Shown here: positions 1 through 64,000 of the stretch, piece after piece
Layout: the number at the start of each line of letters is the position of its first letter
Numbering within the stretch: position 1 is the stretch's first letter
Assembly: GCF_029633915.1 (NCBI RefSeq)
Contig: NZ_CP091092.1
Location: 1,488,001-1,552,000 of the forward strand
DNA: 64,000 nt
Reading direction: 5' to 3'
Origin: Methanomicrobium antiquum
GTDB lineage: Archaea; Halobacteriota; Methanomicrobia; Methanomicrobiales; Methanomicrobiaceae
Position numbers and translations under genes: made by a program
Notes under the pieces: generated by a model
What the model was told of the DNA's origin: nothing
Databases searched by the model: none
Seen by the model: only the letters and a program-made list of their open reading frames with translations

Positions 1-73
1 TAAATTAACACAATATTAGCAAATGATATCGAATAATATTCATTTAAAAGAGAAAAAATGATTTTTTTTTGAA

Positions 74-748
74 TTAGTTCTTTCTTACAAAAAAAACAAA
101 ACCTGCTGCAACAAGACCCATTACTACAACAAATATTGATACAGGTGCAGGAGTCGGATTTGTGGAAGGTGTTAGTGAAGCATGAAGCTTTACGATTTCA
201 CCCTTTGCAGGATAGTCAGTTATCTGTCCTGTAAATGTATCATATCCCTGCATCTTAACCTGATATGTTGAGTAAGGTGTTCCGGTTGTATAAACACTTA
301 CAGTAAGCTCACCGTTTGAGATGGTTCCTTTATAGTCGCTGTCGAAATAAACAGATGCACCATCAACATTGCAATATACAGTGTAAAATCCCATATCCCC
401 GCCAATCATTGTCGGAACAGGTGTAGGAACAGGATTTATTGTTGCATATACATCAAGTGTGTCTCCCATCTCAGGGTATCCTGATATGTCATCTGTCCAT
501 GTAGTATAACCATCCATCTCAACAGTAATTGTCTTGTAAGGAGTTGCTGTTGTATAAACAGGCACTGTCAGAATTTTGTCAAAGGTTACTCCCTTGTAAT
601 CACCGTCAAAATAGACCGCCGCTCCATCCACATTGCAGTGAACATTAAACCATGCCTGATCTCCTCCAATCGTTGCCGCAACCGCTGATGAAGGTAGAAG
701 CATTAAAAGAAGTCCGAAACTTAATAAAACTGTTATAATTTTTTTCAT
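74..748 (-). CDS. Secreted, C-terminally anchored PEGA-like repeat protein
   Basis: Predicted cell-surface protein of 224 residues with no enzymatic motif. It has a signal peptide (about residues 1-25: KK, then a hydrophobic stretch ending in AVAA), two homologous domains (about 28-105 and 115-195) joined by a PTPVPT linker, and a C-terminal membrane helix followed by VRKN. Both domains carry the CNVDGAxVYFDxDYKG pattern of PEGA-like surface domains, and both start with GGD. The ATG at 748 is chosen because GGTGA lies four bases upstream; the longer reading begins with TTG inside that signal. The first domain of the larger PEGA protein at 23054-24379 has the same NVDGA-Y-DG pattern, so the two are paralogs. 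An adhesive or envelope role is inference. Confidence 0.75.
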   Translation of the reverse strand: MKKIITVLLSFGLLLMLLPSSAVAATIGGDQAWFNVHCNVDGAAVYFDGDYKGVTFDKILTVPVYTTATPYKTITVEMDGYTTWTDDISGYPEMGDTLDVYATINPVPTPVPTMIGGDMGFYTVYCNVDGASVYFDSDYKGTISNGELTVSVYTTGTPYSTYQVKMQGYDTFTGQITDYPAKGEIVKLHASLTPSTNPTPAPVSIFVVVMGLVAAGFVFFVRKN

Positions 749-830
749 AAAATCACCCAAAAATGTGATAAAAGCTATTGAATTTTTTTAATTTATAAGT
801 TTATCTGTATATGAATATCAAAAGGGCATA

Positions 831-1589
831 CTAAATAATTCTTATTGAGAGAATCGTCACCTTTTTTTCAGGAATATATACAGCGTTTGCTGAAACAGGC
901 AGTTTCTCTTTGCCATCCCTGCAAAGATTAAATTCAATCTTTTCTCTTTCACTTCTCCTGTACCCACAATTTTTGCGCATTCCGGATAAAAATTCAGCAA
1001 ATGATTCAAGATTTTCTTTGCACACAAAAATGTCCGGTTTTACAGGTACAGATTCCTCTTTTTCATCGGGTTTTGATATTCCAAGAACTTCATACATCTG
1101 CATGTTCATCCTTATGACATTGTTTTCATCATCAAGAATTACCATACATGTTCCGGTATTTTCAAAAGCGGCATCCATTATTTCCTCATTACATCTGCGG
1201 TTTACAATATCCTCTATTTTGTGTGTGAGTTCCAACAGCTGACCTCTTGGATCATTTCCCTTTTGAAGATAAAAATCAGCGCCGCAGTTCAAAGCCTCTA
1301 TTACAACGCATTCATCACCTTTTCCTGTGAATATAATAAAAGGAATCTCAGGACAGGGGGAATTTATTCCAGGATATATCCCCCTTACTGCTTTTAAAAA
1401 TGAGATTCCATCTATTTCATCCATATCATAATCACAGATTACAGCATCATATTTTTCAGAAAGAAGTTTTTCCATTCCTTTTGATGCTGATGAAACACAA
1501 TCCACAGAAATATTGCCCTGACGCTCCAGAAAAAGTTTTGATACATCCAAAACAACCTCTTCATCATCAATCATCAGCACCTTCATCAT
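831..1589 (-). CDS. Response regulator with receiver and PAS-like domains
   Basis: Two-component signalling protein of about 252 residues. Residues 1-120 form a receiver domain with the acidic pair D8/D9, the phospho-acceptor Asp53 in CDYDMDE and the conserved Lys in LQKG near residue 117. The remainder looks like one PAS domain (DAAFENTGTCMVILDDENN and following). There is no DNA-binding, kinase or enzymatic output domain, so it probably works through protein contacts, as stand-alone receiver-PAS proteins of methanogens are thought to do. Two adjacent ATGs lie at 1589 and 1586 behind GGGGGA; an upstream extension to 1676 lacks a ribosome site. No partner histidine kinase is nearby, so its sensor is unknown. 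Confidence 0.75.
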   Translation of the reverse strand: MMKVLMIDDEEVVLDVSKLFLERQGNISVDCVSSASKGMEKLLSEKYDAVICDYDMDEIDGISFLKAVRGIYPGINSPCPEIPFIIFTGKGDECVVIEALNCGADFYLQKGNDPRGQLLELTHKIEDIVNRRCNEEIMDAAFENTGTCMVILDDENNVIRMNMQMYEVLGISKPDEKEESVPVKPDIFVCKENLESFAEFLSGMRKNCGYRRSEREKIEFNLCRDGKEKLPVSANAVYIPEKKVTILSIRII

Positions 1590-1833
1590 ATTTTCCCCCG
1601 AAATTTTCCCCTTGATTAAAGTCCGTTTGTTATATAATTTTAAAAAGCTTGTTAAATACTGCTTGCAAAATTGCATAACAATAAAAAGTCAATAGTAAGA
1701 GTGAAAAAGTAAAAGTGAAAAAACATCAGGTTTGAAGAATCTTAAAAAAAAATCGAAAATGTATCTCAACCGAATTTATAACCCTGTAATCCCAGGCGAT
1801 TTTTATCAAATAAGCGTATTTAAAAAAAAAGGT

Positions 1834-2139
1834 TTATCCGAAGAGTGCTCCGAGACCGGCCATGCCGCCCTCTTCGTCTTTTTCCTCTTCTTCAGGTGCT
1901 GCTTCCTCTTCTGCGGCGGCTGCTGCCGGTGCTGCTGCTGCCGGTGCTGCTGCTACTGCCGCTACTGCGGATTTCTCAATTGCTTCTGCAATGTCAACAC
2001 CGTCAAGTGCTGCAATAAGTGCCTTTACACGGCTGTCGTCAACTGCGATACCTGCTGCAGTCATAACTTTTGTGACTGCATCTTCATTAATTTCCTTTCC
2101 TGCGCTGTGCAGAACAAGTGCTGCGTAGATGTACTCCAT
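1834..2139 (-). CDS. rpl12: Large-subunit ribosomal protein L12 (P1-type)
   Basis: Stalk protein of the large ribosomal subunit that recruits translation GTPases. It has 101 residues: an N-terminal dimerisation region beginning [15 protein letters not shown], an Ala-Pro-rich hinge, an acidic stretch and the archaeal P-protein terminus [11 protein letters not shown]. The ATG at 2139 is preferred over an upstream GTG because the GTG lies inside the Shine-Dalgarno sequence AGGTGA. It is the last gene of the minus-strand rpl11-rpl1-rpl10-rpl12 cluster, 34 bases after rpl10. The GCX-rich hinge gives long antisense ORFs that are artefacts. Confidence 0.97.
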
Positions 2140-2173
2140 TTTATTCACCTAAATATTATTTTTATTTTTTATT

Positions 2174-3022
2174 TTACTCAACAAGTGCTTTTATTGCAAG
2201 TGATTCTCTTGATGCACGTCCGATAATCAGATCAACGACATCCTTTTCATAAATTGCCGCTTCAACTGCAAGGTTCCTTGCTTCACGAACAGCCTTGCCA
2301 ATAATTGTGGCAACTGTTGTAGAAGTCGGATATGATGCGTTAACAGACAGATTAAATGCCTGCTGTGCTGCAAGAACAACATTGTTAAAGTACTCAGTCT
2401 CATCAATTGCCAGTGTATTCGGCTCAAAGAATGTTCCGTCGTAAAATGCAATCTGAAGACTTAAACCAACATCCATTGGTTTAATATCAAGCTTAGACAG
2501 CACATCTGCCATCTTCGCGTTAATTTCCTCTCCTGCTTTGACAACAGTCTTTGTCTCACGGATAACAACTTTTCCGCCTTCAATGGCGGCCGGAATTCCT
2601 GACTGCTGCAGAGTACCGACAATTGGTCCGGGTGGAAATCCTGTTGGACCTTTTGGTACGACAATATCCTCGGGTGCGATGTCCCCGGGCTTTGCGACCA
2701 TCTTTGTCATGGTATCCTGAAGCTTTTTGTAGAGTTTAAAAGGATTCTCGTTTGTGTAGATCATAGCACTGTGGCCGTCTACATACTCGACAGTCCTGCA
2801 GATTTCTCCGCCAAGCTCATTGAATGCATGTTCAATAAGAGTGTTTCTTGTCATCTTAAGAACTGCTGATCCACGAAGATTTCGGCGCATCTGCTGAAGC
2901 TGGCTTGCCGGAATACCGTGAAGATCAACAAGACCTGTCAGTCTGTATTCCTCTGAGAGCTTTTTAATCTCCTCTACTTCATCCCTCTTCCACTGCGGGA
3001 GGTGGTGCGAATATATAGCCAT
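2174..3022 (-). CDS. rpl10: Large-subunit ribosomal protein L10 (P0), short form without acidic tail
   Basis: Stalk base protein that binds 23S rRNA with L11 and carries L12 dimers. It has 282 residues beginning MAIYSHHLPQWKRDE; the rRNA-binding domain (about 1-105), the domain-II insertion (GPTGFPPGPIVG) and the C-terminal helices that bind L12 are recognisable. It ends in RASRESLAIKALVE. The Glu-rich segment and GLxxLFG terminus typical of many archaeal P0 proteins are absent, and no such segment lies downstream in another frame, so this is not a frameshift. Its ATG follows the rpl1 stop by one base, which suggests translational coupling. Confidence 0.95.
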   Translation of the reverse strand: MAIYSHHLPQWKRDEVEEIKKLSEEYRLTGLVDLHGIPASQLQQMRRNLRGSAVLKMTRNTLIEHAFNELGGEICRTVEYVDGHSAMIYTNENPFKLYKKLQDTMTKMVAKPGDIAPEDIVVPKGPTGFPPGPIVGTLQQSGIPAAIEGGKVVIRETKTVVKAGEEINAKMADVLSKLDIKPMDVGLSLQIAFYDGTFFEPNTLAIDETEYFNNVVLAAQQAFNLSVNASYPTSTTVATIIGKAVREARNLAVEAAIYEKDVVDLIIGRASRESLAIKALVE

Positions 3023-3023
3023 A

Positions 3024-3668
3024 TTACATCAGCCTCACTGCAGGGCCCATGGATGTTTTTACATACACTGAGCGAATATTCATAGTTCCACTTTCAAGAT
3101 TGGACTCAACCTTTCTCATGACAGCGTCAATATTCTCAGAAACGTCTTCAGGAGACATTTTTACCGATCCAACTCTGACATGGAATGTCTTTTTGTCTTT
3201 GGAACGGAATTTGACAGAGTTTCTAAGACGCTCCACAATAGGTCCGATATCCAGTCCCTGTGGGATCGGCTGTGGCATTTTACCGCGTGGACCAAGCCTT
3301 GTACCTAAGTAACGGCCAACAAGAGGCATTACTGCGGTTTCAGCAAGGAAGAACATGTATTCGTCCGCCATATTTCTGGCTTCACGTGGTTCGCCTCCCA
3401 GACGCTCTATTTCTTCTGGCCCTATGATGAGTTCTACATTAGCAGCTTTTGCCTGAGTGGTGATATCTCCCTTTCCAAGAACAGCTATCTTTTGGATACG
3501 TCCCGTTCCCTTCGGAAGAACCATAGTCTCATCTATACGGTTTTTTGGCTGCGCCATATCGATGTTCTTGAGGTTGAATGTAATTTCAATACTCTCAGTG
3601 AACTTTCTCTCAGGCGCCTTCTCTATAGCCTCATTTACGGCCTTTAGAATCTGGACCCTTTCAACCAT
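3024..3668 (-). CDS. rpl1: Large-subunit ribosomal protein L1
   Basis: L1-stalk protein and, in methanococci, the known translational repressor of its own operon. The 214-residue product begins MVERVQILKAV and contains the conserved GPRGKMPQP segment and a C-terminal YVKTSMGPAVRLM. The ATG has a strong GGAGGTAA site upstream. It lies in the stalk operon between rpl11 and rpl10. The 86-base gap from rpl11 contains overlapping inverted repeats that could form alternative hairpins, described as a separate feature. Confidence 0.97.
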   Translation of the reverse strand: MVERVQILKAVNEAIEKAPERKFTESIEITFNLKNIDMAQPKNRIDETMVLPKGTGRIQKIAVLGKGDITTQAKAANVELIIGPEEIERLGGEPREARNMADEYMFFLAETAVMPLVGRYLGTRLGPRGKMPQPIPQGLDIGPIVERLRNSVKFRSKDKKTFHVRVGSVKMSPEDVSENIDAVMRKVESNLESGTMNIRSVYVKTSMGPAVRLM

Positions 3669-3754
3669 TTCTTTTTACCTCCATAGTTCAACGACCCTGA
3701 AAAAGACTATAGAATAATCTTTTTTTGGATCTTCTATGGGTTTTCATAGTCTAT
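3669..3754 (-). promoter_or_regulatory. rpl11-rpl1 spacer with two mutually exclusive hairpins
   Basis: The spacer contains AGACTAT (3704-3710) and its exact complement ATAGTCT (3746-3752). The second arm also overlaps CATAG (3745-3749), which pairs with CTATG (3734-3738). Only one of the two stems can form at a time. The rpl1 Shine-Dalgarno follows immediately. A role in feedback control is inference, helped by the known L1 autoregulation in Methanococcus, whose operator lies elsewhere (within the start of the L1 gene). Confidence 0.35.
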
Positions 3755-4228
3755 TCATGCGAGCTGACTGTCGTACTGGCCTGCATCAATGTCAGCAAAG
3801 ATTACTTTTGGATCTTTGCCGTCAACAGTGACACCTACACTTACACATGAACCAACAACTTCCTTTACGGCGTTTTTTAGATCATATGAAAGCATATCGT
3901 CAAACTTCATGCGGGCTATACGGACAGCAGCCTCAAACGGTAAATCACCAACCTTAGAGAGATTCGGCTCTCCTGAGCCTTTCTCAATGCCGCACTCTTT
4001 CATAATAAGTGCAGTTGCTGGAGGAACACCAACGGAGATTGTGAAGTTCTTTTTGTCGTCAACCTCGACTTTAACAGGCACCTGCATGCCGTTAAATTCT
4101 GAGGTCTTTTTGTTGATCTCGTCAACAACAGCCTTCACATTAATTCCGAGAGGTCCTAATGCAGGTCCCAATGGTGGGCCTGCAGTAGCTTTACCGCCGG
4201 GTACCAATACCTCGACTACTTCTCCCAT
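3755..4228 (-). CDS. rpl11: Large-subunit ribosomal protein L11
   Basis: Component of the GTPase-associated centre that binds 23S rRNA beside L10. The 157-residue protein starts [14 protein letters not shown], has the family signature [15 protein letters not shown] near the N terminus and a C-terminal rRNA-binding domain ([17 protein letters not shown] onwards). AAAGGTGATATGAA precedes the ATG. It is the first gene of the stalk operon; 134 bases separate it from nusG, with a possible promoter at 4301-4314. Confidence 0.97.
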
Positions 4229-4300
4229 TTCATATCACCTTTGCTCACAATGCACGAATTATACCGCACACTAAGCTTGGGTCTTAAAATGTTGAACCTT

Positions 4301-4314
4301 GTATATCTTAAAGG
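4301..4314 (-). promoter_or_regulatory. Possible TATA box of the rpl11 operon
   Basis: Read on the minus strand the bases are CCTTTAAGATATAC, an archaeal box A-like element about 75-85 bases before the rpl11 ATG. Transcription would start near 4280 and leave a leader of about 50 bases. The stalk genes may also be read through from nusG. Confidence 0.35.
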
Positions 4315-4362
4315 TATCAATAATAATTTCTTAATTTGAAAAAAGATAATTTGAAAAAAATA

Positions 4363-4839
4363 TCAGTCCTGATTTTTGTCAATTACGCGCACGTTATCAC
4401 CACGTACTGTAATCGGAATAGGAACCATACTTTCGTAGAGTTCAACCGTTATCTCTTCTTTGGAAGTATCAACTCTTTTAACAACAGCCTTTTCTCCCTT
4501 GAAAGGTCCGGCAATGAGCTCCACTATTGTTCCCTCATCTATACCGGAGACAACAGGTTTTGGAACAAGGAAATGTTCAATTTCATGAAAAGATGTCTCA
4601 CCTTTTACTACTGCGCGTGCATTGGGAACCATCTCCCTAAGCTGTTCAATACGTGCAATAGGATCCGGGCTTTCAACAAGCACATATCCTTTGAGCTCAT
4701 CCGGTGCCATCACAGCAACCACATGAATCTCATCATGATCTTCCAAAGCCTTTACAATATTATCAACTACAGTGCGCTCCTGCTTTGCAGTCGTCTTTAT
4801 TGCATATATCCGGTTTTGATTCTCGTCTGTGTCGCTCAT
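4363..4839 (-). CDS. nusG: Transcription elongation factor NusG/Spt5
   Basis: Archaeal Spt5, which binds the RNA polymerase clamp and supports processive elongation with Spt4. The 158-residue product has an N-terminal NGN domain (about 10-90: IYAIKTTAKQERTVVDNI, then KGYVLVE) and a C-terminal KOW domain (about 100-155: EGTIVELIAGPFKGEKAVV). It lies between secE (26 bases upstream) and rpl11, an order conserved in many euryarchaea. Confidence 0.96.
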   Translation of the reverse strand: MSDTDENQNRIYAIKTTAKQERTVVDNIVKALEDHDEIHVVAVMAPDELKGYVLVESPDPIARIEQLREMVPNARAVVKGETSFHEIEHFLVPKPVVSGIDEGTIVELIAGPFKGEKAVVKRVDTSKEEITVELYESMVPIPITVRGDNVRVIDKNQD

Positions 4840-4865
4840 TTCAGTAATCCTGCAAATTTAAAATT

Positions 4866-5039
4866 TTATGGGAGGAGAAGAATTACTTCGTATATAATAA
4901 AACCAAGTATACCAATCAGGGCTATACCTATAGCAGCAACCAGTCCTATCTTTTGAAATTCATCCCTTGTCGGAGTCCTTGCAAGTTTAAGGACTCTTAA
5001 ATATTTTTTGAAGAGCTCTTCATCTAATTTGAATGTCAT
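4866..5039 (-). CDS. secE: Preprotein translocase subunit SecE (Sec61 gamma)
   Basis: Short tail-anchored subunit of the Sec translocon, 57 residues. It begins MTFKLDEELFKKYLRVLKL, continues with the conserved amphipathic segment ARTPTRDEFQKIG and ends in a single transmembrane helix (LVAAIGIALIGILGFIIYEV). This matches the size and layout of archaeal SecE. A GGTGAG site precedes the ATG. It lies between ftsZ (10 bases upstream) and nusG, its usual archaeal position. Confidence 0.92.
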   Translation of the reverse strand: MTFKLDEELFKKYLRVLKLARTPTRDEFQKIGLVAAIGIALIGILGFIIYEVILLLP

Positions 5040-5049
5040 TTGTTCTTAC

Positions 5050-6165
5050 TCACCTAAGAAAGTCTATATCATATTCGCGCTCTGAGGATTTACGGGTAGT
5101 GCTGAAATCATCACTTTTTCCATAAATCTGCGGAGAGCTTACACCTGTCACAACAAGCATAGTGCGCATGCGGTGTTGCATGTCCGGATCTATTTGAGCT
5201 CCCCATATAATACGTGCATCGGGATCGATTCTCTCATAGACTTCCTGAACAACACCTTCTGCCTCCTCCATTGTCATATCAGGACCGCCAACTACATTTA
5301 CAAGTGCCGCAGTCGCATTGGAGATATCAACATCAAGAAGCGGAGATCTAAGAGCCTTTTTGACAGAATCAGCCGCTTTGTCTTCGCTGTCGCTTTCACC
5401 CATACCAATCATCGCAACACCGCCACGCTCCATTACAGTACGCACATCGGCAAAGTCTAAGTTGACAAGTCCGGGCTGTGTGATAAGTTCTGTAATACCT
5501 TTGACGGCACGCATCAAAACTTCATCGGATACTTTGAAGGCCGCATGAAGAGGCAGTCTTGGCACAACTTCAAGAAGTCTGTCATTTGGAACTACAATAA
5601 CTGTGTCTGCAACGTCCCTTAAACGCTCAAGTCCGGCTTCTGCGTTTTCAAGCCGGATTGCTCCTTCTGCCCGGAATGGAAGAGTTACAATAGCAATTGT
5701 AAGCGCACCCTGGTCCCTGGCCGCCTTTGCAATTACAGGTGCAGAGCCGGTTCCTGTTCCGCCTCCAAGACCTGCAGTAATAAAAACCATATCACTGTTT
5801 GCAAGTTTGGTACGAATTTCCTCTTCATTTTCAAGCGCCGCTTCTTCTCCCACCTGTGGAACAGAACCTGCACCGAATCCCTTGGTGCGCTGACGGCCGA
5901 TTAAAATCCTGTAATCTGCCTTTGTTCTTATCAGGTGCTGGGCATCAGTATTTACTGCAAAAAGTTTTGCACCGTCAATTCCTTCTTCAGCCATGCGTGA
6001 GACAGTGTTTGATCCACCGCCTCCACAGCCTACAACTGATATTTCAGTCCGAAGAGATTTCAAAATCTCCTCAAGCTCTTCATCAGTTTCCTGTGAACTG
6101 TCGACAATCATTTCTGTGTCGGCATTTGCCCTGCTTAGCGCTTCTTCAACAATTGATTTCATCAT
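5050..6165 (-). CDS. ftsZ: Cell division GTPase FtsZ
   Basis: Tubulin-family GTPase that forms the division ring. The 371-residue protein has a variable N-terminal tail (1-38), the nucleotide-binding start [13 protein letters not shown], the signature loop [13 protein letters not shown], the sugar-binding PFRAEG segment and the synergy loop [11 protein letters not shown], so it should be an active polymerising GTPase. It ends in a short acidic peptide, [10 protein letters not shown]. The first ATG of an ATGATG pair overlaps the stop of the deacylase gene upstream, indicating coupling, and secE-nusG follow. It contrasts with the aberrant FtsZ-like protein at 41524-44283. Confidence 0.97.
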
Positions 6166-7496
6166 AGGTAATTCTCCAACCCCGGTATACGGATAACCTT
6201 TTCACTGCTTTTCGACACCATAGCAGGCGTTATTGTTCTTCCGCCGACCACTATATCAAAACCTGCGGCAAGCTTTCCATAGAACGGTCCTTTCAAAACC
6301 CCCAGTTCAGCTGCTTTTGCAGGGTCAAATCTGATCTTTCTGATTACCAGACTGTCATCAATGACTGCTGTGTCCTTATCTTTGTGTAAGGTTTTAACAC
6401 ACAAAGATATTAAATCATTTATTGTTTGTATTCTATTTTCTTCATATGTGATAAAAATTGGCAGTATCCTGCCCTTTTGTGAGATAAATGAGACTGCACA
6501 AATTCTGTTTATCGCTTTCGCCATATTTTTTTCATCAACTTTGTATGCCTCTTCAAAAAGTTCGGGCATTATCTCTATCAAAACAGGTGTGCCAAAGCCT
6601 TTCATCCCACCAATGCGAATTTTGCAAAAAGGACATGCTTCAAGGGCAATTTTAGCTATCTCCTGATATTTCTCCCAGGAAAGATCTCCAATATCCTTTA
6701 TCTCCCCCTCAGATAATAAAGGAATTGAAAGCTCATTTAAAATCTTTTCTATTTTCAAAACATCATTGCTCTGCAAGGCCTTTTTGTCAATGTATGCTCC
6801 ATCTGCAAATGATTTTTCAATCATCTGTTTAATCATCTCCCTGGAGAGACCTGACACCTCTCTTGTATGGGCAATATGTCCAAACGCGCCTTTTGAAGAC
6901 AAAGCAATCTCAGTCTCCCTCGCAGCATAGTGATTTCCACCAAAGCCTACAAGATTTATTGTTTTAGGCCTGTCTTTTTTTAGTGCTTCAAGTATAGAAC
7001 CGGCGACAGCATTGCCTACATCTTCATTCATCCATTCAGATTCGGTGCTTCCAATCTCAACAAAAAATGAAGGAGTCTTAAGATCAGTCGGGCCGTGGTG
7101 GGTCACTTCATACGAACTCTTAAAACCGTCCGGTGCTCTTTTGAAAAGCTCATTTAACACAAGATGCATGTAATCCGGAGATGAACAGGCAAGTTCCTTA
7201 TCGCTTCCTCCAAGCATTGCTGTTCCATAATTTCCGGTGACGTGAACTGTCAGCGCAGGAACAGGATTTTGGCTTGAATGCCGAGATATGAATATTATAA
7301 GATCAGAATCAAAAGCGCTGTCTATTGAGGATTGGTATATCAGCCTTTCTTCAGCCTCATAAAAGATAAGTTCATGAGAAAAGTATCTTGTATATTTTTT
7401 TGAATCATTTTCACTTAAATTTAATTTTGAAAGTAAATGCTCCCTTATATTCACACCGGCAGGGTCTGTCTTTGAATTAATTATTGCGATCTTCAT
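6162..7496 (-). CDS. dtdA: D-aminoacyl-tRNA deacylase (DtdA/GEK1 type) with C-terminal extension
   Basis: Hydrolyses D-amino acids wrongly attached to tRNA. Residues 1-260 are the archaeal DtdA domain, with ISRHSS, the HVTGNYG segment, [20 protein letters not shown] and [13 protein letters not shown], whose His and acidic residues form the zinc site in the family. About 180 residues follow that are not part of the minimal enzyme; they include [12 protein letters not shown] and, near the end, [12 protein letters not shown] with [10 protein letters not shown], reminiscent of the RNase Z segment PGPLxGKLxxG. The ATG at 7496 is preferred to a TTG at 7508; neither has a good ribosome site. The stop overlaps the ftsZ start. 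Confidence 0.85.
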
Positions 7497-7822
7497 ATTT
7501 ATCAACAAAACTTACACATTATCAATAATTTCAACAATTTCATTTCAACAATTTCAACTATTTTTCATATTATCAAGAATAAATATATTCACAAATTATA
7601 TCCTAATATTATATTCACAAATTATATCCTAATATTATATTCACATAAATAACGTTTCAAAATAACCTTATTTCTGAATCTTATTTCTGATATTGTTCAT
7701 TAAAAAACCGCATGAATTATTTCTTTCATGAACTTTTGTACCAGACTTCATTTTATCCTACCTCTCATAAATACTATCTTTAAAGAATCACATATATTAT
7801 TGGACTATTTGAGGGATTAAAC
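7497..7822. other. Intergenic region between dtdA and ileS
   Basis: A very AT-rich divergent promoter region. It holds short ATTTCAACA repeats (about 7527-7560), the 26-base tandem repeat at 7587-7645, a degenerate member of the dispersed hairpin family (about 7711-7740, CATGAATTATTTCTTTCATG) and box A-like sequences (for example CATATATTAT near 7792) before ileS. No small gene is visible. Confidence 0.6.
7587..7645. repeat. 26-base tandem repeat, 2.3 copies
   Basis: A 26-base unit beginning ATTCACAAATTATATCC is present at 7587-7612 and exactly again at 7613-7638, with a third copy starting at 7639 and breaking off. It lies about 90 bases upstream of dtdA. No function is evident; it may be a polymorphic microsatellite-type repeat. 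Confidence 0.85.
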
Positions 7823-10800
7823 TTGAAAGAGGTTACAAGCAGTTACAATGCTAAAGAGGTCGAAGAGGAGGTCAGAAATTTCTGGACTTTAGAAGACACC
7901 TACAAAAAGGTGAAAGACCTGAGAAAAGACGGAGATGACTATTTCTTTGTTGACGGACCGCCGTATACAACAGGAAACATTCACCTTGGAACTGCATGGA
8001 ATAAAATTTTAAAGGATACAATATTGCGTTACAAGCGCATGCAGGGCAGAAATGTCATTGATCGTGCAGGATATGATATGCACGGACTTCCTATCGAAGT
8101 TCGTGTTGAAAACGAACTTGGATTTAAATCAAAAAAGGATATTGAATCATACGGAATCTCAAATTTTATAGAGAAATGCAAGAATTTTGCACTGGTTCAT
8201 AAGGACAAAATGTCAGATCAGTTCAGAGACCTTGGTATCTGGATGGATTTTGACAACCCGTATCAGACCATAAAGCCTGATTATATAGAAGCCGCATGGT
8301 GGGCACTTAAAAAGGCTGATGAGAAGAAACTGCTTGAAACCGGACATCGTGTTGTAAACTGGTGCCCACGCTGTGAGACTGCAATTGCAGATTCCGAAGT
8401 TGAATACTGGGATGAGGAAGACCCCTCAATATATGTGAAATTTCCGGTAAAAGGCAGGACAAATGAATACCTTGTTATCTGGACAACAACACCATGGACA
8501 CTTCCGGCAAATGTAGCAGTAGCGGCAGGAAAGGACTTTGTCTACGCAAAAGTTGAAGCATTAAAGGATGATAAAAAAGAAATTCTCTGGATTGCTGATG
8601 AACTTGCAGAAGATGTCTTAAAGAAAGGAAGATACACAGACTATTCTGTTATTGAGAAGATTTCCGGCGCTGAACTTGCAGGCACCGAATATGAATCGCC
8701 TCTATTGGATTTCGTACCGGTTCAAAAAACAATTGAACACAGGGTAGTAACAGCCGATCACGTGATGCTTGACAACACAGGTCTTGTACATACAGCACCG
8801 GGGCATGGATGGGATGATTATCTTGTCGGAATAAAGGAAAATCTGGACACTATTTGTCCTGTTGACGGAACAGGCCGGTTCACAGAAGAAGCAGGAGAAT
8901 TTGAAGGGCTTTATGTCCGCGATGCAAATGAAAGAGTCATTGAAGCACTTGGGGATTTCCTTCTTCGCAGAATGAAAATCACCCACCGATATGGTCATTG
9001 CTGGAGATGCAAAACACCAATAATAAGTCGTGCCACACAGCAGTGGTTCCTTGCAATCCCAAAGATTAAAGAACAGCTTCTGGATGAAATTTCCAAAGTC
9101 AAATGGTACCCTGAATGGGCAGGCAGTGCAAGGTTCCATGATTTCGTTGCAGACGCACGTGACTGGTGTATTTCCCGACAGCGTTACTGGGGCATACCAA
9201 TTCCTGTCTGGAAATGCGAGAAATGTGATAAATATCACGTATTTGGCACAATGGCTGAACTTAACGAAAAGGCAGGATCAAACCTGACTGATCCACACAG
9301 GCCATATGTTGACGAAATAACATACTCCTGCGACTGCGGAGGTACAATGAAGCGTGTCGAAGACATCTTTGATGTATGGTTTGACTCTGCAATGGCATCA
9401 TGGGCAACAATAGGATTTCCCGGAAAGACCGATGATTTCGAAAGGCTCTGGCCTGCAGATTTCATAACAGAAGGACAGGATCAGACACGCGGATGGTTCT
9501 ACTCCCAGCTTGGCGCATCAACAATTGCCTTTGACCGTGCGCCTTACAAAAGCGTTATGATGCACGGATTTGCACTTGATGCTGAAGGCCGTAAGATGTC
9601 AAAATCGATTGGAAACGTTGTTACTCCGGAAGAAATTGTTGAAAAAGTGGGCGTTGATGTACTTCGCCTGTACACACTTTCTGCAAGCGCACCGTGGGAC
9701 GATCTGAAGTTTAACTGGGAAGGTGTAAAGACAGTAAACAGGGCCGCAAACATCCTGTGGAATGTTTACCGCTTCCCACTCCCGTATATGATTCTTGACT
9801 CATTCGCGCCTCAGACAAATCAGAATGGAATCTGGAACGGAGATTATGTCAGAGAAAATCTCTCTTTGATGCCTGATGAGGACCGTTGGATAATATCACG
9901 CATAAACACACTATGCCACGAGGTTTCAGAGTTTACCAATACATGTCAGCTTCACAGGGCATCGCGTGCAATTTTAAACTGCATATTAGAGGACATTTCC
10001 CGTTGGTATGTCCAGCTTGTCCGTACAAGAATGTGGCTTGAAGAAGACGCGGTTGAAAAAATACAGGCATATGAAACAATGTATTACGTCATGAGAAGAC
10101 TTTCAGGCGTTCTTGCACCATATGCACCACACATTGCAGAAAAAATATACCAGAACCTTAGAACAGAATCAGACCCCGAAAGTGTTCATATGATCAAATG
10201 GTTTGCAGGAGACGAATCACTAAGAAATATGGCACTTGAAGAAGAGATGGATGTCATTCGATCATTTGACGAGGCTGTTGCAACAGCAAGGCAGGACGGA
10301 AAAAGAAAGCTCCGCTGGCCAGTTTCCGAAGTATTTGTTCTTACCAGTTCAGACACTGTGGAAAGTGCTGTAAGCCGTTTAAATGATTTATGCAGACAGC
10401 GTGCAAATGCAAGGAAAGTTTCGGTTGTCAAAGGCGCATGGGACAGAATGGGTGTTTGTGCAGAAGCAAACATGCGTGCAATTGGACCTGAATTTGGAAA
10501 AGAAGGCCCCAAAGTAAAATCTGCTATTGAAAGTGCTGATGCGGCACATTTAAAGGACGATATTTCAAAATCAGGAAGTGCCTCTTTAGACGGCTTTACA
10601 ATCACTGAAAAGCATGTTGTATTCTCAGAAACAATGCCCGAAGGGATATTCCCGGCTGAGATGCCGAATGCAACAGTTTGTGTTGATGTTACACTTGATG
10701 AAGAACTTGAAGCTGAAGGATATGCCAGGGAAGTCATAAGAAGGCTTCAGGAGATGAGAAAACAGCATACTCTCAATGTGGAAGACTCAGTTTCAGCATC

Positions 10801-10978
10801 TGTTTTTATATCAGATGAAAGGGTGGCAAAACTACTTGAAAACTGGAAAGATGCAATTGCAAACGAAGTAAGAGCAGAAAACCTTACTTTGCAGGGCGAT
10901 ATAAGCAGTGATTCTGAAAACTTACAGGAATGGGATGTTGAAGGAATAAAAATGAAGATGGAAATTTCAAAGATATAA
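7823..10978 (+). CDS. ileS: Isoleucyl-tRNA synthetase
   Basis: Charges tRNA-Ile. The 1051-residue protein has the class I signature DGPPYTTGNIHLGTAWNK (the HIGH motif as HLGT), the editing domain (WTTTPWTLPANVAV), zinc-type Cys clusters (WCPRCE, WRCKTP), the catalytic KMSKSIGN loop and a C-terminal tRNA-binding region. Length and order fit archaeal IleRS. The start is a TTG at 7823 preceded by GAGGGA. It is followed by a long T-rich terminator and then the convergent Thg1-type gene. Confidence 0.97.
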   Translation: MKEVTSSYNAKEVEEEVRNFWTLEDTYKKVKDLRKDGDDYFFVDGPPYTTGNIHLGTAWNKILKDTILRYKRMQGRNVIDRAGYDMHGLPIEVRVENELGFKSKKDIESYGISNFIEKCKNFALVHKDKMSDQFRDLGIWMDFDNPYQTIKPDYIEAAWWALKKADEKKLLETGHRVVNWCPRCETAIADSEVEYWDEEDPSIYVKFPVKGRTNEYLVIWTTTPWTLPANVAVAAGKDFVYAKVEALKDDKKEILWIADELAEDVLKKGRYTDYSVIEKISGAELAGTEYESPLLDFVPVQKTIEHRVVTADHVMLDNTGLVHTAPGHGWDDYLVGIKENLDTICPVDGTGRFTEEAGEFEGLYVRDANERVIEALGDFLLRRMKITHRYGHCWRCKTPIISRATQQWFLAIPKIKEQLLDEISKVKWYPEWAGSARFHDFVADARDWCISRQRYWGIPIPVWKCEKCDKYHVFGTMAELNEKAGSNLTDPHRPYVDEITYSCDCGGTMKRVEDIFDVWFDSAMASWATIGFPGKTDDFERLWPADFITEGQDQTRGWFYSQLGASTIAFDRAPYKSVMMHGFALDAEGRKMSKSIGNVVTPEEIVEKVGVDVLRLYTLSASAPWDDLKFNWEGVKTVNRAANILWNVYRFPLPYMILDSFAPQTNQNGIWNGDYVRENLSLMPDEDRWIISRINTLCHEVSEFTNTCQLHRASRAILNCILEDISRWYVQLVRTRMWLEEDAVEKIQAYETMYYVMRRLSGVLAPYAPHIAEKIYQNLRTESDPESVHMIKWFAGDESLRNMALEEEMDVIRSFDEAVATARQDGKRKLRWPVSEVFVLTSSDTVESAVSRLNDLCRQRANARKVSVVKGAWDRMGVCAEANMRAIGPEFGKEGPKVKSAIESADAAHLKDDISKSGSASLDGFTITEKHVVFSETMPEGIFPAEMPNATVCVDVTLDEELEAEGYAREVIRRLQEMRKQHTLNVEDSVSASVFISDERVAKLLENWKDAIANEVRAENLTLQGDISSDSENLQEWDVEGIKMKMEISKI

Positions 10979-11038
10979 ATATTTGATTTTTTATTTGATT
11001 TTTTTTATTTGATTTTCCTTTTTTTTCTCTATTTTTTT
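10979..11038 (+). terminator. T-rich terminator after ileS
   Basis: Three consecutive units of ATTTGATTTTTT type followed by T8 and T7 runs directly after the ileS stop. Archaeal RNA polymerase stops at such T tracts without needing a hairpin. Confidence 0.6.
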
Positions 11039-11063
11039 AGATTCAATATGAATCAGGTATTGA

Positions 11064-11798
11064 TCAGACAATGCCTGAGATTATGCGATAGAGATAATCC
11101 TGTCCTTCCGGTTCATTAAAAAGCGGTGGAGACATATCGCGGACAACCTTCCTTCTATCTGTAACAACTTCAGTTTTGTCAACAGGATTGTATCCTGTTT
11201 TCTGATATGTGGTCTTATGAATTATAACGCCGCGCCTCTGCCATGCAGGTGTCTTTGAAAGATTAATGCTTCTTTCATGCATCATTTCATGCATCTGCGC
11301 CGCCTTCATACCTTTAAGCTCACGCGCCGCCTTTACAGGTGAAAAACCCTCACTTATCAGGGCATGCTGGCAGTATGCGTTCATATGGTTTCTCCATGCT
11401 TCTTTCTGCCTCCAGGAAAAATAATCACAGACGCTTTCGTTTCCAACAAGCACAACTCGTGAATCAAATGAAACAGGCTCTTTTGCACCAATTAAAAGTG
11501 TAAATGCACTTGCCGCATATGATGCACACACAGAATCTATTTTTTCAATCCTGCCATTAAAAGGAAGACGTGAGAAATACAGACTGATTTCATCAGAAAA
11601 GGTATATGCAAAATCAGGCTCAAGACCGCTTTTTGAGATTAAAGATTCACATACGCTACACATTGCATCATTAAACCCGGAATCATAGGGCTTTTTCAGA
11701 TTAAGCCCTAAGGTAAGGCTGTGAAACGCCCTTCCATCAAGCCTTACTACAACAGGTGCAATTATAGAAAGACTACTGAAAATTTCTCTCTCCTGCAT
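11064..11798 (-). CDS. thg1: tRNA-His guanylyltransferase (Thg1 family)
   Basis: Adds nucleotides in the 3'-5' direction, in the family's best-known role placing G-1 on tRNA-His. The 244-residue protein begins MQEREIFSSL, has the metal-binding Asp in VVVRLDGRAFH and the catalytic DE pair in YTFSDEIS, and contains the HMNAYCQHAL and WQRRGVIIHK segments typical of archaeal and eukaryotic Thg1. The reading frame is uninterrupted. It stands alone, convergent with ileS. The tRNA-His gene at 34053-34124 has C73 and no encoded G-1, so it is a natural substrate; that link is inference. Confidence 0.9.
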   Translation of the reverse strand: MQEREIFSSLSIIAPVVVRLDGRAFHSLTLGLNLKKPYDSGFNDAMCSVCESLISKSGLEPDFAYTFSDEISLYFSRLPFNGRIEKIDSVCASYAASAFTLLIGAKEPVSFDSRVVLVGNESVCDYFSWRQKEAWRNHMNAYCQHALISEGFSPVKAARELKGMKAAQMHEMMHERSINLSKTPAWQRRGVIIHKTTYQKTGYNPVDKTEVVTDRRKVVRDMSPPLFNEPEGQDYLYRIISGIV

Positions 11799-12108
11799 AA
11801 GATTCTCAAATATTTTGTCTGCCGCCTTATACGGCAGGATATAATCACAGGTATGATTCAGGTGCTTAAAACCTCTTATTCCTGTTAATTGTTTCCTTAA
11901 TTAGTTTCCTTAATTGCCAGAGATCTTTTCTTTTTTTCAAATTTCTATGCAATACCAGATAATCAATAACTGATTTAATAATTTATAACTAATCCAATCA
12001 ATAACCGATTAATCTTTAATCAGACGGTAATATCCCGGTTTAATCAAAATAATTAATTATTCGTCAAAAAAAATTAAATCAGTCTGTATTCTTTATATCA
12101 GTCTCTTT
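11799..12108. other. Intergenic region, no gene seen
   Basis: About 310 AT-rich bases with short repeats (TTCCTTAATTAG twice near 11890-11915; several AACTAATC/ACCGATTAATC variants around 11985-12025). No ORF with a ribosome site and no clear RNA gene. Confidence 0.5.
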
Positions 12109-12372
12109 TTAGTAATCAATCTCTTTTGACGGGAACATATTTGAAAAGTGTCTTATTATTATGACATCTCCAATTGACCTTATAATTCTATAAGGCACTT
12201 TAATTCCCTTAAATCCCTTCAGCTGTAAAAGCTCCGGATTTAAATCACTTACTGCAAGAGAATCAATCTTTTTTGTGTCAACATTTAAGACTGCATCGTC
12301 AACAACACCTACACGGACAGCTTTCTCCGTGTAGACCTCCATCCCAAAAAGCTCAGTTATTTGTGTCTTCAT
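12109..12372 (-). CDS. PRC-barrel domain protein
   Basis: Small soluble protein of 87 residues consisting of one PRC-barrel domain (FGMEVYTEKAVRVGVVDDAVLN, then IKVPYRIIRSIGDVIII). PRC barrels occur as RNA- or protein-binding modules; archaeal single-domain members are common and their partner is unknown. The ATG at 12372 is preferred to a TTG at 12381. It is divergent from the site-2 protease gene with only 52 bases between the starts, so the two probably share a promoter region and perhaps regulation. Confidence 0.8.
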   Translation of the reverse strand: MKTQITELFGMEVYTEKAVRVGVVDDAVLNVDTKKIDSLAVSDLNPELLQLKGFKGIKVPYRIIRSIGDVIIIRHFSNMFPSKEIDY

Positions 12373-12424
12373 TATAATCAACTGAAGGTATAATACTTAA
12401 AAGTTAAAAATATAATCTTTCCTA

Positions 12425-13567
12425 ATGGCTGACTCAATACAAATTGGCAAAATTTCAGGCATTCCGATAAGGCTTCACTTTACATTTCTCCTGGTGATAC
12501 CTCTTTTTGCATTTATAATCGGATATCAGATAGAATACACTGTTGTATTTTTGCAAAACATATTCCGGATTTCTGATATTGACACATCACTAATCACTTC
12601 AGGATATATGCCTTATTCTCTTGGAGTTATTGTAACACTAAGCCTTTTTGCCGGAGTTCTCATTCATGAACTTTCACACTCCCTTGTTGCAAAAAAAAGA
12701 GGCCTTAAGGTAAACAGTATAACCCTTCTGATTTTGGGCGGCATTGCATCAATTGATGAAGGAAAAAGTCCTGACCCTAAAATAGAGCTCCCAATGGCAC
12801 TTGCAGGGCCGCTTGCAAGTTTTGCGATAGGAATAATATCATGCATTTTAGCATATCTCTCTTATGCATACATACCTGTATCAGCTCTTTCAGGACTATT
12901 TTTTTACATATTTGGATATCTGGGATTTTTGAATCTGCTTTTATTTGTGTTCAACTTAATTCCTGCATTCCCAATGGATGGAGGGCGTGTTTTAAGAGCG
13001 CTTCTTGCAAGAAGACTTCCCATATATCAGGCAACAAGAATATCGGCAGATATAGGCCGTGCATTTGCCGTTATATTCGGAATTTTAGGGATAATCATAC
13101 TTAGTCCGATTCTTGTGATAATTGCAGTCTTTATCTACATCGGCGCAGGTCAGGAAGCAGAGATGACAAAGTTCAATGAGTTGTTAAGGGATGTAAAAAT
13201 AAAAGAGGCGATGACATCTCCTGCAATCTCAGTAGAACCTGACCAGAATGTCGAAGAGATTGTATCTCTTATGTATTCAACAAAGCACCTTGGCTACCCT
13301 GTTATGGAAAGAGGAAGGCTTGCCGGCATGGTTACATTAAATGATATTACAAGCCTTCCGGCAATAGACCGGGATGCTATGCTTGTAAAAGATGTAATGT
13401 CAAAGGATGTTATAACACTCCCTCCGGATGCGATGCTTTCTGATGCAATGAAAATTATGTCACTTCAAAATATCGGAAGAATACCTGTTGCAGAAGACGG
13501 CAATGTAATAGGAATCGTTACAAGAACAGACATTCTGCGGTTTATTGAGCTTAAAGAAATGACATAA
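12425..13567 (+). CDS. Site-2-type intramembrane metalloprotease with two CBS domains
   Basis: Zinc protease of family M50 predicted to cleave membrane-bound substrates. The 380-residue protein has several transmembrane helices, the HExxH zinc motif in GVLIHELSHSLVAKK (about residue 80), the third ligand in NLIPAFPMDGGRVLRA and two cytoplasmic CBS domains (about 255-375), which usually bind adenine nucleotides. It belongs to the M. jannaschii S2P type, where CBS domains are fused to the protease. No good Shine-Dalgarno is seen, so the mRNA may be leaderless. The substrate is unknown. Confidence 0.93.
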   Translation: MADSIQIGKISGIPIRLHFTFLLVIPLFAFIIGYQIEYTVVFLQNIFRISDIDTSLITSGYMPYSLGVIVTLSLFAGVLIHELSHSLVAKKRGLKVNSITLLILGGIASIDEGKSPDPKIELPMALAGPLASFAIGIISCILAYLSYAYIPVSALSGLFFYIFGYLGFLNLLLFVFNLIPAFPMDGGRVLRALLARRLPIYQATRISADIGRAFAVIFGILGIIILSPILVIIAVFIYIGAGQEAEMTKFNELLRDVKIKEAMTSPAISVEPDQNVEEIVSLMYSTKHLGYPVMERGRLAGMVTLNDITSLPAIDRDAMLVKDVMSKDVITLPPDAMLSDAMKIMSLQNIGRIPVAEDGNVIGIVTRTDILRFIELKEMT

Positions 13568-13675
13568 GAAAGAATAAAAAGAATAAAACAAAAAAATACA
13601 CAAAAATAACTAAAATTTCCATGAAAAAGGGGTTTTATCACTCCATTCATGAACATTTTTATACTAAATCCAATA

Positions 13676-15325
13676 TTAAAATTCAATGTATTCCGAAAAA
13701 GCCAATTTCCCGGTTAAAGCTTCGAGATCCTTTAAATTTTTAAAAGGCCTTTTTGCAAGAATGTTCACAGCTGTCTTTTTTCCAATTCCCGGCAGTTTTT
13801 TTACAGCGCCATGATGAAGTTTGTTGATTAAAAGAGGTTTTTCAAACCCTGTAACCGATCTGAATCCCCAGTCTGTTACAAAAGCATCAATAACTGTTCC
13901 CTCAGAGATTTCATACGGAAAACCAACAAGAATCGGATATGATCCAAGTTGTCTTCCAAAAGAGGTCTGCCCTGAAACTTCGATTATTATGTCTAAAAGA
14001 ACAGTGCCGAAAGGAAATACTCTTTTTAACATTGGAAGGTCAAACTCTTTTCTCACCTTCTCTTTGAAAATTTTAAATCTCGCTTCATGCTGACCGATTG
14101 TGTTGTCAGAATAGGCTTTTGTTCCTTCAAAAGGCATTACCTGCCTGATATTAACACGCCTTACAAGAAGATTGCTTTTTAAAAGCGAAAACAGAAATTT
14201 TTCATTTAATTCGTATGTTTTTTCTGTTTCGCCTGAAAGACCCATAACAAAATTAAGACCAGGCAGAAGATGCGGAACGCCGTTTTCATCACGAATTCCG
14301 CCGACATCATTCACTATTTCAATCGCTTTTAAGACATCCTCAGGCATTGCCTTTAAGTTATTCTGTAAGATTACAGCAGGGTCTGCTGACTCCATACCAA
14401 ATGCGGCAATATCACCTGCTGTATGCCACCTGACAATTGCTGATAATGCATCTTTTGACTCTTCAGGATGTGCGGCAATTGTTCCCGGATTTATGTTATC
14501 GATATGAAGTGTCTTCAAGTCGGGTGCGGCATTTCTTATTCCGGCAAACAAAGATTCAATTTTATCAGGCGAAGGGGTTGGAAATTCATCTTCTGTGACA
14601 GAACCGTATGACAACAAATCCGGCTGACGCCCAAGCCTGAAATGAAATGCTCCTGCATTAAAAAGGGCTGATACCTCACTATGAATTCCATCCTCTGTTC
14701 TGTACTGCGGCATTCCATAAAGAAATTCAGTGCAAAAAGAACAACCCCCCTTAACCGCACGCGAACATCCTCTTGCAGTTTCAAGCTCACAGATTACATA
14801 TGGAAATTTTGGGTGTTGTCTGATAACAGACGCCCCCAAAACACTTCTTTTATCAATTAGAGAATATCTGAAATCACCAAAAGGCCTGCCACCCTTCAGG
14901 ACTGAATTAAGCGCTGATGAAATCTCACCTGAAAGAACATAATCATAACAGGAATAATTTTCCTTTTGTGCAGTCTTCCCACCTCCGGAAGAGCTTCCAA
15001 AAACAACCGGGCCGCCAAGACATTTAACCGGATTTTTAAGACTGCTTCCAATACCAAATATCTCGTTTGCAGACGCAGGTGTTCCTCCGAGATATTTACC
15101 AGGCACAGTAACGCCTGATATAAAAATAAAGAGATCTTTTTTTTCAATTTCACAGATGAGTGAAGGATTCTTTCTAAGCTCATCTATTGTAGAATATGTT
15201 ACAGAAAAGCCGTTTTCAATGCATACTCCTGCACAGTATCTGACATAGGGTGAGATATAAGGCGATACTCCAAAGCATGCAGGCTCATCAATATAGCCGT
15301 CCAGAATGAATGCTTCAGAGGTCAT
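13676..15325 (-). CDS. Radical SAM protein with C-terminal helix-hairpin-helix (COG1031 type)
   Basis: Predicted iron-sulfur radical SAM enzyme of 549 residues with unknown reaction. The cluster motif is the expanded ETARGCSRAVKGGCSFCTEF; the usual CxxxCxxC spacing is altered to C-x7-C-x2-C, which is characteristic of this archaeal family. Near the C terminus there is a TRAM/OB-like segment and a helix-hairpin-helix (KKLPGIGKKTAVNILAKRP), which suggests nucleic-acid binding, perhaps RNA modification. Its start overlaps the end of mptE by 11 bases in a three-gene operon with the RCK-DHH gene. Confidence 0.8.
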   Translation of the reverse strand: MTSEAFILDGYIDEPACFGVSPYISPYVRYCAGVCIENGFSVTYSTIDELRKNPSLICEIEKKDLFIFISGVTVPGKYLGGTPASANEIFGIGSSLKNPVKCLGGPVVFGSSSGGGKTAQKENYSCYDYVLSGEISSALNSVLKGGRPFGDFRYSLIDKRSVLGASVIRQHPKFPYVICELETARGCSRAVKGGCSFCTEFLYGMPQYRTEDGIHSEVSALFNAGAFHFRLGRQPDLLSYGSVTEDEFPTPSPDKIESLFAGIRNAAPDLKTLHIDNINPGTIAAHPEESKDALSAIVRWHTAGDIAAFGMESADPAVILQNNLKAMPEDVLKAIEIVNDVGGIRDENGVPHLLPGLNFVMGLSGETEKTYELNEKFLFSLLKSNLLVRRVNIRQVMPFEGTKAYSDNTIGQHEARFKIFKEKVRKEFDLPMLKRVFPFGTVLLDIIIEVSGQTSFGRQLGSYPILVGFPYEISEGTVIDAFVTDWGFRSVTGFEKPLLINKLHHGAVKKLPGIGKKTAVNILAKRPFKNLKDLEALTGKLAFSEYIEF

Positions 15326-15935
15326 AACCCAAAATTCCTAAAAGTTCGCGGGCAATCATAAGTTTTCCATGTTTCATGGGATTGACCGAAGAATCATCAA
15401 GGTCAAAGCCGGCAAGCCTTACTTTGGATGCTCCAAGCTCTACTGCTGTGAATACAGCCCTGTCACCGTCTGTAAACCCGCCAAAGTTATAAACACCTTT
15501 TACAGGTCTGCTTTGCGTTGTAATGACAACGGGGCCTTTGAACAGCGGCACCCAGTTTTTGAGAAGTGAAATATTGTCGCCATGCGCATGAACAACCATG
15601 ATTGTTCCTGACCGGCTCATCTCCAAAAAACTGTCCTCACAGCCATCCAAATCTGTAGAGATAATATCAGGTCTTATTTTGGATTTGTACAGATAGTCTG
15701 CCGCAGCATCGGCGGCAAAAACAACTCCTTCAATCCTGCTTATTTCATCTTTAAGGCAGGGTGCATTGCCACATACTGTGACATTTTTTCCATCTAATGC
15801 CAGTTTCAATTTCTCAATATCATCTTTTGATGTTAAAGTGCGGGCAAATTCTGCGGCCCGCTCATCATCAGCTCTTTCAAAGCCAAAATAATCAAGAATG
15901 CGCAGATAATGCGGCTCCCAGTCCTCAAACTTCAT
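15315..15935 (-). CDS. mptE: 6-hydroxymethyl-7,8-dihydropterin pyrophosphokinase MptE
   Basis: Activates 6-hydroxymethyl-dihydropterin with ATP, a step of tetrahydromethanopterin synthesis. The 206-residue protein is of the DUF115/MptE type: MKFEDWEPHYLRILDYFGF at the start, a Rossmann-like GNAPCL segment, DIISTDLDGCED and HAHGDN. The ATG at 15935 lies inside the end of the preceding gene and its stop overlaps the next gene, so the three genes are translationally linked. Its presence argues for a methanogen or other H4MPT user. Confidence 0.87.
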   Translation of the reverse strand: MKFEDWEPHYLRILDYFGFERADDERAAEFARTLTSKDDIEKLKLALDGKNVTVCGNAPCLKDEISRIEGVVFAADAAADYLYKSKIRPDIISTDLDGCEDSFLEMSRSGTIMVVHAHGDNISLLKNWVPLFKGPVVITTQSRPVKGVYNFGGFTDGDRAVFTAVELGASKVRLAGFDLDDSSVNPMKHGKLMIARELLGILGYDL

Positions 15936-17403
15936 TCTGCTCTTCTTTTCCAAGCCCGACAATTTCTGCAAAGCGCTTTAAAAGTGGATCGATTACTAAA
16001 GAGAGAAGCTCTTCTTTATTTTTTACAAGTATAAAAGAGTGCAGAGGTATCCTTGCCGCCGCCATATTTGCATGTCCTCCCGCTTCACCAATCCCTTCAA
16101 AGGCCTCCTTCATAACATTCCCAACATGCATTCTGATGTCTTTGTTTCGTGCGGAAATTGTGATATAATCCTCACCAATCCCATATGCAACGGCTGTGTT
16201 TATTCCTTCAAGCTGAATTAAAAGGTCTGCCGCCTGAGGGATGACATCGCGGTTCTTTACATATCCAACATTTGTAAAAAGATAGCCATTCTGAACCTTT
16301 CTGTTTTTTATTGCATAACCTATTGCATCCATTGTTTCAATAGACATTGAAGGGGATGTGATTTTGTCGAGGAGTTCCCCGTCAGTTAAGGGAAGGAGGA
16401 ATGCGGCGTAATTTAAGTCCTGCGGCGTTAAGCTTCTTGAAAAATCCTTTGTGTCTGCGCGTATACCATACAAAAGAGCTGTTGCAACTTTTTGATCAAC
16501 TGAGATATCAAGTTCCTGCAGGTACTGAGTCATTATGCTTGCAGTTGCTCCGACACCAGGTCTTATATCAACGAAATGAACAGATCTTAAATCATCATCA
16601 GGAGTTTTGTGGTGATCGATTATGATATCCACTTTTTTGTCATTGGGTAAGAAATTGTTGCTCCCGGGATATGACGAATCAACAAGTGCCAGGTAATTAC
16701 AGCCTTCAAGTATCTCTTCAGATGTATCTTCGGTTACTTTTTGAAGCTGAATATCAAGAAGAGTTACGAATGCACGGTTTTCCTGATGACCGATTTTTCC
16801 GTCATAGAAAATTTTACTCTCAAGTTTGCCGCCGCTTGCCTCTTTTCCGATTGCACATAGCGCCATTGCGCTTGAGATAGCATCAGGATCAGGATTTGTA
16901 TGTAGAATAATTCCCATGGTTCCTTCACAATTTGAGAGGAAATGATAGAGTTTTCTCGCAAGTCTTGACGAATGAAGCCTTCTTATGTGATGTACAGCGG
17001 TTTTTGCAAATACTTCCTGAGGATACAGGGCAATATCAGCACCGGCCTGTTCAAGAAGAGACAGACTTAATCTGTCAATTGCCCTTGCAATGACATAAGC
17101 AGACGGATATTTTTCTTTTACTCTTTTTACAGCCTCAAGATTTGCGTTCTTGTCGCTTGAGAGGACAAATACCACCTCAGGTACCGGAAGACCTTCTAAC
17201 AGCTTTAAATCAGTAATATCACGAACAATAGCTTCATAATTCTGATCTCTTAAATCATCGACACGTTTCTCATCGCTGTCAATAACTATCACATGATCTG
17301 TATCATGCACAAGCTCTTCAACTACATTGTAGCCGATGCTTCCGCATCCAAGAACCATATATTTCACTTTGTCAGATGTTCCATTCGGCAGACTATCAGG
17401 CAT
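15925..17403 (-). CDS. RCK (TrkA-N)-DHH-DHHA1 phosphoesterase
   Basis: Predicted nucleotide phosphodiesterase of 492 residues. Residues 10-140 form a TrkA-N/RCK nucleotide-binding domain (YMVLGCGSIGYNVVEEL, VIVIDSDE). The DHH domain follows, with HTNPDPDAISSAMAL, LVDSSYPG and IIIDHHKTP as metal motifs, and then DHHA1 with GEAGGHANMAAARI. This architecture is found in archaeal proteins proposed to degrade cyclic di-AMP, which itself controls RCK-type potassium channels; the substrate here is inference. It is the first gene of the operon with mptE and the radical SAM gene. Confidence 0.85.
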   Translation of the reverse strand: MPDSLPNGTSDKVKYMVLGCGSIGYNVVEELVHDTDHVIVIDSDEKRVDDLRDQNYEAIVRDITDLKLLEGLPVPEVVFVLSSDKNANLEAVKRVKEKYPSAYVIARAIDRLSLSLLEQAGADIALYPQEVFAKTAVHHIRRLHSSRLARKLYHFLSNCEGTMGIILHTNPDPDAISSAMALCAIGKEASGGKLESKIFYDGKIGHQENRAFVTLLDIQLQKVTEDTSEEILEGCNYLALVDSSYPGSNNFLPNDKKVDIIIDHHKTPDDDLRSVHFVDIRPGVGATASIMTQYLQELDISVDQKVATALLYGIRADTKDFSRSLTPQDLNYAAFLLPLTDGELLDKITSPSMSIETMDAIGYAIKNRKVQNGYLFTNVGYVKNRDVIPQAADLLIQLEGINTAVAYGIGEDYITISARNKDIRMHVGNVMKEAFEGIGEAGGHANMAAARIPLHSFILVKNKEELLSLVIDPLLKRFAEIVGLGKEEQNEV

Positions 17404-17491
17404 GTATAATTACGTTATCTCTCAAAGGTATTTAGACAATTTCCGAAATGTTTATCTGAAAGTAAGTGTCAGTTATTTAGGCACAACAAAG

Positions 17492-17565
17492 GGCCTGTAG
17501 CTTAGTCAGGCAGAGCGACGGACTCTTAATCCGTAGGCCAGGGGTTCAAATCCCTTCAGGCCCGT
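17492..17565 (+). tRNA. tRNA-Lys (anticodon CTT)
   Basis: A 74-base cloverleaf: acceptor GGGCCTG pairs with CAGGCCC, anticodon arm ACGGA-CTCTTAA-TCCGT, T arm GGGG-TTCAAAT-CCCT. The discriminator is G and CCA is not encoded. A box A-like CCGAAATGTTTATC lies about 40 bases upstream. Confidence 0.96.
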
Positions 17566-17583
17566 TTTTGCAATTTTTTTTTG
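17566..17583 (+). terminator. T-tract terminator after tRNA-Lys
   Basis: T5 followed by GCAA and T9 directly after the tRNA; a typical archaeal stop signal. Confidence 0.55.
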
Positions 17584-17810
17584 GAACTTTTAAAAAAATC
17601 ATTCTAATTATAGGTTATTTTTGATTCTAAATCCGATTTAACTTTTATTTTGAAAAAAACAATTAGGAAATCTCCAACAAAATCCAGTGATTTTCTTAGA
17701 ATTTTAAAAAAAAAATTCTTTTTTTCCTGTGCGGCATCTGATATTTTTTTGTCTTTTTGCCGTATTTGCTATTAATTATCCATTAATTCTTTTATGATTC
17801 ACATTTTCTT

Positions 17811-17876
17811 TTAAAACGTCCATGAAATTATATTTCATGCTAACTGTTTCATGTAAGTTACGAAGTAACTTTCATG
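17811..17876 (-). repeat. Dispersed double-palindrome element, copy B
   Basis: Read on the minus strand: hairpin AAGTTACTTCGTAACTT, spacer ACATGAAACAGTTAGCATGA, hairpin CATGAAATATAATTTCATG and a GGACGTTTT end. It lies downstream of the minus-strand ABC ATPase gene, so here it could also serve as a terminator. Confidence 0.8.
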
Positions 17877-18022
17877 TAAAACGCACATAAAACGCACATG
17901 ATGAGCTTTTTTCATCACACAAAAAGTGATGAAAGTTTATCAGGAATTTTGACTTTCATAACAAATTGATTTTTCAACCCTGCATCCAGTATGCAAAATA
18001 TATGCAAAATGTTCATTTCTGC

Positions 18023-18916
18023 TTATCTTCCAAGCTTTAAAAGCATCTCTTCAAGACTCGGATAATGTGATTCAATTTTCCTTATTCGTCCGCCTGATGA
18101 GGAGACAGCGGCCGTAAGGGAATTTAAGGTATCGACATTATCTAATTTTGCAGAATATATTCCAGCTGACAGATCATAATTTTCGATTATGCTGTCTATA
18201 ACATCTTTATCTTCGGTTACAAACTCGACAATGTAATAGACTGATCCAAACTGTTCCCGAAGCTCGTCCATTGTTCCAAAGGCAACCTCTTTTCCTCTCT
18301 GAAGGATCATCACCCTGTCGCAAAGCTCTTCAACCTGATAAAGATTGTGCGCACTTAAAAGAATTGTCTTTTTCTTATCAGACTTCATAGAACGCAGAAA
18401 TTCACTTATATACCTCGAAGTCATTGGATCAAGACCGGATGTAGGTTCATCATAAACAAGGTATGATGGATCATGAATCAAAGAACGGGCAATCGCAACC
18501 TTCCTTTTCATTCCCTTCGAAAGTTCACCAAGCTTTTTACCCCCGGCATCAAGACTTAAATCATGCAAAAGTTCATTGCTTCTTGCCTTTACACTCTCAG
18601 GCGTCATATTATAGATTTCACCAAAAAAGGAAAGATATCCTTCAACAGTCATTGTTTCATAGAGACGTGACTCTTCAGGAAGATAGCCAAGATTTTGCTT
18701 TAATGCATCAGGATTTTTAATGACATCAATATCTCCGGCAGTCAGCTCACCTGATGAAGGTGCAATCAGACCTGCCATTATTTTCAGAAGCGTAGTCTTT
18801 CCTGCACCGTTATGCCCAACAATCCCAAATATTCCGGAATCTTCAAGGTCGAAACTAACATTGTCAAGTGCTAAAAAGCCATCATAATCCTTTGAAATAG
18901 AGTTGGCACGCATCAT
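18023..18916 (-). CDS. ABC transporter ATP-binding protein (ABC-2 type)
   Basis: ATPase of 297 residues that would energise an exporter. Walker A is GHNGAGKTTLL (about 35-45), the Q-loop LGYLPEESRLYE, the signature LSKGMKRKVAIARSL, Walker B LVYDEPTSGLD and the H-switch SAHN. The C-terminal 80 residues form the regulatory domain seen in ABC-2 drug or Nat-type systems. Its gene is divergent from the two permease genes at 19086-21977, with which it most likely forms one transporter. The substrate is unknown. Confidence 0.9.
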   Translation of the reverse strand: MMRANSISKDYDGFLALDNVSFDLEDSGIFGIVGHNGAGKTTLLKIMAGLIAPSSGELTAGDIDVIKNPDALKQNLGYLPEESRLYETMTVEGYLSFFGEIYNMTPESVKARSNELLHDLSLDAGGKKLGELSKGMKRKVAIARSLIHDPSYLVYDEPTSGLDPMTSRYISEFLRSMKSDKKKTILLSAHNLYQVEELCDRVMILQRGKEVAFGTMDELREQFGSVYYIVEFVTEDKDVIDSIIENYDLSAGIYSAKLDNVDTLNSLTAAVSSSGGRIRKIESHYPSLEEMLLKLGR

Positions 18917-19019
18917 TTTTTCAGATATACCTCTAAGCAGTGTATTTAATAAAACTTATTATACAAACAGGTCAGAAACAGTCATCAGATAAACCATATT
19001 ATATCATTAGGTCTACAAT

Positions 19020-19047
19020 GAAAACGTCCATGAAATTATATTTCAGG
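19020..19047 (-). repeat. Dispersed element, truncated copy C
   Basis: Only the CATGAAATATAATTTCA half-hairpin with the GGACGTTTT end (minus orientation) is present. It lies 40 bases upstream of the permease gene at 19086, between two divergent genes. Confidence 0.65.
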
Positions 19048-19085
19048 AATATTTTATTTGAAAGAAAAACGGAGGGAAATATTTA

Positions 19086-20900
19086 GTGACAGGTTCCATT
19101 CACCTGATAAAAACCATTGCAAAATGGGAGATAAAACGTTTTACAGGAACAATGAGCAAAGAAGCTCTGCCGGTAATAGTAGCGTTGTTCATAGCCTTAA
19201 TAATTGCAACAGGATTTTCTCAGCAAAGCGGAATCCACCTCCAGGACGATATCTATACAATAGGGACTGATTCTGAAGAGGTTTTATCAATAATTGCAGG
19301 AGATAATCGTTTCTCCGCTTATAAAATTCCTGACGGATATGTGCCTTCCGAGGGCACATTTGATCTGCTGGTTCTTCAGGACATTGTTTACTCTTTACCG
19401 GACGATAGGAGTCAGGCAGCGCTTGGGGCATTTGAAAAGGATTATTCAAGGTATCAGATTTATGTCTACAACCGAGAAGAAGATCTCTATGCCGCATATC
19501 CCCTCTGGATTGAAGAGCAGTTTGTGATAAGCGATATCGACTTTATTGCAACACAAAGCGGCCAGCGGGCATTTGCACCTCCAAACCCTCGAATTAAACC
19601 ATATCCTGACAATGATTATCCAACACTTGAATACCCCTCCGGCGATATTGACATTTCAGCAGAAGAGCTTAGAAAACAGCTTTTATCGGGCGAAAATGTA
19701 GACAAGAATGTTCAAAGATATACTGATGTTTTATCATCTTCATCATCTGATACAATAACAAAATTCAAAACCCCGGCCCAGCTTACACCATCGCTTCCAT
19801 TTGACTCAATAATACTTGTTTTTGTATTTATCTTCCCGCTGTATTTCACATCCCAGTTTTTCATGATGAGTATAATGAATGAAAGAATAGAAAGGAATGG
19901 AGAAGCACTTTTATCTACGCCTATAAAGCCATATCTGATAATAATCGGAAAAGCACTTCCATACTTTTTGATGATGCTTGTAATCTCAACAATCCTGACA
20001 CTTCTTATTGAAAGCCCTCTTTTAATCCTTCTTCCCTTATTTCCGGTGATATTGTTCTTCCTCTCAGCCGCTCTTCTAATTGGAATGATCTCAAGAAGCT
20101 TTAAGGAGCTTTCATTCATCTCAATATTTTTCTCAACAATTGCCACATCATATCTGTTTTTCCCAAGCATTTTTGCAAACATCCATGTAATAAGCGCAAT
20201 TTCTCCCCTCACACTTGTAATCTATCAAATCCAGGGAGACCCTGTAACATTTTATGACTATGTTTATTCAACATCACTTTTCTTTTTGACAAGTGCGGCA
20301 GTATTTTATCTTGCTGTCAAAAACTTCAATGAAGAAAGGCTCTTTAACTATCATAAGCTTCTTTTGAGAATGATGGAGTTTATCGACTCTGTCATCTCTA
20401 AAGAGTGGACAAATACTTCACTTTTTGGTATAAGCATATGCACAATTCCATTTGTTTTCATGGCACAACTGATGCTTCTGGTGCTTTTGTTTAACTTCCC
20501 AATGCCGTACTCGATAATCCTTCTGCTTATTTTAGCGGCATTCATAGAAGAATTCGCAAAATCAATCGGAATTTTTACATTAATCAGCAAAAGACCACAT
20601 TACCTCACATGGAAAAATCTGATTTTCGCATCTTTCGCAGTTGCTGCAGGCTTTTTGGTAGGTGAGAAGCTTTTACTTTTTGCAACACTTGCAGAAATCT
20701 CTGATTCAATATTTGGAGCCGTTCTTTTTGCAAGCCTTCATGTGCTGTGGCTTCCGCTTTCACTGCATCTGATAGGTGTATTGACCACCGGGGCTGTTTT
20801 AAAGATTGCAGGAAAAAGATTTTTTGTTCCGGCACTTATTCTGGCAACAGTTGTTCACAGTTTATACAATCTTTACTTTATTCTTGGATGGAGCGGATAG
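19086..20900 (+). CDS. ABC-2 permease fused to a PrsW-like membrane protease domain
   Basis: Membrane protein of 604 residues. The first 400 look like an ABC-2 permease with a large extracytoplasmic loop (about 50-235) between the first helix and a block of five or six helices. The last 120 residues form a separate multi-helix domain with EEFAK (E488, E489, K492), FLVGE (F to E527), His in SLHV and SLHL, and HSLYN (H591, N595). This EExxK/FxxxE/H pattern is that of the PrsW/CPBP superfamily of intramembrane proteases. The GTG start follows GGAGGGAA. Three bases separate it from the next permease. Whether the second domain is proteolytic is unknown. Confidence 0.8.
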   Translation: MTGSIHLIKTIAKWEIKRFTGTMSKEALPVIVALFIALIIATGFSQQSGIHLQDDIYTIGTDSEEVLSIIAGDNRFSAYKIPDGYVPSEGTFDLLVLQDIVYSLPDDRSQAALGAFEKDYSRYQIYVYNREEDLYAAYPLWIEEQFVISDIDFIATQSGQRAFAPPNPRIKPYPDNDYPTLEYPSGDIDISAEELRKQLLSGENVDKNVQRYTDVLSSSSSDTITKFKTPAQLTPSLPFDSIILVFVFIFPLYFTSQFFMMSIMNERIERNGEALLSTPIKPYLIIIGKALPYFLMMLVISTILTLLIESPLLILLPLFPVILFFLSAALLIGMISRSFKELSFISIFFSTIATSYLFFPSIFANIHVISAISPLTLVIYQIQGDPVTFYDYVYSTSLFFLTSAAVFYLAVKNFNEERLFNYHKLLLRMMEFIDSVISKEWTNTSLFGISICTIPFVFMAQLMLLVLLFNFPMPYSIILLLILAAFIEEFAKSIGIFTLISKRPHYLTWKNLIFASFAVAAGFLVGEKLLLFATLAEISDSIFGAVLFASLHVLWLPLSLHLIGVLTTGAVLKIAGKRFFVPALILATVVHSLYNLYFILGWSG

Positions 20901-20903
20901 AAA

Positions 20904-21977
20904 ATGAATACTAAAAACTGCCTGATCATTGCAAAAAAAGAATTGAAGAGTCTTTCAAGCGAGAAAACAATATTGCTTGCAATAGTTCTTCAGGTATTTA
21001 TTGCAATGTTTTCCTCGTTTCTTTTAGTCGGACTTGCATCAATGTATAATCCTGATTCCATAAGCCAGCATTCAAACATAAAATACCCTGTTGCCTATAC
21101 AGGTGAGTCCCCGGATTTTTTAGATTACCTCAAAAACAACCGAGATTTCGTTGTCTATGAGATGGAATTATCACCTGCTGTTGCCGCATTAAAGGAGAGA
21201 AAATTATCAGGTGTTATCTGGATGACAGATGTGCCGGCAAATTCAGAGTACCCGATAAAAATAACGCTTTATACAATCGAAAATGACATTTCATCAAGCC
21301 TTGTCAGTGTTAAATTAAAGTCTATAATGCTTGATTATGAAAAAGATTTGCGGGAGATAAGAAGCGACAGGCTGACGCAGACACCTCTGGAGATTAAAAT
21401 CCCTGCTTCAAGCCCTTCGGGAGATTTTTATGAGTTTGTCTACGGACTTTTGATACCGCTTTTAGTTTTCATGCCGGCAATAATATCCGGGGCATTAATA
21501 ATTGATCTGATAACAGAGGAATACCAGCAGGATACTCTTGAAACCCTCATGTCGACGACAATCACTTTTCCGGAAATGATCTGGGGAAAAATTCTTGCAT
21601 GTTTTATTCTTGTTCCACTGCAATCTGCCGGATGGATGATACTTTTAATTCTAAACGGAATCTATATCTTTGGCCCTCTTGAAATTATTGCACATGTTTC
21701 TGTGGCTTCTCTTTCACTTATCCTGATAGGCGCAATTTCAGCTCTTAAATATCGTGAGAGGACAAATGCACAGTTTATCTTTTCAGCCGCCATTGTTGTA
21801 ATAATTCTTTTTTTCCTCGCTGTTCCTATGAATACAGCAAATATAATAGCAAGGCTTTCTGTTGGCTCAATAGGTGCTGAACACTGGATTGTCTTTTTCT
21901 TAATGACAGGTATTACGGCGATGCTTTCGTTGATTACTACAAAATATGCAAAAAGAATTCGAAAAAATTTTGTTTAG
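20904..21977 (+). CDS. ABC-2 type permease
   Basis: Membrane subunit of 357 residues, with an N-terminal helix after MNTKNCLIIAKKELKSL, an extracytoplasmic domain (about 40-170) and a C-terminal set of five or six helices beginning GLLIPLLVFMPAIISG. The QQDTLETLMSTTIT segment, typical of ABC-2 permeases of the NatB/YhaP kind, lies between the helices. It is cotranscribed with the permease-PrsW gene and would share the ATPase at 18023-18916. Confidence 0.85.
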   Translation: MNTKNCLIIAKKELKSLSSEKTILLAIVLQVFIAMFSSFLLVGLASMYNPDSISQHSNIKYPVAYTGESPDFLDYLKNNRDFVVYEMELSPAVAALKERKLSGVIWMTDVPANSEYPIKITLYTIENDISSSLVSVKLKSIMLDYEKDLREIRSDRLTQTPLEIKIPASSPSGDFYEFVYGLLIPLLVFMPAIISGALIIDLITEEYQQDTLETLMSTTITFPEMIWGKILACFILVPLQSAGWMILLILNGIYIFGPLEIIAHVSVASLSLILIGAISALKYRERTNAQFIFSAAIVVIILFFLAVPMNTANIIARLSVGSIGAEHWIVFFLMTGITAMLSLITTKYAKRIRKNFV

Positions 21978-22000
21978 CAGGATATAATTCTTATTTACCA

Positions 22001-22095
22001 TGAAAACGTCCATGAAATTATATTTCATGTAAAATCAAATTATGATTTTCATGAAACAGTGCATGAAACTTTTTTTTTCATGAAAGTTTTTTAAG
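22001..22095. repeat. Dispersed element, composite copy D
   Basis: Two units lie back to back. The left unit reads on the minus strand (GGACGTTTTCA end at 22001). The right unit reads on the plus strand (AAAATCAAATTATGATTTTC hairpin, then CATGAAACAGTGCATGAAAC, then CATGAAAGTTTTTT). They share the central ATCAAATTATGAT palindrome. The position is 24 bases after the permease gene, where the right unit ends in a T tract. Confidence 0.75.
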
Positions 22096-22187
22096 AATCG
22101 AATAAAAAAGATTTTTACATCAATCCTCCAAATAGAGAAAATACCTATAATAATAATTTTCAAAATTTAGATTTTCGGAGTTTGTAT

Positions 22188-22718
22188 ATGAAAGTCAGGT
22201 TAAAATTTCTTCTGGTCATTTTGTTTTGCTCTTTGCTTTTACACGCAGTATCAGGTTCTGAAGAATCAGGGTTCACAGTTCAGACATCTCAGGACACTGC
22301 ACAAATTGGAGATATTGTAAAAATTAAAAGCACAATTCCACTTAAAAATTCAGGTTGCATATATCTTTTTATGACAGGCCCTAATCTGCCTGAAGAAGGT
22401 GTGCCAATCGAAGGCGACATAAGACATGCAAAGATTCCATATGACAAAATCTACCTTTCAGGTGTTGTCTTTGAAAAAGAATGGGATACAGGTCTGATTA
22501 TTGGCGGTCTTGAAGGAGGAGAATATACAATTTATATCTCCACAATAAAACAAAACGCCATCAATCCGGAAACAGGAACATATGCAACGTCAAAAATAAC
22601 TATTACTGATCCTAAAAATTCAAAGAAAACAGAGACACCATTATCTCTAACCTGTGTATTTGGTTCACTGATTGCCGCCGGCTTATATCTGAAGAAAAAA
22701 ATTTATCAAAAAATTTAA
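22188..22718 (+). CDS. Secreted or membrane-anchored protein of unknown function
   Basis: A 176-residue protein not recognised by family. It has a signal peptide (KVRLKFLLVILFCSLLLHAVSG), an extracellular beta-rich region starting SEESGFTVQTSQDTAQIGD (a pattern common in archaeal surface Ig-like domains) and a C-terminal hydrophobic helix (LTCVFGSLIAAGLYL) followed by KKKIYQK, as in C-terminally anchored archaeal surface proteins. The ATG at 22188 has GGAG upstream. It stands alone between element D and the PEGA gene. Confidence 0.65.
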   Translation: MKVRLKFLLVILFCSLLLHAVSGSEESGFTVQTSQDTAQIGDIVKIKSTIPLKNSGCIYLFMTGPNLPEEGVPIEGDIRHAKIPYDKIYLSGVVFEKEWDTGLIIGGLEGGEYTIYISTIKQNAINPETGTYATSKITITDPKNSKKTETPLSLTCVFGSLIAAGLYLKKKIYQKI

Positions 22719-23053
22719 TAAATCATCTTTTTTCAAAAAATATATTTTTCAGGAATCCCTCAGATTCAAATCTTTTTGAAATTTTACAACCTCATTCAGA
22801 ATATTATTTAAAAAGTATTGAAAATAGTATCCAAGAATAATCCAACATATTATTCAAAATATTCAGGGCAACAATGCATAATTTATTGCTCCCGATGATT
22901 GCTTTTTCACATATTTACAGCATTTTTTGGAAGTTCAGCCAGCAGATTATGTCTGATTTTACAATTCCGGCGGACACATAGAATATGTTTTAGAATCTGT
23001 GCGAAAGAAAAATTATTAAACCATTACAAATACCATTTCTGAATTGATTATTT
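22719..23053. other. Intergenic region, no gene seen
   Basis: About 335 AT-rich bases between two plus-strand surface-protein genes. A few TTCAAAATATTC-like repeats are visible near 22790-22865. No ORF with a ribosome site. Confidence 0.45.
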
Positions 23054-24379
23054 ATGGTAAAGAATAATGCTTTTCGATTTGGTCTTTTGATTCTCGCAAT
23101 TTTTGCGACAATCACTGTTTCAGCAGGTGCAGACGAAATTGTCGGAAACCAGTTGGGTTGGATAACATTCCATACAAATGTAGATGGAGCAACAATTTAC
23201 ATCGATGGAAGTGCGGCAGGAACAACAGTAAATCAGGTATATACAGAAACGGTATACCTTGACGGAAGCCCGGGCAGTTTTCCTAAAACCGCATACGCTG
23301 CAAAATCAGGGTTCACAACATCAGGCACACAAAATCTTGGCACTCCTTCAGCAGGTCAGACACTTAACTATTACATGACACTAAATCCTTCCGGACCATC
23401 TACAGGTTCGATTTATGTGACATCCTCACCTTCCAACGCAATGGTCTACATTGACAATGTTTATGTTGGAAATACACCTCACTCTGTCGGAGGTTATACT
23501 CCTGGAAACCATAATGTCGAAGTTGTCAAATCTGGATATGAAAACTGGGCATCAAGTGTATATGTGACAGCAGGAAGCTCGACTACTGTTCAGGCATCAC
23601 TAAATCCGGTACAGACACAGGGAACAATTTCAGTCAAGTCTTCCCCTTCCGGTGCAAGTGTATACCTTGACGGAAACTACAAAGGTCAGACTCCAACAAC
23701 AATTACCGGAGTTATAAAAGGTGCACATGTAATTGAGCTTAACAAAGCAGGGTACTATGAATGGACAGGTCAGGTAACAGTGTACCCCGGACAGACAGCA
23801 TCTATCTATCCGACACTTCAGCCTCAGCCAGCTCCATCAACAGGAACAATTTATGTTTCATCAACACCAGGCGGGGCTTACGTTTATCTTGACGGATCAT
23901 ATGAAGGAATAACACCAGGTTCAGGTTCAATGGCTATTGACAATGTCAATTCCGGTACACATACATTAAACCTCAAGTATTCCGGATATAAAGATGCAAC
24001 AACAACAGTGACTCTTATCGGAGGTGGAACAGCCTCTGCAAACATTCCTCTAACACCTGTTTCACCTGCGGTTTCAACAGGAACACTTTCCCTGACATCT
24101 ATTCCGACAGGAGCAAATGCATTTGTAAATAACGAGTACAAAGGAATAACACCTTTTACACTCACTCTTGATGCAGGACAGTATGACATAACCTTCAGAC
24201 TCCCCGGATACACAGATGCAACAACAACCGCAACAGTTAATGCAGGTGCATCATCAACAGTCCAGGGCTCTTTGGTTCCTGTTTCACAACAGACACAGTC
24301 AGGCAGTCTTCCATTCGCAGTAATTGGAAGCATCATTATCGCAGGATTTGTTCTTGCAGTAGTGTCAAAAAGAGAATAA
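23054..24379 (+). CDS. Large PEGA-domain surface protein
   Basis: Predicted extracellular protein of 441 residues with a signal peptide (about 1-27), one domain like those in the protein at 74-748 (GNQLGWITFHTNVDGATIYI), then four PEGA domains starting near residues 117, 193, 272 and 347. Each has the pattern GxIxVxSxPxGAxVYLDGxYxGxTP and ends in a Gly-rich VxAGxTxxVxxxLxP strand. A single C-terminal helix (AVIGSIIIAGFVLAVV) and KRE anchor it. It is Thr/Ser-rich, probably glycosylated and part of the cell envelope. No operon partner is close. Confidence 0.88.
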   Translation: MVKNNAFRFGLLILAIFATITVSAGADEIVGNQLGWITFHTNVDGATIYIDGSAAGTTVNQVYTETVYLDGSPGSFPKTAYAAKSGFTTSGTQNLGTPSAGQTLNYYMTLNPSGPSTGSIYVTSSPSNAMVYIDNVYVGNTPHSVGGYTPGNHNVEVVKSGYENWASSVYVTAGSSTTVQASLNPVQTQGTISVKSSPSGASVYLDGNYKGQTPTTITGVIKGAHVIELNKAGYYEWTGQVTVYPGQTASIYPTLQPQPAPSTGTIYVSSTPGGAYVYLDGSYEGITPGSGSMAIDNVNSGTHTLNLKYSGYKDATTTVTLIGGGTASANIPLTPVSPAVSTGTLSLTSIPTGANAFVNNEYKGITPFTLTLDAGQYDITFRLPGYTDATTTATVNAGASSTVQGSLVPVSQQTQSGSLPFAVIGSIIIAGFVLAVVSKRE

Positions 24380-24680
24380 TGAATCAATGAAAGAAATGAG
24401 GAAATAAGAAAAAATTGTGAATGAAAATTAATGTCAGAAAAAAATAAAAATTTTTAACAAATTTTTTCAAGCTTTTTTTCAGGTTTTTAAATCAGGCTTT
24501 TAGTTTGATCAGACAATAGCTGAAGTTTTTATCTCAGTTACCAGTATATTTTGACACAGTAAATTGAACCAGAATTTTGGTGTAATCTGGCATATAGTGC
24601 ACCAGAATTAAATTCCTTAAATCTTCATTCCAGATAAGATATTTTTTAGCCTTTACATCATAATAATGTAATTGAGTTTT
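24380..24680. other. Intergenic region, no gene seen
   Basis: About 300 bases with T tracts after the PEGA gene (24445-24490). ACCAGAATT occurs twice, 33 bases apart (24568-24576 and 24601-24609), near a partly palindromic CCAGAATTTTGG; this may be a regulator site for the radical SAM gene. Confidence 0.4.
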
Positions 24681-26000
24681 ATGAGATTTACCGTCATATC
24701 GCCTGACATCTACACATACGGTGCAATGCTTATTGCCGGAATTTTAAAAAACAACGGATATGACGTTGTTATAAAAAACACTCTTTCTGCGAGTCCAAAA
24801 GACACAGTTCTTTTAAGCCTTTATTCAACTCAGCATCTGATAAATGAAGAAATAAAATCATTTGTTGCAGAAAGAAAAAAAACACAGGGAGAAGTGTTTG
24901 TTGGCGGACCTGTCTCAGCATACCCTGAAATTATTTTTGGCGAGTTAAATCCCGACTGTGTCATTACAGGAGAAGGTGAAGATACAGTTCTTTTAATTGC
25001 AGAGAAGGGAATCTCAGATGATATTCCCGGTCTTTCATATAGAGATGAAAAAGGAGATATAATAAAGACAAAACATGCAGGGCCTGCATCAATAAATCGT
25101 CCTTTGCCTTTGATTCCAAAAGATATAGCAAAACAAAGCATCAGAGGAGCATCTGCATATATTGAAACACACAGAGGATGCACAGGTGCCTGCACATTCT
25201 GCCAGGTGCCAAGATATTTTGGACGTAACATAAGAAGCAGAGAACTTGAGGATATTCTAAAGGAAGTCAGGGAATTTAAAAAACACGGTGCAAAGCGGAT
25301 ATCAGTATCAGGAGGAACAGGATCTCTATACAAGTACAAAAACGGACAGATTGATGAAGATGCTTTTGTTGAACTTTTAAAAGGCATGGCCAAAATTATG
25401 GGCCCCAAAAATGTTTCCTCTCCTGACATCCGTGTGGACTGTATAAGCGATAAAATACTTGATGCAATAAGGGATTATACAATTGGCTGGGTATTTTTTG
25501 GACTTGAATCAGGAAGCGATAATGTGCTTATGCATATGGGGAAGGGTGCCAGAGTAAAGCAGGCATCAGATGCTGTTTACAAATGCCGTGAGCATGGACT
25601 AAAAGTTGCCGGAAGTTTCATTGTCGGCCACCCCCTTGAAACAGAGACAGATTATGAACTGACAAAAGATTTTATTGCAGAACATTATCTTGACGATGTT
25701 TTTGTATCAATTGCAGAACCTATTCCTAAAACGCCGCTAGCAGATCTTGTTTTAAAAACGCCGTCAGAAAAAAACCCCACATATGTTCCACACGCAGGAG
25801 AATATAAAAGCTTGAAGCTTTCAGAGAGTGAAGCAAGATCTTTTGATCTTCAGATGCACGCTGATATGTTCAAACCAAATCTTCATGTTGTAACTGACGA
25901 GGTCTTCAATGCGTATCTTAAAGGAGTCAGAAAAGACGGTTTTGAAGTAAGAGCGGCAACAGATTTATTATTCAAGTACTACTACAATTCTGAAAATTAA
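24681..26000 (+). CDS. B12-binding-type radical SAM protein
   Basis: Predicted radical SAM enzyme of 439 residues. An N-terminal Rossmann-like region (about 1-130: SPDIYTYGAMLIAGILKNNG, then VFVGGPVSAYP and VITGEGE) resembles a cobalamin-binding domain without the classical DxHxxG. It is followed by the cluster motif HRGCTGACTFCQVPRYFGR and the SAM-binding GGTGSLY and GLESGSDNVLMHMGKG segments. Methanogens carry several such proteins (MJ_0865-like), some acting as methyltransferases or marker proteins; its substrate is not evident. The ATG at 24681 follows a TTG alternative at 24672. Confidence 0.8.
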   Translation: MRFTVISPDIYTYGAMLIAGILKNNGYDVVIKNTLSASPKDTVLLSLYSTQHLINEEIKSFVAERKKTQGEVFVGGPVSAYPEIIFGELNPDCVITGEGEDTVLLIAEKGISDDIPGLSYRDEKGDIIKTKHAGPASINRPLPLIPKDIAKQSIRGASAYIETHRGCTGACTFCQVPRYFGRNIRSRELEDILKEVREFKKHGAKRISVSGGTGSLYKYKNGQIDEDAFVELLKGMAKIMGPKNVSSPDIRVDCISDKILDAIRDYTIGWVFFGLESGSDNVLMHMGKGARVKQASDAVYKCREHGLKVAGSFIVGHPLETETDYELTKDFIAEHYLDDVFVSIAEPIPKTPLADLVLKTPSEKNPTYVPHAGEYKSLKLSESEARSFDLQMHADMFKPNLHVVTDEVFNAYLKGVRKDGFEVRAATDLLFKYYYNSEN

Positions 26001-26098
26001 CGAGACAAACTGGAAAAAATAATTCTGAAAAACAGACAGAAAAATACAGAAATAAAAAAATAAAAACTAAAAAAAAGGTATATTCGGGAGATACTCAG

Positions 26099-28042
26099 GT
26101 GGCATTTAACTTCAAATTACGTTCTTTTAGAAATCTTTCAGATAAACTTCGCTTTATAGGACCAGGTATTCTTCTTGCAATTGCCGCCGCAGGTGAAAGT
26201 GGAATCTCAGAAGCACTTGAAATCGGTGCGCACTATCATTTTGAACTTATCTGGGTTATAATTCTTACATTAATCTTTAAGTTTGCCTTTACAAACGGCA
26301 TTGCAAGATATACACTTTCAACTGGAGAGACAATTTTTGAGGGTCTTACAAAAATACCGGGGCCTAAAAACTGGACCGTTGTTTTCATCACACTGATATT
26401 TCTTTTAGAGATGTTCGCATACGGAGGAATGCTTCTTTTTGGCGCAATCTTCATCGACTACTATCTGCCGGGAGTATACTTTGAAAGGCTTATTGCTTTG
26501 ATAACCCTTGCTGTAATTTTGTTTTTGCTATGGAAAAATTCATACGAAAGAATTGAAATAATCGTTGTTGCAATTGCAATCTGCCTTTTTGTTGGAATAG
26601 GCTACTGTTTGTTAGGATTTAACCTCCCAATAGAGTCAATTGCCGCAGGTGTCATTCCAAAAGTTCCGCCAGGCTCAGTCCTTTCGATTATGGCTTTGAT
26701 GGGCGCAATAGGTTCGGGATTAAATCTTTTATTATATACTGTATGGCTTCATGAGAAAAGTCATGGTGAATGCGGCCCTGATTTTTTCAAAAAATACATA
26801 CGCTATGTAAACCTCGATCTTTTGCTTGCGTTCTTCCTGGTATCTGTAATAACAATTCTTTTCATGACTCTTGGTGTAAGCGGATTTGTTGTATCATTCA
26901 TAGGTCATGGTGAAGAATTAAGTCTTGATGCAATCATTGTTCAGGTTTTATATGTTTTATCAAACGTTCCCTTTGGAAATGCATTCTTTTTGATATTCGG
27001 TTATCTTATAATGTTTGGTGCGGCAATCACAGGAATAGACGGTCGTGCCCGTGCAATATCATCCGTTTTAAAGAGCTCATACTCTACAAAATTTTCAGAG
27101 ATGCAGCTTTACAGGATTCTCATCTTAATTTTTGCAGGAATTATTGCATCCGCGGTTATATTTGGAGAACCCTCAGCCCTGATTCATTCGGTCTCTGCTA
27201 TTGCATCTATCATGTTTGCCCTGCTTGGATTCATGGTAATTTACCTTGATCTAAAACTGCCTGATTATTCACGCGGCAACAGGGTCTGGCTTTTGATAAT
27301 GGTACTTGGAAGTTCCGCATTTTTATTTATGGCGCTAATGATGGAGGGAACTTTCATCATTGTCGGACTTCCGCTCATCGAAAGCCTTGTCCTTTTGATT
27401 ATTCCGGTATACATCTTCACTAAAACCGAGCTTTTCAGAAAGTGCATAACAAGGCGGCTTGAGATAGCAGACTTCATATGGGTCATTCTGATATTTGCCG
27501 CAATCTCAGTTTACGGAGCTTTCAGGGGAATTCCAACAGAAGGAATAGTTATCAATGCAGGTCATGTCGGCCCGATGATTGCAGGAATTATATGCGGGCC
27601 TGCCGCCGGTGCACTTACAGGTCTTGCCGGAGGAGTCTATATTTTTGAAACCGGCGGAAGTACTGCACTTATATTTGCAATTGGAACAATTGCATCAGGG
27701 ATAATCACAGGTTACTTTACATATTACTGGAGAGGAAATCTCACATACTCAAAAGGAGCTTTAATGGTAATTGCCGCAGAGCTTTTCTGCTATGTGGCAG
27801 TTCCGCTCATTCTTCTAAAAGATACAGCATTTGTCGCAGATCTTCTTCGAAGAAGTTTTCTGCCAATGCTCATCGCCAATATGACAGGTGTTTTAATCTT
27901 TATCTACTTCTTAAAAGAAGGAAAATACTGCATTATTCATAAACAAAAAAGCCGGAATAATATTAAGTTTAGGCCTGGAAAAAAAGATGTTTCCCTCTCA
28001 GACGATAAAGGCAAAAAAGAATCCCAACAGGAGAGGTTGTAA
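26099..28042 (+). CDS. NRAMP-fold membrane protein lacking metal ligands, fused to a 5TMR_LYT-like domain
   Basis: Membrane protein of 647 residues. Residues 1-430 align with NRAMP transporters from FIGPG in helix 1 to the later helices, but the metal motif DPGN of helix 1 reads GESG (32-35) and MPH of helix 6 reads SGL (206-208). The classical Asp, Asn and Met ligands are therefore absent. Residues about 455-580 form a further five-helix block with INAGHVGPMIAGIICGP, AGGVYIF and GGSTALIFAIGT, the hallmark of the 5TMR_LYT sensor domain of LytS-type proteins. A hydrophilic tail follows. The start is GTG at 26099. The stop overlaps the binding-protein gene, so the two are coupled. A sensory or atypical transport role is inference. 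Confidence 0.8.
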   Translation: MAFNFKLRSFRNLSDKLRFIGPGILLAIAAAGESGISEALEIGAHYHFELIWVIILTLIFKFAFTNGIARYTLSTGETIFEGLTKIPGPKNWTVVFITLIFLLEMFAYGGMLLFGAIFIDYYLPGVYFERLIALITLAVILFLLWKNSYERIEIIVVAIAICLFVGIGYCLLGFNLPIESIAAGVIPKVPPGSVLSIMALMGAIGSGLNLLLYTVWLHEKSHGECGPDFFKKYIRYVNLDLLLAFFLVSVITILFMTLGVSGFVVSFIGHGEELSLDAIIVQVLYVLSNVPFGNAFFLIFGYLIMFGAAITGIDGRARAISSVLKSSYSTKFSEMQLYRILILIFAGIIASAVIFGEPSALIHSVSAIASIMFALLGFMVIYLDLKLPDYSRGNRVWLLIMVLGSSAFLFMALMMEGTFIIVGLPLIESLVLLIIPVYIFTKTELFRKCITRRLEIADFIWVILIFAAISVYGAFRGIPTEGIVINAGHVGPMIAGIICGPAAGALTGLAGGVYIFETGGSTALIFAIGTIASGIITGYFTYYWRGNLTYSKGALMVIAAELFCYVAVPLILLKDTAFVADLLRRSFLPMLIANMTGVLIFIYFLKEGKYCIIHKQKSRNNIKFRPGKKDVSLSDDKGKKESQQERL

Positions 28043-29238
28043 TGGATATAAAAATACCCCGCTCTAATTTTAGAATTAAGCTTTCAACAATTATATTTCT
28101 GATTCTTATAATCACAGGGCTTGGTTTTCTCTTCCTTTACAATTTTGGCCCTGCACCTGAAAGCTACCCTGAAGAAATTAAAATAGGAGCAATTCTTCCG
28201 CTTTCGGGAAGCATGAAAGAGTACGGAATCGAAATAAAACAGGGAATCGATCTTGCAGTTGAAGATATAAACAGCGCAGGAGGACTTAGGGGAAGGCCTG
28301 TATCTGTTGAATACTTTGATAATATCGGAAGCGAAAATCTGGCTGTTTTTGGATTTAAGGGTATGGTGGATGATAAAATACCAATAGTCATAGGTCCGGT
28401 TTCAAGCAACATCGCACTTGTCCTTGCAGGTCTTGCAGAAGAGTTGGAAACTGTTTTAATCTCTCCTACTGCAACAAATCCGGGTCTTTCGGATTACAAA
28501 AATTATGTTTTCAGAACCATATCGTCTGATGTATATCAGGGAAAAGGCATTGCAAAAGTTCTTCCAACACTAAACCCCGGTGTAAAAACGGCCTCTGTGA
28601 TATACATAAATACAGATTATGGAATCGGACTTAAAAGCTCATTTGAGGATTGGTTCCCTCAGGCAGGAGGAGAAGTTGTTTTTTCAAAAAGCTATGAAGC
28701 AGGAGAGCCTGACTATTACAATCTCATAAACGAGCTTAAAGAGAAAAATTCCGATGCTGTTGTATTGGTAGGAACTGTTGAAGATGCTACAACAATTCTC
28801 AAAAACGCAGATGAGATGAATCTTGATACAATATGGTTCTGCTCGGAGGGTCTTATAAACGCAGTTATTCCTGAAACTGTCGGAGAATATAGTGAAGGAA
28901 TATGTGCTCTTATGCAATCAAGCCAGATACAATCAAATGTATTCATAAACCGATATATGAAAAAATACAATAAAACTGTGGACTGGCCTGTGACTTACGG
29001 ATATGATACCATGATGGTTGTTGCAGAAGCGGTTGGTGCATCAGACTATGATGGAAAGAGCATAAGCGATGCCCTTAAGCGTGTAAGGCATATTGGTCTT
29101 TGCGGGCCGAAGGTATTTGATGAGAATGGAGATATACCGCCTGCCTATGATATTATGAGAATTGAAAAGGGCAAATGGGAAAGAGTCAAATGGAATCAGG
29201 TTGTCTTCAGCGAGGATAGCCAGACAGAGAGTCATTGA
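28042..29238 (+). CDS. Membrane-anchored branched-chain amino acid-type binding protein
   Basis: Extracytoplasmic binding protein of 398 residues (type I periplasmic fold, LivJ/ANF-like). The N-terminal helix (about 13-35) has no lipobox or clear cleavage site and so probably stays as an anchor. The mature fold starts EIKIGAILPLSGSMKEYG and contains GGLRGRPVSVEYFDN, VIGPVSSNIAL, LISPTATNPGLSD and YGYDTMMVVAEAV. Its ATG overlaps the stop of the NRAMP-like gene. No ABC permease or ATPase of the Liv type is adjacent, so it may present a ligand to that membrane partner; this is inference. Confidence 0.88.
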   Translation: MDIKIPRSNFRIKLSTIIFLILIITGLGFLFLYNFGPAPESYPEEIKIGAILPLSGSMKEYGIEIKQGIDLAVEDINSAGGLRGRPVSVEYFDNIGSENLAVFGFKGMVDDKIPIVIGPVSSNIALVLAGLAEELETVLISPTATNPGLSDYKNYVFRTISSDVYQGKGIAKVLPTLNPGVKTASVIYINTDYGIGLKSSFEDWFPQAGGEVVFSKSYEAGEPDYYNLINELKEKNSDAVVLVGTVEDATTILKNADEMNLDTIWFCSEGLINAVIPETVGEYSEGICALMQSSQIQSNVFINRYMKKYNKTVDWPVTYGYDTMMVVAEAVGASDYDGKSISDALKRVRHIGLCGPKVFDENGDIPPAYDIMRIEKGKWERVKWNQVVFSEDSQTESH

Positions 29239-29357
29239 ATTATTATTTTTTTTGAGATTTATAATTCTTTTATTTAAACTTCATACAAAACATTCTGCTT
29301 AAAACTGCCTGATTTTTCCTTATTCCAAACCTGAATTTATTCCATACCCATAATAAT

Positions 29358-30182
29358 CTACTCAGATAATTTCTCTTTTTTTCTTAGGTTCTTCTTAAAC
29401 CCGATTACTATCAGATATACTATAACACTAAACAGAATTATTGTGGCGCCGGATGGAACGTTTAGTTCATATGAGAGAAATATTCCTGTTGTTGTAAAAA
29501 AAATCCCCGTCAGAACTGACAGATAAATCATCATTTTAAGATTACCTGTGAATTCACGTGCAATTGCCGCAGGGAGAGTCAAAAGCGCAATTACAAGTAT
29601 TATTCCTACCACCTGAATCAGCATAACAATAGTAACAGCAGTTAGAATCAAAAGGACTGTCATCACAAACCCTGATGGAATATTCATTACTGATGCATAC
29701 TCTTCATCAAATGTAACTGCCAGAAAATGATTGTAAAAGAGTCCGATAATTAAAATAATTCCAATAACTATTGCAAACATCAGGAAAAGATCTGATGAGG
29801 GAACCAGCAGGATGTTTCCGAATAAATATCCAAAAAGATCAGGCGCGAATCCCGGTGTTAAATATATAAGCATAATTCCAAAAGCCATTCCCCCTGCCCA
29901 AACAGCGCCAACAAGAGTGTCCAGATGCTGATGAGCAACGCTTCTAAGCCTGGCAATAAAAGCCGCAACAGCAATACAAAAAACCATTGCTCCGGCTATT
30001 GGATCAAATCCAAGATAATATCCAAGCCCTATTCCTCCAAAGGATGCATGCGAAATTCCACCGGATAAAGAGACCATTCTTTTAACAACCACAAAACTTC
30101 CGATTATTCCGCAGGCAACACTTGCTAAAATCCCTGCTAAAAGAGCGTTTCTAAAAAATTCATAACCAAGAGCGGCAATCAT
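29358..30182 (-). CDS. Metal ABC transporter permease (ZnuB/ABC-3 type)
   Basis: Membrane subunit of 274 residues with about eight or nine helices, of the Zn/Mn ABC-3 family. Family landmarks are GSFVVVKRMVSLSGGISHASFGGIGLGYYLG, with the conserved His in the helix facing the pore, and the region ALLTLPAAIAREFTGNL. The start ATG at 30182 has GGAGAG upstream; a longer reading back to 30263 overlaps the ATPase gene and lacks hydrophobic sequence. It is the third gene of a minus-strand operon (binding protein, ATPase, permease). Confidence 0.9.
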   Translation of the reverse strand: MIAALGYEFFRNALLAGILASVACGIIGSFVVVKRMVSLSGGISHASFGGIGLGYYLGFDPIAGAMVFCIAVAAFIARLRSVAHQHLDTLVGAVWAGGMAFGIMLIYLTPGFAPDLFGYLFGNILLVPSSDLFLMFAIVIGIILIIGLFYNHFLAVTFDEEYASVMNIPSGFVMTVLLILTAVTIVMLIQVVGIILVIALLTLPAAIAREFTGNLKMMIYLSVLTGIFFTTTGIFLSYELNVPSGATIILFSVIVYLIVIGFKKNLRKKEKLSE

Positions 30183-30205
30183 AATCTCTCCTTTATCCTC
30201 CTGTG

Positions 30206-30961
30206 TTAGTGCTTCTCCAAAACCCGGTGGGCAAGGCCATGGGCAATCAGATCTACCGGACATTTGTAGGCGGAAAGAAGCATATCATCGGTAATTTCAT
30301 TATTGTTGTGTGTGTAGAGTTTTTTGTTTAAACATGCAATAATATCAATATTGGATGACAGAACACCAATATCGTGGGTTACAAGAACAATTGTCATCTT
30401 TTTATGAAGATCCATTAAGATATCATGGAATTTGTCCTCTGTTGGAGAGTCAACATAAACAGTTGGTTCGTCCAGCAGGAGTATTTTGGGTTTTCCAACT
30501 ATTGCGCGTGCAATAATCGCTCTTTGTTGTTCACCACCGGAAATCTCACTTATGCTTCTTGAAGAAAGTTCAGAAATTCCCAAAGATTCTAAAGCCTCAT
30601 CAACAAGCTCGTAATCAGAAGCGGAATATTTTTTTCTAAGGCCTCCTATGTGTCCCAGCCTTCCGGTAAGCACCATCTCAGAAACAGTAATTGGATATTT
30701 GAAATCAAATGTATGAAACTGCGGCACATATCCTAAAAGATAGCGGTTTTTTTTAGGTTCCTCACCATATATTTCAACTGTTCCAAAATCAGGTTTTATA
30801 AGTCCAAGGATTACTTTCAAAAGGATTGATTTTCCGCCGCCATTTGGACCGATTATTGCATAGGACTCTCCCTCTTTAATTTTAAAATCAACATTGTCAA
30901 GAACTTTTTGATTTTCCTTGTAAACTGTGACCTTTTTTACTTCAACAGCAGTATCAGGCAT
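30206..30961 (-). CDS. Metal ABC transporter ATPase (ZnuC type)
   Basis: ATPase of 251 residues. Walker A is GPNGGGKSILLK (note GGGKS), the Q-loop LGYVPQFHTFDFKYP, the signature EISGGEQQRAIIARA, Walker B ILLLDEPTVYVD and the switch VTHD. The Q-loop region (PQ then DFKYPITV) is characteristic of zinc and manganese transporters. It is two bases from the binding-protein gene and 23 from the permease gene. Confidence 0.93.
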   Translation of the reverse strand: MPDTAVEVKKVTVYKENQKVLDNVDFKIKEGESYAIIGPNGGGKSILLKVILGLIKPDFGTVEIYGEEPKKNRYLLGYVPQFHTFDFKYPITVSEMVLTGRLGHIGGLRKKYSASDYELVDEALESLGISELSSRSISEISGGEQQRAIIARAIVGKPKILLLDEPTVYVDSPTEDKFHDILMDLHKKMTIVLVTHDIGVLSSNIDIIACLNKKLYTHNNNEITDDMLLSAYKCPVDLIAHGLAHRVLEKH

Positions 30962-30963
30962 AT

Positions 30964-31860
30964 TTAGACCTCCGAGAATGCTTTGGCAACAGATTCTAAA
31001 TTTTCAATGTAGTTTTCAGAGAGCGGATCAATCAAAACCACTTTTCCTGATATTGCATTGGCAATTACCTCAGCACTTCTTGTAGTATGCTCAGGTGATG
31101 CAAATACAACTTTTATGTCCTTTTCTTTTGCCATATCAATTATTTCGGCAATTTCTGCAGGTGAAGGCTCTTTTCCATCACTTTCAACAGATATAAGATT
31201 TAAAGAATAATCCCTTGCAAAGTATGACCATGCCGGATGGTAAACTAAAATTGTCTCTTCTTCTCTTCCGGAAAGCTCGGATTTGATTTTTTTGTCAGCC
31301 TCATCTATTTTTTCAGCGTAATTTTGAAAGTTAGCCAGAAAATAATCTTTCTCATCAGGACTTACCTCAATTAAACCTTCACAGAAGTTCTCAGCCATTT
31401 TTTTCATATTTTGTGGTGACAACCAGATATGAGGATCCACTCCATTGTTTTCTCCGGTTATTAAAGATATTCCGTTTGAACAATCAACAATTTTCATATC
31501 CGGATTTATGCTTTTTATTTTATCCATCCAGGCAAGCTCAAATTCTATTTGAGAGCCGGTCATTGCATAAAGTTCGGTTTCAGAGAGGGCTTTTAACTGC
31601 CCCGATGTAAGCTCATATGTATGAGGATTTGAGCCGGGCGGAATCATGACATAAACATCAACCCTATCTTTTCCTACAGCCTCTGCAAACTCCTTTTCAG
31701 GAAGTATTGATACAGCAACAGTTAATTTGGAATTGTTATCTGAGTAGTCAGAGATGTTTTCAGAGTTTTGTGTACACCCTGAAAACAAAATCGTTAAAAA
31801 ATTCATCATAATAAGGGCAATTAACAGAAGAAATATATCGTTTCTTATCCCTGCTTTCAT
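30964..31860 (-). CDS. Metal-binding lipoprotein of the ZnuA/TroA family
   Basis: Extracytoplasmic binding protein of about 298 residues. A lipobox FSGC follows an N-terminal hydrophobic helix. The cluster A-I ligands are visible: His in NPHTYELT, His in DPHIWLSP, His in YHPAWSYFARDY and an acidic residue in ASPEHTT/LIDPLS. The His-rich loop of typical ZnuA is missing, so zinc and manganese cannot be told apart. ATG 31860, with GGGGA upstream, is preferred to 31890. The inverted repeat at 31988-32019 upstream is a plausible metal-regulator site. Confidence 0.9.
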   Translation of the reverse strand: MKAGIRNDIFLLLIALIMMNFLTILFSGCTQNSENISDYSDNNSKLTVAVSILPEKEFAEAVGKDRVDVYVMIPPGSNPHTYELTSGQLKALSETELYAMTGSQIEFELAWMDKIKSINPDMKIVDCSNGISLITGENNGVDPHIWLSPQNMKKMAENFCEGLIEVSPDEKDYFLANFQNYAEKIDEADKKIKSELSGREEETILVYHPAWSYFARDYSLNLISVESDGKEPSPAEIAEIIDMAKEKDIKVVFASPEHTTRSAEVIANAISGKVVLIDPLSENYIENLESVAKAFSEV

Positions 31861-31987
31861 AGTATTCCCCATAATTGTTTTATTTTTCATATTGCCATTC
31901 AGCCTATAATTTATTTTGGGTAGAAATCCTAAAAACCAAAAAAAATGTTTTAATTCAGTCTATATTCTATCCAGAAGTTAATATTTT

Positions 31988-32019
31988 ATTTTAGGCAGAC
32001 ATCAGCTAAAGCCTAAAAT
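31988..32019. promoter_or_regulatory. Inverted repeat ATTTTAGGC-N14-GCCTAAAAT
   Basis: Perfect 9-base arms at 31988-31996 and 32011-32019. In archaea, TTAGGYRRRCCTAA-like motifs are known operators of DtxR/MntR-type metal regulators, and the arms share the TTAGGC core. It lies about 130 bases upstream of the metal ABC operon start. Assignment as a metal operator is inference. Confidence 0.45.
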
Positions 32020-32103
32020 TATCAGGATTTAAAAAAATTCCTAAAGAATGATAAAAAATTCTCAAGACAAAAAAGAGAGTTTTGATTCTGCAATTATTTG
32101 GAC

Positions 32104-32181
32104 ACTAAATGTTTATACTAAAAGAAATATCAAAAGAGACTTTGAATTAAAACATATATGTTATTAACATTTAGTATAAAC
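32104..32181. promoter_or_regulatory. Permuted inverted repeats upstream of FmdE gene
   Basis: GTTTATACTAAA (32111-32122) is the exact reverse complement of bases 32170-32181, and ACTAAATGTT (32104-32113) is the reverse complement of 32166-32175, so the same sequence occurs twice in opposite orientation with its blocks permuted. Between them lies the palindrome AACATATATGTT (32151-32162). The right arm ends 24 bases before the ATG. This looks like a regulator-binding array. Confidence 0.5.
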
Positions 32182-32204
32182 GTAATAATAAAGGTAAAGA
32201 CGTA

Positions 32205-32819
32205 ATGACCCGAAATTTAAAATCTTTTGAAGAGGCCTCAGAGTTTCACGGGCATAAATGCCCGGGTCTTGCTTATGGATACAGGGCCGCAGAATATGCA
32301 TTAAAAGAACTGTTCCAGGACAGAGCGCAGGATGAAGAGCTTGTAGCAATTGTTGAAAACGATGCATGCGGTATTGATGCAATCCAGTTTTTAACCGGCT
32401 GTACAATAGGGAAAGGGAATCTTATTTTCAATGATTACGGAAAGCAGGTTTATACATTTATTAAAAGAAACGGAAACGATGCCGTAAGGATTGTTCAAAA
32501 AGATAAAACCTCAATGGGTGATTTTGACAAAGTCACAGGTGAACTTTCAGATAAAGTCTTTTCAAACACTGCAACAGATGAGGAGAAAAATGAATTTTTC
32601 AGGCGAAGAGAGATAGTTATGAATAAAATTCTTCAGATGCCTGTTGAGGATTTATATACCTTAAAACACATTAAACCGCAAATTCCGGAGAAGGCAAGAT
32701 TGTTCAAATCCCACAAATGTGCAAGATGCGGAGAGAATGTATCTGAATCAAGGGCAAGAATTGAAAACGGAGAGATTGTCTGTATCCCGTGCTTCAATGA
32801 ATATTCCCGGGGATGGTAA
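32205..32819 (+). CDS. fmdE: FmdE-family protein with C-terminal zinc ribbon
   Basis: FmdE proteins are associated with molybdenum formylmethanofuran dehydrogenase, though their exact role is unsettled. The 204-residue protein has the FmdE domain (about 1-140), starting with SFEEASEFHGHKCPGLAYGY and including VENDACGIDAIQFLTGCT and GKGNL, with conserved His and Cys residues. Residues 168-198 form a zinc ribbon (HKCARCGEN, then VCIPCF). Its promoter region carries an unusual repeat array. The neighbouring metal transporter and a BASS carrier make metal-related control conceivable. Confidence 0.88.
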   Translation: MTRNLKSFEEASEFHGHKCPGLAYGYRAAEYALKELFQDRAQDEELVAIVENDACGIDAIQFLTGCTIGKGNLIFNDYGKQVYTFIKRNGNDAVRIVQKDKTSMGDFDKVTGELSDKVFSNTATDEEKNEFFRRREIVMNKILQMPVEDLYTLKHIKPQIPEKARLFKSHKCARCGENVSESRARIENGEIVCIPCFNEYSRGW

Positions 32820-32975
32820 AATAAATCTTAAATTTTAATTTTATTTATTTTAGTTTTCATCTGAATTTTTATATTTTTTTATATTTTTGCCCACATCAAT
32901 ATATAAATCCGGTGTCAAATTATTTCGGGATACTACTCTTTTTCATATTCTTCATAACATTTCTGTTTTCAATCA

Positions 32976-33872
32976 TCAACTGCTGTTTCCTGAAAGAATA
33001 GTTTTTTTTCCGGCCTTATGATCCTTCCAAAGCCAATAACCTGCAAGTCCCCCGGATACTATCGACTGGACTATTATATAGATAATTATCATAATTATCG
33101 CAATTGATAATTCAGAAAAACTGCTTAAAACTATCAAAAAAGCAACTCCTGCATTTCTATTAACTGAACTGATGAGCATTGACTTTTTCTCATCTGCTTT
33201 TTTACTCCCGAAATAATATCCTATAATTGCAGAGAATAAAACTGCAATTATTATTGCAGGAAAAGCATTTGTTCCAAATACCGCTGAGAAAAATCCACCA
33301 TGAGACTCTTTTAGAAATATCATGAAAAGAGATGCAACAATTACTATGAAGGCTGATACATTTGATACCCAAAATGCTCCCCATGAAAGTTTTTTTGCCA
33401 GTCGCGGCTTTGATTGACTAAGATAAATCCCAAAAAATAAAGGAAGCATCTGAATAAGTGCAAGGGTTTTGATAACCGGCAATGGATCAAGGGTATGTGA
33501 CTGAGGCATCTCAAGCATCATGGTAAAAGGCGCTGAGAAAACCGCAATTGTGCATAAAAAAAACATAAGAGCAGTTGAATGTCCGACATCTCCGTTGGCA
33601 ACCTCTGTTATCCGCGGTGCATATGACGCGCCGGGCGCACATGCCATTAATAAAAATCCAATTAACACTGCACCTGATAGTCCTAGTATTGAGGATAATA
33701 AAAATGCAAAAAGCGGAATTGCAATCAGGTTTATTGCTGAGGATTTAAGAAGCACTCCGGGCCTTTTGAATGAATCAACAATTGCCTGAAGAGAGAGGCC
33801 AAAACCTATTGAAAGCATAGAGGAGATTATGAATACATAAATCAGGCTTAGAAGCATCTCAGTAATAAGCAC
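32976..33872 (-). CDS. BASS-family (bile acid:sodium symporter-like) transporter
   Basis: Membrane protein of 298 residues with nine or ten helices. The MACAPGASYAPRITEVANGDVGHSTALM segment matches the conserved, discontinuous-helix region of BASS carriers (residues about 78-105). Archaeal members move small organic anions; the substrate is unknown. It stands alone, convergent with the FmdE gene, and carries no unusual features. Confidence 0.82.
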   Translation of the reverse strand: MLITEMLLSLIYVFIISSMLSIGFGLSLQAIVDSFKRPGVLLKSSAINLIAIPLFAFLLSSILGLSGAVLIGFLLMACAPGASYAPRITEVANGDVGHSTALMFFLCTIAVFSAPFTMMLEMPQSHTLDPLPVIKTLALIQMLPLFFGIYLSQSKPRLAKKLSWGAFWVSNVSAFIVIVASLFMIFLKESHGGFFSAVFGTNAFPAIIIAVLFSAIIGYYFGSKKADEKKSMLISSVNRNAGVAFLIVLSSFSELSIAIIMIIIYIIVQSIVSGGLAGYWLWKDHKAGKKTILSGNSS

Positions 33873-34020
33873 AAAATGTATTTGGCATGCATATTATTAA
33901 AAAACAACATAACTTAGTCTAAAAAACACACATCAATCAAACCAGTTTCATCATGTTTTTGATTCAGGCAACAAAAGGCAATATCAAAAAAATATAACAA
34001 GAAAACAGCAAGAAAAACTG

Positions 34021-34052
34021 CCTAAAAAAAGCCTGCGTAAAATTTGTAAAAA
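34021..34052 (-). terminator. T-rich terminator after tRNA-His
   Basis: On the minus strand T5 follows the tRNA directly, then a T7 run 22 bases further on. Confidence 0.45.
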
Positions 34053-34124
34053 GGCCGGGGCCGAGACTTGAACCCGAGTCCAGGGAGCCACAATCCCTGA
34101 GGATAACCACTACCCTACCCCGGC
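34053..34124 (-). tRNA. tRNA-His (anticodon GTG) without encoded G-1
   Basis: A 72-base cloverleaf on the minus strand: acceptor GCCGGGG pairs with CCCCGGC, anticodon arm AGGGA-TTGTGGC-TCCCT, T loop TTCAAGT. The discriminator is C73. The base before G1 is T, so the G-1 needed by histidyl-tRNA synthetase is not encoded. CCA is absent as well. A box A-like TTTTAAATT lies about 20 bases upstream. Confidence 0.95.
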
Positions 34125-34194
34125 AGAACTGCTTTACTTAATTTAAAAGACATTGCTAATTAAGATATCTTTTTTCATCTGCAAATTGCATCAC

Positions 34195-34226
34195 TCTATG
34201 AGACCATTAATCTATGAGACCATTAA
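34195..34226. repeat. 16-base perfect tandem duplication
   Basis: TCTATGAGACCATTAA occurs at 34195-34210 and again at 34211-34226, between tRNA-His and infB. Function unknown. Confidence 0.85.
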
Positions 34227-34387
34227 TAATGTTGGATGTGCCAATTAATAGACAGGTAATTTCTTACAGTCTGGTGATTTCTAATATACGTGTTTAAACA
34301 AATGTTTGATGCACAGTTATAATGAAAATCAGATTCCGGTTTTCATAGGAATCCAATATCAGCCAGTCATTTTTTGGAGTGAATATC

Positions 34388-36199
34388 ATGGCTAAAAAAA
34401 AGGACAAAGGTAATAATCAAAATTCCGGCAAAAATTCAATACGAACGCCAATCGTCTGTGTGCTTGGCCATGTTGATCATGGCAAAACTTCTCTTCTTGA
34501 CAAAATAAGAGGCTCTTCTGTCGTAAACGCAGAAGAAGGCGCAATTACCCAGCATATTGGTGCAACCATTGTACCTTTAGAGGCAATTGAAGAGATGAGC
34601 GGGACAAAGGGAAAAATGAACTTTGATGTTCCCGGTCTTTTATTCATAGACACTCCCGGACATCACGCATTTACCACTCTGCGTTCAAGAGGCGGCGCAC
34701 TGGCGGACATGGCGATACTGGTCGTTGACATAAATGAGGGTTTTCAGCCGCAAACAATAGAAGCGCTTCATATTCTGAGAAACTTCAAAACACCATTTGT
34801 AGTTGCGGCAACAAAGATTGACAGAATACACGGATGGAGAAAAACTCCAAACGCACCTTTCATGACCTGTTACAATGCACAAAACGAGCGCGTTCAGACA
34901 ATTCTTGAAACAAAAACCTATGAACTTGTCGGAAAACTTTCAGAAGAAGGATTCAACTGTGAAAGATACGACAGGATAAAGGATTTCCAGAAAAACATCG
35001 CAATTGTCCCAATAAGCGGAATAACAGGCGAAGGTCTCCCGGATCTTTTGATGATAATGGTAGGTCTTGCCCAGCGCTATATGACTGATAACCTGAAATT
35101 AACAGTAGAAGGCCCGGGCGTTGGAACAGTTCTTGAAGTAAAAGAAGAAAGAGGGCTTGGCACAACACTTGATGTCATCCTGTTTGACGGAACTCTCAAT
35201 GTGGGTGATGAAATTATTGTCGGAGGTAATGAAGGAGTAATAACCACAAAGGTCCGTTCACTTCTAAAGCCACGCCCCATGCAGGAAATTTTAACAGAAG
35301 AGAGATTTGACAGGGTCAAATCCATAAGTGCCGCAAGCGGAATCAAAGTTGCCGCTCCGGGACTTGACGGTGTTGTTGCAGGATCGCCCATTATGGTTGT
35401 AAAGGGCAACCGCGAAGAACTTGAAGAAAGAATCAGACATGAGATGCAGGATATTGCTGTAAAGCTCTCCGAAGAGGGAATATTTATCAAAGCCGATACA
35501 ATCGGTGCACTTGAAGCCCTCTCAAAAGAGCTTGAACAACACAATATTCCTATAATGCGTGCTGAGGTAGGGCCAGTATCACGACATGACATTGTTGAGA
35601 TTGCAACAGTAAAGAACCCGCTGATGTCAGTTCTTCTCGCATTTAACACAACAAAGCTCCCTGATGCAAACGAAATGCTGATGAGTGATCAGATGGAAAA
35701 CGTCATGATCTTTGAATCAGGAGTAATCTATCACTTAATTGATGACTACCTCGAATGGGAGGAAAAGACACGCAGGCAGATTGAGAAGCAGAGCTTTGAA
35801 AAATTAGTAATGCCTGCAAAGATTTCAATTCTCCCCGACTGTGTATTTCGTCAGAGCAACCCCGCAGTAGTCGGAGTCAGAGTTTTGAGCGGGAAGCTTC
35901 AGGCAGGTGTCAACCTAATTCATCTTGACGGCAGAAAAGTCGGAAAGATGAAACAGATAAAAAAAGGTCAGGATAATATTCAGGAGGCTAACGAAGGTGA
36001 AGAGGTTGCAATATCAATTGAAGGACCGACAGTCGGGCGGCAGATAAATGTCGGCGACAGCTTCTATGTAGACATTCCGGAACATCATGTAAAGGTGCTT
36101 GAAACAGAGATGTTTTCTCATTTAAACGATAGTATGAAGAACGTTTTAGATGAATTCACCCACATGAAAAGAAAAGAGCAACCCTTCTGGGGAAAGTAG
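34388..36199 (+). CDS. infB: Translation initiation factor aIF5B (IF2-like)
   Basis: GTPase that joins ribosomal subunits at initiation. The 603-residue protein has G1 GHVDHGKTSLL (about residue 31), the switch GAITQHIGAT, G3 DTPGH, the G4 motif TKID, and then the three domains of archaeal IF5B with PGLDGVVAGSP and the C-terminal helix AILDEF-like region (SMKNVLDEFTHMKRKE). There is no intein. The ATG at 34388 follows GGAGTGA. rps6e lies 55 bases downstream, as in many archaea. Confidence 0.97.
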   Translation: MAKKKDKGNNQNSGKNSIRTPIVCVLGHVDHGKTSLLDKIRGSSVVNAEEGAITQHIGATIVPLEAIEEMSGTKGKMNFDVPGLLFIDTPGHHAFTTLRSRGGALADMAILVVDINEGFQPQTIEALHILRNFKTPFVVAATKIDRIHGWRKTPNAPFMTCYNAQNERVQTILETKTYELVGKLSEEGFNCERYDRIKDFQKNIAIVPISGITGEGLPDLLMIMVGLAQRYMTDNLKLTVEGPGVGTVLEVKEERGLGTTLDVILFDGTLNVGDEIIVGGNEGVITTKVRSLLKPRPMQEILTEERFDRVKSISAASGIKVAAPGLDGVVAGSPIMVVKGNREELEERIRHEMQDIAVKLSEEGIFIKADTIGALEALSKELEQHNIPIMRAEVGPVSRHDIVEIATVKNPLMSVLLAFNTTKLPDANEMLMSDQMENVMIFESGVIYHLIDDYLEWEEKTRRQIEKQSFEKLVMPAKISILPDCVFRQSNPAVVGVRVLSGKLQAGVNLIHLDGRKVGKMKQIKKGQDNIQEANEGEEVAISIEGPTVGRQINVGDSFYVDIPEHHVKVLETEMFSHLNDSMKNVLDEFTHMKRKEQPFWGK

Positions 36200-36254
36200 T
36201 CTTTTTAATGTTACAATTCAAAATTATAGAGAACTAAATATTGGAGTTTAAAAG

Positions 36255-36659
36255 ATGGCAGATTTAAAAGTAGTCCTCTCCGACCCTAAAACAGGAAAGG
36301 CATACAATATTACAGCAACCGGCGCTATGGCAGGTTCACTTATTGGAAAGAAAGTCGGACAGCAGATGAGTGCTGATGCACTTGGATTTGCAGGCTATAC
36401 AATTGAGCTTACAGGCGCAACCGACAGAACAGGCATTCCGGCAAGAAAAGATCTTCCGGGAGCTGGAAAGAGGAGACTTCTTCTCTCTGAAAGCACAGGA
36501 TTCCACGAAACATATGACGGCGAGCGCCGCAGAAAAACAATCCGCTGTGCAGAAATCACACCAGACTTTGTTCAGGTAAATGCTAAAGTTATCGAATATG
36601 GTGAAAAGACACTTGAGCAGTACTTTGCACCGGCTGAACCGGAAGCTGCGGCTGAATAA
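36255..36659 (+). CDS. rps6e: Small-subunit ribosomal protein S6e
   Basis: Small-subunit protein of 134 residues with the archaeal S6e core: MADLKVVLSDPKTGKAYN, LIGKKVGQQ, GRTG-like TDRTGIPARKDLPGAGKRRLL and the RRRKTIRCAEITPD segment. The eukaryotic C-terminal helix is absent, as expected for archaea. Cotranscribed with infB. Element E follows 44 bases after the stop and can act as its terminator. Confidence 0.96.
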   Translation: MADLKVVLSDPKTGKAYNITATGAMAGSLIGKKVGQQMSADALGFAGYTIELTGATDRTGIPARKDLPGAGKRRLLLSESTGFHETYDGERRRKTIRCAEITPDFVQVNAKVIEYGEKTLEQYFAPAEPEAAAE

Positions 36660-36702
36660 TTAAATTCAAAATAAATTTTTTAATTATAATTTAATTTACA
36701 CT

Positions 36703-36765
36703 TAAAATCACGTTGTGATTAGTATGAAACAGTGATTTTAAACATTTGTTTCATTAACGTTTTTC
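36703..36765 (+). repeat. Dispersed element, copy E, overlapping a gene end
   Basis: AAAATCACGTTGTGATTAG hairpin, then TATGAAACAGTG, AAACATTTGTTTCATTAACG and T5. The right 28 bases lie inside the end of the convergent DUF2240 gene and encode its last eight residues, NVNETNV and the residue before, plus the stop. Confidence 0.7.
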
Positions 36766-37208
36766 AGAAACTTTGGTATTTTATCTGAAAAATCAACTCT
36801 GTATTTTCTTGCGACAATCACTGCGGCCGCTTCAAATTCAAGATTTGTGTCAAATACATTTTTAATAACACTGTTTATCTCGGCAACCACTTCTCCTGCA
36901 TTAACACTCCTTTTTTCAGCGATTTCACTGATTAGTATATCAACAGGATTCGGCTCTGTCTCAAAAATATCAGATGATGGTTTATACCCAAGCGGAATTT
37001 CAACATCAGATGCTGAAAATGACGGTTTTAAATGATTTCCGGACTCTTCCAAAAGACCTTCTTTTATTGCCATACGAATGATTTTTCCGGCCTGATCGTT
37101 ATTCATCCATCTTTTGTCAATAGTTAAAAAATAGATCAACTCGGTTTTTTTCAGCTGCTCTTTTCTCATGCTCTTAAAAGGAGCTGAAACTACCAGCTTA
37201 AGTGTCAA
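36738..37208 (-). CDS. DUF2240 family protein
   Basis: Conserved archaeal protein of 156 residues, of unknown function. The N-terminal half (MTLKLVVSAPFKSMRKEQLKKTEL, then RWMNNDQAGKIIRMAIKEGLL) looks like a winged helix, suggesting nucleic-acid binding; a charged helical C-terminal half ends FLKNVNETNV. The TTG start directly follows the stop of the upstream gene, with AGGTG eight bases before. Its last codons come from repeat element E. It forms a pair with the gene at 37209-37628. Confidence 0.75.
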   Translation of the reverse strand: MTLKLVVSAPFKSMRKEQLKKTELIYFLTIDKRWMNNDQAGKIIRMAIKEGLLEESGNHLKPSFSASDVEIPLGYKPSSDIFETEPNPVDILISEIAEKRSVNAGEVVAEINSVIKNVFDTNLEFEAAAVIVARKYRVDFSDKIPKFLKNVNETNV

Positions 37209-37628
37209 CTAAAACGCACCTGTTATTAATTTTTTAATGTCATAGGCATCAGTACTGCCCTTTGTTCCTTCCTTTGAAACAAAGCACTCACACATCATAC
37301 CGTTTTCATTTACCCTTAAATAATATACAGTCTCAGAACGTGGTATCCTCCGGTTTCCGGTAAGAACTGTCTCTTTTAGTGTAAGCATGAAATCAACGGC
37401 ATCAGTTAAGGAGTCAAGAAGGTTTGGAATACTGTCAACAGGAACCATATTTGTCTTTGAATCTGCAACAGACACAATTACATCAAGACGGATTAAGTCT
37501 TCATCAAGCCTTTGTGCAACATGAGTATTGTTCATACCAACGATTTTTTCTGCAACATCTAAAAAAGGTCTTTCAATATCAAAATCGAGGTCGCACCTCT
37601 GCGGAAAACGGTGATATATCCTGCGCAT
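37209..37628 (-). CDS. Conserved hypothetical protein
   Basis: A 139-residue soluble protein that I do not recognise. It begins MRRIYHRFPQRCDLDFDIE, is rich in mixed charge and includes the segment TGNRRIPRSETVYYLRVNENG. There is no membrane segment or metal motif. A TATA box (37647-37660) 26 bases before the ATG and the lack of a Shine-Dalgarno suggest a leaderless mRNA. The DUF2240 gene follows without a gap, so the two likely act together. Confidence 0.65.
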   Translation of the reverse strand: MRRIYHRFPQRCDLDFDIERPFLDVAEKIVGMNNTHVAQRLDEDLIRLDVIVSVADSKTNMVPVDSIPNLLDSLTDAVDFMLTLKETVLTGNRRIPRSETVYYLRVNENGMMCECFVSKEGTKGSTDAYDIKKLITGAF

Positions 37629-37646
37629 CGGTACAATATGAATTCT

Positions 37647-37660
37647 GCATTTATAAAAAG
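37647..37660 (-). promoter_or_regulatory. TATA box for a leaderless transcript
   Basis: On the minus strand CTTTTTATAAATGC, centred about 26 bases upstream of the ATG at 37628, where initiation would fall at the start codon. Confidence 0.55.
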
Positions 37661-37754
37661 TCTGTGTAATTCAAAAATTAAAATCAGGCAAATATACGTA
37701 AATTCAATCCTGAAAAGATGCGGATAAATTTTTAAAAAAAACTTTCAAAAAAAA

Positions 37755-38132
37755 TTATTCTGTCAAAACGGCGTTAATAACTCCGTCCTGACCAGGCCTT
37801 GATACAATCTTTGCCATTCCAATCTCTGTTTTAATTACTGCGCCTTTTGTGAGAAGATTACGGCGGACATAGTTTGGATTTGCTGTATTTGCCTCCACAT
37901 TCAAAATCTCAACCTTTTTGACAGCACCGGTCTTTTTGTCTGCAACACATGCATATGTTGCACGAAGTGCACGAACCTTGACATTTCCGCCGTGTGTGCG
38001 GATTAATCTGCGGCGCTCATCACCAATATGTGTCTCTGCCGGTGAACGGCCGATTTCTACTCTCCTCTTTCCACGTGCGGTTTTCAGGCGTGCGCCTGTC
38101 TCGCTTCTAACTGATCTTCCTTGCCAGAGCAT
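37755..38132 (-). CDS. rps8e: Small-subunit ribosomal protein S8e
   Basis: Small-subunit protein of 125 residues, archaeal length. It begins MLWQGRSVRSETGARLKTARGKRRVEIGR and has the S8e landmarks GGNVKVRALRA, NPNYVRRNLLTKGAVI and KIVSRPGQDGVINAVL. AGGTG precedes the ATG. It is transcribed away from hypB upstream, with a TATA-like element and a hairpin in a leader of about 115 bases. Confidence 0.96.
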   Translation of the reverse strand: MLWQGRSVRSETGARLKTARGKRRVEIGRSPAETHIGDERRRLIRTHGGNVKVRALRATYACVADKKTGAVKKVEILNVEANTANPNYVRRNLLTKGAVIKTEIGMAKIVSRPGQDGVINAVLTE

Positions 38133-38189
38133 TATAATACACCTGTAAATTTTTAACTCTTGATTTAGATTGAAAACGACAAAGATATT

Positions 38190-38237
38190 CTCCTAAAAAT
38201 GTCCATAGAACAAAATCTTAGGGGCATTTTTCAGGAG
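38190..38237 (-). promoter_or_regulatory. Long hairpin in the rps8e leader
   Basis: CTCCTAAAAATGTCC (38190-38204) pairs with GGGCATTTTTCAGGAG (38222-38237): about 14 pairs with one bulged C and one G-T. A box A-like ATATATATT lies near 38271-38280 on the minus strand, so the hairpin would be inside the 5' leader. It could control rps8e or end hypB transcription; the loop has no T tract after it. Confidence 0.5.
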
Positions 38238-38313
38238 CCTGTCTTTTCGTCTTCTAACTTCTGAAGTTCTATATATATTCCTTGTGAAGTTATTTAATTG
38301 CACCGCAAATGCA

Positions 38314-38961
38314 TTATCTCAAGATCTCATCGACAAGTTCAGGTACACCCTCACCTGTCTTGAGGTTTGTCTTAAAAATTGGCATTATCGGATTATAGCG
38401 GTGAATATCATCCTCCATTCTTGAAATATCGCATCCAACAAATTCAGCCAGGTCAATTTTGTTGATGACTGCAATTGTTCCGTTTCTAAACATCATCGGA
38501 TGCTTATTTACAACATCATCACCCTCTGTTGTCGATACAACAACTATGCGCTTCTCAGCGCCTAGTGAGAAGTCTGTCGGACATACCATATTTCCGACAT
38601 TTTCGATGAATAACACGTCTATTTCATCAAGTGGAAGGGACTCTATTGCATGCTCAACAAGATGGGCATCCAGATGACATTCTTTTCCTGTATTTGCATT
38701 TACTGCAGGAATTCCTGTTGCAACAATTCTTTTGAAATCATCATCCCCCCAGACATCGCCTGCAATTGCTCCAGAGCGGATTTTTTTGTTCTTAAGTTCC
38801 GGAACAAGATTCTCAATAAGTGCTGTCTTTCCAGAGCCTATAGCTCCCAGCAAATCAAAGGCCCGGATACCATTGTCCTTTAATGTGTGGTAGTTTTTAT
38901 GTGCAAGTTTATTATTTGCATCAAAAACATCCTGTTCTATGCTGACATCTATGTGGTGCAT
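38314..38961 (-). CDS. hypB: Hydrogenase nickel-insertion GTPase HypB
   Basis: GTPase that delivers nickel during NiFe hydrogenase maturation. The 215-residue protein starts MHHIDVSIEQDVFDANNKLA, has the G1 loop GAIGSGKTALIENL, the intersubunit metal motif GKECHLDAHLV with Cys-His, IENVGNMVCPTDFSLG and the guanine motif NKIDLAEFVG. The N-terminal His-rich or CXXCGC nickel store is absent, as in archaeal forms. The ATG at 38961 matches the family start. Divergent from srp19. Confidence 0.94.
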   Translation of the reverse strand: MHHIDVSIEQDVFDANNKLAHKNYHTLKDNGIRAFDLLGAIGSGKTALIENLVPELKNKKIRSGAIAGDVWGDDDFKRIVATGIPAVNANTGKECHLDAHLVEHAIESLPLDEIDVLFIENVGNMVCPTDFSLGAEKRIVVVSTTEGDDVVNKHPMMFRNGTIAVINKIDLAEFVGCDISRMEDDIHRYNPIMPIFKTNLKTGEGVPELVDEILR

Positions 38962-39016
38962 AATTATAGTATGATCAGTATCTGTTAATAGGTTCATCGA
39001 ACCTATACTATTGCAT

Positions 39017-39286
39017 ATGGAAGGAGAGAAAATAATTTACCCCTGTTATTTTAATGAAGGCCTGACTCGAAATGAGGGAAGGCGCATAAAAAAAACATCG
39101 GCAGTAAAAAATCCTTCTACAAGAAGTATTTTGACAGCCGCAAAAAAACTGGGCCTTGAGGGAGTCGTCGAGCAAAAAAGCCACCCCGGACACTGGGTTT
39201 CAAATGAGGGGAGAGTGCTCATTAAATACGACAAATCAAAAGAGATTTTGATTCAGCAGATCGCAGAAAAATTAGCAGACAAATAA
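39017..39286 (+). CDS. srp19: Signal recognition particle protein SRP19
   Basis: Binds 7S RNA and promotes assembly of SRP54. The 89-residue protein begins MEGEKIIYPCYFNEGLTRNEGRRI and includes VKNPSTRSILTAAKKLGLE and the C-terminal SHPGHWVSNEGRVLIKY, all SRP19 hallmarks. The ATG at 39017 has no ribosome site and the start lies only 56 bases from the divergent hypB start, so the mRNA is probably leaderless. The PHP gene follows 13 bases later. Confidence 0.95.
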   Translation: MEGEKIIYPCYFNEGLTRNEGRRIKKTSAVKNPSTRSILTAAKKLGLEGVVEQKSHPGHWVSNEGRVLIKYDKSKEILIQQIAEKLADK

Positions 39287-39299
39287 AAAGACGATTACC

Positions 39300-39947
39300 A
39301 TGTACGACCTTCATACACACACAACATTATCGGACGGAGAACTTCTTCCAACAGAACTTGTCCGGCGTGCGGCAGTTCTTGGATACACCACTCTTGCAAT
39401 AACAGACCATGCTGATGCATCAAACATAAACGAGCTTATAAGATCAGTCAATGCCATAAAAAAGTCAGCCTCACTTTTCGGAGTTACTCTTTACGCCGGC
39501 GTTGAAATAACCCATGTTCCTCCTGAAGAGATAGACGAACTTGCCGCTCTTGCCAAGAAAACAGGTGCTGACATTGTAATTGTTCATGGTGAAACTGTAA
39601 TGGAGCCTGTTGCACCAGGAACTAATCTTTCTGCCTGTACATCAGACTATGTTGATATTCTTGCACATCCAGGCCTTATAACAGGAGAGGCCGCAATAGA
39701 GGCAAAAAAGCACAATGTTGCTCTTGAAATAACATCCAGGGGAGGACACAACAGAACCAACGGACATGTCTTTAAAACCGCGCTTAAGACAGGCTGTAAA
39801 ATAGTCATTAATTCAGACACACACAACCCTTCAGATCTTCTGACTGAAAACGCGCGAAGAGTTGTCGCTACAGGGGCCGGAATGACACAGGATGAGGCAG
39901 ATAGTATTTTATCTGATAGAACCCTTGATGAAATTCTCGATCTTTAA
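39300..39947 (+). CDS. PHP-domain phosphoesterase
   Basis: Metal-dependent phosphoesterase of 215 residues. The four PHP motifs are visible: YDLHTHTTLSDGEL, ITDHADAS, the VGVEITHV-type YAGVEITHVPPEEI with VHGE, and LAHPG/NSDTHNPSDL near the C terminus. Archaeal members are annotated as histidinol phosphatase-like; the substrate is unknown. It is cotranscribed with srp19 and separated from gar1 by a promoter. Confidence 0.85.
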   Translation: MYDLHTHTTLSDGELLPTELVRRAAVLGYTTLAITDHADASNINELIRSVNAIKKSASLFGVTLYAGVEITHVPPEEIDELAALAKKTGADIVIVHGETVMEPVAPGTNLSACTSDYVDILAHPGLITGEAAIEAKKHNVALEITSRGGHNRTNGHVFKTALKTGCKIVINSDTHNPSDLLTENARRVVATGAGMTQDEADSILSDRTLDEILDL

Positions 39948-39964
39948 CAGATATATAAAAATTG

Positions 39965-39981
39965 TCGAAAATTTTAAATAC
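39965..39981 (+). promoter_or_regulatory. Promoter of gar1-tfb
   Basis: TCGAAAATTTTAAATAC fits BRE (CGAAAA) plus box A (TTTTAAATA). Transcription would start near 40004, giving a leader of about 40 bases before the gar1 TTG. Confidence 0.6.
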
Positions 39982-40045
39982 TTTTTTGTACAACATATAT
40001 AGGTTACTAATAAACTCTAATTTCGTTTTTCAGGAAGGTCATCTT

Positions 40046-40270
40046 TTGAAACTTGCCGGTCAGATACGTTCTGTTGTTGGAAAACATCTCGTTATTGTTA
40101 ACTGCGATTCAGCCCAACTTCCACGTCTTTATGCAGATGTAGTTGACAGTCATCAAAAACCTGTTGGAAAACTTGTAGAAGTATTTGGAAATATAAAAAA
40201 TCCTTGCGCAGCCGTTTACTGTAAAGATACAGGAAACTGCGCAATAAATGAGAAACTCTATACTAAATAA
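40046..40270 (+). CDS. gar1: H/ACA ribonucleoprotein subunit Gar1
   Basis: Component of the pseudouridylation particle that supports Cbf5. The 74-residue protein begins [19 protein letters not shown] and has the small beta-barrel segments [21 protein letters not shown] and NPCAAVYC. The TTG at 40046 is chosen because AGGAAGGTC precedes it and the family starts here; upstream sequence to 39962 is leader. Gar1 next to the TFB gene is a conserved archaeal pairing. Confidence 0.92.
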
Positions 40271-40289
40271 ACCAGGGTGGATACAAATC

Positions 40290-41300
40290 ATGCAGGAACT
40301 TGAAAAATTAAAACAACTCCAGAGCCAGAGAGAGGCTCTAAAAAGCCGTTCAGGCGAGCAGGTAGAAAAACTTGCTAAAAAACAGGAAGAAACCACAAAG
40401 ACAGTATGTCCGGAGTGTGGCAGTCGTCAGCTTATACATGACTATGAACGTGCAGAACTTACCTGTCAGAACTGCGGTCTAGTTCTTGAAGAAGAGTTCA
40501 TAGACAGAGGTCCGGAATGGCGTGCATTCGATCACGATCAGAGAATGAAACGTTCACGTGTCGGTGCTCCAATGACCTTCACAATCCATGACAAAGGTCT
40601 TTCAACAATGATTGACTGGAGAAACCGCGATTCATATGGACGTGCAATTTCTTCTAAAAATCGTGCACAACTCTACCGCCTGCGCAAGTGGCAGAGAAGG
40701 ATTCGAGTATCAAACGCTACCGAAAGAAACCTTGCATTCGCTTTATCAGAACTTGACCGAATGGCATCTGCTCTTGGTCTTCCAAGAAATGTCCGTGAGA
40801 CAGCAGCGGTAGTATACCGTGATGCAGTTGACAAAAACCTTATTCGTGGAAGAAGTATTGAGGGTGTAGCAGCAGCAGCACTTTATGCGGCATGCCGTCA
40901 GTGTAGCGTTCCAAGAACACTTGATGAGATAGCAGAAGTATCACGTGTATCACGAAAAGAGATTGGAAGGACATACAGATTCATCTCAAGAGAACTTGGT
41001 CTAAAACTTCTTCCAACATCACCAATCGACTATGTTCCACGTTTCTGTTCAGGTCTGACACTCAAAGGAGAGGTTCAGTCAAGAGCAGTTGAGATTTTAA
41101 GACAGGCCGGAGAAAGAGAACTTACAAGTGGCAGAGGCCCTACCGGTGTAGCAGCAGCAGCAATTTACATCTCCTCAATTCTCGGCGGAGAACGCCGCAC
41201 ACAGCGCGAAGTGGCAGAGGTTGCAGGAGTCACTGAAGTTACAATCAGAAACAGATATAAAGAACTTGCAGAAAAACTGGATATTGAAATTATTCTCTAA
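40290..41300 (+). CDS. tfb: Transcription initiation factor TFB
   Basis: Archaeal TFIIB, which binds TBP and BRE and recruits RNA polymerase. The 336-residue protein has an N-terminal zinc ribbon (VCPECGSRQ to [11 protein letters not shown], about 35-60), the B-reader segment [19 protein letters not shown] and two cyclin repeats (about 140-230 and 235-330) ending [12 protein letters not shown]. The ATG at 40290 follows GGTGGAT. It is the only TFB gene in the window. Confidence 0.97.
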
Positions 41301-41408
41301 TCAAAGGATAATTATACAAAATCAAATAAAATATTTTATGAAAATGTGCAGAATGCACATTTGCCACATGCATTTTTATTCTATCAATTAACAAAGACAG
41401 GCAATTTC

Positions 41409-41480
41409 GGGCCCGTAGATCAGGGGTAGATCGCTACGTTCGCAACGTAGAGGCCGCGGGTTCAAATCCCGCCAGGTCCA
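41409..41480 (+). tRNA. tRNA-Ala (anticodon CGC) with a C6-A67 mismatch
   Basis: A 72-base cloverleaf: anticodon arm CTACG-TTCGCAA-CGTAG, T arm GCGGG-TTCAAAT-CCCGC, discriminator A. The acceptor GGGCCCG faces CAGGTCC; the alanine identity pair G3-U70 is present, but position 6-67 is C-A, not a pair. CCA is not encoded. A box A-like TTTTTATT lies about 33 bases upstream. Confidence 0.94.
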
Positions 41481-41523
41481 CTTGCAAAATTTCCGGAACT
41501 TTTTAAAAAACCAACAATAATAT

Positions 41524-44283
41524 TTATATCCAGAAGAGGTCTTCATCCTCATCATTAGAAAAACTGCTCTTCTTCTTCTCTGAAGATACTCTGGATTGCT
41601 GTTTTTTTGTCGGACTTCCCGGAACAGGGCCGGGATTTTTTCCAACTTTTAAGTCTTTAGACAACGATTCCTTTGGTCTTTTCGGACCAGAGCCAATCTT
41701 TACATTGTCGGAGAGAAGCTCTTTGGGCTTTGAAGAATTCCCTGCCTTAATACCTCCTGACAAAAGTTCTTTTGGCTTCACACCAGGGCTTGATTTAATT
41801 CCGGACGATAAAAGTTCAACAGGCCTTTTGGCCGAACTTCCCATTGAGATTTTGCCACCACTCAGATTGTCTTTTGGTTTGATATTCGGCCGGACAGATA
41901 ATTTTGCTCCTGAAAGACTGCCTTCCTTAGCTTTTATACTGGGCTGAATTGAGACCTTTCTTCCAGAAAGTGAACTGTCATTAGGCCTTATAACAGAACC
42001 GCCCGATATTTTGCCGCCCGAAAAAGCATTATCATTTGGACGCATCCTTGACCCTGCGGAAAAACTGCCGGCTGAAAAAGACTTGTCACTTGAACGCTGT
42101 ACAGGCCCGCCAATGCTTATAGTCTCTCCAACACGTGCGACATCGCTTCTCTCCTTTGGAAGGCCGGGGCCTTTTATATCTTTGATTCCAAAAATTGAAT
42201 CTTTAGGAGCATTTCCTAAATTAACACTCGTCATACGCGTCATATCAAGATTTGTCTTTTCACTTCTTCCAGGCAGGTTTAGCTGATTTTCATCCTTTTT
42301 CTTCTCTTTCTTCCCGCTAATCACAATCTTGTCATCATGGAGTTTTTCCTTTTCCTTAACAGGCGCTGATTCCATAATCTCTTTTTTGTACTCTTCAAGC
42401 TCCTGTTTTCTCACATATTCAGGCGAAGTTAAGGGTATGTTATCCTCGTCTTCTTCTTCTTCTTCAATATATGATAACGCGGCATCGGAAAATGTGGCAG
42501 TTTTGGCATTGCCAAGATTTTGCGTTCTCTCGTCAAAATTCTCCTCATCATCGTCATCTAATAATTCAACAAATGAAATTGAAGTTTCTACAACAGAATC
42601 ATCCTCTTTTGCGCCTCTAAAATATGATGAGGAATCTTCAGCACACTCGCCTGACTCATCCTCCAAGAAATCAATCATATCAAGAGTTAAAACAGGCTCT
42701 TTTGGAGTATCAATTCTACTGTAATCTTCGTCAGGGTATTTTTTTGGGAGATTTGGATTCTGTCTGTTCATGTGATAACCATTGTCTTCAATAATAGGGG
42801 GAATATTCTCATTGTGTCCCGGATTTTTTGGAGGAATCGAAGAGTATCCTCCAATAAGACCCCATGCCTCATCTTCAAGAGCCTGTTCATCATAATTCGC
42901 CCGGGAATAATCTGAGGGCTGATTATAGGGCGGATCATAATAACCACGATTTTCAGGATATTCAACTCTTTGATTAACAGGTGAGGGTACACTATAAGGA
43001 TCAGTCTGAGTGTTACTATAAGGATCAGTCTGAGTGTTCCGGGAGATTTCTATAATATTTGCATTTTCATTTCCGGACAAAAGCAGTGCCTCTTCTTCTG
43101 CGAGTACACGGGAATATTCTGCTTCCTTTTCTTTTTGTGCAAGCTCTTCTAAGTATTCTTCCCTTAATTTTTTGATCTCCTCAACTCGCGGAACATTGTG
43201 GATTCCTGAAAGCATTATAATAATACCCACAAAACGGGTATTTCGTACAGGATAATCTCCTGAGCGCATTTCAAGTCCGGCGATACTTGAATCAATCCAT
43301 TTCCTGACAGTCTGAAATCCCTTCATTGAGAGCTCATGGGAAGGGCCTGCAATTAAGATCAAAGCTTTGTCAGCACTTGTAAGATCACATGGTATTGATA
43401 TATCCTCATATACAGCCTGCTTCGCAAGCGCAACTATCCTTGTCGCCCGCTTATGTGATCCTTCACTGAAATATGTGTCAGAACGCAATCTTTCAAATGT
43501 ATCCATCCAGTTAAAGGGCAGATTTTCAATAGCATACCCTATTGCCGTGATGCCGTTTCCTTTGAGAGTGTTTAGAATTTCGCCTGCATCCAAAACAACC
43601 TCTGCTGAATCCAGGCCTGATTCATTGAATTCTCCCGCACGAAGTAAAAGCCCGATCTGTCGTGAAATTCTTTCATTAAGCATTCTGTATATATCACGGG
43701 GATTTTCAGGAAATATTTTTCCAAATGGAGAGGGTTTTACAACCGGCTCTCCATGCTCATCGAGGGTTGTTTCAAATGAGGACTTTATTTTTTTGTACCA
43801 GGTTTCATTATCGAATAAAATTACTGCATCGGCACATTCTTCTATTTTATCGAGATCGTCAGCGGCCTTTTTAGCAATAGCACGACCTTCACGAAGATAT
43901 GGAAGTGTGCAGACCGCAAATACAGGCTCAAAAAAGGCTTTTCTTATCTCTTCAATGAGATGTGGAACGATATCACACACATTTCCGCCAAGACCGGAGA
44001 ATACCATTAATGCATCAAGATTAACAGTGTCTAACTTTTTGATGTTTGACATAATTTCACTTACATCAACAGTTGACATTATGTCATAGTGGACATCAGG
44101 GTCAAGAGCTGGAAAAAAGATTTTTGAATCCTCAGGAAGATTTCTAAGCTGGGAGAGATAATTTCCATCAGTATCAATTACAACAGGGGATATACAGCTT
44201 ACGCTGCTTTTTCTATCCTGATAGTAAAGCTGATCCACAATTCGTGAACCTGCACCGCCGACACCTATAGCAAGTATCCTCAT
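41524..44283 (-). CDS. Aberrant FtsZ/tubulin-like protein with a long repetitive tail
   Basis: A 919-residue protein. Residues 1-365 have the FtsZ/tubulin layout: MRILAIGVGGAGSRIVDQL, VVIDTDGN, the loop FSGLGGNVCDIVPHL (where FtsZ has GGGTGTG), LPYLREGRAIAKKA, and a second domain with VVLDAGEILNTLKGNGI and HKRATRIVALAK. The nucleotide-binding loop has therefore changed and GTP hydrolysis is doubtful. A coiled coil (about 370-410), an acidic, disordered Pro/Tyr-rich stretch and about ten repeats of a basic unit (xPKELLSGGIKxGxSxK type, about 745-900) follow. It stands alone between tRNA-Ala and ppcA. Tubulin-family membership is secure; a cytoskeletal or regulatory role is inference. Confidence 0.85.
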   Translation of the reverse strand: MRILAIGVGGAGSRIVDQLYYQDRKSSVSCISPVVIDTDGNYLSQLRNLPEDSKIFFPALDPDVHYDIMSTVDVSEIMSNIKKLDTVNLDALMVFSGLGGNVCDIVPHLIEEIRKAFFEPVFAVCTLPYLREGRAIAKKAADDLDKIEECADAVILFDNETWYKKIKSSFETTLDEHGEPVVKPSPFGKIFPENPRDIYRMLNERISRQIGLLLRAGEFNESGLDSAEVVLDAGEILNTLKGNGITAIGYAIENLPFNWMDTFERLRSDTYFSEGSHKRATRIVALAKQAVYEDISIPCDLTSADKALILIAGPSHELSMKGFQTVRKWIDSSIAGLEMRSGDYPVRNTRFVGIIIMLSGIHNVPRVEEIKKLREEYLEELAQKEKEAEYSRVLAEEEALLLSGNENANIIEISRNTQTDPYSNTQTDPYSVPSPVNQRVEYPENRGYYDPPYNQPSDYSRANYDEQALEDEAWGLIGGYSSIPPKNPGHNENIPPIIEDNGYHMNRQNPNLPKKYPDEDYSRIDTPKEPVLTLDMIDFLEDESGECAEDSSSYFRGAKEDDSVVETSISFVELLDDDDEENFDERTQNLGNAKTATFSDAALSYIEEEEEDEDNIPLTSPEYVRKQELEEYKKEIMESAPVKEKEKLHDDKIVISGKKEKKKDENQLNLPGRSEKTNLDMTRMTSVNLGNAPKDSIFGIKDIKGPGLPKERSDVARVGETISIGGPVQRSSDKSFSAGSFSAGSRMRPNDNAFSGGKISGGSVIRPNDSSLSGRKVSIQPSIKAKEGSLSGAKLSVRPNIKPKDNLSGGKISMGSSAKRPVELLSSGIKSSPGVKPKELLSGGIKAGNSSKPKELLSDNVKIGSGPKRPKESLSKDLKVGKNPGPVPGSPTKKQQSRVSSEKKKSSFSNDEDEDLFWI
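42991..43038 (-). repeat. 24-base tandem duplication in the FtsZ-like gene
   Basis: A 24-base unit is present twice with no difference (42991-43014 and 43015-43038) and encodes NTQTDPYS twice in the disordered tail. Perfect identity suggests a recent expansion. Confidence 0.9.
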
Positions 44284-44769
44284 AATTTAAGTTTTGGGGG
44301 TTTACTTTCCCGCCTGTATTCTAATGCCGTTTAGACCACTTATTTGCAATATTAGTTACAAATCATGCAATTTTCATATACTTTCCGGTTGCAGTGTCTG
44401 ACATCCTGCAGAAGTATTCTACATGATTTATTTTACATGCCGGAAAATTACTGATATATAATTTGTTTTTGAACGCTAATAATTGTCGTTGTTTATACTT
44501 ATTTTTACATGAAGTTACTTCGTAACTCACATGAAACCCATGCATGAAATATAATTTCATGGACTTTTTTTAAGAAGATGTTATTATTTGTAATATTCAG
44601 AATTTACATCAAACAACTGACAAAATAAAAAAACATCAAAAATTGTTTCTCAGCATATTATTATTATTTCTCAGCAGTATCAGAATTTTTATGCTAATCT
44701 TCGTCTGCCAAATCCTTGTCAACCAAGTATTAAATTAAGGTTGACATCTAAATTTATCAGGTGAAATTT
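44284..44769. other. Intergenic region with element F
   Basis: A 486-base divergent region between the FtsZ-like gene and ppcA. It holds a full dispersed element (44507-44573, plus orientation), AT-rich sequence and promoter-like stretches. No gene is seen. Confidence 0.55.
44507..44573 (+). repeat. Dispersed double-palindrome element, copy F
   Basis: ACATGAAGTTACTTCGTAAC hairpin, ACATGAAACCCATGCATGAA spacer, CATGAAATATAATTTCATG hairpin and GGAC plus T7. It lies between two divergent genes, so it does not follow either as a terminator. Confidence 0.8.
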
Positions 44770-46248
44770 ATGAAGAATGTACAAAATTGTTACGAAATTC
44801 CTAAAACCATGAGTACCCAGCACCCTGACAATGTAAATACTCCTTTTTTTTCATGCAGTCCGCTTCTTGGAGGGGAAGAAGAGGTTTTGGAGGCTTATTA
44901 TGCCTATTCACATCTGTATTGCAGGGAACAGATGTGGGACTGTGAGGGAAAAGAGGTTGATAATTTTGTTGTAAAAAAACTTCTCTCAAAATATGATTCA
45001 TATTTTACACAAAAACAACTTGGCAGGGATTTATTTTTAACATTAAGACTCCCAAATCCTGAAATAGAGAAAACAGAAGCAAAAATACTTCTTGAAACCT
45101 TAGAGAGCATCCCACGCTCATTTGATATTGCAAAACTGTTTTACGGAAATGAAATTCCGCCAATATTTGAAGTTATACTTCCTATGACAACATCATATAC
45201 ATCAATAGATAACATCTACCAGTATTACTGTGATTTTGTCGTTGGAAAACAGCACATGCGGCTCGGAGGGCGTGATATCAAAATTTCAGACTGGATTGGT
45301 GAATTCAAGCCTGAAAAAATAAATGTAATCCCCCTATTTGAGGACAAACAGAGTATGCTTGAATCTGACGAGATTGTGAGCAGGTATATTGACAATAAAA
45401 ATCTTGATTATCAGCGGGTATTTTTCGCACGCTCTGATCCTGCGATAAATTACGGAAATATCGGAGCAGTAATCTTAAACAAAATTGCTTTGATGAAAAT
45501 TGAGGATTTGTCTGAAACATCAGGCACCCCAATATATCCGATAATAGGTGTTGGTTCTGCACCTTTCAGAGGAAATCTACATCCAGGCAATATAAAAGGA
45601 GTTGTAGAGGAATACCCAGGCGTACATACATTTACAATACAGTCGGCATTTAAATATGACTATCCGGCAGATGAAGTGCGTGAAGGCATAAGAAAACTTG
45701 AAGAAAGAACACCGGGCCGGTCACAAATAGTTGATACTGATACATGTCTTGGAATTTTTGATAAGTGCTCTTCTGAATACAACAAAAGACTGGCAAGCCT
45801 ATGTCCTGTTATAAACCGGACTGCTGAATTTATTCCTGGAAGAAGAAAAAGAAAACTTCACATAGGACTTTTTGGATACTCCAGAAACCACGATGGCCTA
45901 AATCTACCACGTGCAATAACATTCACCGGGGCCTGTTATTCACTTGGAGTCCCACCTGAAATTTTAGGCATTTCAGCATTATCAGATAAGGATTACGAGC
46001 AGTTATGTGAAATATATCTTCATTTTGAAGATGACCTGTCAGACGCGATGCAATATGCAAACCCGGACTCCCCATACCTTCCAAAAGAGGATTTTGAATT
46101 TGCAAAGGAGATACTGGGAGACTTTGAATTGGACATTGATCACAAAGAAGCAACAGATACAATACTTGATAAAATTTCAATGAACCATATTGAAGAAGCA
46201 GGACCCTATATTTTAAGAGCCGCCAGCAAAAGAAAATTTTTAGGATAA
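44770..46248 (+). CDS. ppcA: Archaeal-type phosphoenolpyruvate carboxylase
   Basis: Carboxylates PEP to oxaloacetate, feeding the partial citric acid cycle of methanogens. The 492-residue protein is the short archaeal type (about half the bacterial length): MSTQHPDNVNTPFF near the start, HPGNIKGVVEEYPGVHTFTIQSAFKYDYP, GRSQIVDTDTCLG, and the catalytic-region GLFGYSRNHDGLNLPRAITFTG. The ATG at 44770 has AGGTGA at five bases, and the upstream GTG lies in that signal. It is monocistronic; the next gene is convergent. Confidence 0.95.
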   Translation: MKNVQNCYEIPKTMSTQHPDNVNTPFFSCSPLLGGEEEVLEAYYAYSHLYCREQMWDCEGKEVDNFVVKKLLSKYDSYFTQKQLGRDLFLTLRLPNPEIEKTEAKILLETLESIPRSFDIAKLFYGNEIPPIFEVILPMTTSYTSIDNIYQYYCDFVVGKQHMRLGGRDIKISDWIGEFKPEKINVIPLFEDKQSMLESDEIVSRYIDNKNLDYQRVFFARSDPAINYGNIGAVILNKIALMKIEDLSETSGTPIYPIIGVGSAPFRGNLHPGNIKGVVEEYPGVHTFTIQSAFKYDYPADEVREGIRKLEERTPGRSQIVDTDTCLGIFDKCSSEYNKRLASLCPVINRTAEFIPGRRKRKLHIGLFGYSRNHDGLNLPRAITFTGACYSLGVPPEILGISALSDKDYEQLCEIYLHFEDDLSDAMQYANPDSPYLPKEDFEFAKEILGDFELDIDHKEATDTILDKISMNHIEEAGPYILRAASKRKFLG

Positions 46249-46268
46249 TTTTTAATCCTTTTTGTAAT

Positions 46269-47318
46269 TCAATCTCTTTTTAATGAAATTTTATCCTTAA
46301 TGGCTTTTCTGACAACTTCCCGCTTTACAATAATTAATGTTCCAAATATACCAAGGAAAATATTCAGATAATAGAGTAAAATACGCCAGATTACAACGAA
46401 AATACCAACGATTGATGACGGAACAAACAGACTGTAAAGTGATGTTGCAGAAAGTTCTGCAATACCTGAACTTCCTGGAGTTAAAGGTATCATCATAATA
46501 ATTGCAATAATAATCTGTGCAACAAATGACTCAACAATGTGCGGGCCTTCTCCAAGTCCCATCAATATGAGTGACGCAATAAAAAATTCACTAAACCAGT
46601 AAAATACTGTAAAAAGTGTTCCCCATACAAGACCTATTTTTGAATGGCTCACATAATTTTTTAGAGCAGAATTAAAGTTGTCTACTTCCGAGTCGATTCT
46701 GCCTGTGAATTTTTCCACCTTTTCAGCATGCCAGCGTTTTGTAAACCAGCCTGAAAATTTTTTAATCAGATTTTTAAGAAATACCGGGTTTTTAACAGAG
46801 TAAGCAAAGAGTATCACAAATCCGGTTATCATGGCCCACATGAAAAATAACGGAAGTGCAATTGAAAGACCAAGCTCTTCTGATCCAAGCCACAGCATAA
46901 GCATTGCAGCACCGCCTATAATACCAAGCAAAATTCCATCAAGAACTCTTTCCATTATAACTATTGCCGTTGCATCACCAAGAGGCACATCAGCTCTGTA
47001 AAGCTCATGTATTCTTACAGGTTCACCACCTGCCTGTGAAGGAGTTACTGCGGCAATCAAAAGATTTGCAAATACCATGTTAAGGCAGTGCAGGAAAGGA
47101 ACTTTGTAGCCGAGCGACTTTGACATGAACTTTAATCTTAGAGCCCATGCACAAAGCGACAAAATATGCAGAATGAGTGCCGCAAGAAGATATTGAGGCT
47201 GTAATTTTGTCAGGTAATTTATTGTATTTTCATCAATTGTGAAGTATAAAACAAGAGCCAGTACTACAACACTAAAAATAACAGATAGTGCCAGCCACTT
47301 CCATTGATTTCTATCCAT
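46269..47318 (-). CDS. UPF0104 / flippase-like membrane protein
   Basis: Integral membrane protein of 349 residues with about eight helices, of the lysylphosphatidylglycerol synthase transmembrane / AglD-flippase-like family. Landmarks are LRLKFMSKSLGYKVPFLHCLNMVFANLL, PSQAGGEPVRIHELY and MERVLDG. The synthase domain itself is absent. Archaeal members are suspected to handle lipid-linked sugars or lipids. The ATG at 47318 has GGAGAA in front. It is followed downstream by the convergent end of ppcA, 20 bases away. Confidence 0.82.
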   Translation of the reverse strand: MDRNQWKWLALSVIFSVVVLALVLYFTIDENTINYLTKLQPQYLLAALILHILSLCAWALRLKFMSKSLGYKVPFLHCLNMVFANLLIAAVTPSQAGGEPVRIHELYRADVPLGDATAIVIMERVLDGILLGIIGGAAMLMLWLGSEELGLSIALPLFFMWAMITGFVILFAYSVKNPVFLKNLIKKFSGWFTKRWHAEKVEKFTGRIDSEVDNFNSALKNYVSHSKIGLVWGTLFTVFYWFSEFFIASLILMGLGEGPHIVESFVAQIIIAIIMMIPLTPGSSGIAELSATSLYSLFVPSSIVGIFVVIWRILLYYLNIFLGIFGTLIIVKREVVRKAIKDKISLKRD

Positions 47319-47380
47319 TCGTTTCTCCAAATAATTATGTTTCAAAAATGTTTGTTTTCTGCCTATAAACCCTTTAAGGT

Positions 47381-47965
47381 TTACACTGTGAAAAGGCTCC
47401 TGTTTTTAACGATTATGAAAAGTCCTGACCTGACTGCGGCATCCAAAATACCGTACCCATAGCTGAAGTATGCAAGTGCGTTTACAAAATTTTCACAGGA
47501 ATTGTACTTTTCTCCTGAATTCAGGTAATTTTCAGCACAATTTAAAACAGACTTTGAAAAAGAATAAAGCGGACTTTCAATATCAGGCGCCGGAGATACT
47601 GAAATTACTGCCTCTGAGAGCATATTTTTGTATCTGTTGGTCTTTTCAAATAGATGGGGAAATAAAACATCAGGCATATTCTCATCAAATAAAGGAACTC
47701 TTTTAACTGGTTTTTCTCCGGAAAATAGTCCGGATAAAATTCCAAAATCGAGCCATCCAAAACCATATGAAAATGCCGCATGTGCATTTACCAAATCACC
47801 CCTATCTGCAAAAGACAGACCGTCTCTTCTATAAGCTACAGCCATCTCCAAAATCTCTTCTGAAACCTTCCAATAGGGCGATTCTGGAGAAGGATAAACA
47901 ATCAGGGCTGAAATGGTATTTTCCAGTAATTCTCCAAATATTTCAGGCTTTGTCTTTGAATTCAT
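47381..47965 (-). CDS. DUF357 family protein
   Basis: Conserved archaeal protein of 194 residues and unknown function. It has two similar helical halves, each with the pattern [21 protein letters not shown] (second) or [22 protein letters not shown] (first), indicating an internal duplication of the DUF357 unit. No catalytic motif is visible. Its ATG overlaps the stop of dphB, so the two are cotranscribed. Confidence 0.8.
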
Positions 47966-48714
47966 AATCCTGCAAAAGTCTCAAGATATTCCTTTTCCAT
48001 CATATGAAGTGAAGATGGAATAACTAATACATGAAGAGGCGCTCCAAAATCTGCTTTTTTCAACTTCTCAGAATCGCCTGCCAAAACATAGGGTTCAGCT
48101 GAACCTGCCCTTGCCATCCCAACAAAAATTTGAGGTGCACTTAGATTTCTCTTCTCAGCCATCTGCTCAATCAATAAAACACCCTCTCCGACGGTCATAA
48201 ATCTGTCAGGTTTTATGTCCAGAAATACCAGGGTGTGAAGGTCCTGCTCAATATTTTGAAGTATTGTATCAAGAGGGGTTGTTGGGAACCAGTTTTTTTC
48301 AGGATACGGAATTGAACATGATTTTCCAAACCTGTAATTCTGCAGACCTGAAAGGCCGCATACTGCACTCTGAATTGATGCACCATGTATTATCTGTGTT
48401 GGAATACCTCTCATCTTCGCCCGGATTCTAAGATCAGAGTGTGTGGTTGAGACCATAGGATCACCGCCTGTCAAAAAAACAGCACTTCCCCTCTCTGCGC
48501 AATCCAAAATATTGTCAGGATGCTTTTCTACGTCATCGCGCCCCAAAAAAATCACTTTTTTTCCGTAATACTCTTCCATCTTTTTAATATCCGCACCCAT
48601 AAGGCGGGATGTGTAGCCCTCTAAGAATATGGAATCTGCGCTTTTTATGGCTTCAAGCCCTTTTACTGATATATCTTTCTCATCGTAGAGTCCAAGACCT
48701 ATGAATGTTAGCAT
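47962..48714 (-). CDS. dphB: Diphthine synthase
   Basis: SAM-dependent methyltransferase for the diphthamide modification of elongation factor aEF2. The 250-residue protein begins [23 protein letters not shown] and has FLEGYTSRL, the [18 protein letters not shown] and [21 protein letters not shown] segments that define DphB, and the C-terminal VGMARAGS. It is divergent from the cis-prenyltransferase-like gene, sharing a palindrome-containing spacer. Confidence 0.95.
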
Positions 48715-48784
48715 ATTTCACCTCTAATTTCAGAATCGTATAGTATGTATTTATCTTCAAAGAGAAAAAAGAGAATAGTTAGTT

Positions 48785-48800
48785 TGTGATAGTTATCACA
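48785..48800. promoter_or_regulatory. 16-base perfect palindrome TGTGATA-GT-TATCACA
   Basis: Arms at 48785-48791 and 48794-48800 are exactly complementary. It sits in the 130-base spacer of the divergent dphB and cis-prenyltransferase-like genes, about 70 bases from the former and 45 from the latter start, where a dimeric repressor could act. Confidence 0.5.
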
Positions 48801-48844
48801 GACATACATCCGAACGACTGGAATGTCTTTGGGGTACCGGGGAT

Positions 48845-49438
48845 ATGGTGATTCATCGTTATTATGAACGCAAACTGAAAAGGGAGCTGAAAAATCTTCC
48901 GCATTCAGTGTGTTTTATGATAACCGATGATGATATTGCCGGGGCCCCAATGAAACCAGAAAAGGTTGCGGGATGGTGTATTAAATTTGGCATTTCTGAA
49001 ATTATTTTTCACATTGACACCGATTCTGTAGAGTCTATTTTAAAATATATTGATACTCTAAAAGAGATATCCAAAATTGCTGAGCTTACTTTATGCTATG
49101 AAGATAAGACGGAAGTTTTGGGTAGTGGTGCGCATGTTTCTGTTGCAATCGGAAAGAGCGGACGGGAAGAGATAATAAACGCTATTAAAAAGATGGCGGC
49201 TGATGGTATAAATCCCGAAGATGTCTCTGAAAATACAATAGAGTCTTACCTTAACTTTAAATTTGAGCCAGACCTTGTCATAAAAACCGGTGGCAGTCAT
49301 CTGACTGATTTTTTGATATGGCAATCTGTCTATTCAGAATTATTCTTCTCAGATGTAAACTGGAAAGAATTCAGAAGAGTTGATCTTTTAAGGGCTCTTC
49401 GTGATTATCAATTGAGAAAGCGCCGTTATGGCAAATGA
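48845..49438 (+). CDS. cis-Prenyltransferase-like regulatory subunit (NgBR/Nus1 type)
   Basis: A 197-residue protein with the fold of undecaprenyl diphosphate synthases but without the catalytic DGN motif: the corresponding place reads MITDDDIAG. Other parts match family landmarks, GKSGREEIINAI, LVIKTGGSHLTDFLIW and RRVDLLRALRDYQ. It ends in RRYGK, the RxG motif at the extreme C terminus that in eukaryotic NgBR completes the active site of the partner. Likely a non-catalytic partner of the synthase encoded opposite. The ATG at 48845 overlaps a GTG at 48848. The 3' ends of the two genes overlap by 13 bases. Confidence 0.82.
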   Translation: MVIHRYYERKLKRELKNLPHSVCFMITDDDIAGAPMKPEKVAGWCIKFGISEIIFHIDTDSVESILKYIDTLKEISKIAELTLCYEDKTEVLGSGAHVSVAIGKSGREEIINAIKKMAADGINPEDVSENTIESYLNFKFEPDLVIKTGGSHLTDFLIWQSVYSELFFSDVNWKEFRRVDLLRALRDYQLRKRRYGK

Positions 49439-50202
49439 TTCTCTGAGAAACGCTGATCGTAGAGTCTTACTCCACGTAACAGATCAATCTTTCTAAACAA
49501 AGGCCAGTATGGTGCGCAGAAATATACTGCGGATTCATTCCCGTTTGCAAGCCACGGGAGAAAATTAGAGGTTCTTTTTTCATTTCCGGTCCTTATTATA
49601 AGATCTACTTCGGGCAGATTTATCTCGCGATAGAGATTTTCTTCTATTGTTTTATTGTCTATTTCTTCAGGCTTAATTTTTCCTTCATGAATACTGCTTA
49701 AAATTGACTTTGTCGCACACAAAATCTCATTTCTGCCGCCATATGCTATCGCAAGGTTTATTGTAAAGGCTGTATAATTTCGCGTCAGTTCTTCGACCCT
49801 TTCTATCTTTTCAATTAAGTCCTTAGGCATTATGTTTCTGTCACCTACCATCTGGATACGGATTTTGTTTTTATGCACTCTTTCATCCGATGCGGCGGCA
49901 ATCGCCTTTTCTGCAAAAAGATCAAATAATTCACGAAGCTCCAACTCTGATCTCTTAAAATTTTCAGTTGAAAAGCAATAGAGGGTTATGTGTCTGACAC
50001 CAATTTCACGTGCCCAGTCAAGAACCTTCTCGGTTGTCTGTGCACCAAGCCTGTGACCTGAAGCAACATCTATCCCCATCTCTTTTGCAAATCTTCTGTT
50101 TCCATCCTGGATTATTGCAATATGACGCGGTATGTGTCTGATGTTTTTTAAGAGATGCTTCTCATATAATTTATCCACTAATTCTCTTGGCTTAAAAATC
50201 AC
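49426..50202 (-). CDS. uppS: cis-Prenyltransferase (UppS family), catalytic subunit
   Basis: Makes long-chain cis-polyprenyl diphosphate, the lipid carrier precursor for glycosylation (dolichol-type in archaea). The 258-residue protein has the catalytic Asp in IQDGNRRFAKEMG (D33), YCFSTENFKRS, NLAIAYGGRNEIL and DLIIRTGNEKRTSNFLPW. It ends QRFSENHLP, so the RxG motif seen at this point in homodimeric bacterial enzymes is lost (RFS). The convergent neighbour has it. Its start overlaps the stop of the radical SAM gene, so lysS-radical SAM-uppS form an operon. Confidence 0.92.
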   Translation of the reverse strand: MIFKPRELVDKLYEKHLLKNIRHIPRHIAIIQDGNRRFAKEMGIDVASGHRLGAQTTEKVLDWAREIGVRHITLYCFSTENFKRSELELRELFDLFAEKAIAAASDERVHKNKIRIQMVGDRNIMPKDLIEKIERVEELTRNYTAFTINLAIAYGGRNEILCATKSILSSIHEGKIKPEEIDNKTIEENLYREINLPEVDLIIRTGNEKRTSNFLPWLANGNESAVYFCAPYWPLFRKIDLLRGVRLYDQRFSENHLP

Positions 50203-51176
50203 TTTACCGGAGTCACCTCTACAATCATACCATCGTTTGGATATCTTTCAATTATCTTTTTTTCGCCTGGAAAATCATCAGGGAAATCGGTTAAAAGCCA
50301 CCATGAAAGCTCAATATGATCGTCTGTTGATTCATACATGTCTTCTTCCAGGTCCTCAGGGATTTCTCCTTTAGGTACCCAATAGCCATAGACTACTGTT
50401 CCGTCATCTGTTATTTCATCAAAGGATCTTACAGTATTTTTAGCTATTCTTTTAAGCCTCTCGCGAAGCTGAACGGAGTCTTTGAAGGTTGAAGAGCACC
50501 AGTGAACCTTTTTATCAGCTGAAATCAGTTCTTTTGCCCACTCTTTGGCGCCAGGGACTGCGTTATGATAGTCATCTTCAAGGCTGTAACCCATCTTTCT
50601 CATTTCATCAGCGTTTGTCTCGCTCCACTCAAGCTCGTTTATGTTAAGGTAATCAAGATATGGAAGAGCAGGTATCAGATATTCAAGACCAGGAAGAGAG
50701 GGAACTTCTATTGTTACTTCAAAACCCATCTCTTTTGCAGTCCTTATCGATTTCATATAATCTGTAGATAAAATATCTTTCCATTCCTCCTGAGGCGGAT
50801 GCATTCTTATTTCATCAACAAGACCTTTTAATTTTGACAGAGTATTTTGATCCGGCGCTGTTCCGGTATAAAGGTGGATGTGGTGCTCTTCACCAAACTC
50901 TTTTTTCAAAAGCCGACAGCAGTAAATAACCCTTTCAAGCTCCAATAGCGCCTCTCCGCCGGTAATACCGGTTCCAAGCGCACTCATCATTTTTGCCTCT
51001 TCAATTATATCCTGAGGATCTTTTACCGGACGGTCATTTGCATATGTTACGTCTTTTCCTTTTCTCTCATAAGATATCGGACAGTACCAACAATTTTTTT
51101 CACACTTTCCAGTGATGAAAAGAACCATTTTGCCGCCTTTATAACACTGCTGACATCCCTTACTGAGCACCTGCAC
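50199..51176 (-). CDS. Archaeal radical SAM protein (COG2108 type)
   Basis: Predicted iron-sulfur radical SAM enzyme of 325 residues. The N terminus has a CQQC pair before the cluster motif ITGKCEKNCWYCPISYERKG (C-x3-C-x2-C), then GTGITGGEAL, HHIHLYTGTAP, EIRMHPP and LDYLNINELE. The family is widely conserved in archaea but uncharacterised. It begins inside the end of lysS (17-base overlap, GTG at 51176) and overlaps uppS by four bases. The link to tRNA charging or to prenyl lipids is not clear. Confidence 0.8.
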   Translation of the reverse strand: MQVLSKGCQQCYKGGKMVLFITGKCEKNCWYCPISYERKGKDVTYANDRPVKDPQDIIEEAKMMSALGTGITGGEALLELERVIYCCRLLKKEFGEEHHIHLYTGTAPDQNTLSKLKGLVDEIRMHPPQEEWKDILSTDYMKSIRTAKEMGFEVTIEVPSLPGLEYLIPALPYLDYLNINELEWSETNADEMRKMGYSLEDDYHNAVPGAKEWAKELISADKKVHWCSSTFKDSVQLRERLKRIAKNTVRSFDEITDDGTVVYGYWVPKGEIPEDLEEDMYESTDDHIELSWWLLTDFPDDFPGEKKIIERYPNDGMIVEVTPVK

Positions 51177-52701
51177 TCACCGCTTCAACAATTCTTTTGG
51201 TGACAAATTCGCGCCCCAAAGCCTCCAGGAACCAGCCGGCACGTGGGCCACGTTCTTTTCCAAGAATTGCCATGTAAATGCATGTAAAAATATCTTTTGG
51301 ATTAGTATCTGCCTCATCACCTGTTTTATAGACTGCATTATGAAGGTTTTCGGCATTCCATTCAGAAAGTCCCTCCATCTTTGAGGCAAGAATTTCAAGA
51401 GCATATCTTTCCTTGTCATTTATGGAATACACTTCCTGCGGAAGTTTTTCCTGAACAGTGAACTTAACCATATCAGGTGCATATTTTTCAATCCATATTT
51501 TTGCACGCTGTGCACGCTTTAAGACTGCTTCTTTGTTTTTTACATCATACCCGCTTCTTTTTAAAACATCAATTATTGCGTTGTCGTCTGTTGCTATCTG
51601 AACGACTGTCACCAGATGTCTGAAAGGAATATCTGTTGCAACACTGGATATTTTTGAAAGCTCATATTCGCGGCTGTCTCCTTTTTCAGCCACTTTTGCG
51701 TATTCATCAATAAGTGTTAAAAGACCCATTCCAGGATCAAATGTGATTGCCTTTTCCGGTTTGCTTCTTGCAATTAAATATCTTAAGACATCAGGCGGAA
51801 CAATCTCAAGCATTGAATCTATTGTAATTGCAACTCCGGTTGAGGATGCCATTGCACCTTTTCCTTTAAGGCTTATCCATTCATATGCAACAGGATATGG
51901 AGGCTTTGATTTGAATATTTTATCAACAATCTCTTTTCCTGTGTCAAATGAACCTCCCGCTGCAGAGTGATCCTTTCCAAAGGGCTCAACTGTAACATTT
52001 AATTTTGCCCAGCGCATTGGCCAGTCTACACGCCATACAAGCTTTCCTTCGCCTTTTGAGTAGTCACATTCGCCCTCATATCCACACTCGCATCTGTATT
52101 TTACAATGTGATTTTTTGGATCGTGCCCCAAAATCTCAGCATTACTTATTTTTTTGCATTTTTTACATATCGGGTAGAACGGTACCCAGTTGTCCGGGAG
52201 TTTTCTTCTTGAAACACGCTCCAGTATCTCTTTTATCTCTGCCGCATTTTCAAGAACTGTTTTTATCTCCTCTGTGAACTTTCCTGATCTATAAAGTTCG
52301 CTTGAACGAAGAACTGTCGGCTTTACATCAAGTTCTTCAAGTGCTTTTAAGAAGGGTTCAAGAAAATGCTCTGCATAGCTTTTGTGCTTTCCGCAGGGGC
52401 ATGGAATGTCGCATATTGGAAGACCTATATATTGTTCATAGCTTTTTGGAAGGAATGGATACACTTTTCTTAGAGGGTCAAAGTCATCGGCATTGTAGAT
52501 AAGTTCAGCATTAAGACCTTTTTTTATCATCGCCTTGTAAACAAGATCACCTGTTACAACTTCTCTCATGTTTCCAATATGAATCGGCCCGGAAGGTGTA
52601 ATTCCGGTCGCTATTAGGTGTGATGTGTTCTGCATTACTTCAGAGGCGCAGACATCCGCCCAATGCACTTTCTCAGTATTGTTTCCACCTGTCATTTGCA
52701 T
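51160..52701 (-). CDS. lysS: Class I lysyl-tRNA synthetase
   Basis: Charges tRNA-Lys by the class I fold found in many archaea. The 513-residue protein has GITPSGPIHIGNMREVV (HIGH motif as HIGN), CKKCKKISNAEIL and CECGYEGEC zinc-type clusters, GKDHSAAGGSFDTGKEI, and the KMSKS-equivalent LKGKGAMASSTG. The start is the ATG at 52701; an in-frame ATG at 52695 is an alternative. It heads a minus-strand operon with the radical SAM gene and uppS. It lies about 34 kb from the tRNA-Lys in this window. Confidence 0.95.
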   Translation of the reverse strand: MQMTGGNNTEKVHWADVCASEVMQNTSHLIATGITPSGPIHIGNMREVVTGDLVYKAMIKKGLNAELIYNADDFDPLRKVYPFLPKSYEQYIGLPICDIPCPCGKHKSYAEHFLEPFLKALEELDVKPTVLRSSELYRSGKFTEEIKTVLENAAEIKEILERVSRRKLPDNWVPFYPICKKCKKISNAEILGHDPKNHIVKYRCECGYEGECDYSKGEGKLVWRVDWPMRWAKLNVTVEPFGKDHSAAGGSFDTGKEIVDKIFKSKPPYPVAYEWISLKGKGAMASSTGVAITIDSMLEIVPPDVLRYLIARSKPEKAITFDPGMGLLTLIDEYAKVAEKGDSREYELSKISSVATDIPFRHLVTVVQIATDDNAIIDVLKRSGYDVKNKEAVLKRAQRAKIWIEKYAPDMVKFTVQEKLPQEVYSINDKERYALEILASKMEGLSEWNAENLHNAVYKTGDEADTNPKDIFTCIYMAILGKERGPRAGWFLEALGREFVTKRIVEAVSAGAQ

Positions 52702-52869
52702 GTGCCTTATATATTATCAGTATTAGATTAACAATATGTAGGTTTGAATAGTCCTAAGCTATAATACGATTGCATTCAGAAAAAGAGATAATTATATTTA
52801 AATAAAAAGCCATTTAATTGCCTGTTGAGTATGCAGATTTGAATAATTACCAGGGATTTTGTAAATTAT

Positions 52870-53808
52870 ATGAGATTTATTGAAGATGAAGAAGGACTTT
52901 CTGAGGTTGTTGGCTTTATTTTAATACTTGGTCTCCTGGTTATGGCAATGTCTTTATATGTTGTATACGAGGTGCCCAATAAAGGACGCGAAAATGAAAT
53001 AGAACATATGAATGATATAAAAAACCGTTTTGTTGATTACAAAATATCACTTGACTCCATATGGATAAATTCTGTTAGCTATAATAATCAGGTTTTAGTT
53101 GAAGGCGACAGTCAATTTTCTGTATATGGGGTGAATCTTGGAACATCATTTGATTTGGGAACAAGTGGAGGAACCTATTCAGGAGATAATAGCATAGTTC
53201 CATTTTTTACCCCTTTACCCTCTTCAGGATATATGGAAGCAGATGAAAATCACGGCAATATTGAGATTTTAGTTAATAGTCAGTCAATATACAATGAAAC
53301 TCTCGGCTCTCTGAATTATATATCCTATAATAATTACTGGATCGATCAGCAGTATTATTACCAGATGGGGGGAGTTTTTTTGAGGCAGGATAGTGGAATT
53401 ACAGTCAGAGTGTCTCCTATCTTTTCAATATATAATGTAAGTGGAAAAACTGCTATTCAAATAACACCAGTAAAAATCAACGGCATGAGAACCGTAAGTG
53501 GTTCCGGCTCACTTAAGGTTGACTCAAGGCTTATGCAGACTCCACAGATATTCTCTGAAACACAGATTGTCGATAATCTAAAAATTGTTATCACCTGCTC
53601 TGATAATTATGAAGCCCTGATGTGGGAAAAATACATTTCTCAAATCAGACGGGGAAATAATATCTATGAAGGTTACTGTACAATAACGCGTCTTGATAAC
53701 ACAGTTACTATAGAAATATCAGGTCCTGGCGAAGGAGGAGTTTTATTTGATTTGTATAATGCTGAATTTTCAGTTGATCTTGCAAATGTTGCATCCGGAA
53801 TAACCTGA
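52870..53808 (+). CDS. Type IV pilin-like surface protein 1
   Basis: Secreted protein of 312 residues. It starts MRFIEDEEGLSEVVGFILILGLLVMAMSL: a short acidic leader followed by a single hydrophobic helix, the archaeal pilin/DUF1628-like N-terminal pattern (SEVVG). A beta-rich extracellular part with many Ser, Asn and Gly follows. It is the first of three genes of the same design, separated by 7 and 9 bases. Signal peptidase cleavage before the helix is expected but not visible. No pilus ATPase or platform gene is nearby. Confidence 0.72.
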   Translation: MRFIEDEEGLSEVVGFILILGLLVMAMSLYVVYEVPNKGRENEIEHMNDIKNRFVDYKISLDSIWINSVSYNNQVLVEGDSQFSVYGVNLGTSFDLGTSGGTYSGDNSIVPFFTPLPSSGYMEADENHGNIEILVNSQSIYNETLGSLNYISYNNYWIDQQYYYQMGGVFLRQDSGITVRVSPIFSIYNVSGKTAIQITPVKINGMRTVSGSGSLKVDSRLMQTPQIFSETQIVDNLKIVITCSDNYEALMWEKYISQIRRGNNIYEGYCTITRLDNTVTIEISGPGEGGVLFDLYNAEFSVDLANVASGIT

Positions 53809-53815
53809 GGTTTTT

Positions 53816-54670
53816 ATGAAGATAAACATTATAATTCCTGATGAAAATGGCGTTTCAGAACTTATAGGTGTCATTCTCCTAATTTCTCTTGCAATTGTCG
53901 GAGTTTCGATGATAGCAGTTGTTTTTTTCTCAGGCGAATCTCAGATTGCTATTCCCCAGGTTGAAACTCTCGTCGGAGATGATCCATTATTAAACAAATT
54001 TTATATTTTTCATAACGGCGGCGACAGTCTTAATTCAGGAGATTATAAAGTGTTGATTGATCTGGGATCCGGTTACACAGATAAAACTTCAGAATTTTTT
54101 TTGGAGGGAGGAGGAACCGAGTGGTCGGCAGGTGAATCTCTTGTTTATGATTATAGCGCCAATGGAATAAAACCTGTTTCTGCATCATTGATATACATTG
54201 GAAAAGGACAGGAATCACTTCTTTCTTCAACTCCGCTTTTATATTCAGGTGAGGGAAGTTTATCAGGAGTGACAGGAGATCCGGGAACAGGAATAATATA
54301 TAATATTGATGAGGATATTGTTGTAAATCCTGTAGTTATAGATGACAGTCAATTAATAAATGGAAATTTCCTTGTTAAAATGAATAATGAAATTGCTGCC
54401 AATATAAATGAATCAGAGGGATTTATAGCAGACACTGTTCATTATGTGATATATAATTATGATGATGTGAATAGAAATCCTTTTGTTGGCGTGATGGCAA
54501 AAAATCAGACCATATCCGGTCTTTTTGAAGCAACTCTTGTTAAAAACTCTTTGAATGCAATGAGTTCTGGAAGCATGCCATTTAATATTACATTGACAAT
54601 TATTGCATATAATAACACAAATGAAGATATGATTTATTCAACTTCAGGAAAGTTTATAGCAGTTCATTAG
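53816..54670 (+). CDS. Type IV pilin-like surface protein 2
   Basis: Secreted protein of 284 residues with leader MKINIIIPDENGVSELIGVILLI and a hydrophobic helix. After it the domain FYIFHNGGDSLNSGDYKVLID is typical of archaeal pilin subunits of this class (DUF1628-like). The rest is beta-rich, with GEGSLSGVTGDPGTGIIYN. It is cotranscribed with the genes on both sides and may be a pilus subunit. Confidence 0.72.
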   Translation: MKINIIIPDENGVSELIGVILLISLAIVGVSMIAVVFFSGESQIAIPQVETLVGDDPLLNKFYIFHNGGDSLNSGDYKVLIDLGSGYTDKTSEFFLEGGGTEWSAGESLVYDYSANGIKPVSASLIYIGKGQESLLSSTPLLYSGEGSLSGVTGDPGTGIIYNIDEDIVVNPVVIDDSQLINGNFLVKMNNEIAANINESEGFIADTVHYVIYNYDDVNRNPFVGVMAKNQTISGLFEATLVKNSLNAMSSGSMPFNITLTIIAYNNTNEDMIYSTSGKFIAVH

Positions 54671-54679
54671 GTTTTTTTT

Positions 54680-56275
54680 ATGTTCAGGAATTTAGATGCT
54701 ATCACTGATTTAGTCGGCGTCATAATACTTATTGCCGTTATTGCTGTTGTAATTGGATCTGTTGGAATAACATTTCTGTCAGGGATTAGCAAAGATACTA
54801 CTCCTGCTGTTTTAATAAGTCATGAGCTTGTTGAAGATGAGTCTGGAAAATATCTCTATCTAAAAAATGAGGGTGGAGATACTCTTTACAGAGAGGCAAC
54901 AATTATTATTGTAAATGGTGAGGAGGCAACATCCTCTTTTAAGACGCTTTCAGATGAGGACTGGAGTTTACTTGAAAGCAGTGATGAAATAAGAATGGCA
55001 TGGAATCGGCCAGAAATTCCTTTTGTGGCAATTTTAAGCAATCAAAATCCTGATAATCCGACTGTCATATATATGGATGAAAACGCAGGAGTAGTTCCAA
55101 CACAAACTTCTACACATACACCCACACAGACATTGACACCAACTCCAACTATAACAATTCCACCTGTGGCAGACTTCATTGGGTATCCTCTATCAGGAAA
55201 GACAATACTAAGTGTAGATTTCACTGATCTTTCAACAGGTTCACCCACATCATGGTTCTGGAATTTTGGCGACAACTCTACCTCAAATGCTCAGAATCCT
55301 CTACATAATTACACAGAGGCCGGGAATTATACAGTATCACTTACTGTTACAAATGCAGGAGGCTCCGACATAGAAATAAAAACCGGCTATATCAATGTAA
55401 CGCTGTCTTTTGTAGATTATATAATCAATGAGAATGTTTTTGTCTATGGATATCAACTAGAGTTTGAGGGAGGAACGGTTACAGGTTCAGGTTCTACAAT
55501 TGTTGTAAAAGGTGGAGGGATTACTACAGAAGATCTTAACGGAGGAGCGTCTCTTTCTGCTTCAAATATATATATAGACGGGCCGGTATACCTTGACGGA
55601 GGGAGTGCAAATCTGGGTTCAGAGGAATATCCAGGTGTAATTGCGGTAAATGGAGATGTTACTTTGTGGAGCGGGGATCGTGAGGTATATGGTGATTTAT
55701 ACGTCAACGGTGACTTTGCCATAAAAGATGCAAATATACACGGGGATGTTTATGTAAACGGCAATTTGGAACTGGGCTGGACTCCCAGCTTTGATTCTGC
55801 CTCCAATATTTATTACACAGGGACTATAACTCATCCCGGATACTACCCACAGAATATTCTTGACAGGTGTATAAAGGTCGATTCTGTAACAGTCATTGAT
55901 ATGCCTGATTATGAAATCCCGTCGGCAAAAACTTCTGACTGGTACACCTCAAGAGAATATATGTCAGGTGGAACACTTTCTGACGGTCTGAAGATATATG
56001 CAGATAGTTACTCTTCTTCGGGCTGGATATCCTCAGCAGAAAATGTTGTGATTGTTGCGGCAAATGGAGATATTTCACTCACAGATCTGGGTGATAGTTT
56101 TGTGACAGGGATTTTGTTCGCTCCAAACGGAAAAGTTACTTTTGACGGAGGCGGAGCGACATTTGAAGGAGTTGTCATTGCAAAAAATGGCTTTTTTGTT
56201 ATAAGCGGCGGAACGAATGTTGTATTCAGAAATTTATCTGATTATATCTCAGATTCTGACAATTATCCATTCTGA
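54680..56275 (+). CDS. Pilin-like protein 3 with PKD domain and beta-repeat region
   Basis: A 531-residue protein with a short leader (MFRNLDAITDLVG), a hydrophobic helix (about 11-35), a domain resembling that of pilin-like protein 2 (YLKNEGGDTLYREATIII), a Thr/Pro linker (about 145-165), a PKD domain (about 170-245: SVDFTDLSTGSPTSWFWNFGD) and a 280-residue Gly/Asp-rich region of beta repeats (YGDLYVNGDFAIKDANIHGD) that may form a beta helix. It looks like a large surface or pilus-tip adhesin. Confidence 0.75.
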   Translation: MFRNLDAITDLVGVIILIAVIAVVIGSVGITFLSGISKDTTPAVLISHELVEDESGKYLYLKNEGGDTLYREATIIIVNGEEATSSFKTLSDEDWSLLESSDEIRMAWNRPEIPFVAILSNQNPDNPTVIYMDENAGVVPTQTSTHTPTQTLTPTPTITIPPVADFIGYPLSGKTILSVDFTDLSTGSPTSWFWNFGDNSTSNAQNPLHNYTEAGNYTVSLTVTNAGGSDIEIKTGYINVTLSFVDYIINENVFVYGYQLEFEGGTVTGSGSTIVVKGGGITTEDLNGGASLSASNIYIDGPVYLDGGSANLGSEEYPGVIAVNGDVTLWSGDREVYGDLYVNGDFAIKDANIHGDVYVNGNLELGWTPSFDSASNIYYTGTITHPGYYPQNILDRCIKVDSVTVIDMPDYEIPSAKTSDWYTSREYMSGGTLSDGLKIYADSYSSSGWISSAENVVIVAANGDISLTDLGDSFVTGILFAPNGKVTFDGGGATFEGVVIAKNGFFVISGGTNVVFRNLSDYISDSDNYPF

Positions 56276-56682
56276 TAATTAGAATTTAATATATTCTTAT
56301 TATATTAATATTTTCAATCCCAAGTTTGCCACCTGACCAATATGATTCTTTGCTATTTTGTATAGGTGAAATTTGACCGGTTTAAGTTTTTAATTCAGTC
56401 ACAAAATTTTGTGAATCTATCAGTTGGTTTAAGGATTCTGTTACAGGCCAGTAGAGAAAACAGATGTCTTGATAAAAGTTTCAAAAACTACACACAATTA
56501 GCCAAAGAGCTAAATTATTGTTTAATTTAATTCACATGAAAATTACTTCGTAACTTACATGAAACTGTTGCAGAAAATATAATTTCATATAAGTTTATTG
56601 TGAAAAAAATTATTTTAAGATATCAAGGGTAACAAAATTTATTGTCCCAAGTCAGGCAAAAAACATAAAAACAATTTTTTTA
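56276..56682. other. Intergenic region with element G
   Basis: About 407 bases between convergent genes. It holds a full but degenerate dispersed element (56533-56597, plus orientation, downstream of the pilin-like gene) and short T tracts. No gene is seen. Confidence 0.55.
56533..56597 (+). repeat. Dispersed double-palindrome element, copy G
   Basis: ACATGAAAATTACTTCGTAA hairpin, ACATGAAACTGTTGCA spacer, AAAATATAATTTCAT half-palindrome, AAGTTTATT end. Follows the three pilin-like genes on the same strand. Confidence 0.7.
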
Positions 56683-57069
56683 TTATTTCTTTTTCTTCTC
56701 TTTTTTTGATTTTGCCATTGAAAGAATATCTACAATATATTTGTCGTCAGAACCCATCTGCATAATCATATCATCGCCTTTTGCAAGCTTTTCGATATTA
56801 AGCTCATATGAACCGGGGCTGATGACTCTTATGCTTTCAATTCTGTCATATATCTCTGTTTTTTCTTTCTTTTCAGGTTTTATCTCAATTATTTCTTCAT
56901 TTCTTTCTTCAGCAAGCTTTTCTATAGATTTCTCTTCCAAAACATCTTTATGGACATCATCGCGTCTGACATAAAGAAATTTTTTGCCGCCGCAGCTTGG
57001 ACAGCCTTTTAATATTTCAGTGGAGCCTTCCTTAAACTCCCTTCCACACTGAGTACACTTATGCGGCAT
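56683..57069 (-). CDS. Zinc-ribbon protein (OapC-like)
   Basis: A 128-residue protein with an N-terminal zinc ribbon (HKCTQCGREFKEG, then KGCPSCGGKKF), a charged middle and a C-terminal domain ending in KSKKEKKKK. Size and neighbours match OapC, the third protein of the oapABC cluster next to orc1 in haloarchaea. Here it is the last gene of a minus-strand operon with the DUF2073 and Era-like GTPase genes. Function unknown. Confidence 0.72.
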   Translation of the reverse strand: MPHKCTQCGREFKEGSTEILKGCPSCGGKKFLYVRRDDVHKDVLEEKSIEKLAEERNEEIIEIKPEKKEKTEIYDRIESIRVISPGSYELNIEKLAKGDDMIMQMGSDDKYIVDILSMAKSKKEKKKK

Positions 57070-57102
57070 TTACTTCTCCCCTATTTTTAAGATTATTCAA
57101 AT

Positions 57103-57483
57103 TTATCTTGAAGATACCCATGTGCTTATGAGATCTTTGTCCTTTTTTAAAGTCTTCATCTGGTTTGCAGGCCCAATAACTGTCAGACGACCTGTACTGC
57201 TCTCTTTTTTTCCGAAGATGCCGCCAAAAAGACCGCCTGATTTTGTGTGCTCGCTACTGCCTGCAGAATATGTCTCCATCTCAATTCCTGCAAATCCGTC
57301 AGGGGTTATTTCACGCATTGTGGTCTCAATAAGAAGGCTTTGTTCATCAGGAGACAGGCCTTTTTCAAGAACAACAACATTTCCTTCCATAACCTCATCC
57401 AGAATAAGTCTTATCTTTTCAAGAGTTGTCAGATGATCAAGACGTTCTGAAGAGATAAGATCAATTTGTACACCCTGAATCAT
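57103..57483 (-). CDS. DUF2073 protein (OapB-like)
   Basis: Archaeal protein of 126 residues, DUF2073 family, matching OapB of haloarchaea. It begins MIQGVQIDLISSERLDHL and has an Ile/Leu-rich domain ending in GRLTVIGPANQMKTL. The ATG at 57483 has GGGTGA upstream and lies just after the GTPase stop. Its role is unknown; the conserved cluster suggests it works with the GTPase. Confidence 0.78.
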   Translation of the reverse strand: MIQGVQIDLISSERLDHLTTLEKIRLILDEVMEGNVVVLEKGLSPDEQSLLIETTMREITPDGFAGIEMETYSAGSSEHTKSGGLFGGIFGKKESSTGRLTVIGPANQMKTLKKDKDLISTWVSSR

Positions 57484-57488
57484 CCAAA

Positions 57489-58130
57489 TCACCCAAAGTA
57501 TTCAATCATTTTTTCATAAAGCTCTTCTACATTATTGCCTTCAAGACCTGAAATGGATATAACCGGATGCTGTGGAAAAGCACTTTTAATTCTTGCCGAA
57601 GATGCATCTGGAAGATCATTTTTGTTTGCAACAATGATTACCGGAAGATCACGACTTTCTATGATTCCCACAAGCATAATATTTACCTGAATAAAGGGAT
57701 CCTGTGTTGAATCAAGCATGTAGATGACACCATCAATATCCTCACGAAGCCAGTGCATAGCTTCTGCAACGCCTTCTGTTGCCTCACGTGCCCTTACAAC
57801 AGCCTCGTCCTGCTCAATTCCGTATTCTAAAAATTCTTTGTAGTCAATTTTTGTAGTAACTCCGGGAGTGTCCACAATATCAATGTTTATTGAATTTCCC
57901 TTCTCGTCAGATATTTTAACTCCTTCTTTTCGACGTGCACGGCGTGTTTCATGCGGAATTTCACTTACAGGCCCTATTGCATCTCCTGTCCAGTCACGCA
58001 CAATTCTGTTGGAGAGAGTGGTTTTTCCGGCATTGGGGGGACCATAAATACCAATTCTCATCTGCTTTTTCTTAAAAAGCCCGGTTATTATTTTTGAAAA
58101 CTTTTGTCTCGTTCTTACGAAAAAATTCAT
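57489..58130 (-). CDS. Era-like GTPase (OapA-like)
   Basis: Small GTPase of 213 residues: G1 GPPNAGKTTLSNRI (about 30), G3 DTPG, G4 ANKND, and SISG as G5. A basic segment FVRTRQKFSKIITGLFKKK precedes it, possibly membrane- or nucleic-acid-binding. The effector region DAIGPVSEIPHETRRARRKEG is of the archaeal Era-like type. In haloarchaea the equivalent, OapA, is adjacent to orc1 and the replication origin. Here no orc1 gene lies on either side. Confidence 0.85.
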   Translation of the reverse strand: MNFFVRTRQKFSKIITGLFKKKQMRIGIYGPPNAGKTTLSNRIVRDWTGDAIGPVSEIPHETRRARRKEGVKISDEKGNSINIDIVDTPGVTTKIDYKEFLEYGIEQDEAVVRAREATEGVAEAMHWLREDIDGVIYMLDSTQDPFIQVNIMLVGIIESRDLPVIIVANKNDLPDASSARIKSAFPQHPVISISGLEGNNVEELYEKMIEYFG

Positions 58131-58350
58131 AGCATTATATCTCCGTTTTTATTACTTTTAGATGGTATATCTATAATGTACAATATAGAATAATATCATG
58201 TCTTCTTTTGGTGAATAAGATTTCTATTAGGTTGTGCTGTCATTCATAACAATCTGGATATACATTTTGTCTTTAATTATTATTTGGATTTTATGAAAAA
58301 AAAATGTCATTACTCTTTTATACTGACAGGATCATAGGATAGTTTGTAGC

Positions 58351-58409
58351 CCTCTCTTCTGCAATGAGAGGTGAAATATGCCTTAACCGGGCAGAAGACG
58401 GAGGTGATC
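58351..58409 (+). promoter_or_regulatory. Leader of CBS gene with alternative stems and consensus Shine-Dalgarno
   Basis: CCTCTC (58351-58356) pairs with GAGAGG (58366-58371), and the overlapping CTTCTGC (58356-58362) pairs with GCAGAAG (58391-58397). The two stems exclude each other. The second ends two bases before GGAGGTGATC (58400-58409), a full-length match to the archaeal anti-Shine-Dalgarno. Translational switching is inference. Confidence 0.4.
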
Positions 58410-58411
58410 AT

Positions 58412-58981
58412 ATGAGTGATAACAGAATTGACACAAACCACTTTAGTATTGATGTTCCTGTAAAGGAAGTCATGAGATACAACCCTGTCACTATAAGTTC
58501 CGAAGCAAACGTATGGAAGGCGGCGGAAAAAATGTGCCAGAACGGAGTGGGTAGTTGTATAGTCTTGCAAAATAATATACCCAAAGGTATTGTCACAGAA
58601 GAGGATCTTACATGCAAGGTTGTCGCACTTAATAAAAAGCCGGCAGATGTTTATGTAAGTGAAATTATGAGCACCCCCCTTATTACAATAGATTCTGAAA
58701 AAACAGTAGGGGACGCAACTCATATGATGGTCAAAAACAAGGTGAGAAGACTACCCGTTGTTGAAAATCAAAAAGTAATAGGTCTTGTCACAGTACGTGA
58801 CATACTTTCTGTCTCAAATGAACTAAACGAAATAATGTCTGATCTAATAAAAGTAAATCATAATTATGATGAGGCAATGACCGGAGTATGTGATATCTGT
58901 GGAAAGATGTCAGACAGTCTTACAGCTGAAGACGGAAGGCTTGTCTGCCCCGAATGCAAACAAAGTGACGATACTGACTGA
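58412..58981 (+). CDS. Two-CBS protein with C-terminal zinc ribbon
   Basis: Predicted nucleotide sensor of 189 residues. Two CBS domains (about 10-75 and 80-135), VKEVMRYNPVTISSEANVWK and VSEIMSTPLITIDSEKTVG, are followed by a zinc ribbon (CDICGKMSDS, then LVCPECK). CBS pairs bind adenine nucleotides or SAM. The first of three CBS genes in the same orientation, 306 bases from the next. Its start is fixed by GGAGGTGATC. Regulatory target unknown. Confidence 0.85.
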   Translation: MSDNRIDTNHFSIDVPVKEVMRYNPVTISSEANVWKAAEKMCQNGVGSCIVLQNNIPKGIVTEEDLTCKVVALNKKPADVYVSEIMSTPLITIDSEKTVGDATHMMVKNKVRRLPVVENQKVIGLVTVRDILSVSNELNEIMSDLIKVNHNYDEAMTGVCDICGKMSDSLTAEDGRLVCPECKQSDDTD

Positions 58982-59287
58982 CATTTGGGAACTAAATAAA
59001 ACATCAATTTAAAAAAAAATTAATGAAAACAGGAATTAAAATAAGGAATTTGAAAATCAAAGAAAAACCTTATAAAAGACATGATAAAGTAAGGATGATA
59101 AAAAAAAACCTGTTAAATCAATGCGAATCAGGTAAAATTCTTAATACCCCCCCATGTCTTTTAAAGCTGAAAAAATAATATCTTCAGGCAGGGTTTTTCC
59201 TGTGCATAAGAAACTGAAATTGAAACATACCGGGATTATTTACAGTGCATAAACCTCTGTCCGGTATTTATAAAAGGAAATGATTTC
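58982..59287. other. Intergenic region between CBS genes 1 and 2
   Basis: About 306 AT-rich bases with a C7 tract near 59149-59156, a 7-base inverted repeat (59227-59233 and 59261-59267) and TTTATAAAAGG just before the next ATG. No gene is seen. Confidence 0.45.
59227..59267 (+). promoter_or_regulatory. Inverted repeat ATACCGG/CCGGTAT before CBS gene 2
   Basis: Exact 7-base arms 27 bases apart, ending in the TATTTATAAAA that is either the box A of a leaderless transcript or part of the leader. The downstream ATG is 20 bases away. The arms could be an operator. Confidence 0.4.
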
Positions 59288-60160
59288 ATGCAAAAGGATG
59301 TGAAAAACCACAACTATGAACTATTAAATATTGCCACCCGTGATGTTATCTCAGTCTCTCCGACAACCAGCATCATAGGTGCTGTTGAATTGATGACCAA
59401 AAAGGGATTTCGCCGACTTCCTGTAACTGACCCCGGAACAAACAAAATAATCGGAATTGTAACAGCAGGAGATATCATTAATTTTATGGGAGGCGGTGAA
59501 AAATTCAATCTGGTCTCCGGAAAGCACAAAGGAAATATTATTGCGGCATTAAACGACAGCGTTCGTGAGATAATGAGCACTAAGCTTTTGACTCTTAAGG
59601 AGAGCGCCAAAGTCATTGATGTCGCGGCAACAATTGTCAACAAAAAATGCGGAGGTATCCCAATAGTTGATGATGAAGGAATATTAAGAGGAATTGTCAC
59701 AGAAAGAGACATTTTAAAAGTTTTCTGTGAAACACCGAATTATCTTTCTGTCTCAGACATAATGACAAAAAGTCCGCATGTAACTTCACCTGACGCAACA
59801 ATATGTGGTGTTACAAGAGAGATGATCAAGAAGAAATTCCGCCGACTTCCTGTTGTTTCCGATGATGTCCTCTTTGGGATTGTTACCGCAATGGATATTA
59901 TGAAATATGTTGGCAACGGGGATGTCTTTAAGGAAATGGTTACCGGAGATGTATCAGACGTCATGTCTGTCCCAATTAGAAAACTCATAAATGGGGATTT
60001 ATATACAACATCTCCTGATGAGAGCATAAGCAGGGTTGCACAGGAAATGATTGGAAAAGGAGTAGGAGCACTTCCTGTAATTGAAAATTCACACCTTATA
60101 GGTGTGATAACAGAATTTGATCTTGTAAAAGCTCTATCTATTGAGAAAAATCAGGGTTAA
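59288..60160 (+). CDS. Four-CBS-domain protein
   Basis: A 290-residue protein made only of four CBS domains (about 10-75, 90-145, 150-215 and 225-288): VSVSPTTSIIGAVELM, VREIMSTKLLTLKESA, VSDIMTKSPHVTSPDA and a fourth with YTTSPDESISR. Each ends with GIVTxxD or GVITEFD. Such stand-alone proteins are common in methanogens and serve as energy-status sensors in other systems. It is distinct in sequence from the four-CBS protein downstream, and both lie in tandem. Confidence 0.88.
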   Translation: MQKDVKNHNYELLNIATRDVISVSPTTSIIGAVELMTKKGFRRLPVTDPGTNKIIGIVTAGDIINFMGGGEKFNLVSGKHKGNIIAALNDSVREIMSTKLLTLKESAKVIDVAATIVNKKCGGIPIVDDEGILRGIVTERDILKVFCETPNYLSVSDIMTKSPHVTSPDATICGVTREMIKKKFRRLPVVSDDVLFGIVTAMDIMKYVGNGDVFKEMVTGDVSDVMSVPIRKLINGDLYTTSPDESISRVAQEMIGKGVGALPVIENSHLIGVITEFDLVKALSIEKNQG

Positions 60161-60568
60161 ATGAAGACTAAAATTATAAATTTAAATTTGAAGGAAAATA
60201 CTAAAAAAGCGACTTGCAAAAAAAATTGTAAATAAAAAATGTCAACCGGGAATGTTATCTATCACAGGAAGATTACGTATTCTAAGGAGGCAAAAATCAA
60301 ATCCTGATCTATTAACAGGTTTATTCACCTGGCGCATCCATCAGAAACAGAAAGATACAAACCGGCAATGATCTGGAAAATGGTGCAGGACTTATATTTA
60401 CAGTCATATTCTGCTAAACTCAAAAGAATATGTCTTATAAAAAGGCACTATGTGAAAAAAATCAGTTCAACCGGCCTTATCTTTCAGGCGCCATGAGTGG
60501 TAGAATGGAGAAAAGACAGAGAACATGTCAGAGAATAAAATTAAAATAACCTATTAGAGGTGAAAAAA
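60161..60568. other. Intergenic region between CBS genes 2 and 3
   Basis: About 408 bases; a CAGGT-TTATTC-ACCTG hairpin (60316-60331) and an AAGGAGG (about 60281) with no start codon behind it. A 39-codon ORF at 60430-60549 is present but unsupported. The leader length is unusual for the window and suggests control elements. Confidence 0.45.
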
Positions 60569-61351
60569 ATGAGTGAAAAATTACTGATAAAAGATGTTAT
60601 GTCAAAACCTGTAACTATTGCAAAATCTGCAGTAATTACTGAAGCTCTCGATAAAATGCTTGATTTGGGCGTAGATCCCCTGATTGTAACAAACAACGGA
60701 GGTGTTGCCGGCACAATATCCAGAAAGTCAATTGCAGACATTTTGGGAAGCAAAAAAACCTCTGCCATTTCTCCAACAAAAATTCATGTGGCAAACAGGA
60801 CAGATGAGAATTTCACATCAGCATATCCTGATCAGGATGCAGAATTATTAATTCCACTGCTTCAGGAGTACAAAGTTGTTGTAGTACTTGATGAGGAACA
60901 CAGGCTTGTTGGAAAGGTGGATGCAACTGACCTTTTATCAGTTATGCTTCCCGAAGCATCGGTTGAAAATATTATGCAGATAGCCCATACAATACATCCT
61001 GGTGAGCGTGTAGTCCATCTTAGAAGAAAAATGATGGATGAAGGCGTAACCAAATATGTGGTTATTGATGAGGAGAAAGGAGATGTTGTCGGAGTTGTCA
61101 CCGAAACCGATATTGCAAAATCGATGCGCAGTTTCCGTGAGAATGTCGGAGATAACCATCAGGAGTATCAGGTCAGAAATCTGTTTGTAAACGATATTAT
61201 GACAAGCCCTGCACTTGCTGTTGATGTTGAAACAGACATTGATGCAATAAAGGACTTAATAATTACAAAAAAGATAAGTTCTGTACCTGTTTTAAAGGAT
61301 GGAAGACTTGTAGGAATTATTTCAAAAGATGCACTTTTAGTTGCACTTTGA
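60569..61351 (+). CDS. Four-CBS-domain protein with divergent first pair
   Basis: A 260-residue protein of four CBS units; the first two are separated by a longer loop (KKTSAISPTKIHVANRTDEN) and the last pair ends VNDIMTSPALAVDVETDID and SVPVLKDGRLVGIISKD. The ATG at 60569 has GAGGTGA upstream. It is the third CBS gene of the cluster and likely has the same kind of adenine-nucleotide ligand. Confidence 0.87.
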   Translation: MSEKLLIKDVMSKPVTIAKSAVITEALDKMLDLGVDPLIVTNNGGVAGTISRKSIADILGSKKTSAISPTKIHVANRTDENFTSAYPDQDAELLIPLLQEYKVVVVLDEEHRLVGKVDATDLLSVMLPEASVENIMQIAHTIHPGERVVHLRRKMMDEGVTKYVVIDEEKGDVVGVVTETDIAKSMRSFRENVGDNHQEYQVRNLFVNDIMTSPALAVDVETDIDAIKDLIITKKISSVPVLKDGRLVGIISKDALLVAL

Positions 61352-61490
61352 AAGATGCAAAGGAAAAGCTAATTAAAAAAACTAAAAATCCTAATTTTTT
61401 TTTGCGCTTTTAAAATCTCTAAAATCTGAAGAAGAATTCCGGGACTCATCAAATTTAGTCTTTTTACTTAGTCATTTCTTAGTCTTTTCA

Positions 61491-61557
61491 AAAAAAAGTT
61501 CATGAAATTATATTTCATGCAAACTTATTATGTAAGGTACGAAATAACTTTCATAGC
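61491..61557 (-). repeat. Dispersed double-palindrome element, copy H
   Basis: Minus orientation: AAGTTATTTCGTACCTTACA, spacer, CATGAAATATAATTTCATG and AACTTTTTTT end. It lies upstream of the deoxyhypusine synthase gene and downstream of the CBS gene in antisense orientation. Confidence 0.75.
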
Positions 61558-61616
61558 TAATTATTAATCTAAGAATTTAATCAGGAAACATAAGGTAGAT
61601 TTAACCGGAGATACAG

Positions 61617-62615
61617 ATGAAAACAATTAATTCTGCAATTCCAGAAAAGGATATTTCAAAACTACTTGAAAATATGAGCCACACAGGTTTTCAGGGGAGA
61701 AAACTTGGAGAGTCACTGGGTGTATGGGAACATATGATAGAAGATGAATCATGCACTATATTGCTTGGGCTTTCAGGGGCGATGATTCCCGCAGGAATGC
61801 AGGCATTACTGTGTGAGCTTGTAAGCAGGCGTTATATTGATGTGATTGTATCAACAGGCGCAAATATGTTTCATGATGCCTGTGAACACTTAAATGTACG
61901 TCATTACCGCGGGCATCATAATGTTGATGACACTGAACTCTTCTCAAAAGGAATAGACAGGATATATGATGTTTTTGCATACGAAAATGAGTTTCGTGAT
62001 GTGGATTTGGCAATATCCAGGTTTGCAGAAGAAATATCTCCATACTGTGCATCATCATCAGATTTCACAGAAAAGCTTGGCAAATGGCTTCTCATGAAAA
62101 ATCCAAAAGGAAAATCAGTTCTTTCTGAATGTACAAAGGCAGGCGTTCCCGTATTTATTCCGGCAATATGTGATTCATCAATAGGGATAGGACTTTTAAT
62201 GGCAAGAAGAAAAGGAGCTGATATTTCTGTTGATCAGATTGCAGATGTAGATGAGATTACTAGAATTGTCGAACTCTCAGACAGAACCGGAGTAGTATAT
62301 GTCGGCGGAGGCGTTCCTAAAAATTTCATTCAGCAAACGCAGGTAATCGCATCCATTCATGATGCCGGAAAAGAAGGGCATCATTACGCCATACAATATA
62401 CAACCGATTCCCCGCACTGGGGCGGACTTTCCGGATGCACTTTTGAAGAGGCAATAAGCTGGGGAAAAGAAACACCGGACTGCAGAAATGTTCAGTGCTT
62501 CTGCGATGCGACAATAGCACTTCCTGTTGTAGTATCAGGTCTTGTATCCAAAAATCCGATCAGGAAAAATATACCGGATGTCAGAAAAATGACTGGTGCA
62601 GGACAGAAAAATTAG
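61617..62615 (+). CDS. dys: Deoxyhypusine synthase
   Basis: Makes deoxyhypusine on aIF5A from spermidine. The 332-residue protein has the family outline, including STGANMFHDACEHL, VFIPAICDSSIGIGLLMARRKGAD, VYVGGGVPKNFIQQTQ, YTTDSPHWGGLSG and EAISWGKE, where the active-site Lys sits in the SWGK motif. This is the euryarchaeal DHS-like type, which differs in the NAD-binding region from the eukaryotic enzyme. The ATG at 61617 has GGAGAT in front. Confidence 0.88.
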   Translation: MKTINSAIPEKDISKLLENMSHTGFQGRKLGESLGVWEHMIEDESCTILLGLSGAMIPAGMQALLCELVSRRYIDVIVSTGANMFHDACEHLNVRHYRGHHNVDDTELFSKGIDRIYDVFAYENEFRDVDLAISRFAEEISPYCASSSDFTEKLGKWLLMKNPKGKSVLSECTKAGVPVFIPAICDSSIGIGLLMARRKGADISVDQIADVDEITRIVELSDRTGVVYVGGGVPKNFIQQTQVIASIHDAGKEGHHYAIQYTTDSPHWGGLSGCTFEEAISWGKETPDCRNVQCFCDATIALPVVVSGLVSKNPIRKNIPDVRKMTGAGQKN

Positions 62616-62749
62616 CTTTTTTATTTAGCAGTAATAACTCATTTAGCAGTACTAACTCCATACCAGAACATATTTTCTTTTAATTTAACTGTTTTTTAAA
62701 TTCAAATGGTTTTGTTGCAGTTTAAACAGATATTCATGATTGAATTATT

Positions 62750-62808
62750 GAAAAAACATTCATGAAACAAATTTTTCATGGACCGGTTTCATGGTAAATC
62801 ACGATTAG
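62750..62808 (-). repeat. Dispersed element, copy I
   Basis: Minus orientation: AATCGTGATTTACCATGAAA, CCGGTCCATGAA, AAATTTGTTTCATGAATG and TTTTTT. Hairpin arms are diverged (CATGAAA-TTTCATG kept). Confidence 0.65.
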
Positions 62809-62929
62809 ATTATTGAAAATTAATTAAATCAGAAAAATCATAAAGATAATTTTTTATAACTGCGATAAAGCAAATGTTTCATGAACTTTTTCTTGTATGA
62901 AGAACAATAACAATATTGCATTTACCATC

Positions 62930-62992
62930 AAAATCACTTTGTGATTTACATGAAACTGTTGCATGAAGCCTTAGTTTCATGAACGTTTTTTC
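62930..62992 (+). repeat. Dispersed element, copy J
   Basis: Plus orientation: AAAATCACTTTGTGATTT hairpin, ACATGAAACTGTTGCATGAA spacer, CATGAAGCC-TTAGTTTCATG and AACGTTTTTT. Together with copies B, F and G it defines the consensus. Confidence 0.75.
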
Positions 62993-63060
62993 TAAATTCT
63001 CTGTAAAATCTACAAGAGGACAATTGTTAAACCACAACCCTTAATAGTAAATCATACCCA

Positions 63061-63070
63061 TCTATATAAG
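63061..63070 (+). promoter_or_regulatory. TATA box of tRNA-Ser/rps13
   Basis: TCTATATAAG, about 70 bases before tRNA-Ser; transcription would begin near 63092 and run through the tRNA into rps13. Confidence 0.5.
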
Positions 63071-63133
63071 CAACATTCATGGAGCAACACATATCTTTGG
63101 TGTTGCGAGTGTCGAAAGATGCGAGATTACTCT

Positions 63134-63217
63134 GTTGAGGTAGCCAAGCCAGGCATGGCGCGGGGTTGCTAACCCCGTGTCCCTTGGGACTCGGGGGTTC
63201 AAATCCCTCCCTCAACG
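63134..63217 (+). tRNA. tRNA-Ser (anticodon GCT)
   Basis: An 84-base long-variable-arm tRNA: acceptor GTTGAGG with CCTCAAC, anticodon arm GGGGT-TGCTA-ACCCC region (loop TTGCTAA), variable arm and T arm GGGGG-TTCAAAT-CCCTC. Discriminator G; CCA not encoded. It lies 32 bases upstream of rps13. Confidence 0.95.
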
Positions 63218-63249
63218 CTTTCGAGCAAATCTCACTGTGAGGCAATTGA

Positions 63250-63699
63250 ATGGAAGAAAAAGAGATTAATTACTTTGTTAGGATTGAAAACGCTGATCTT
63301 GACGGTACAAAATCAGTCCAGATTGCTCTGACAGGACTTCCGGGAATCGGGCTTCATACCTCTGTAAACATTGCAAAAATGGCAGGAGTAGATCCCCTTG
63401 CAACTCTCGGTCTTCTTGATGAAGAGCCGGTCGACCGCATTCGTGAGGTTATTGCAACCTACATAGAGCGTGTTCCAACCTGGATGCTCAATCGCCAGAA
63501 AGACTACTATTCAGGAGCCGCAAAACAGCTTTTGGGTTCAGACTTAAACATGGCGATTGATGATGACATCAACCGTATGAGAAAAATTCGCTGTTACCGT
63601 GGTATCCGCCACGAAACAGGTCAGAAAGTTCGCGGTCAGCGCACAAAATCCACAGGCAGGCGCGGAAGCACTGTCGGTGTCAGCAGGAAGAAGAAGTGA
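63250..63699 (+). CDS. rps13: Small-subunit ribosomal protein S13
   Basis: Small-subunit head protein of 149 residues. It begins [21 protein letters not shown], has the helix-two-turn-helix [21 protein letters not shown] and the C-terminal [22 protein letters not shown], which contacts tRNA. GTGAGGCAATTG precedes the ATG. It is followed by rps4 after 12 bases, the first genes of an archaeal S13-S4-S11-RpoD cluster that continues beyond the window. Confidence 0.97.
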
Positions 63700-63711
63700 A
63701 CGGTGGTATAA

Positions 63712-64000
63712 ATGGTATATCCGGGAAAAAATCATAAATCATACGAAACTCCCAAAAGACGTTTTGAGAAGACCCGTATTGAAGATGAGAACCGTCTCGT
63801 AATTGAGTTTGGTCTTAGAAACAAAAGGGAACTCTGGAAAGCCCAGAGTACACTCAGACGCTACCGCCGTGCAGCAAGAGATCTTCTCGCACTTAAGTCC
63901 TCATCAACAGATGCAGTTCTTATAGAGCGAAAAGAAGATGAGCTTTTAGGCCACCTTGCACGCTACGGTCTTCTTGGAGAAAATGCAAATATCGGAGATG
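63712..64000 (+). CDS. rps4: Small-subunit ribosomal protein S4, start only
   Basis: Partial gene cut by the window end. Its product starts [30 protein letters not shown] and continues with [21 protein letters not shown], archaeal S4/S9e features. At least 96 codons are visible. It is downstream of rps13 in the usual archaeal order. Confidence 0.93.

Follow-up and report, generated by a model that had tools for sequence, protein, structure and literature searches.

An NRAMP-5TMR fusion protein paired with a LivJ-type binding protein in Methanomicrobiales: a candidate binding-protein-dependent transporter or receptor

Described relatives and precedents

Proteins in which an NRAMP-like membrane part carries a 5TMR domain at its C-terminus, most of them archaeal, were described by Partipilo and Slotboom in 2024, who suggested that ion transport and sensing are joined in them (PMC11109136). 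The 5TMR domain has the fold of the ECF S-components, and in receptors its NxR motif is the presumed site of ligand binding (PMC11109136). The fusion protein considered here, P0001 of the methanogen Methanomicrobium antiquum, shares with the published fusions the domain order, the C-terminal position of the 5TMR domain and a mainly archaeal occurrence, and the two are very probably the same protein family; the statement in a first-pass annotation of this DNA that no such fusion had been described is therefore superseded. In the accessible part of that publication the NRAMP portion is taken for a metal transporter, with no mention of a loss of the metal ligands or of a substrate-binding protein (SBP) as partner.

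In DraNramp the metal ligands are D56, N59 and M230 together with two carbonyls (PMC10185341). Proteins without the motifs DPGN and MPH have been set apart as a “Nramp-related” group, most of whose subgroups are uncharacterised (PMC12873925). The Nramp-related NRMT and G-motif groups (EleNRMT, YcsG/MntG, PxpT) resemble P0001 in combining an NRAMP fold with the absence of DPGN and MPH, but, unlike the pair analysed here, they have been described with neither an SBP nor a 5TMR domain, and the motifs GE(S/A)G, GSGLN and GMDGRARA are, among the aligned rows, peculiar to the P0001 subfamily. The plant protein EIN2 offers another likeness, in that its NRAMP-like membrane part is reported to act in signalling and not in metal transport; it differs from the pair in its large soluble C-terminal domain and in having no SBP. 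Receptor kinases of the LytS/YpdA type have the 5TMR domain in common with P0001, which differs from them in having no cytosolic output, in the C-terminal location of its 5TMR domain and in not keeping NxR.

Before 2025 only the TRAP and TTT systems were known as secondary transporters that require an SBP, and TAXI-GltS was then added (PMC12344293). These systems are like the pair in that a dedicated SBP gene is coupled to a non-ABC membrane partner (PMC12344293), but their carriers are thought to be elevators, whereas the partner in the pair has a LeuT fold and is associated with a LivJ-type SBP; LeuT-fold carriers work by rocking (PMC10862720). Literature searches on NRAMP proteins with SBPs, on 5TMR domains in methanogens and on SBP-dependent LeuT carriers gave no account of the pair, and nothing in the literature searched describes the coupling to an SBP, the structure of the clades, the mutual exclusion with LivFGHM or a non-metal reading.

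The two proteins of the locus

The window, by which is meant the whole stretch of 64,000 nucleotides analysed, comes from the complete 2.44 Mb genome of M. antiquum, and all features of the pair lie on its plus strand. P0001 (26099–28042) encodes the NRAMP-5TMR fusion of 647 aa from a GTG start with a GGAG-like ribosome-binding site upstream; P0002 (28042–29238) encodes an anchored LivJ-type SBP of 398 aa and is likewise preceded by a site of the GGAG type. The two genes share one base in the stop/start overlap TAATG (28040–28044), as the first-pass annotation had read it. That annotation had also stated that the pair has no ABC permease or ATPase beside it, which is incorrect, since a zinc/manganese-type set (ABC-3 permease, ATPase and a ZnuA-type binding protein of its own) lies 120 bp downstream of P0002 (29358–31890, minus strand), convergent to the pair. 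The stronger statement that can replace it is that the host genome is without any Liv-type permease. No T and A/A' proteins of an ECF module are found among the genes adjacent to the pair in the window.

The assignment of the first domain of P0001 to the NRAMP fold, of its C-terminal part to 5TMR_LYT and of P0002 to the LivJ-type proteins, all proposed from the letters alone, holds under profile and structure comparison, and the Pfam matches of the pair are far above chance. The Pfam Nramp profile PF01566 matches residues 39–382 of P0001 (E 2e-14; 53.9 bits against a cut-off of 29.8), within an NRAMP/LeuT-fold part that is modelled with 12 helices over residues 18–441 (26150–27421). An AlphaFold2 model built from 44 aligned relatives (pLDDT 86.1, pTM 0.79) finds its best PDB match by Foldseek in the Bacteroides fragilis Nramp 10ky (TM 0.84 on target length), followed by EleNRMT (0.81) and YcsG (0.79), and then by amino-acid carriers of the APC superfamily, among them BasC, ApcT and GadC, and by Mhp1. 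YcsG was considered as the closest solved relative and rejected, for its fold match (9a52) is accompanied by no sequence match at E <=10. Taken with the model of P0002 described below, the predictions confirm the NRAMP and LivJ-type folds of the pair.

Profile alignment to solved NRAMPs places DPGN of TM1 opposite G32-E33-S34-G35 and MPH of TM6 opposite S206-G207-L208, which upholds the earlier observation that GESG and SGL stand where the canonical metal-ligand motifs would be. In the alignment of 44 rows, the motif G32-E33-S34-G35..E38 (26192–26212) replaces DPGN, with G32 and G35 invariant and E33 present in at least 90% of rows; G205-S-G-L-N-L-L-L-Y-(S/T)214 in TM6 (26711–26740) replaces MPHNLYLHS, and TM8 carries G-(M/I)-D-G-R-A-R-A at residues 312–319 (27032–27055). 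The subfamily consensus, to which there are few exceptions, is GE(S/A)G in TM1, G(S/A)GLN(L/I)(L/M)LYS in TM6 and G(M/I/L)D(G/A)RARA in TM8, and conservation within the fusion protein is highest in TM1, TM2 and TM6.

The first-pass annotation had held that its reading would fail if other NRAMPs with GESG were known metal carriers. No GESG occurs outside the subfamily among the PF01566 proteins aligned, and to that extent the reading stands; the absence of DPGN and MPH, on the other hand, is not special to this subfamily. Several other archaeal PF01566 clades are also without both motifs, each bearing a motif of its own, and P0001 has the properties of the Nramp-related proteins, a broad and paraphyletic assemblage defined by an NRAMP fold minus the canonical motifs (PMC12873925). 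The loss of DPGN and MPH alone is thus unremarkable, because Nramp-related proteins in general share it.

The 5TM-5TMR_LYT domain, with its S-component fold, occupies residues 444–606 (27428–27916; PF07694, E 4.3e-27, 95.2 bits against a cut-off of 24.6). At the position of its NxR ligand motif (27554–27562) P0001 has N486-A-G and so has lost the Arg, which is present in 22 of 40 relatives and missing in the other 18, including the subclade of P0001. Within this subclade pN/pS is 0.26–0.46 for the 5TMR domain as against 0.14–0.24 for the NRAMP part; the 5TMR domain thus changes faster, yet it is under purifying selection, as are both genes of the pair. Because the 5TMR domain loses its Arg and changes faster, the NRAMP core is, as judged from the aligned sequences, the constant element of the fusion protein. 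Domains of the 5TMR type are familiar above all from receptors, a circumstance that counts against a transporter reading.

The Peripla_BP_6 profile PF13458 matches P0002 with an E of 2.6e-44 over residues 45–377, the ligand-binding domain (28174–29172), and the AlphaFold2 model of the protein (pLDDT 87.7) has 3hut, 2liv and 2lbp as its top PDB matches (TM 0.85–0.86), so that both fold and profile are those of the LivJ/Peripla_BP_6 proteins. The N-terminal helix noticed in the first pass is modelled with good confidence as a membrane anchor at residues 14–35 (28081–28146). No lipobox Cys is present at this helix, and an anchor helix opens the SBP of every relative except those of one genus, which have a lipobox-like Cys. 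In Leu/Ile/Val-binding proteins S79, T102, Y150 and E226 touch the alpha-amino and carboxyl groups of the bound amino acid. The pocket residues S122, T145, D163, Y193 and E269 of P0002 correspond to S79, T102, D121, Y150 and E226 of LBP, and the equivalents of these five residues are kept in 32–33 of 33 SBPs, with Asp or Glu at position 226. Since the LBP contact residues are kept, the predicted ligand of the SBP is an alpha-amino acid or one of its close analogues.

Conservation of the gene pair and exclusion of LivH/M

In the tree of fusion-protein relatives, group A (clade A) is a single branch of 27 rows with 99/98 support. Conservation of the gene pair in related genomes had been named in the first pass as a check on the proposed coupling, and it is borne out: across several Methanomicrobiales families, an SBP gene adjoins the fusion gene at every clade-A locus where the contig has room (32 loci). 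The SBP gene lies directly downstream at all but one locus, the gene order being reversed in Methanospirillaceae; a 4-base gene overlap is present at 15 of the 32, and at one locus the SBP gene is frameshifted. The evolutionary distances of the fusion protein and of the SBP are correlated (r 0.89, with 0 of 2000 permutations as high), as co-inheritance predicts, although co-inheritance of the pair is to be expected equally for a receptor. The flanks are syntenic in four genera, while in other genera the surroundings differ and the pair alone persists. A functional tie of the pair to the metal ABC genes beside it, or to the MCR glutamine methyltransferase upstream, was considered and rejected: these genes are parts of a synteny block that is kept in those four genera and gone elsewhere, while the pair stays.

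Group B consists of paraphyletic fusion relatives without an SBP gene. Many members of the wider subfamily are of this kind, an observation that counts against a transporter reading. Single-domain relatives in Methanoregulaceae have GWVG or GWIG in TM1, and one relative with three 5TMR domains comes from another family of the same phylum. A split, two-subunit NRAMP in Methanocalculus-type genomes was considered and discarded, since one junction contains NN and the other resembles a draft frameshift. The wider distribution was assessed by one two-motif scan of genome contigs, bacteria included, which returned Methanomicrobiales only.

The Nramp, 5TMR_LYT and Peripla_BP_6 domains each occur exactly once in the host genome, and each of these single copies lies within P0001 or P0002. 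The SBPs of LivFGHM (HAAT) systems belong to the same family as P0002, but the permease that such an ABC system requires is missing from the host: a search for the LivH/M type (BPD_transp_2), positive in 12 of 14 control genomes, returned zero in the complete genome. Nor do the two systems occur together in any of the Methanomicrobiales genomes examined. Among 232 genomes of the order, a pair-type SBP is present in 37, LivH/M in 91 and both in none, so that LivH/M is found in 0 of 37 pair genomes versus 91 of 195 others (naive Fisher p ~1e-9, a value inflated by relatedness); the exclusion has p ~0.006 at the level of genera. Opposite contrasts are provided by genus g9 of family f1, which has LivH/M without the pair, and genus g23 of family f5, which has the pair without LivH/M. 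It might be supposed from this mutual exclusion that the pair and LivFGHM have a substrate in common. The supposition is weakened by the three LivFGHM-linked SBPs checked, in which Ser stands at T102, Thr or Ala at D121 and Phe at Y202; given these differences at several positions of the pocket, a common substrate does not follow.

Transporter or receptor

The first-pass annotation had offered an unconventional transporter or a two-component membrane sensor as explanations of the locus, and these are still the right pair of options. The best explanation, to which we give close to an even chance, is that the pair forms a secondary transporter with a LeuT-fold core that depends on its SBP and carries an amino acid or something closely analogous. 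It is supported by the strict coupling of the SBP gene to the fusion gene, the kept amino-acid pocket residues, the lack of a LivH/M partner, the conservation of TM1, TM2 and TM6, purifying selection on both genes and the presence of APC amino-acid carriers among the fold neighbours. Somewhat more tentative is the narrower proposal that it is the first SBP-dependent LeuT (rocking-bundle) carrier known to us, in which a LivJ-type SBP would serve an NRAMP-fold amino-acid carrier with a built-in S-component-like domain. What we infer, namely a physical complex, transport, an exact substrate and a role for the 5TMR domain, would combine in the following way. Outside the cell, the tethered LivJ-type SBP would trap an alpha-amino acid or close analogue. 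Passed on to the NRAMP-fold partner, this substrate would then move between TM1 (GESG) and TM6 (GSGLN) along a pathway of the LeuT type. The break points of these two helices, with the metal ligands rebuilt to GESG and GSGLN, would bind the substrate, and the C-terminal 5TMR domain, with its S-component fold, may act in docking, gating or regulation. The SBP of the pair is genetically coupled to an integral membrane carrier that is not of the ABC type, an arrangement for which TAXI-GltS provides a precedent as a secondary carrier that works with an SBP (PMC12344293). In the NRAMP family, PxpT of Corynebacterium glutamicum sets a precedent for organic substrates, being required for growth on, and uptake of, the amino-acid derivative 5-oxoproline (PMC13274462). 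It counts against the transporter reading that no coupling-ion site was identified in P0001.

The main rival, which we regard as unlikely though considerably less so than the others, is a receptor, or transceptor, in which the ligand-loaded SBP would dock on a non-transporting NRAMP-5TMR protein whose change of shape would signal to a separate cytosolic kinase; it is modelled, by analogy, on LytS-type 5TMR receptors, which signal within one chain. 5TMR domains do occur in receptor kinases (PMC11109136), and the fold of the SBP also resembles, by structure comparison, the ectodomains of the GABA-B and mGlu receptors. In five group-B genomes, moreover, the fusion gene directly follows a gene for a soluble REC-HisKA_2-HATPase kinase with no membrane part, in a cluster that also holds CheW, an MCP and msrA. 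No kinase or regulator gene, however, adjoins the pair, whether in the window or in the annotated clade-A neighbourhoods, a Pfam search finds no cytosolic output domain past residue 606 of P0001, and the C-terminal 40 residues are the least conserved stretch of the fusion protein. The loss of the NxR Arg in nearly half of the members, while the NRAMP core motifs stayed, likewise argues against a receptor.

Improbable, in our estimate, is a transporter of divalent metals whose site has been altered and whose 5TMR domain would couple metal uptake to sensing, as Partipilo and Slotboom (2024) read it. Family membership speaks for it, both through PF01566 and through NCBIfam, which assigns P0001, with 80.6 bits above a cut-off of 50, to NF037982, “Nramp family divalent metal transporter”; the MntH profile of NCBIfam scores 26.4 where 430 is required. 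EleNRMT moves Mg2+ in spite of the non-canonical motifs of Nramp-related proteins (PMC12873925), YcsG, a relative of PxpT, is reported to be a Mn2+ importer (PMC10448178), and a metal-type ABC cluster lies next to the pair. That cluster is nevertheless convergent, has its own SBP and belongs to the synteny block lost in other genera. Metal transport is disfavoured by the loss of the ligands, DPGN and MPH being missing from 44 of 44 aligned rows, and by the type of the partner SBP, which is LivJ-like with amino-acid pocket residues, unlike the metal-binding ZnuA type. Least probable of all is that P0001 and P0002 are two neighbours with no joint function, an orphan SBP having been kept by synteny, for although linkage by itself is no proof of interaction and the flanking genes on both sides are syntenic too in four genera, the pair outlasts both the loss of the surrounding block and the reversal of gene order, its genes overlap at start and stop, and there is no other Liv-type permease for the SBP to serve.

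Taken as a whole, the analysis suggests that the SBP-coupled, metal-site-free NRAMP-5TMR pair of one methanogen order is an undescribed kind of SBP-fed transporter or receptor. The authors of the TAXI-GltS work proposed that SBP-dependent secondary transporters may need to operate as elevators, and that further classes would allow a test (PMC12344293). The pair makes this proposal testable, and an SBP-dependent LeuT-fold carrier, if the transporter reading is true, would contradict it directly. If the pair is instead a receptor, it would represent a kind of LivJ-NRAMP-5TMR sensor without description in the literature searched. As transporter or as receptor, the database name “divalent metal transporter” would need correcting, and the pair would give methanogens without LivFGHM a likely amino-acid system.

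Genes flanking the pair

Upstream of the fusion and binding-protein genes lies a gene for the methyl-coenzyme M reductase glutamine C-methyltransferase (24672-26000, +), which matches the TIGR04014 profile at 644 bits against a cut-off of 360, and convergent to them is a zinc/manganese-type importer comprising an ABC-3 permease, an ATPase and a ZnuA-type binding protein (29358-31890, -). The window also encodes a surface protein (23054-24379, +) that carries five PEGA repeats as well as a membrane helix at its C-terminus, and a DksA/TraR-type zinc finger fused to an FmdE domain (32205-32819, +).

Variation among the relatives

In other genomes, the fusion gene reads as two overlapping ORFs at loci L060 (6023-7941, -) and L146 (6737-8657, -), but this is probably an artefact, because the junction includes NN in one case and resembles a draft frameshift in the other.

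Two 5TMR domains occur at L111 (6097-8634), and three follow a diverged NRAMP-like part in the 1126-aa protein at L136 (7328-10708, -). Single-domain relatives from Methanoregulaceae-type genomes (L130, L135, L137 and L138) have neither 5TMR domain nor binding protein, and GWVG or GWIG replaces GESG in their TM1. At L049-L053, a gene for a soluble REC-HisKA_2-HATPase kinase directly precedes a fusion gene of group B, which lacks the binding-protein gene, and both are clustered with msrA, CheW and MCP genes.

Other LivJ-type proteins

Two tandem LivJ-type domains form a 761-aa lipoprotein at L148 (5795-8080, -), with no permease nearby. At L149 (4746-6823, +), a LivJ-type lipoprotein gene is followed by one for a putative membrane protein which, from its sequence, looks like a Cache-HAMP-type protein without an output domain.
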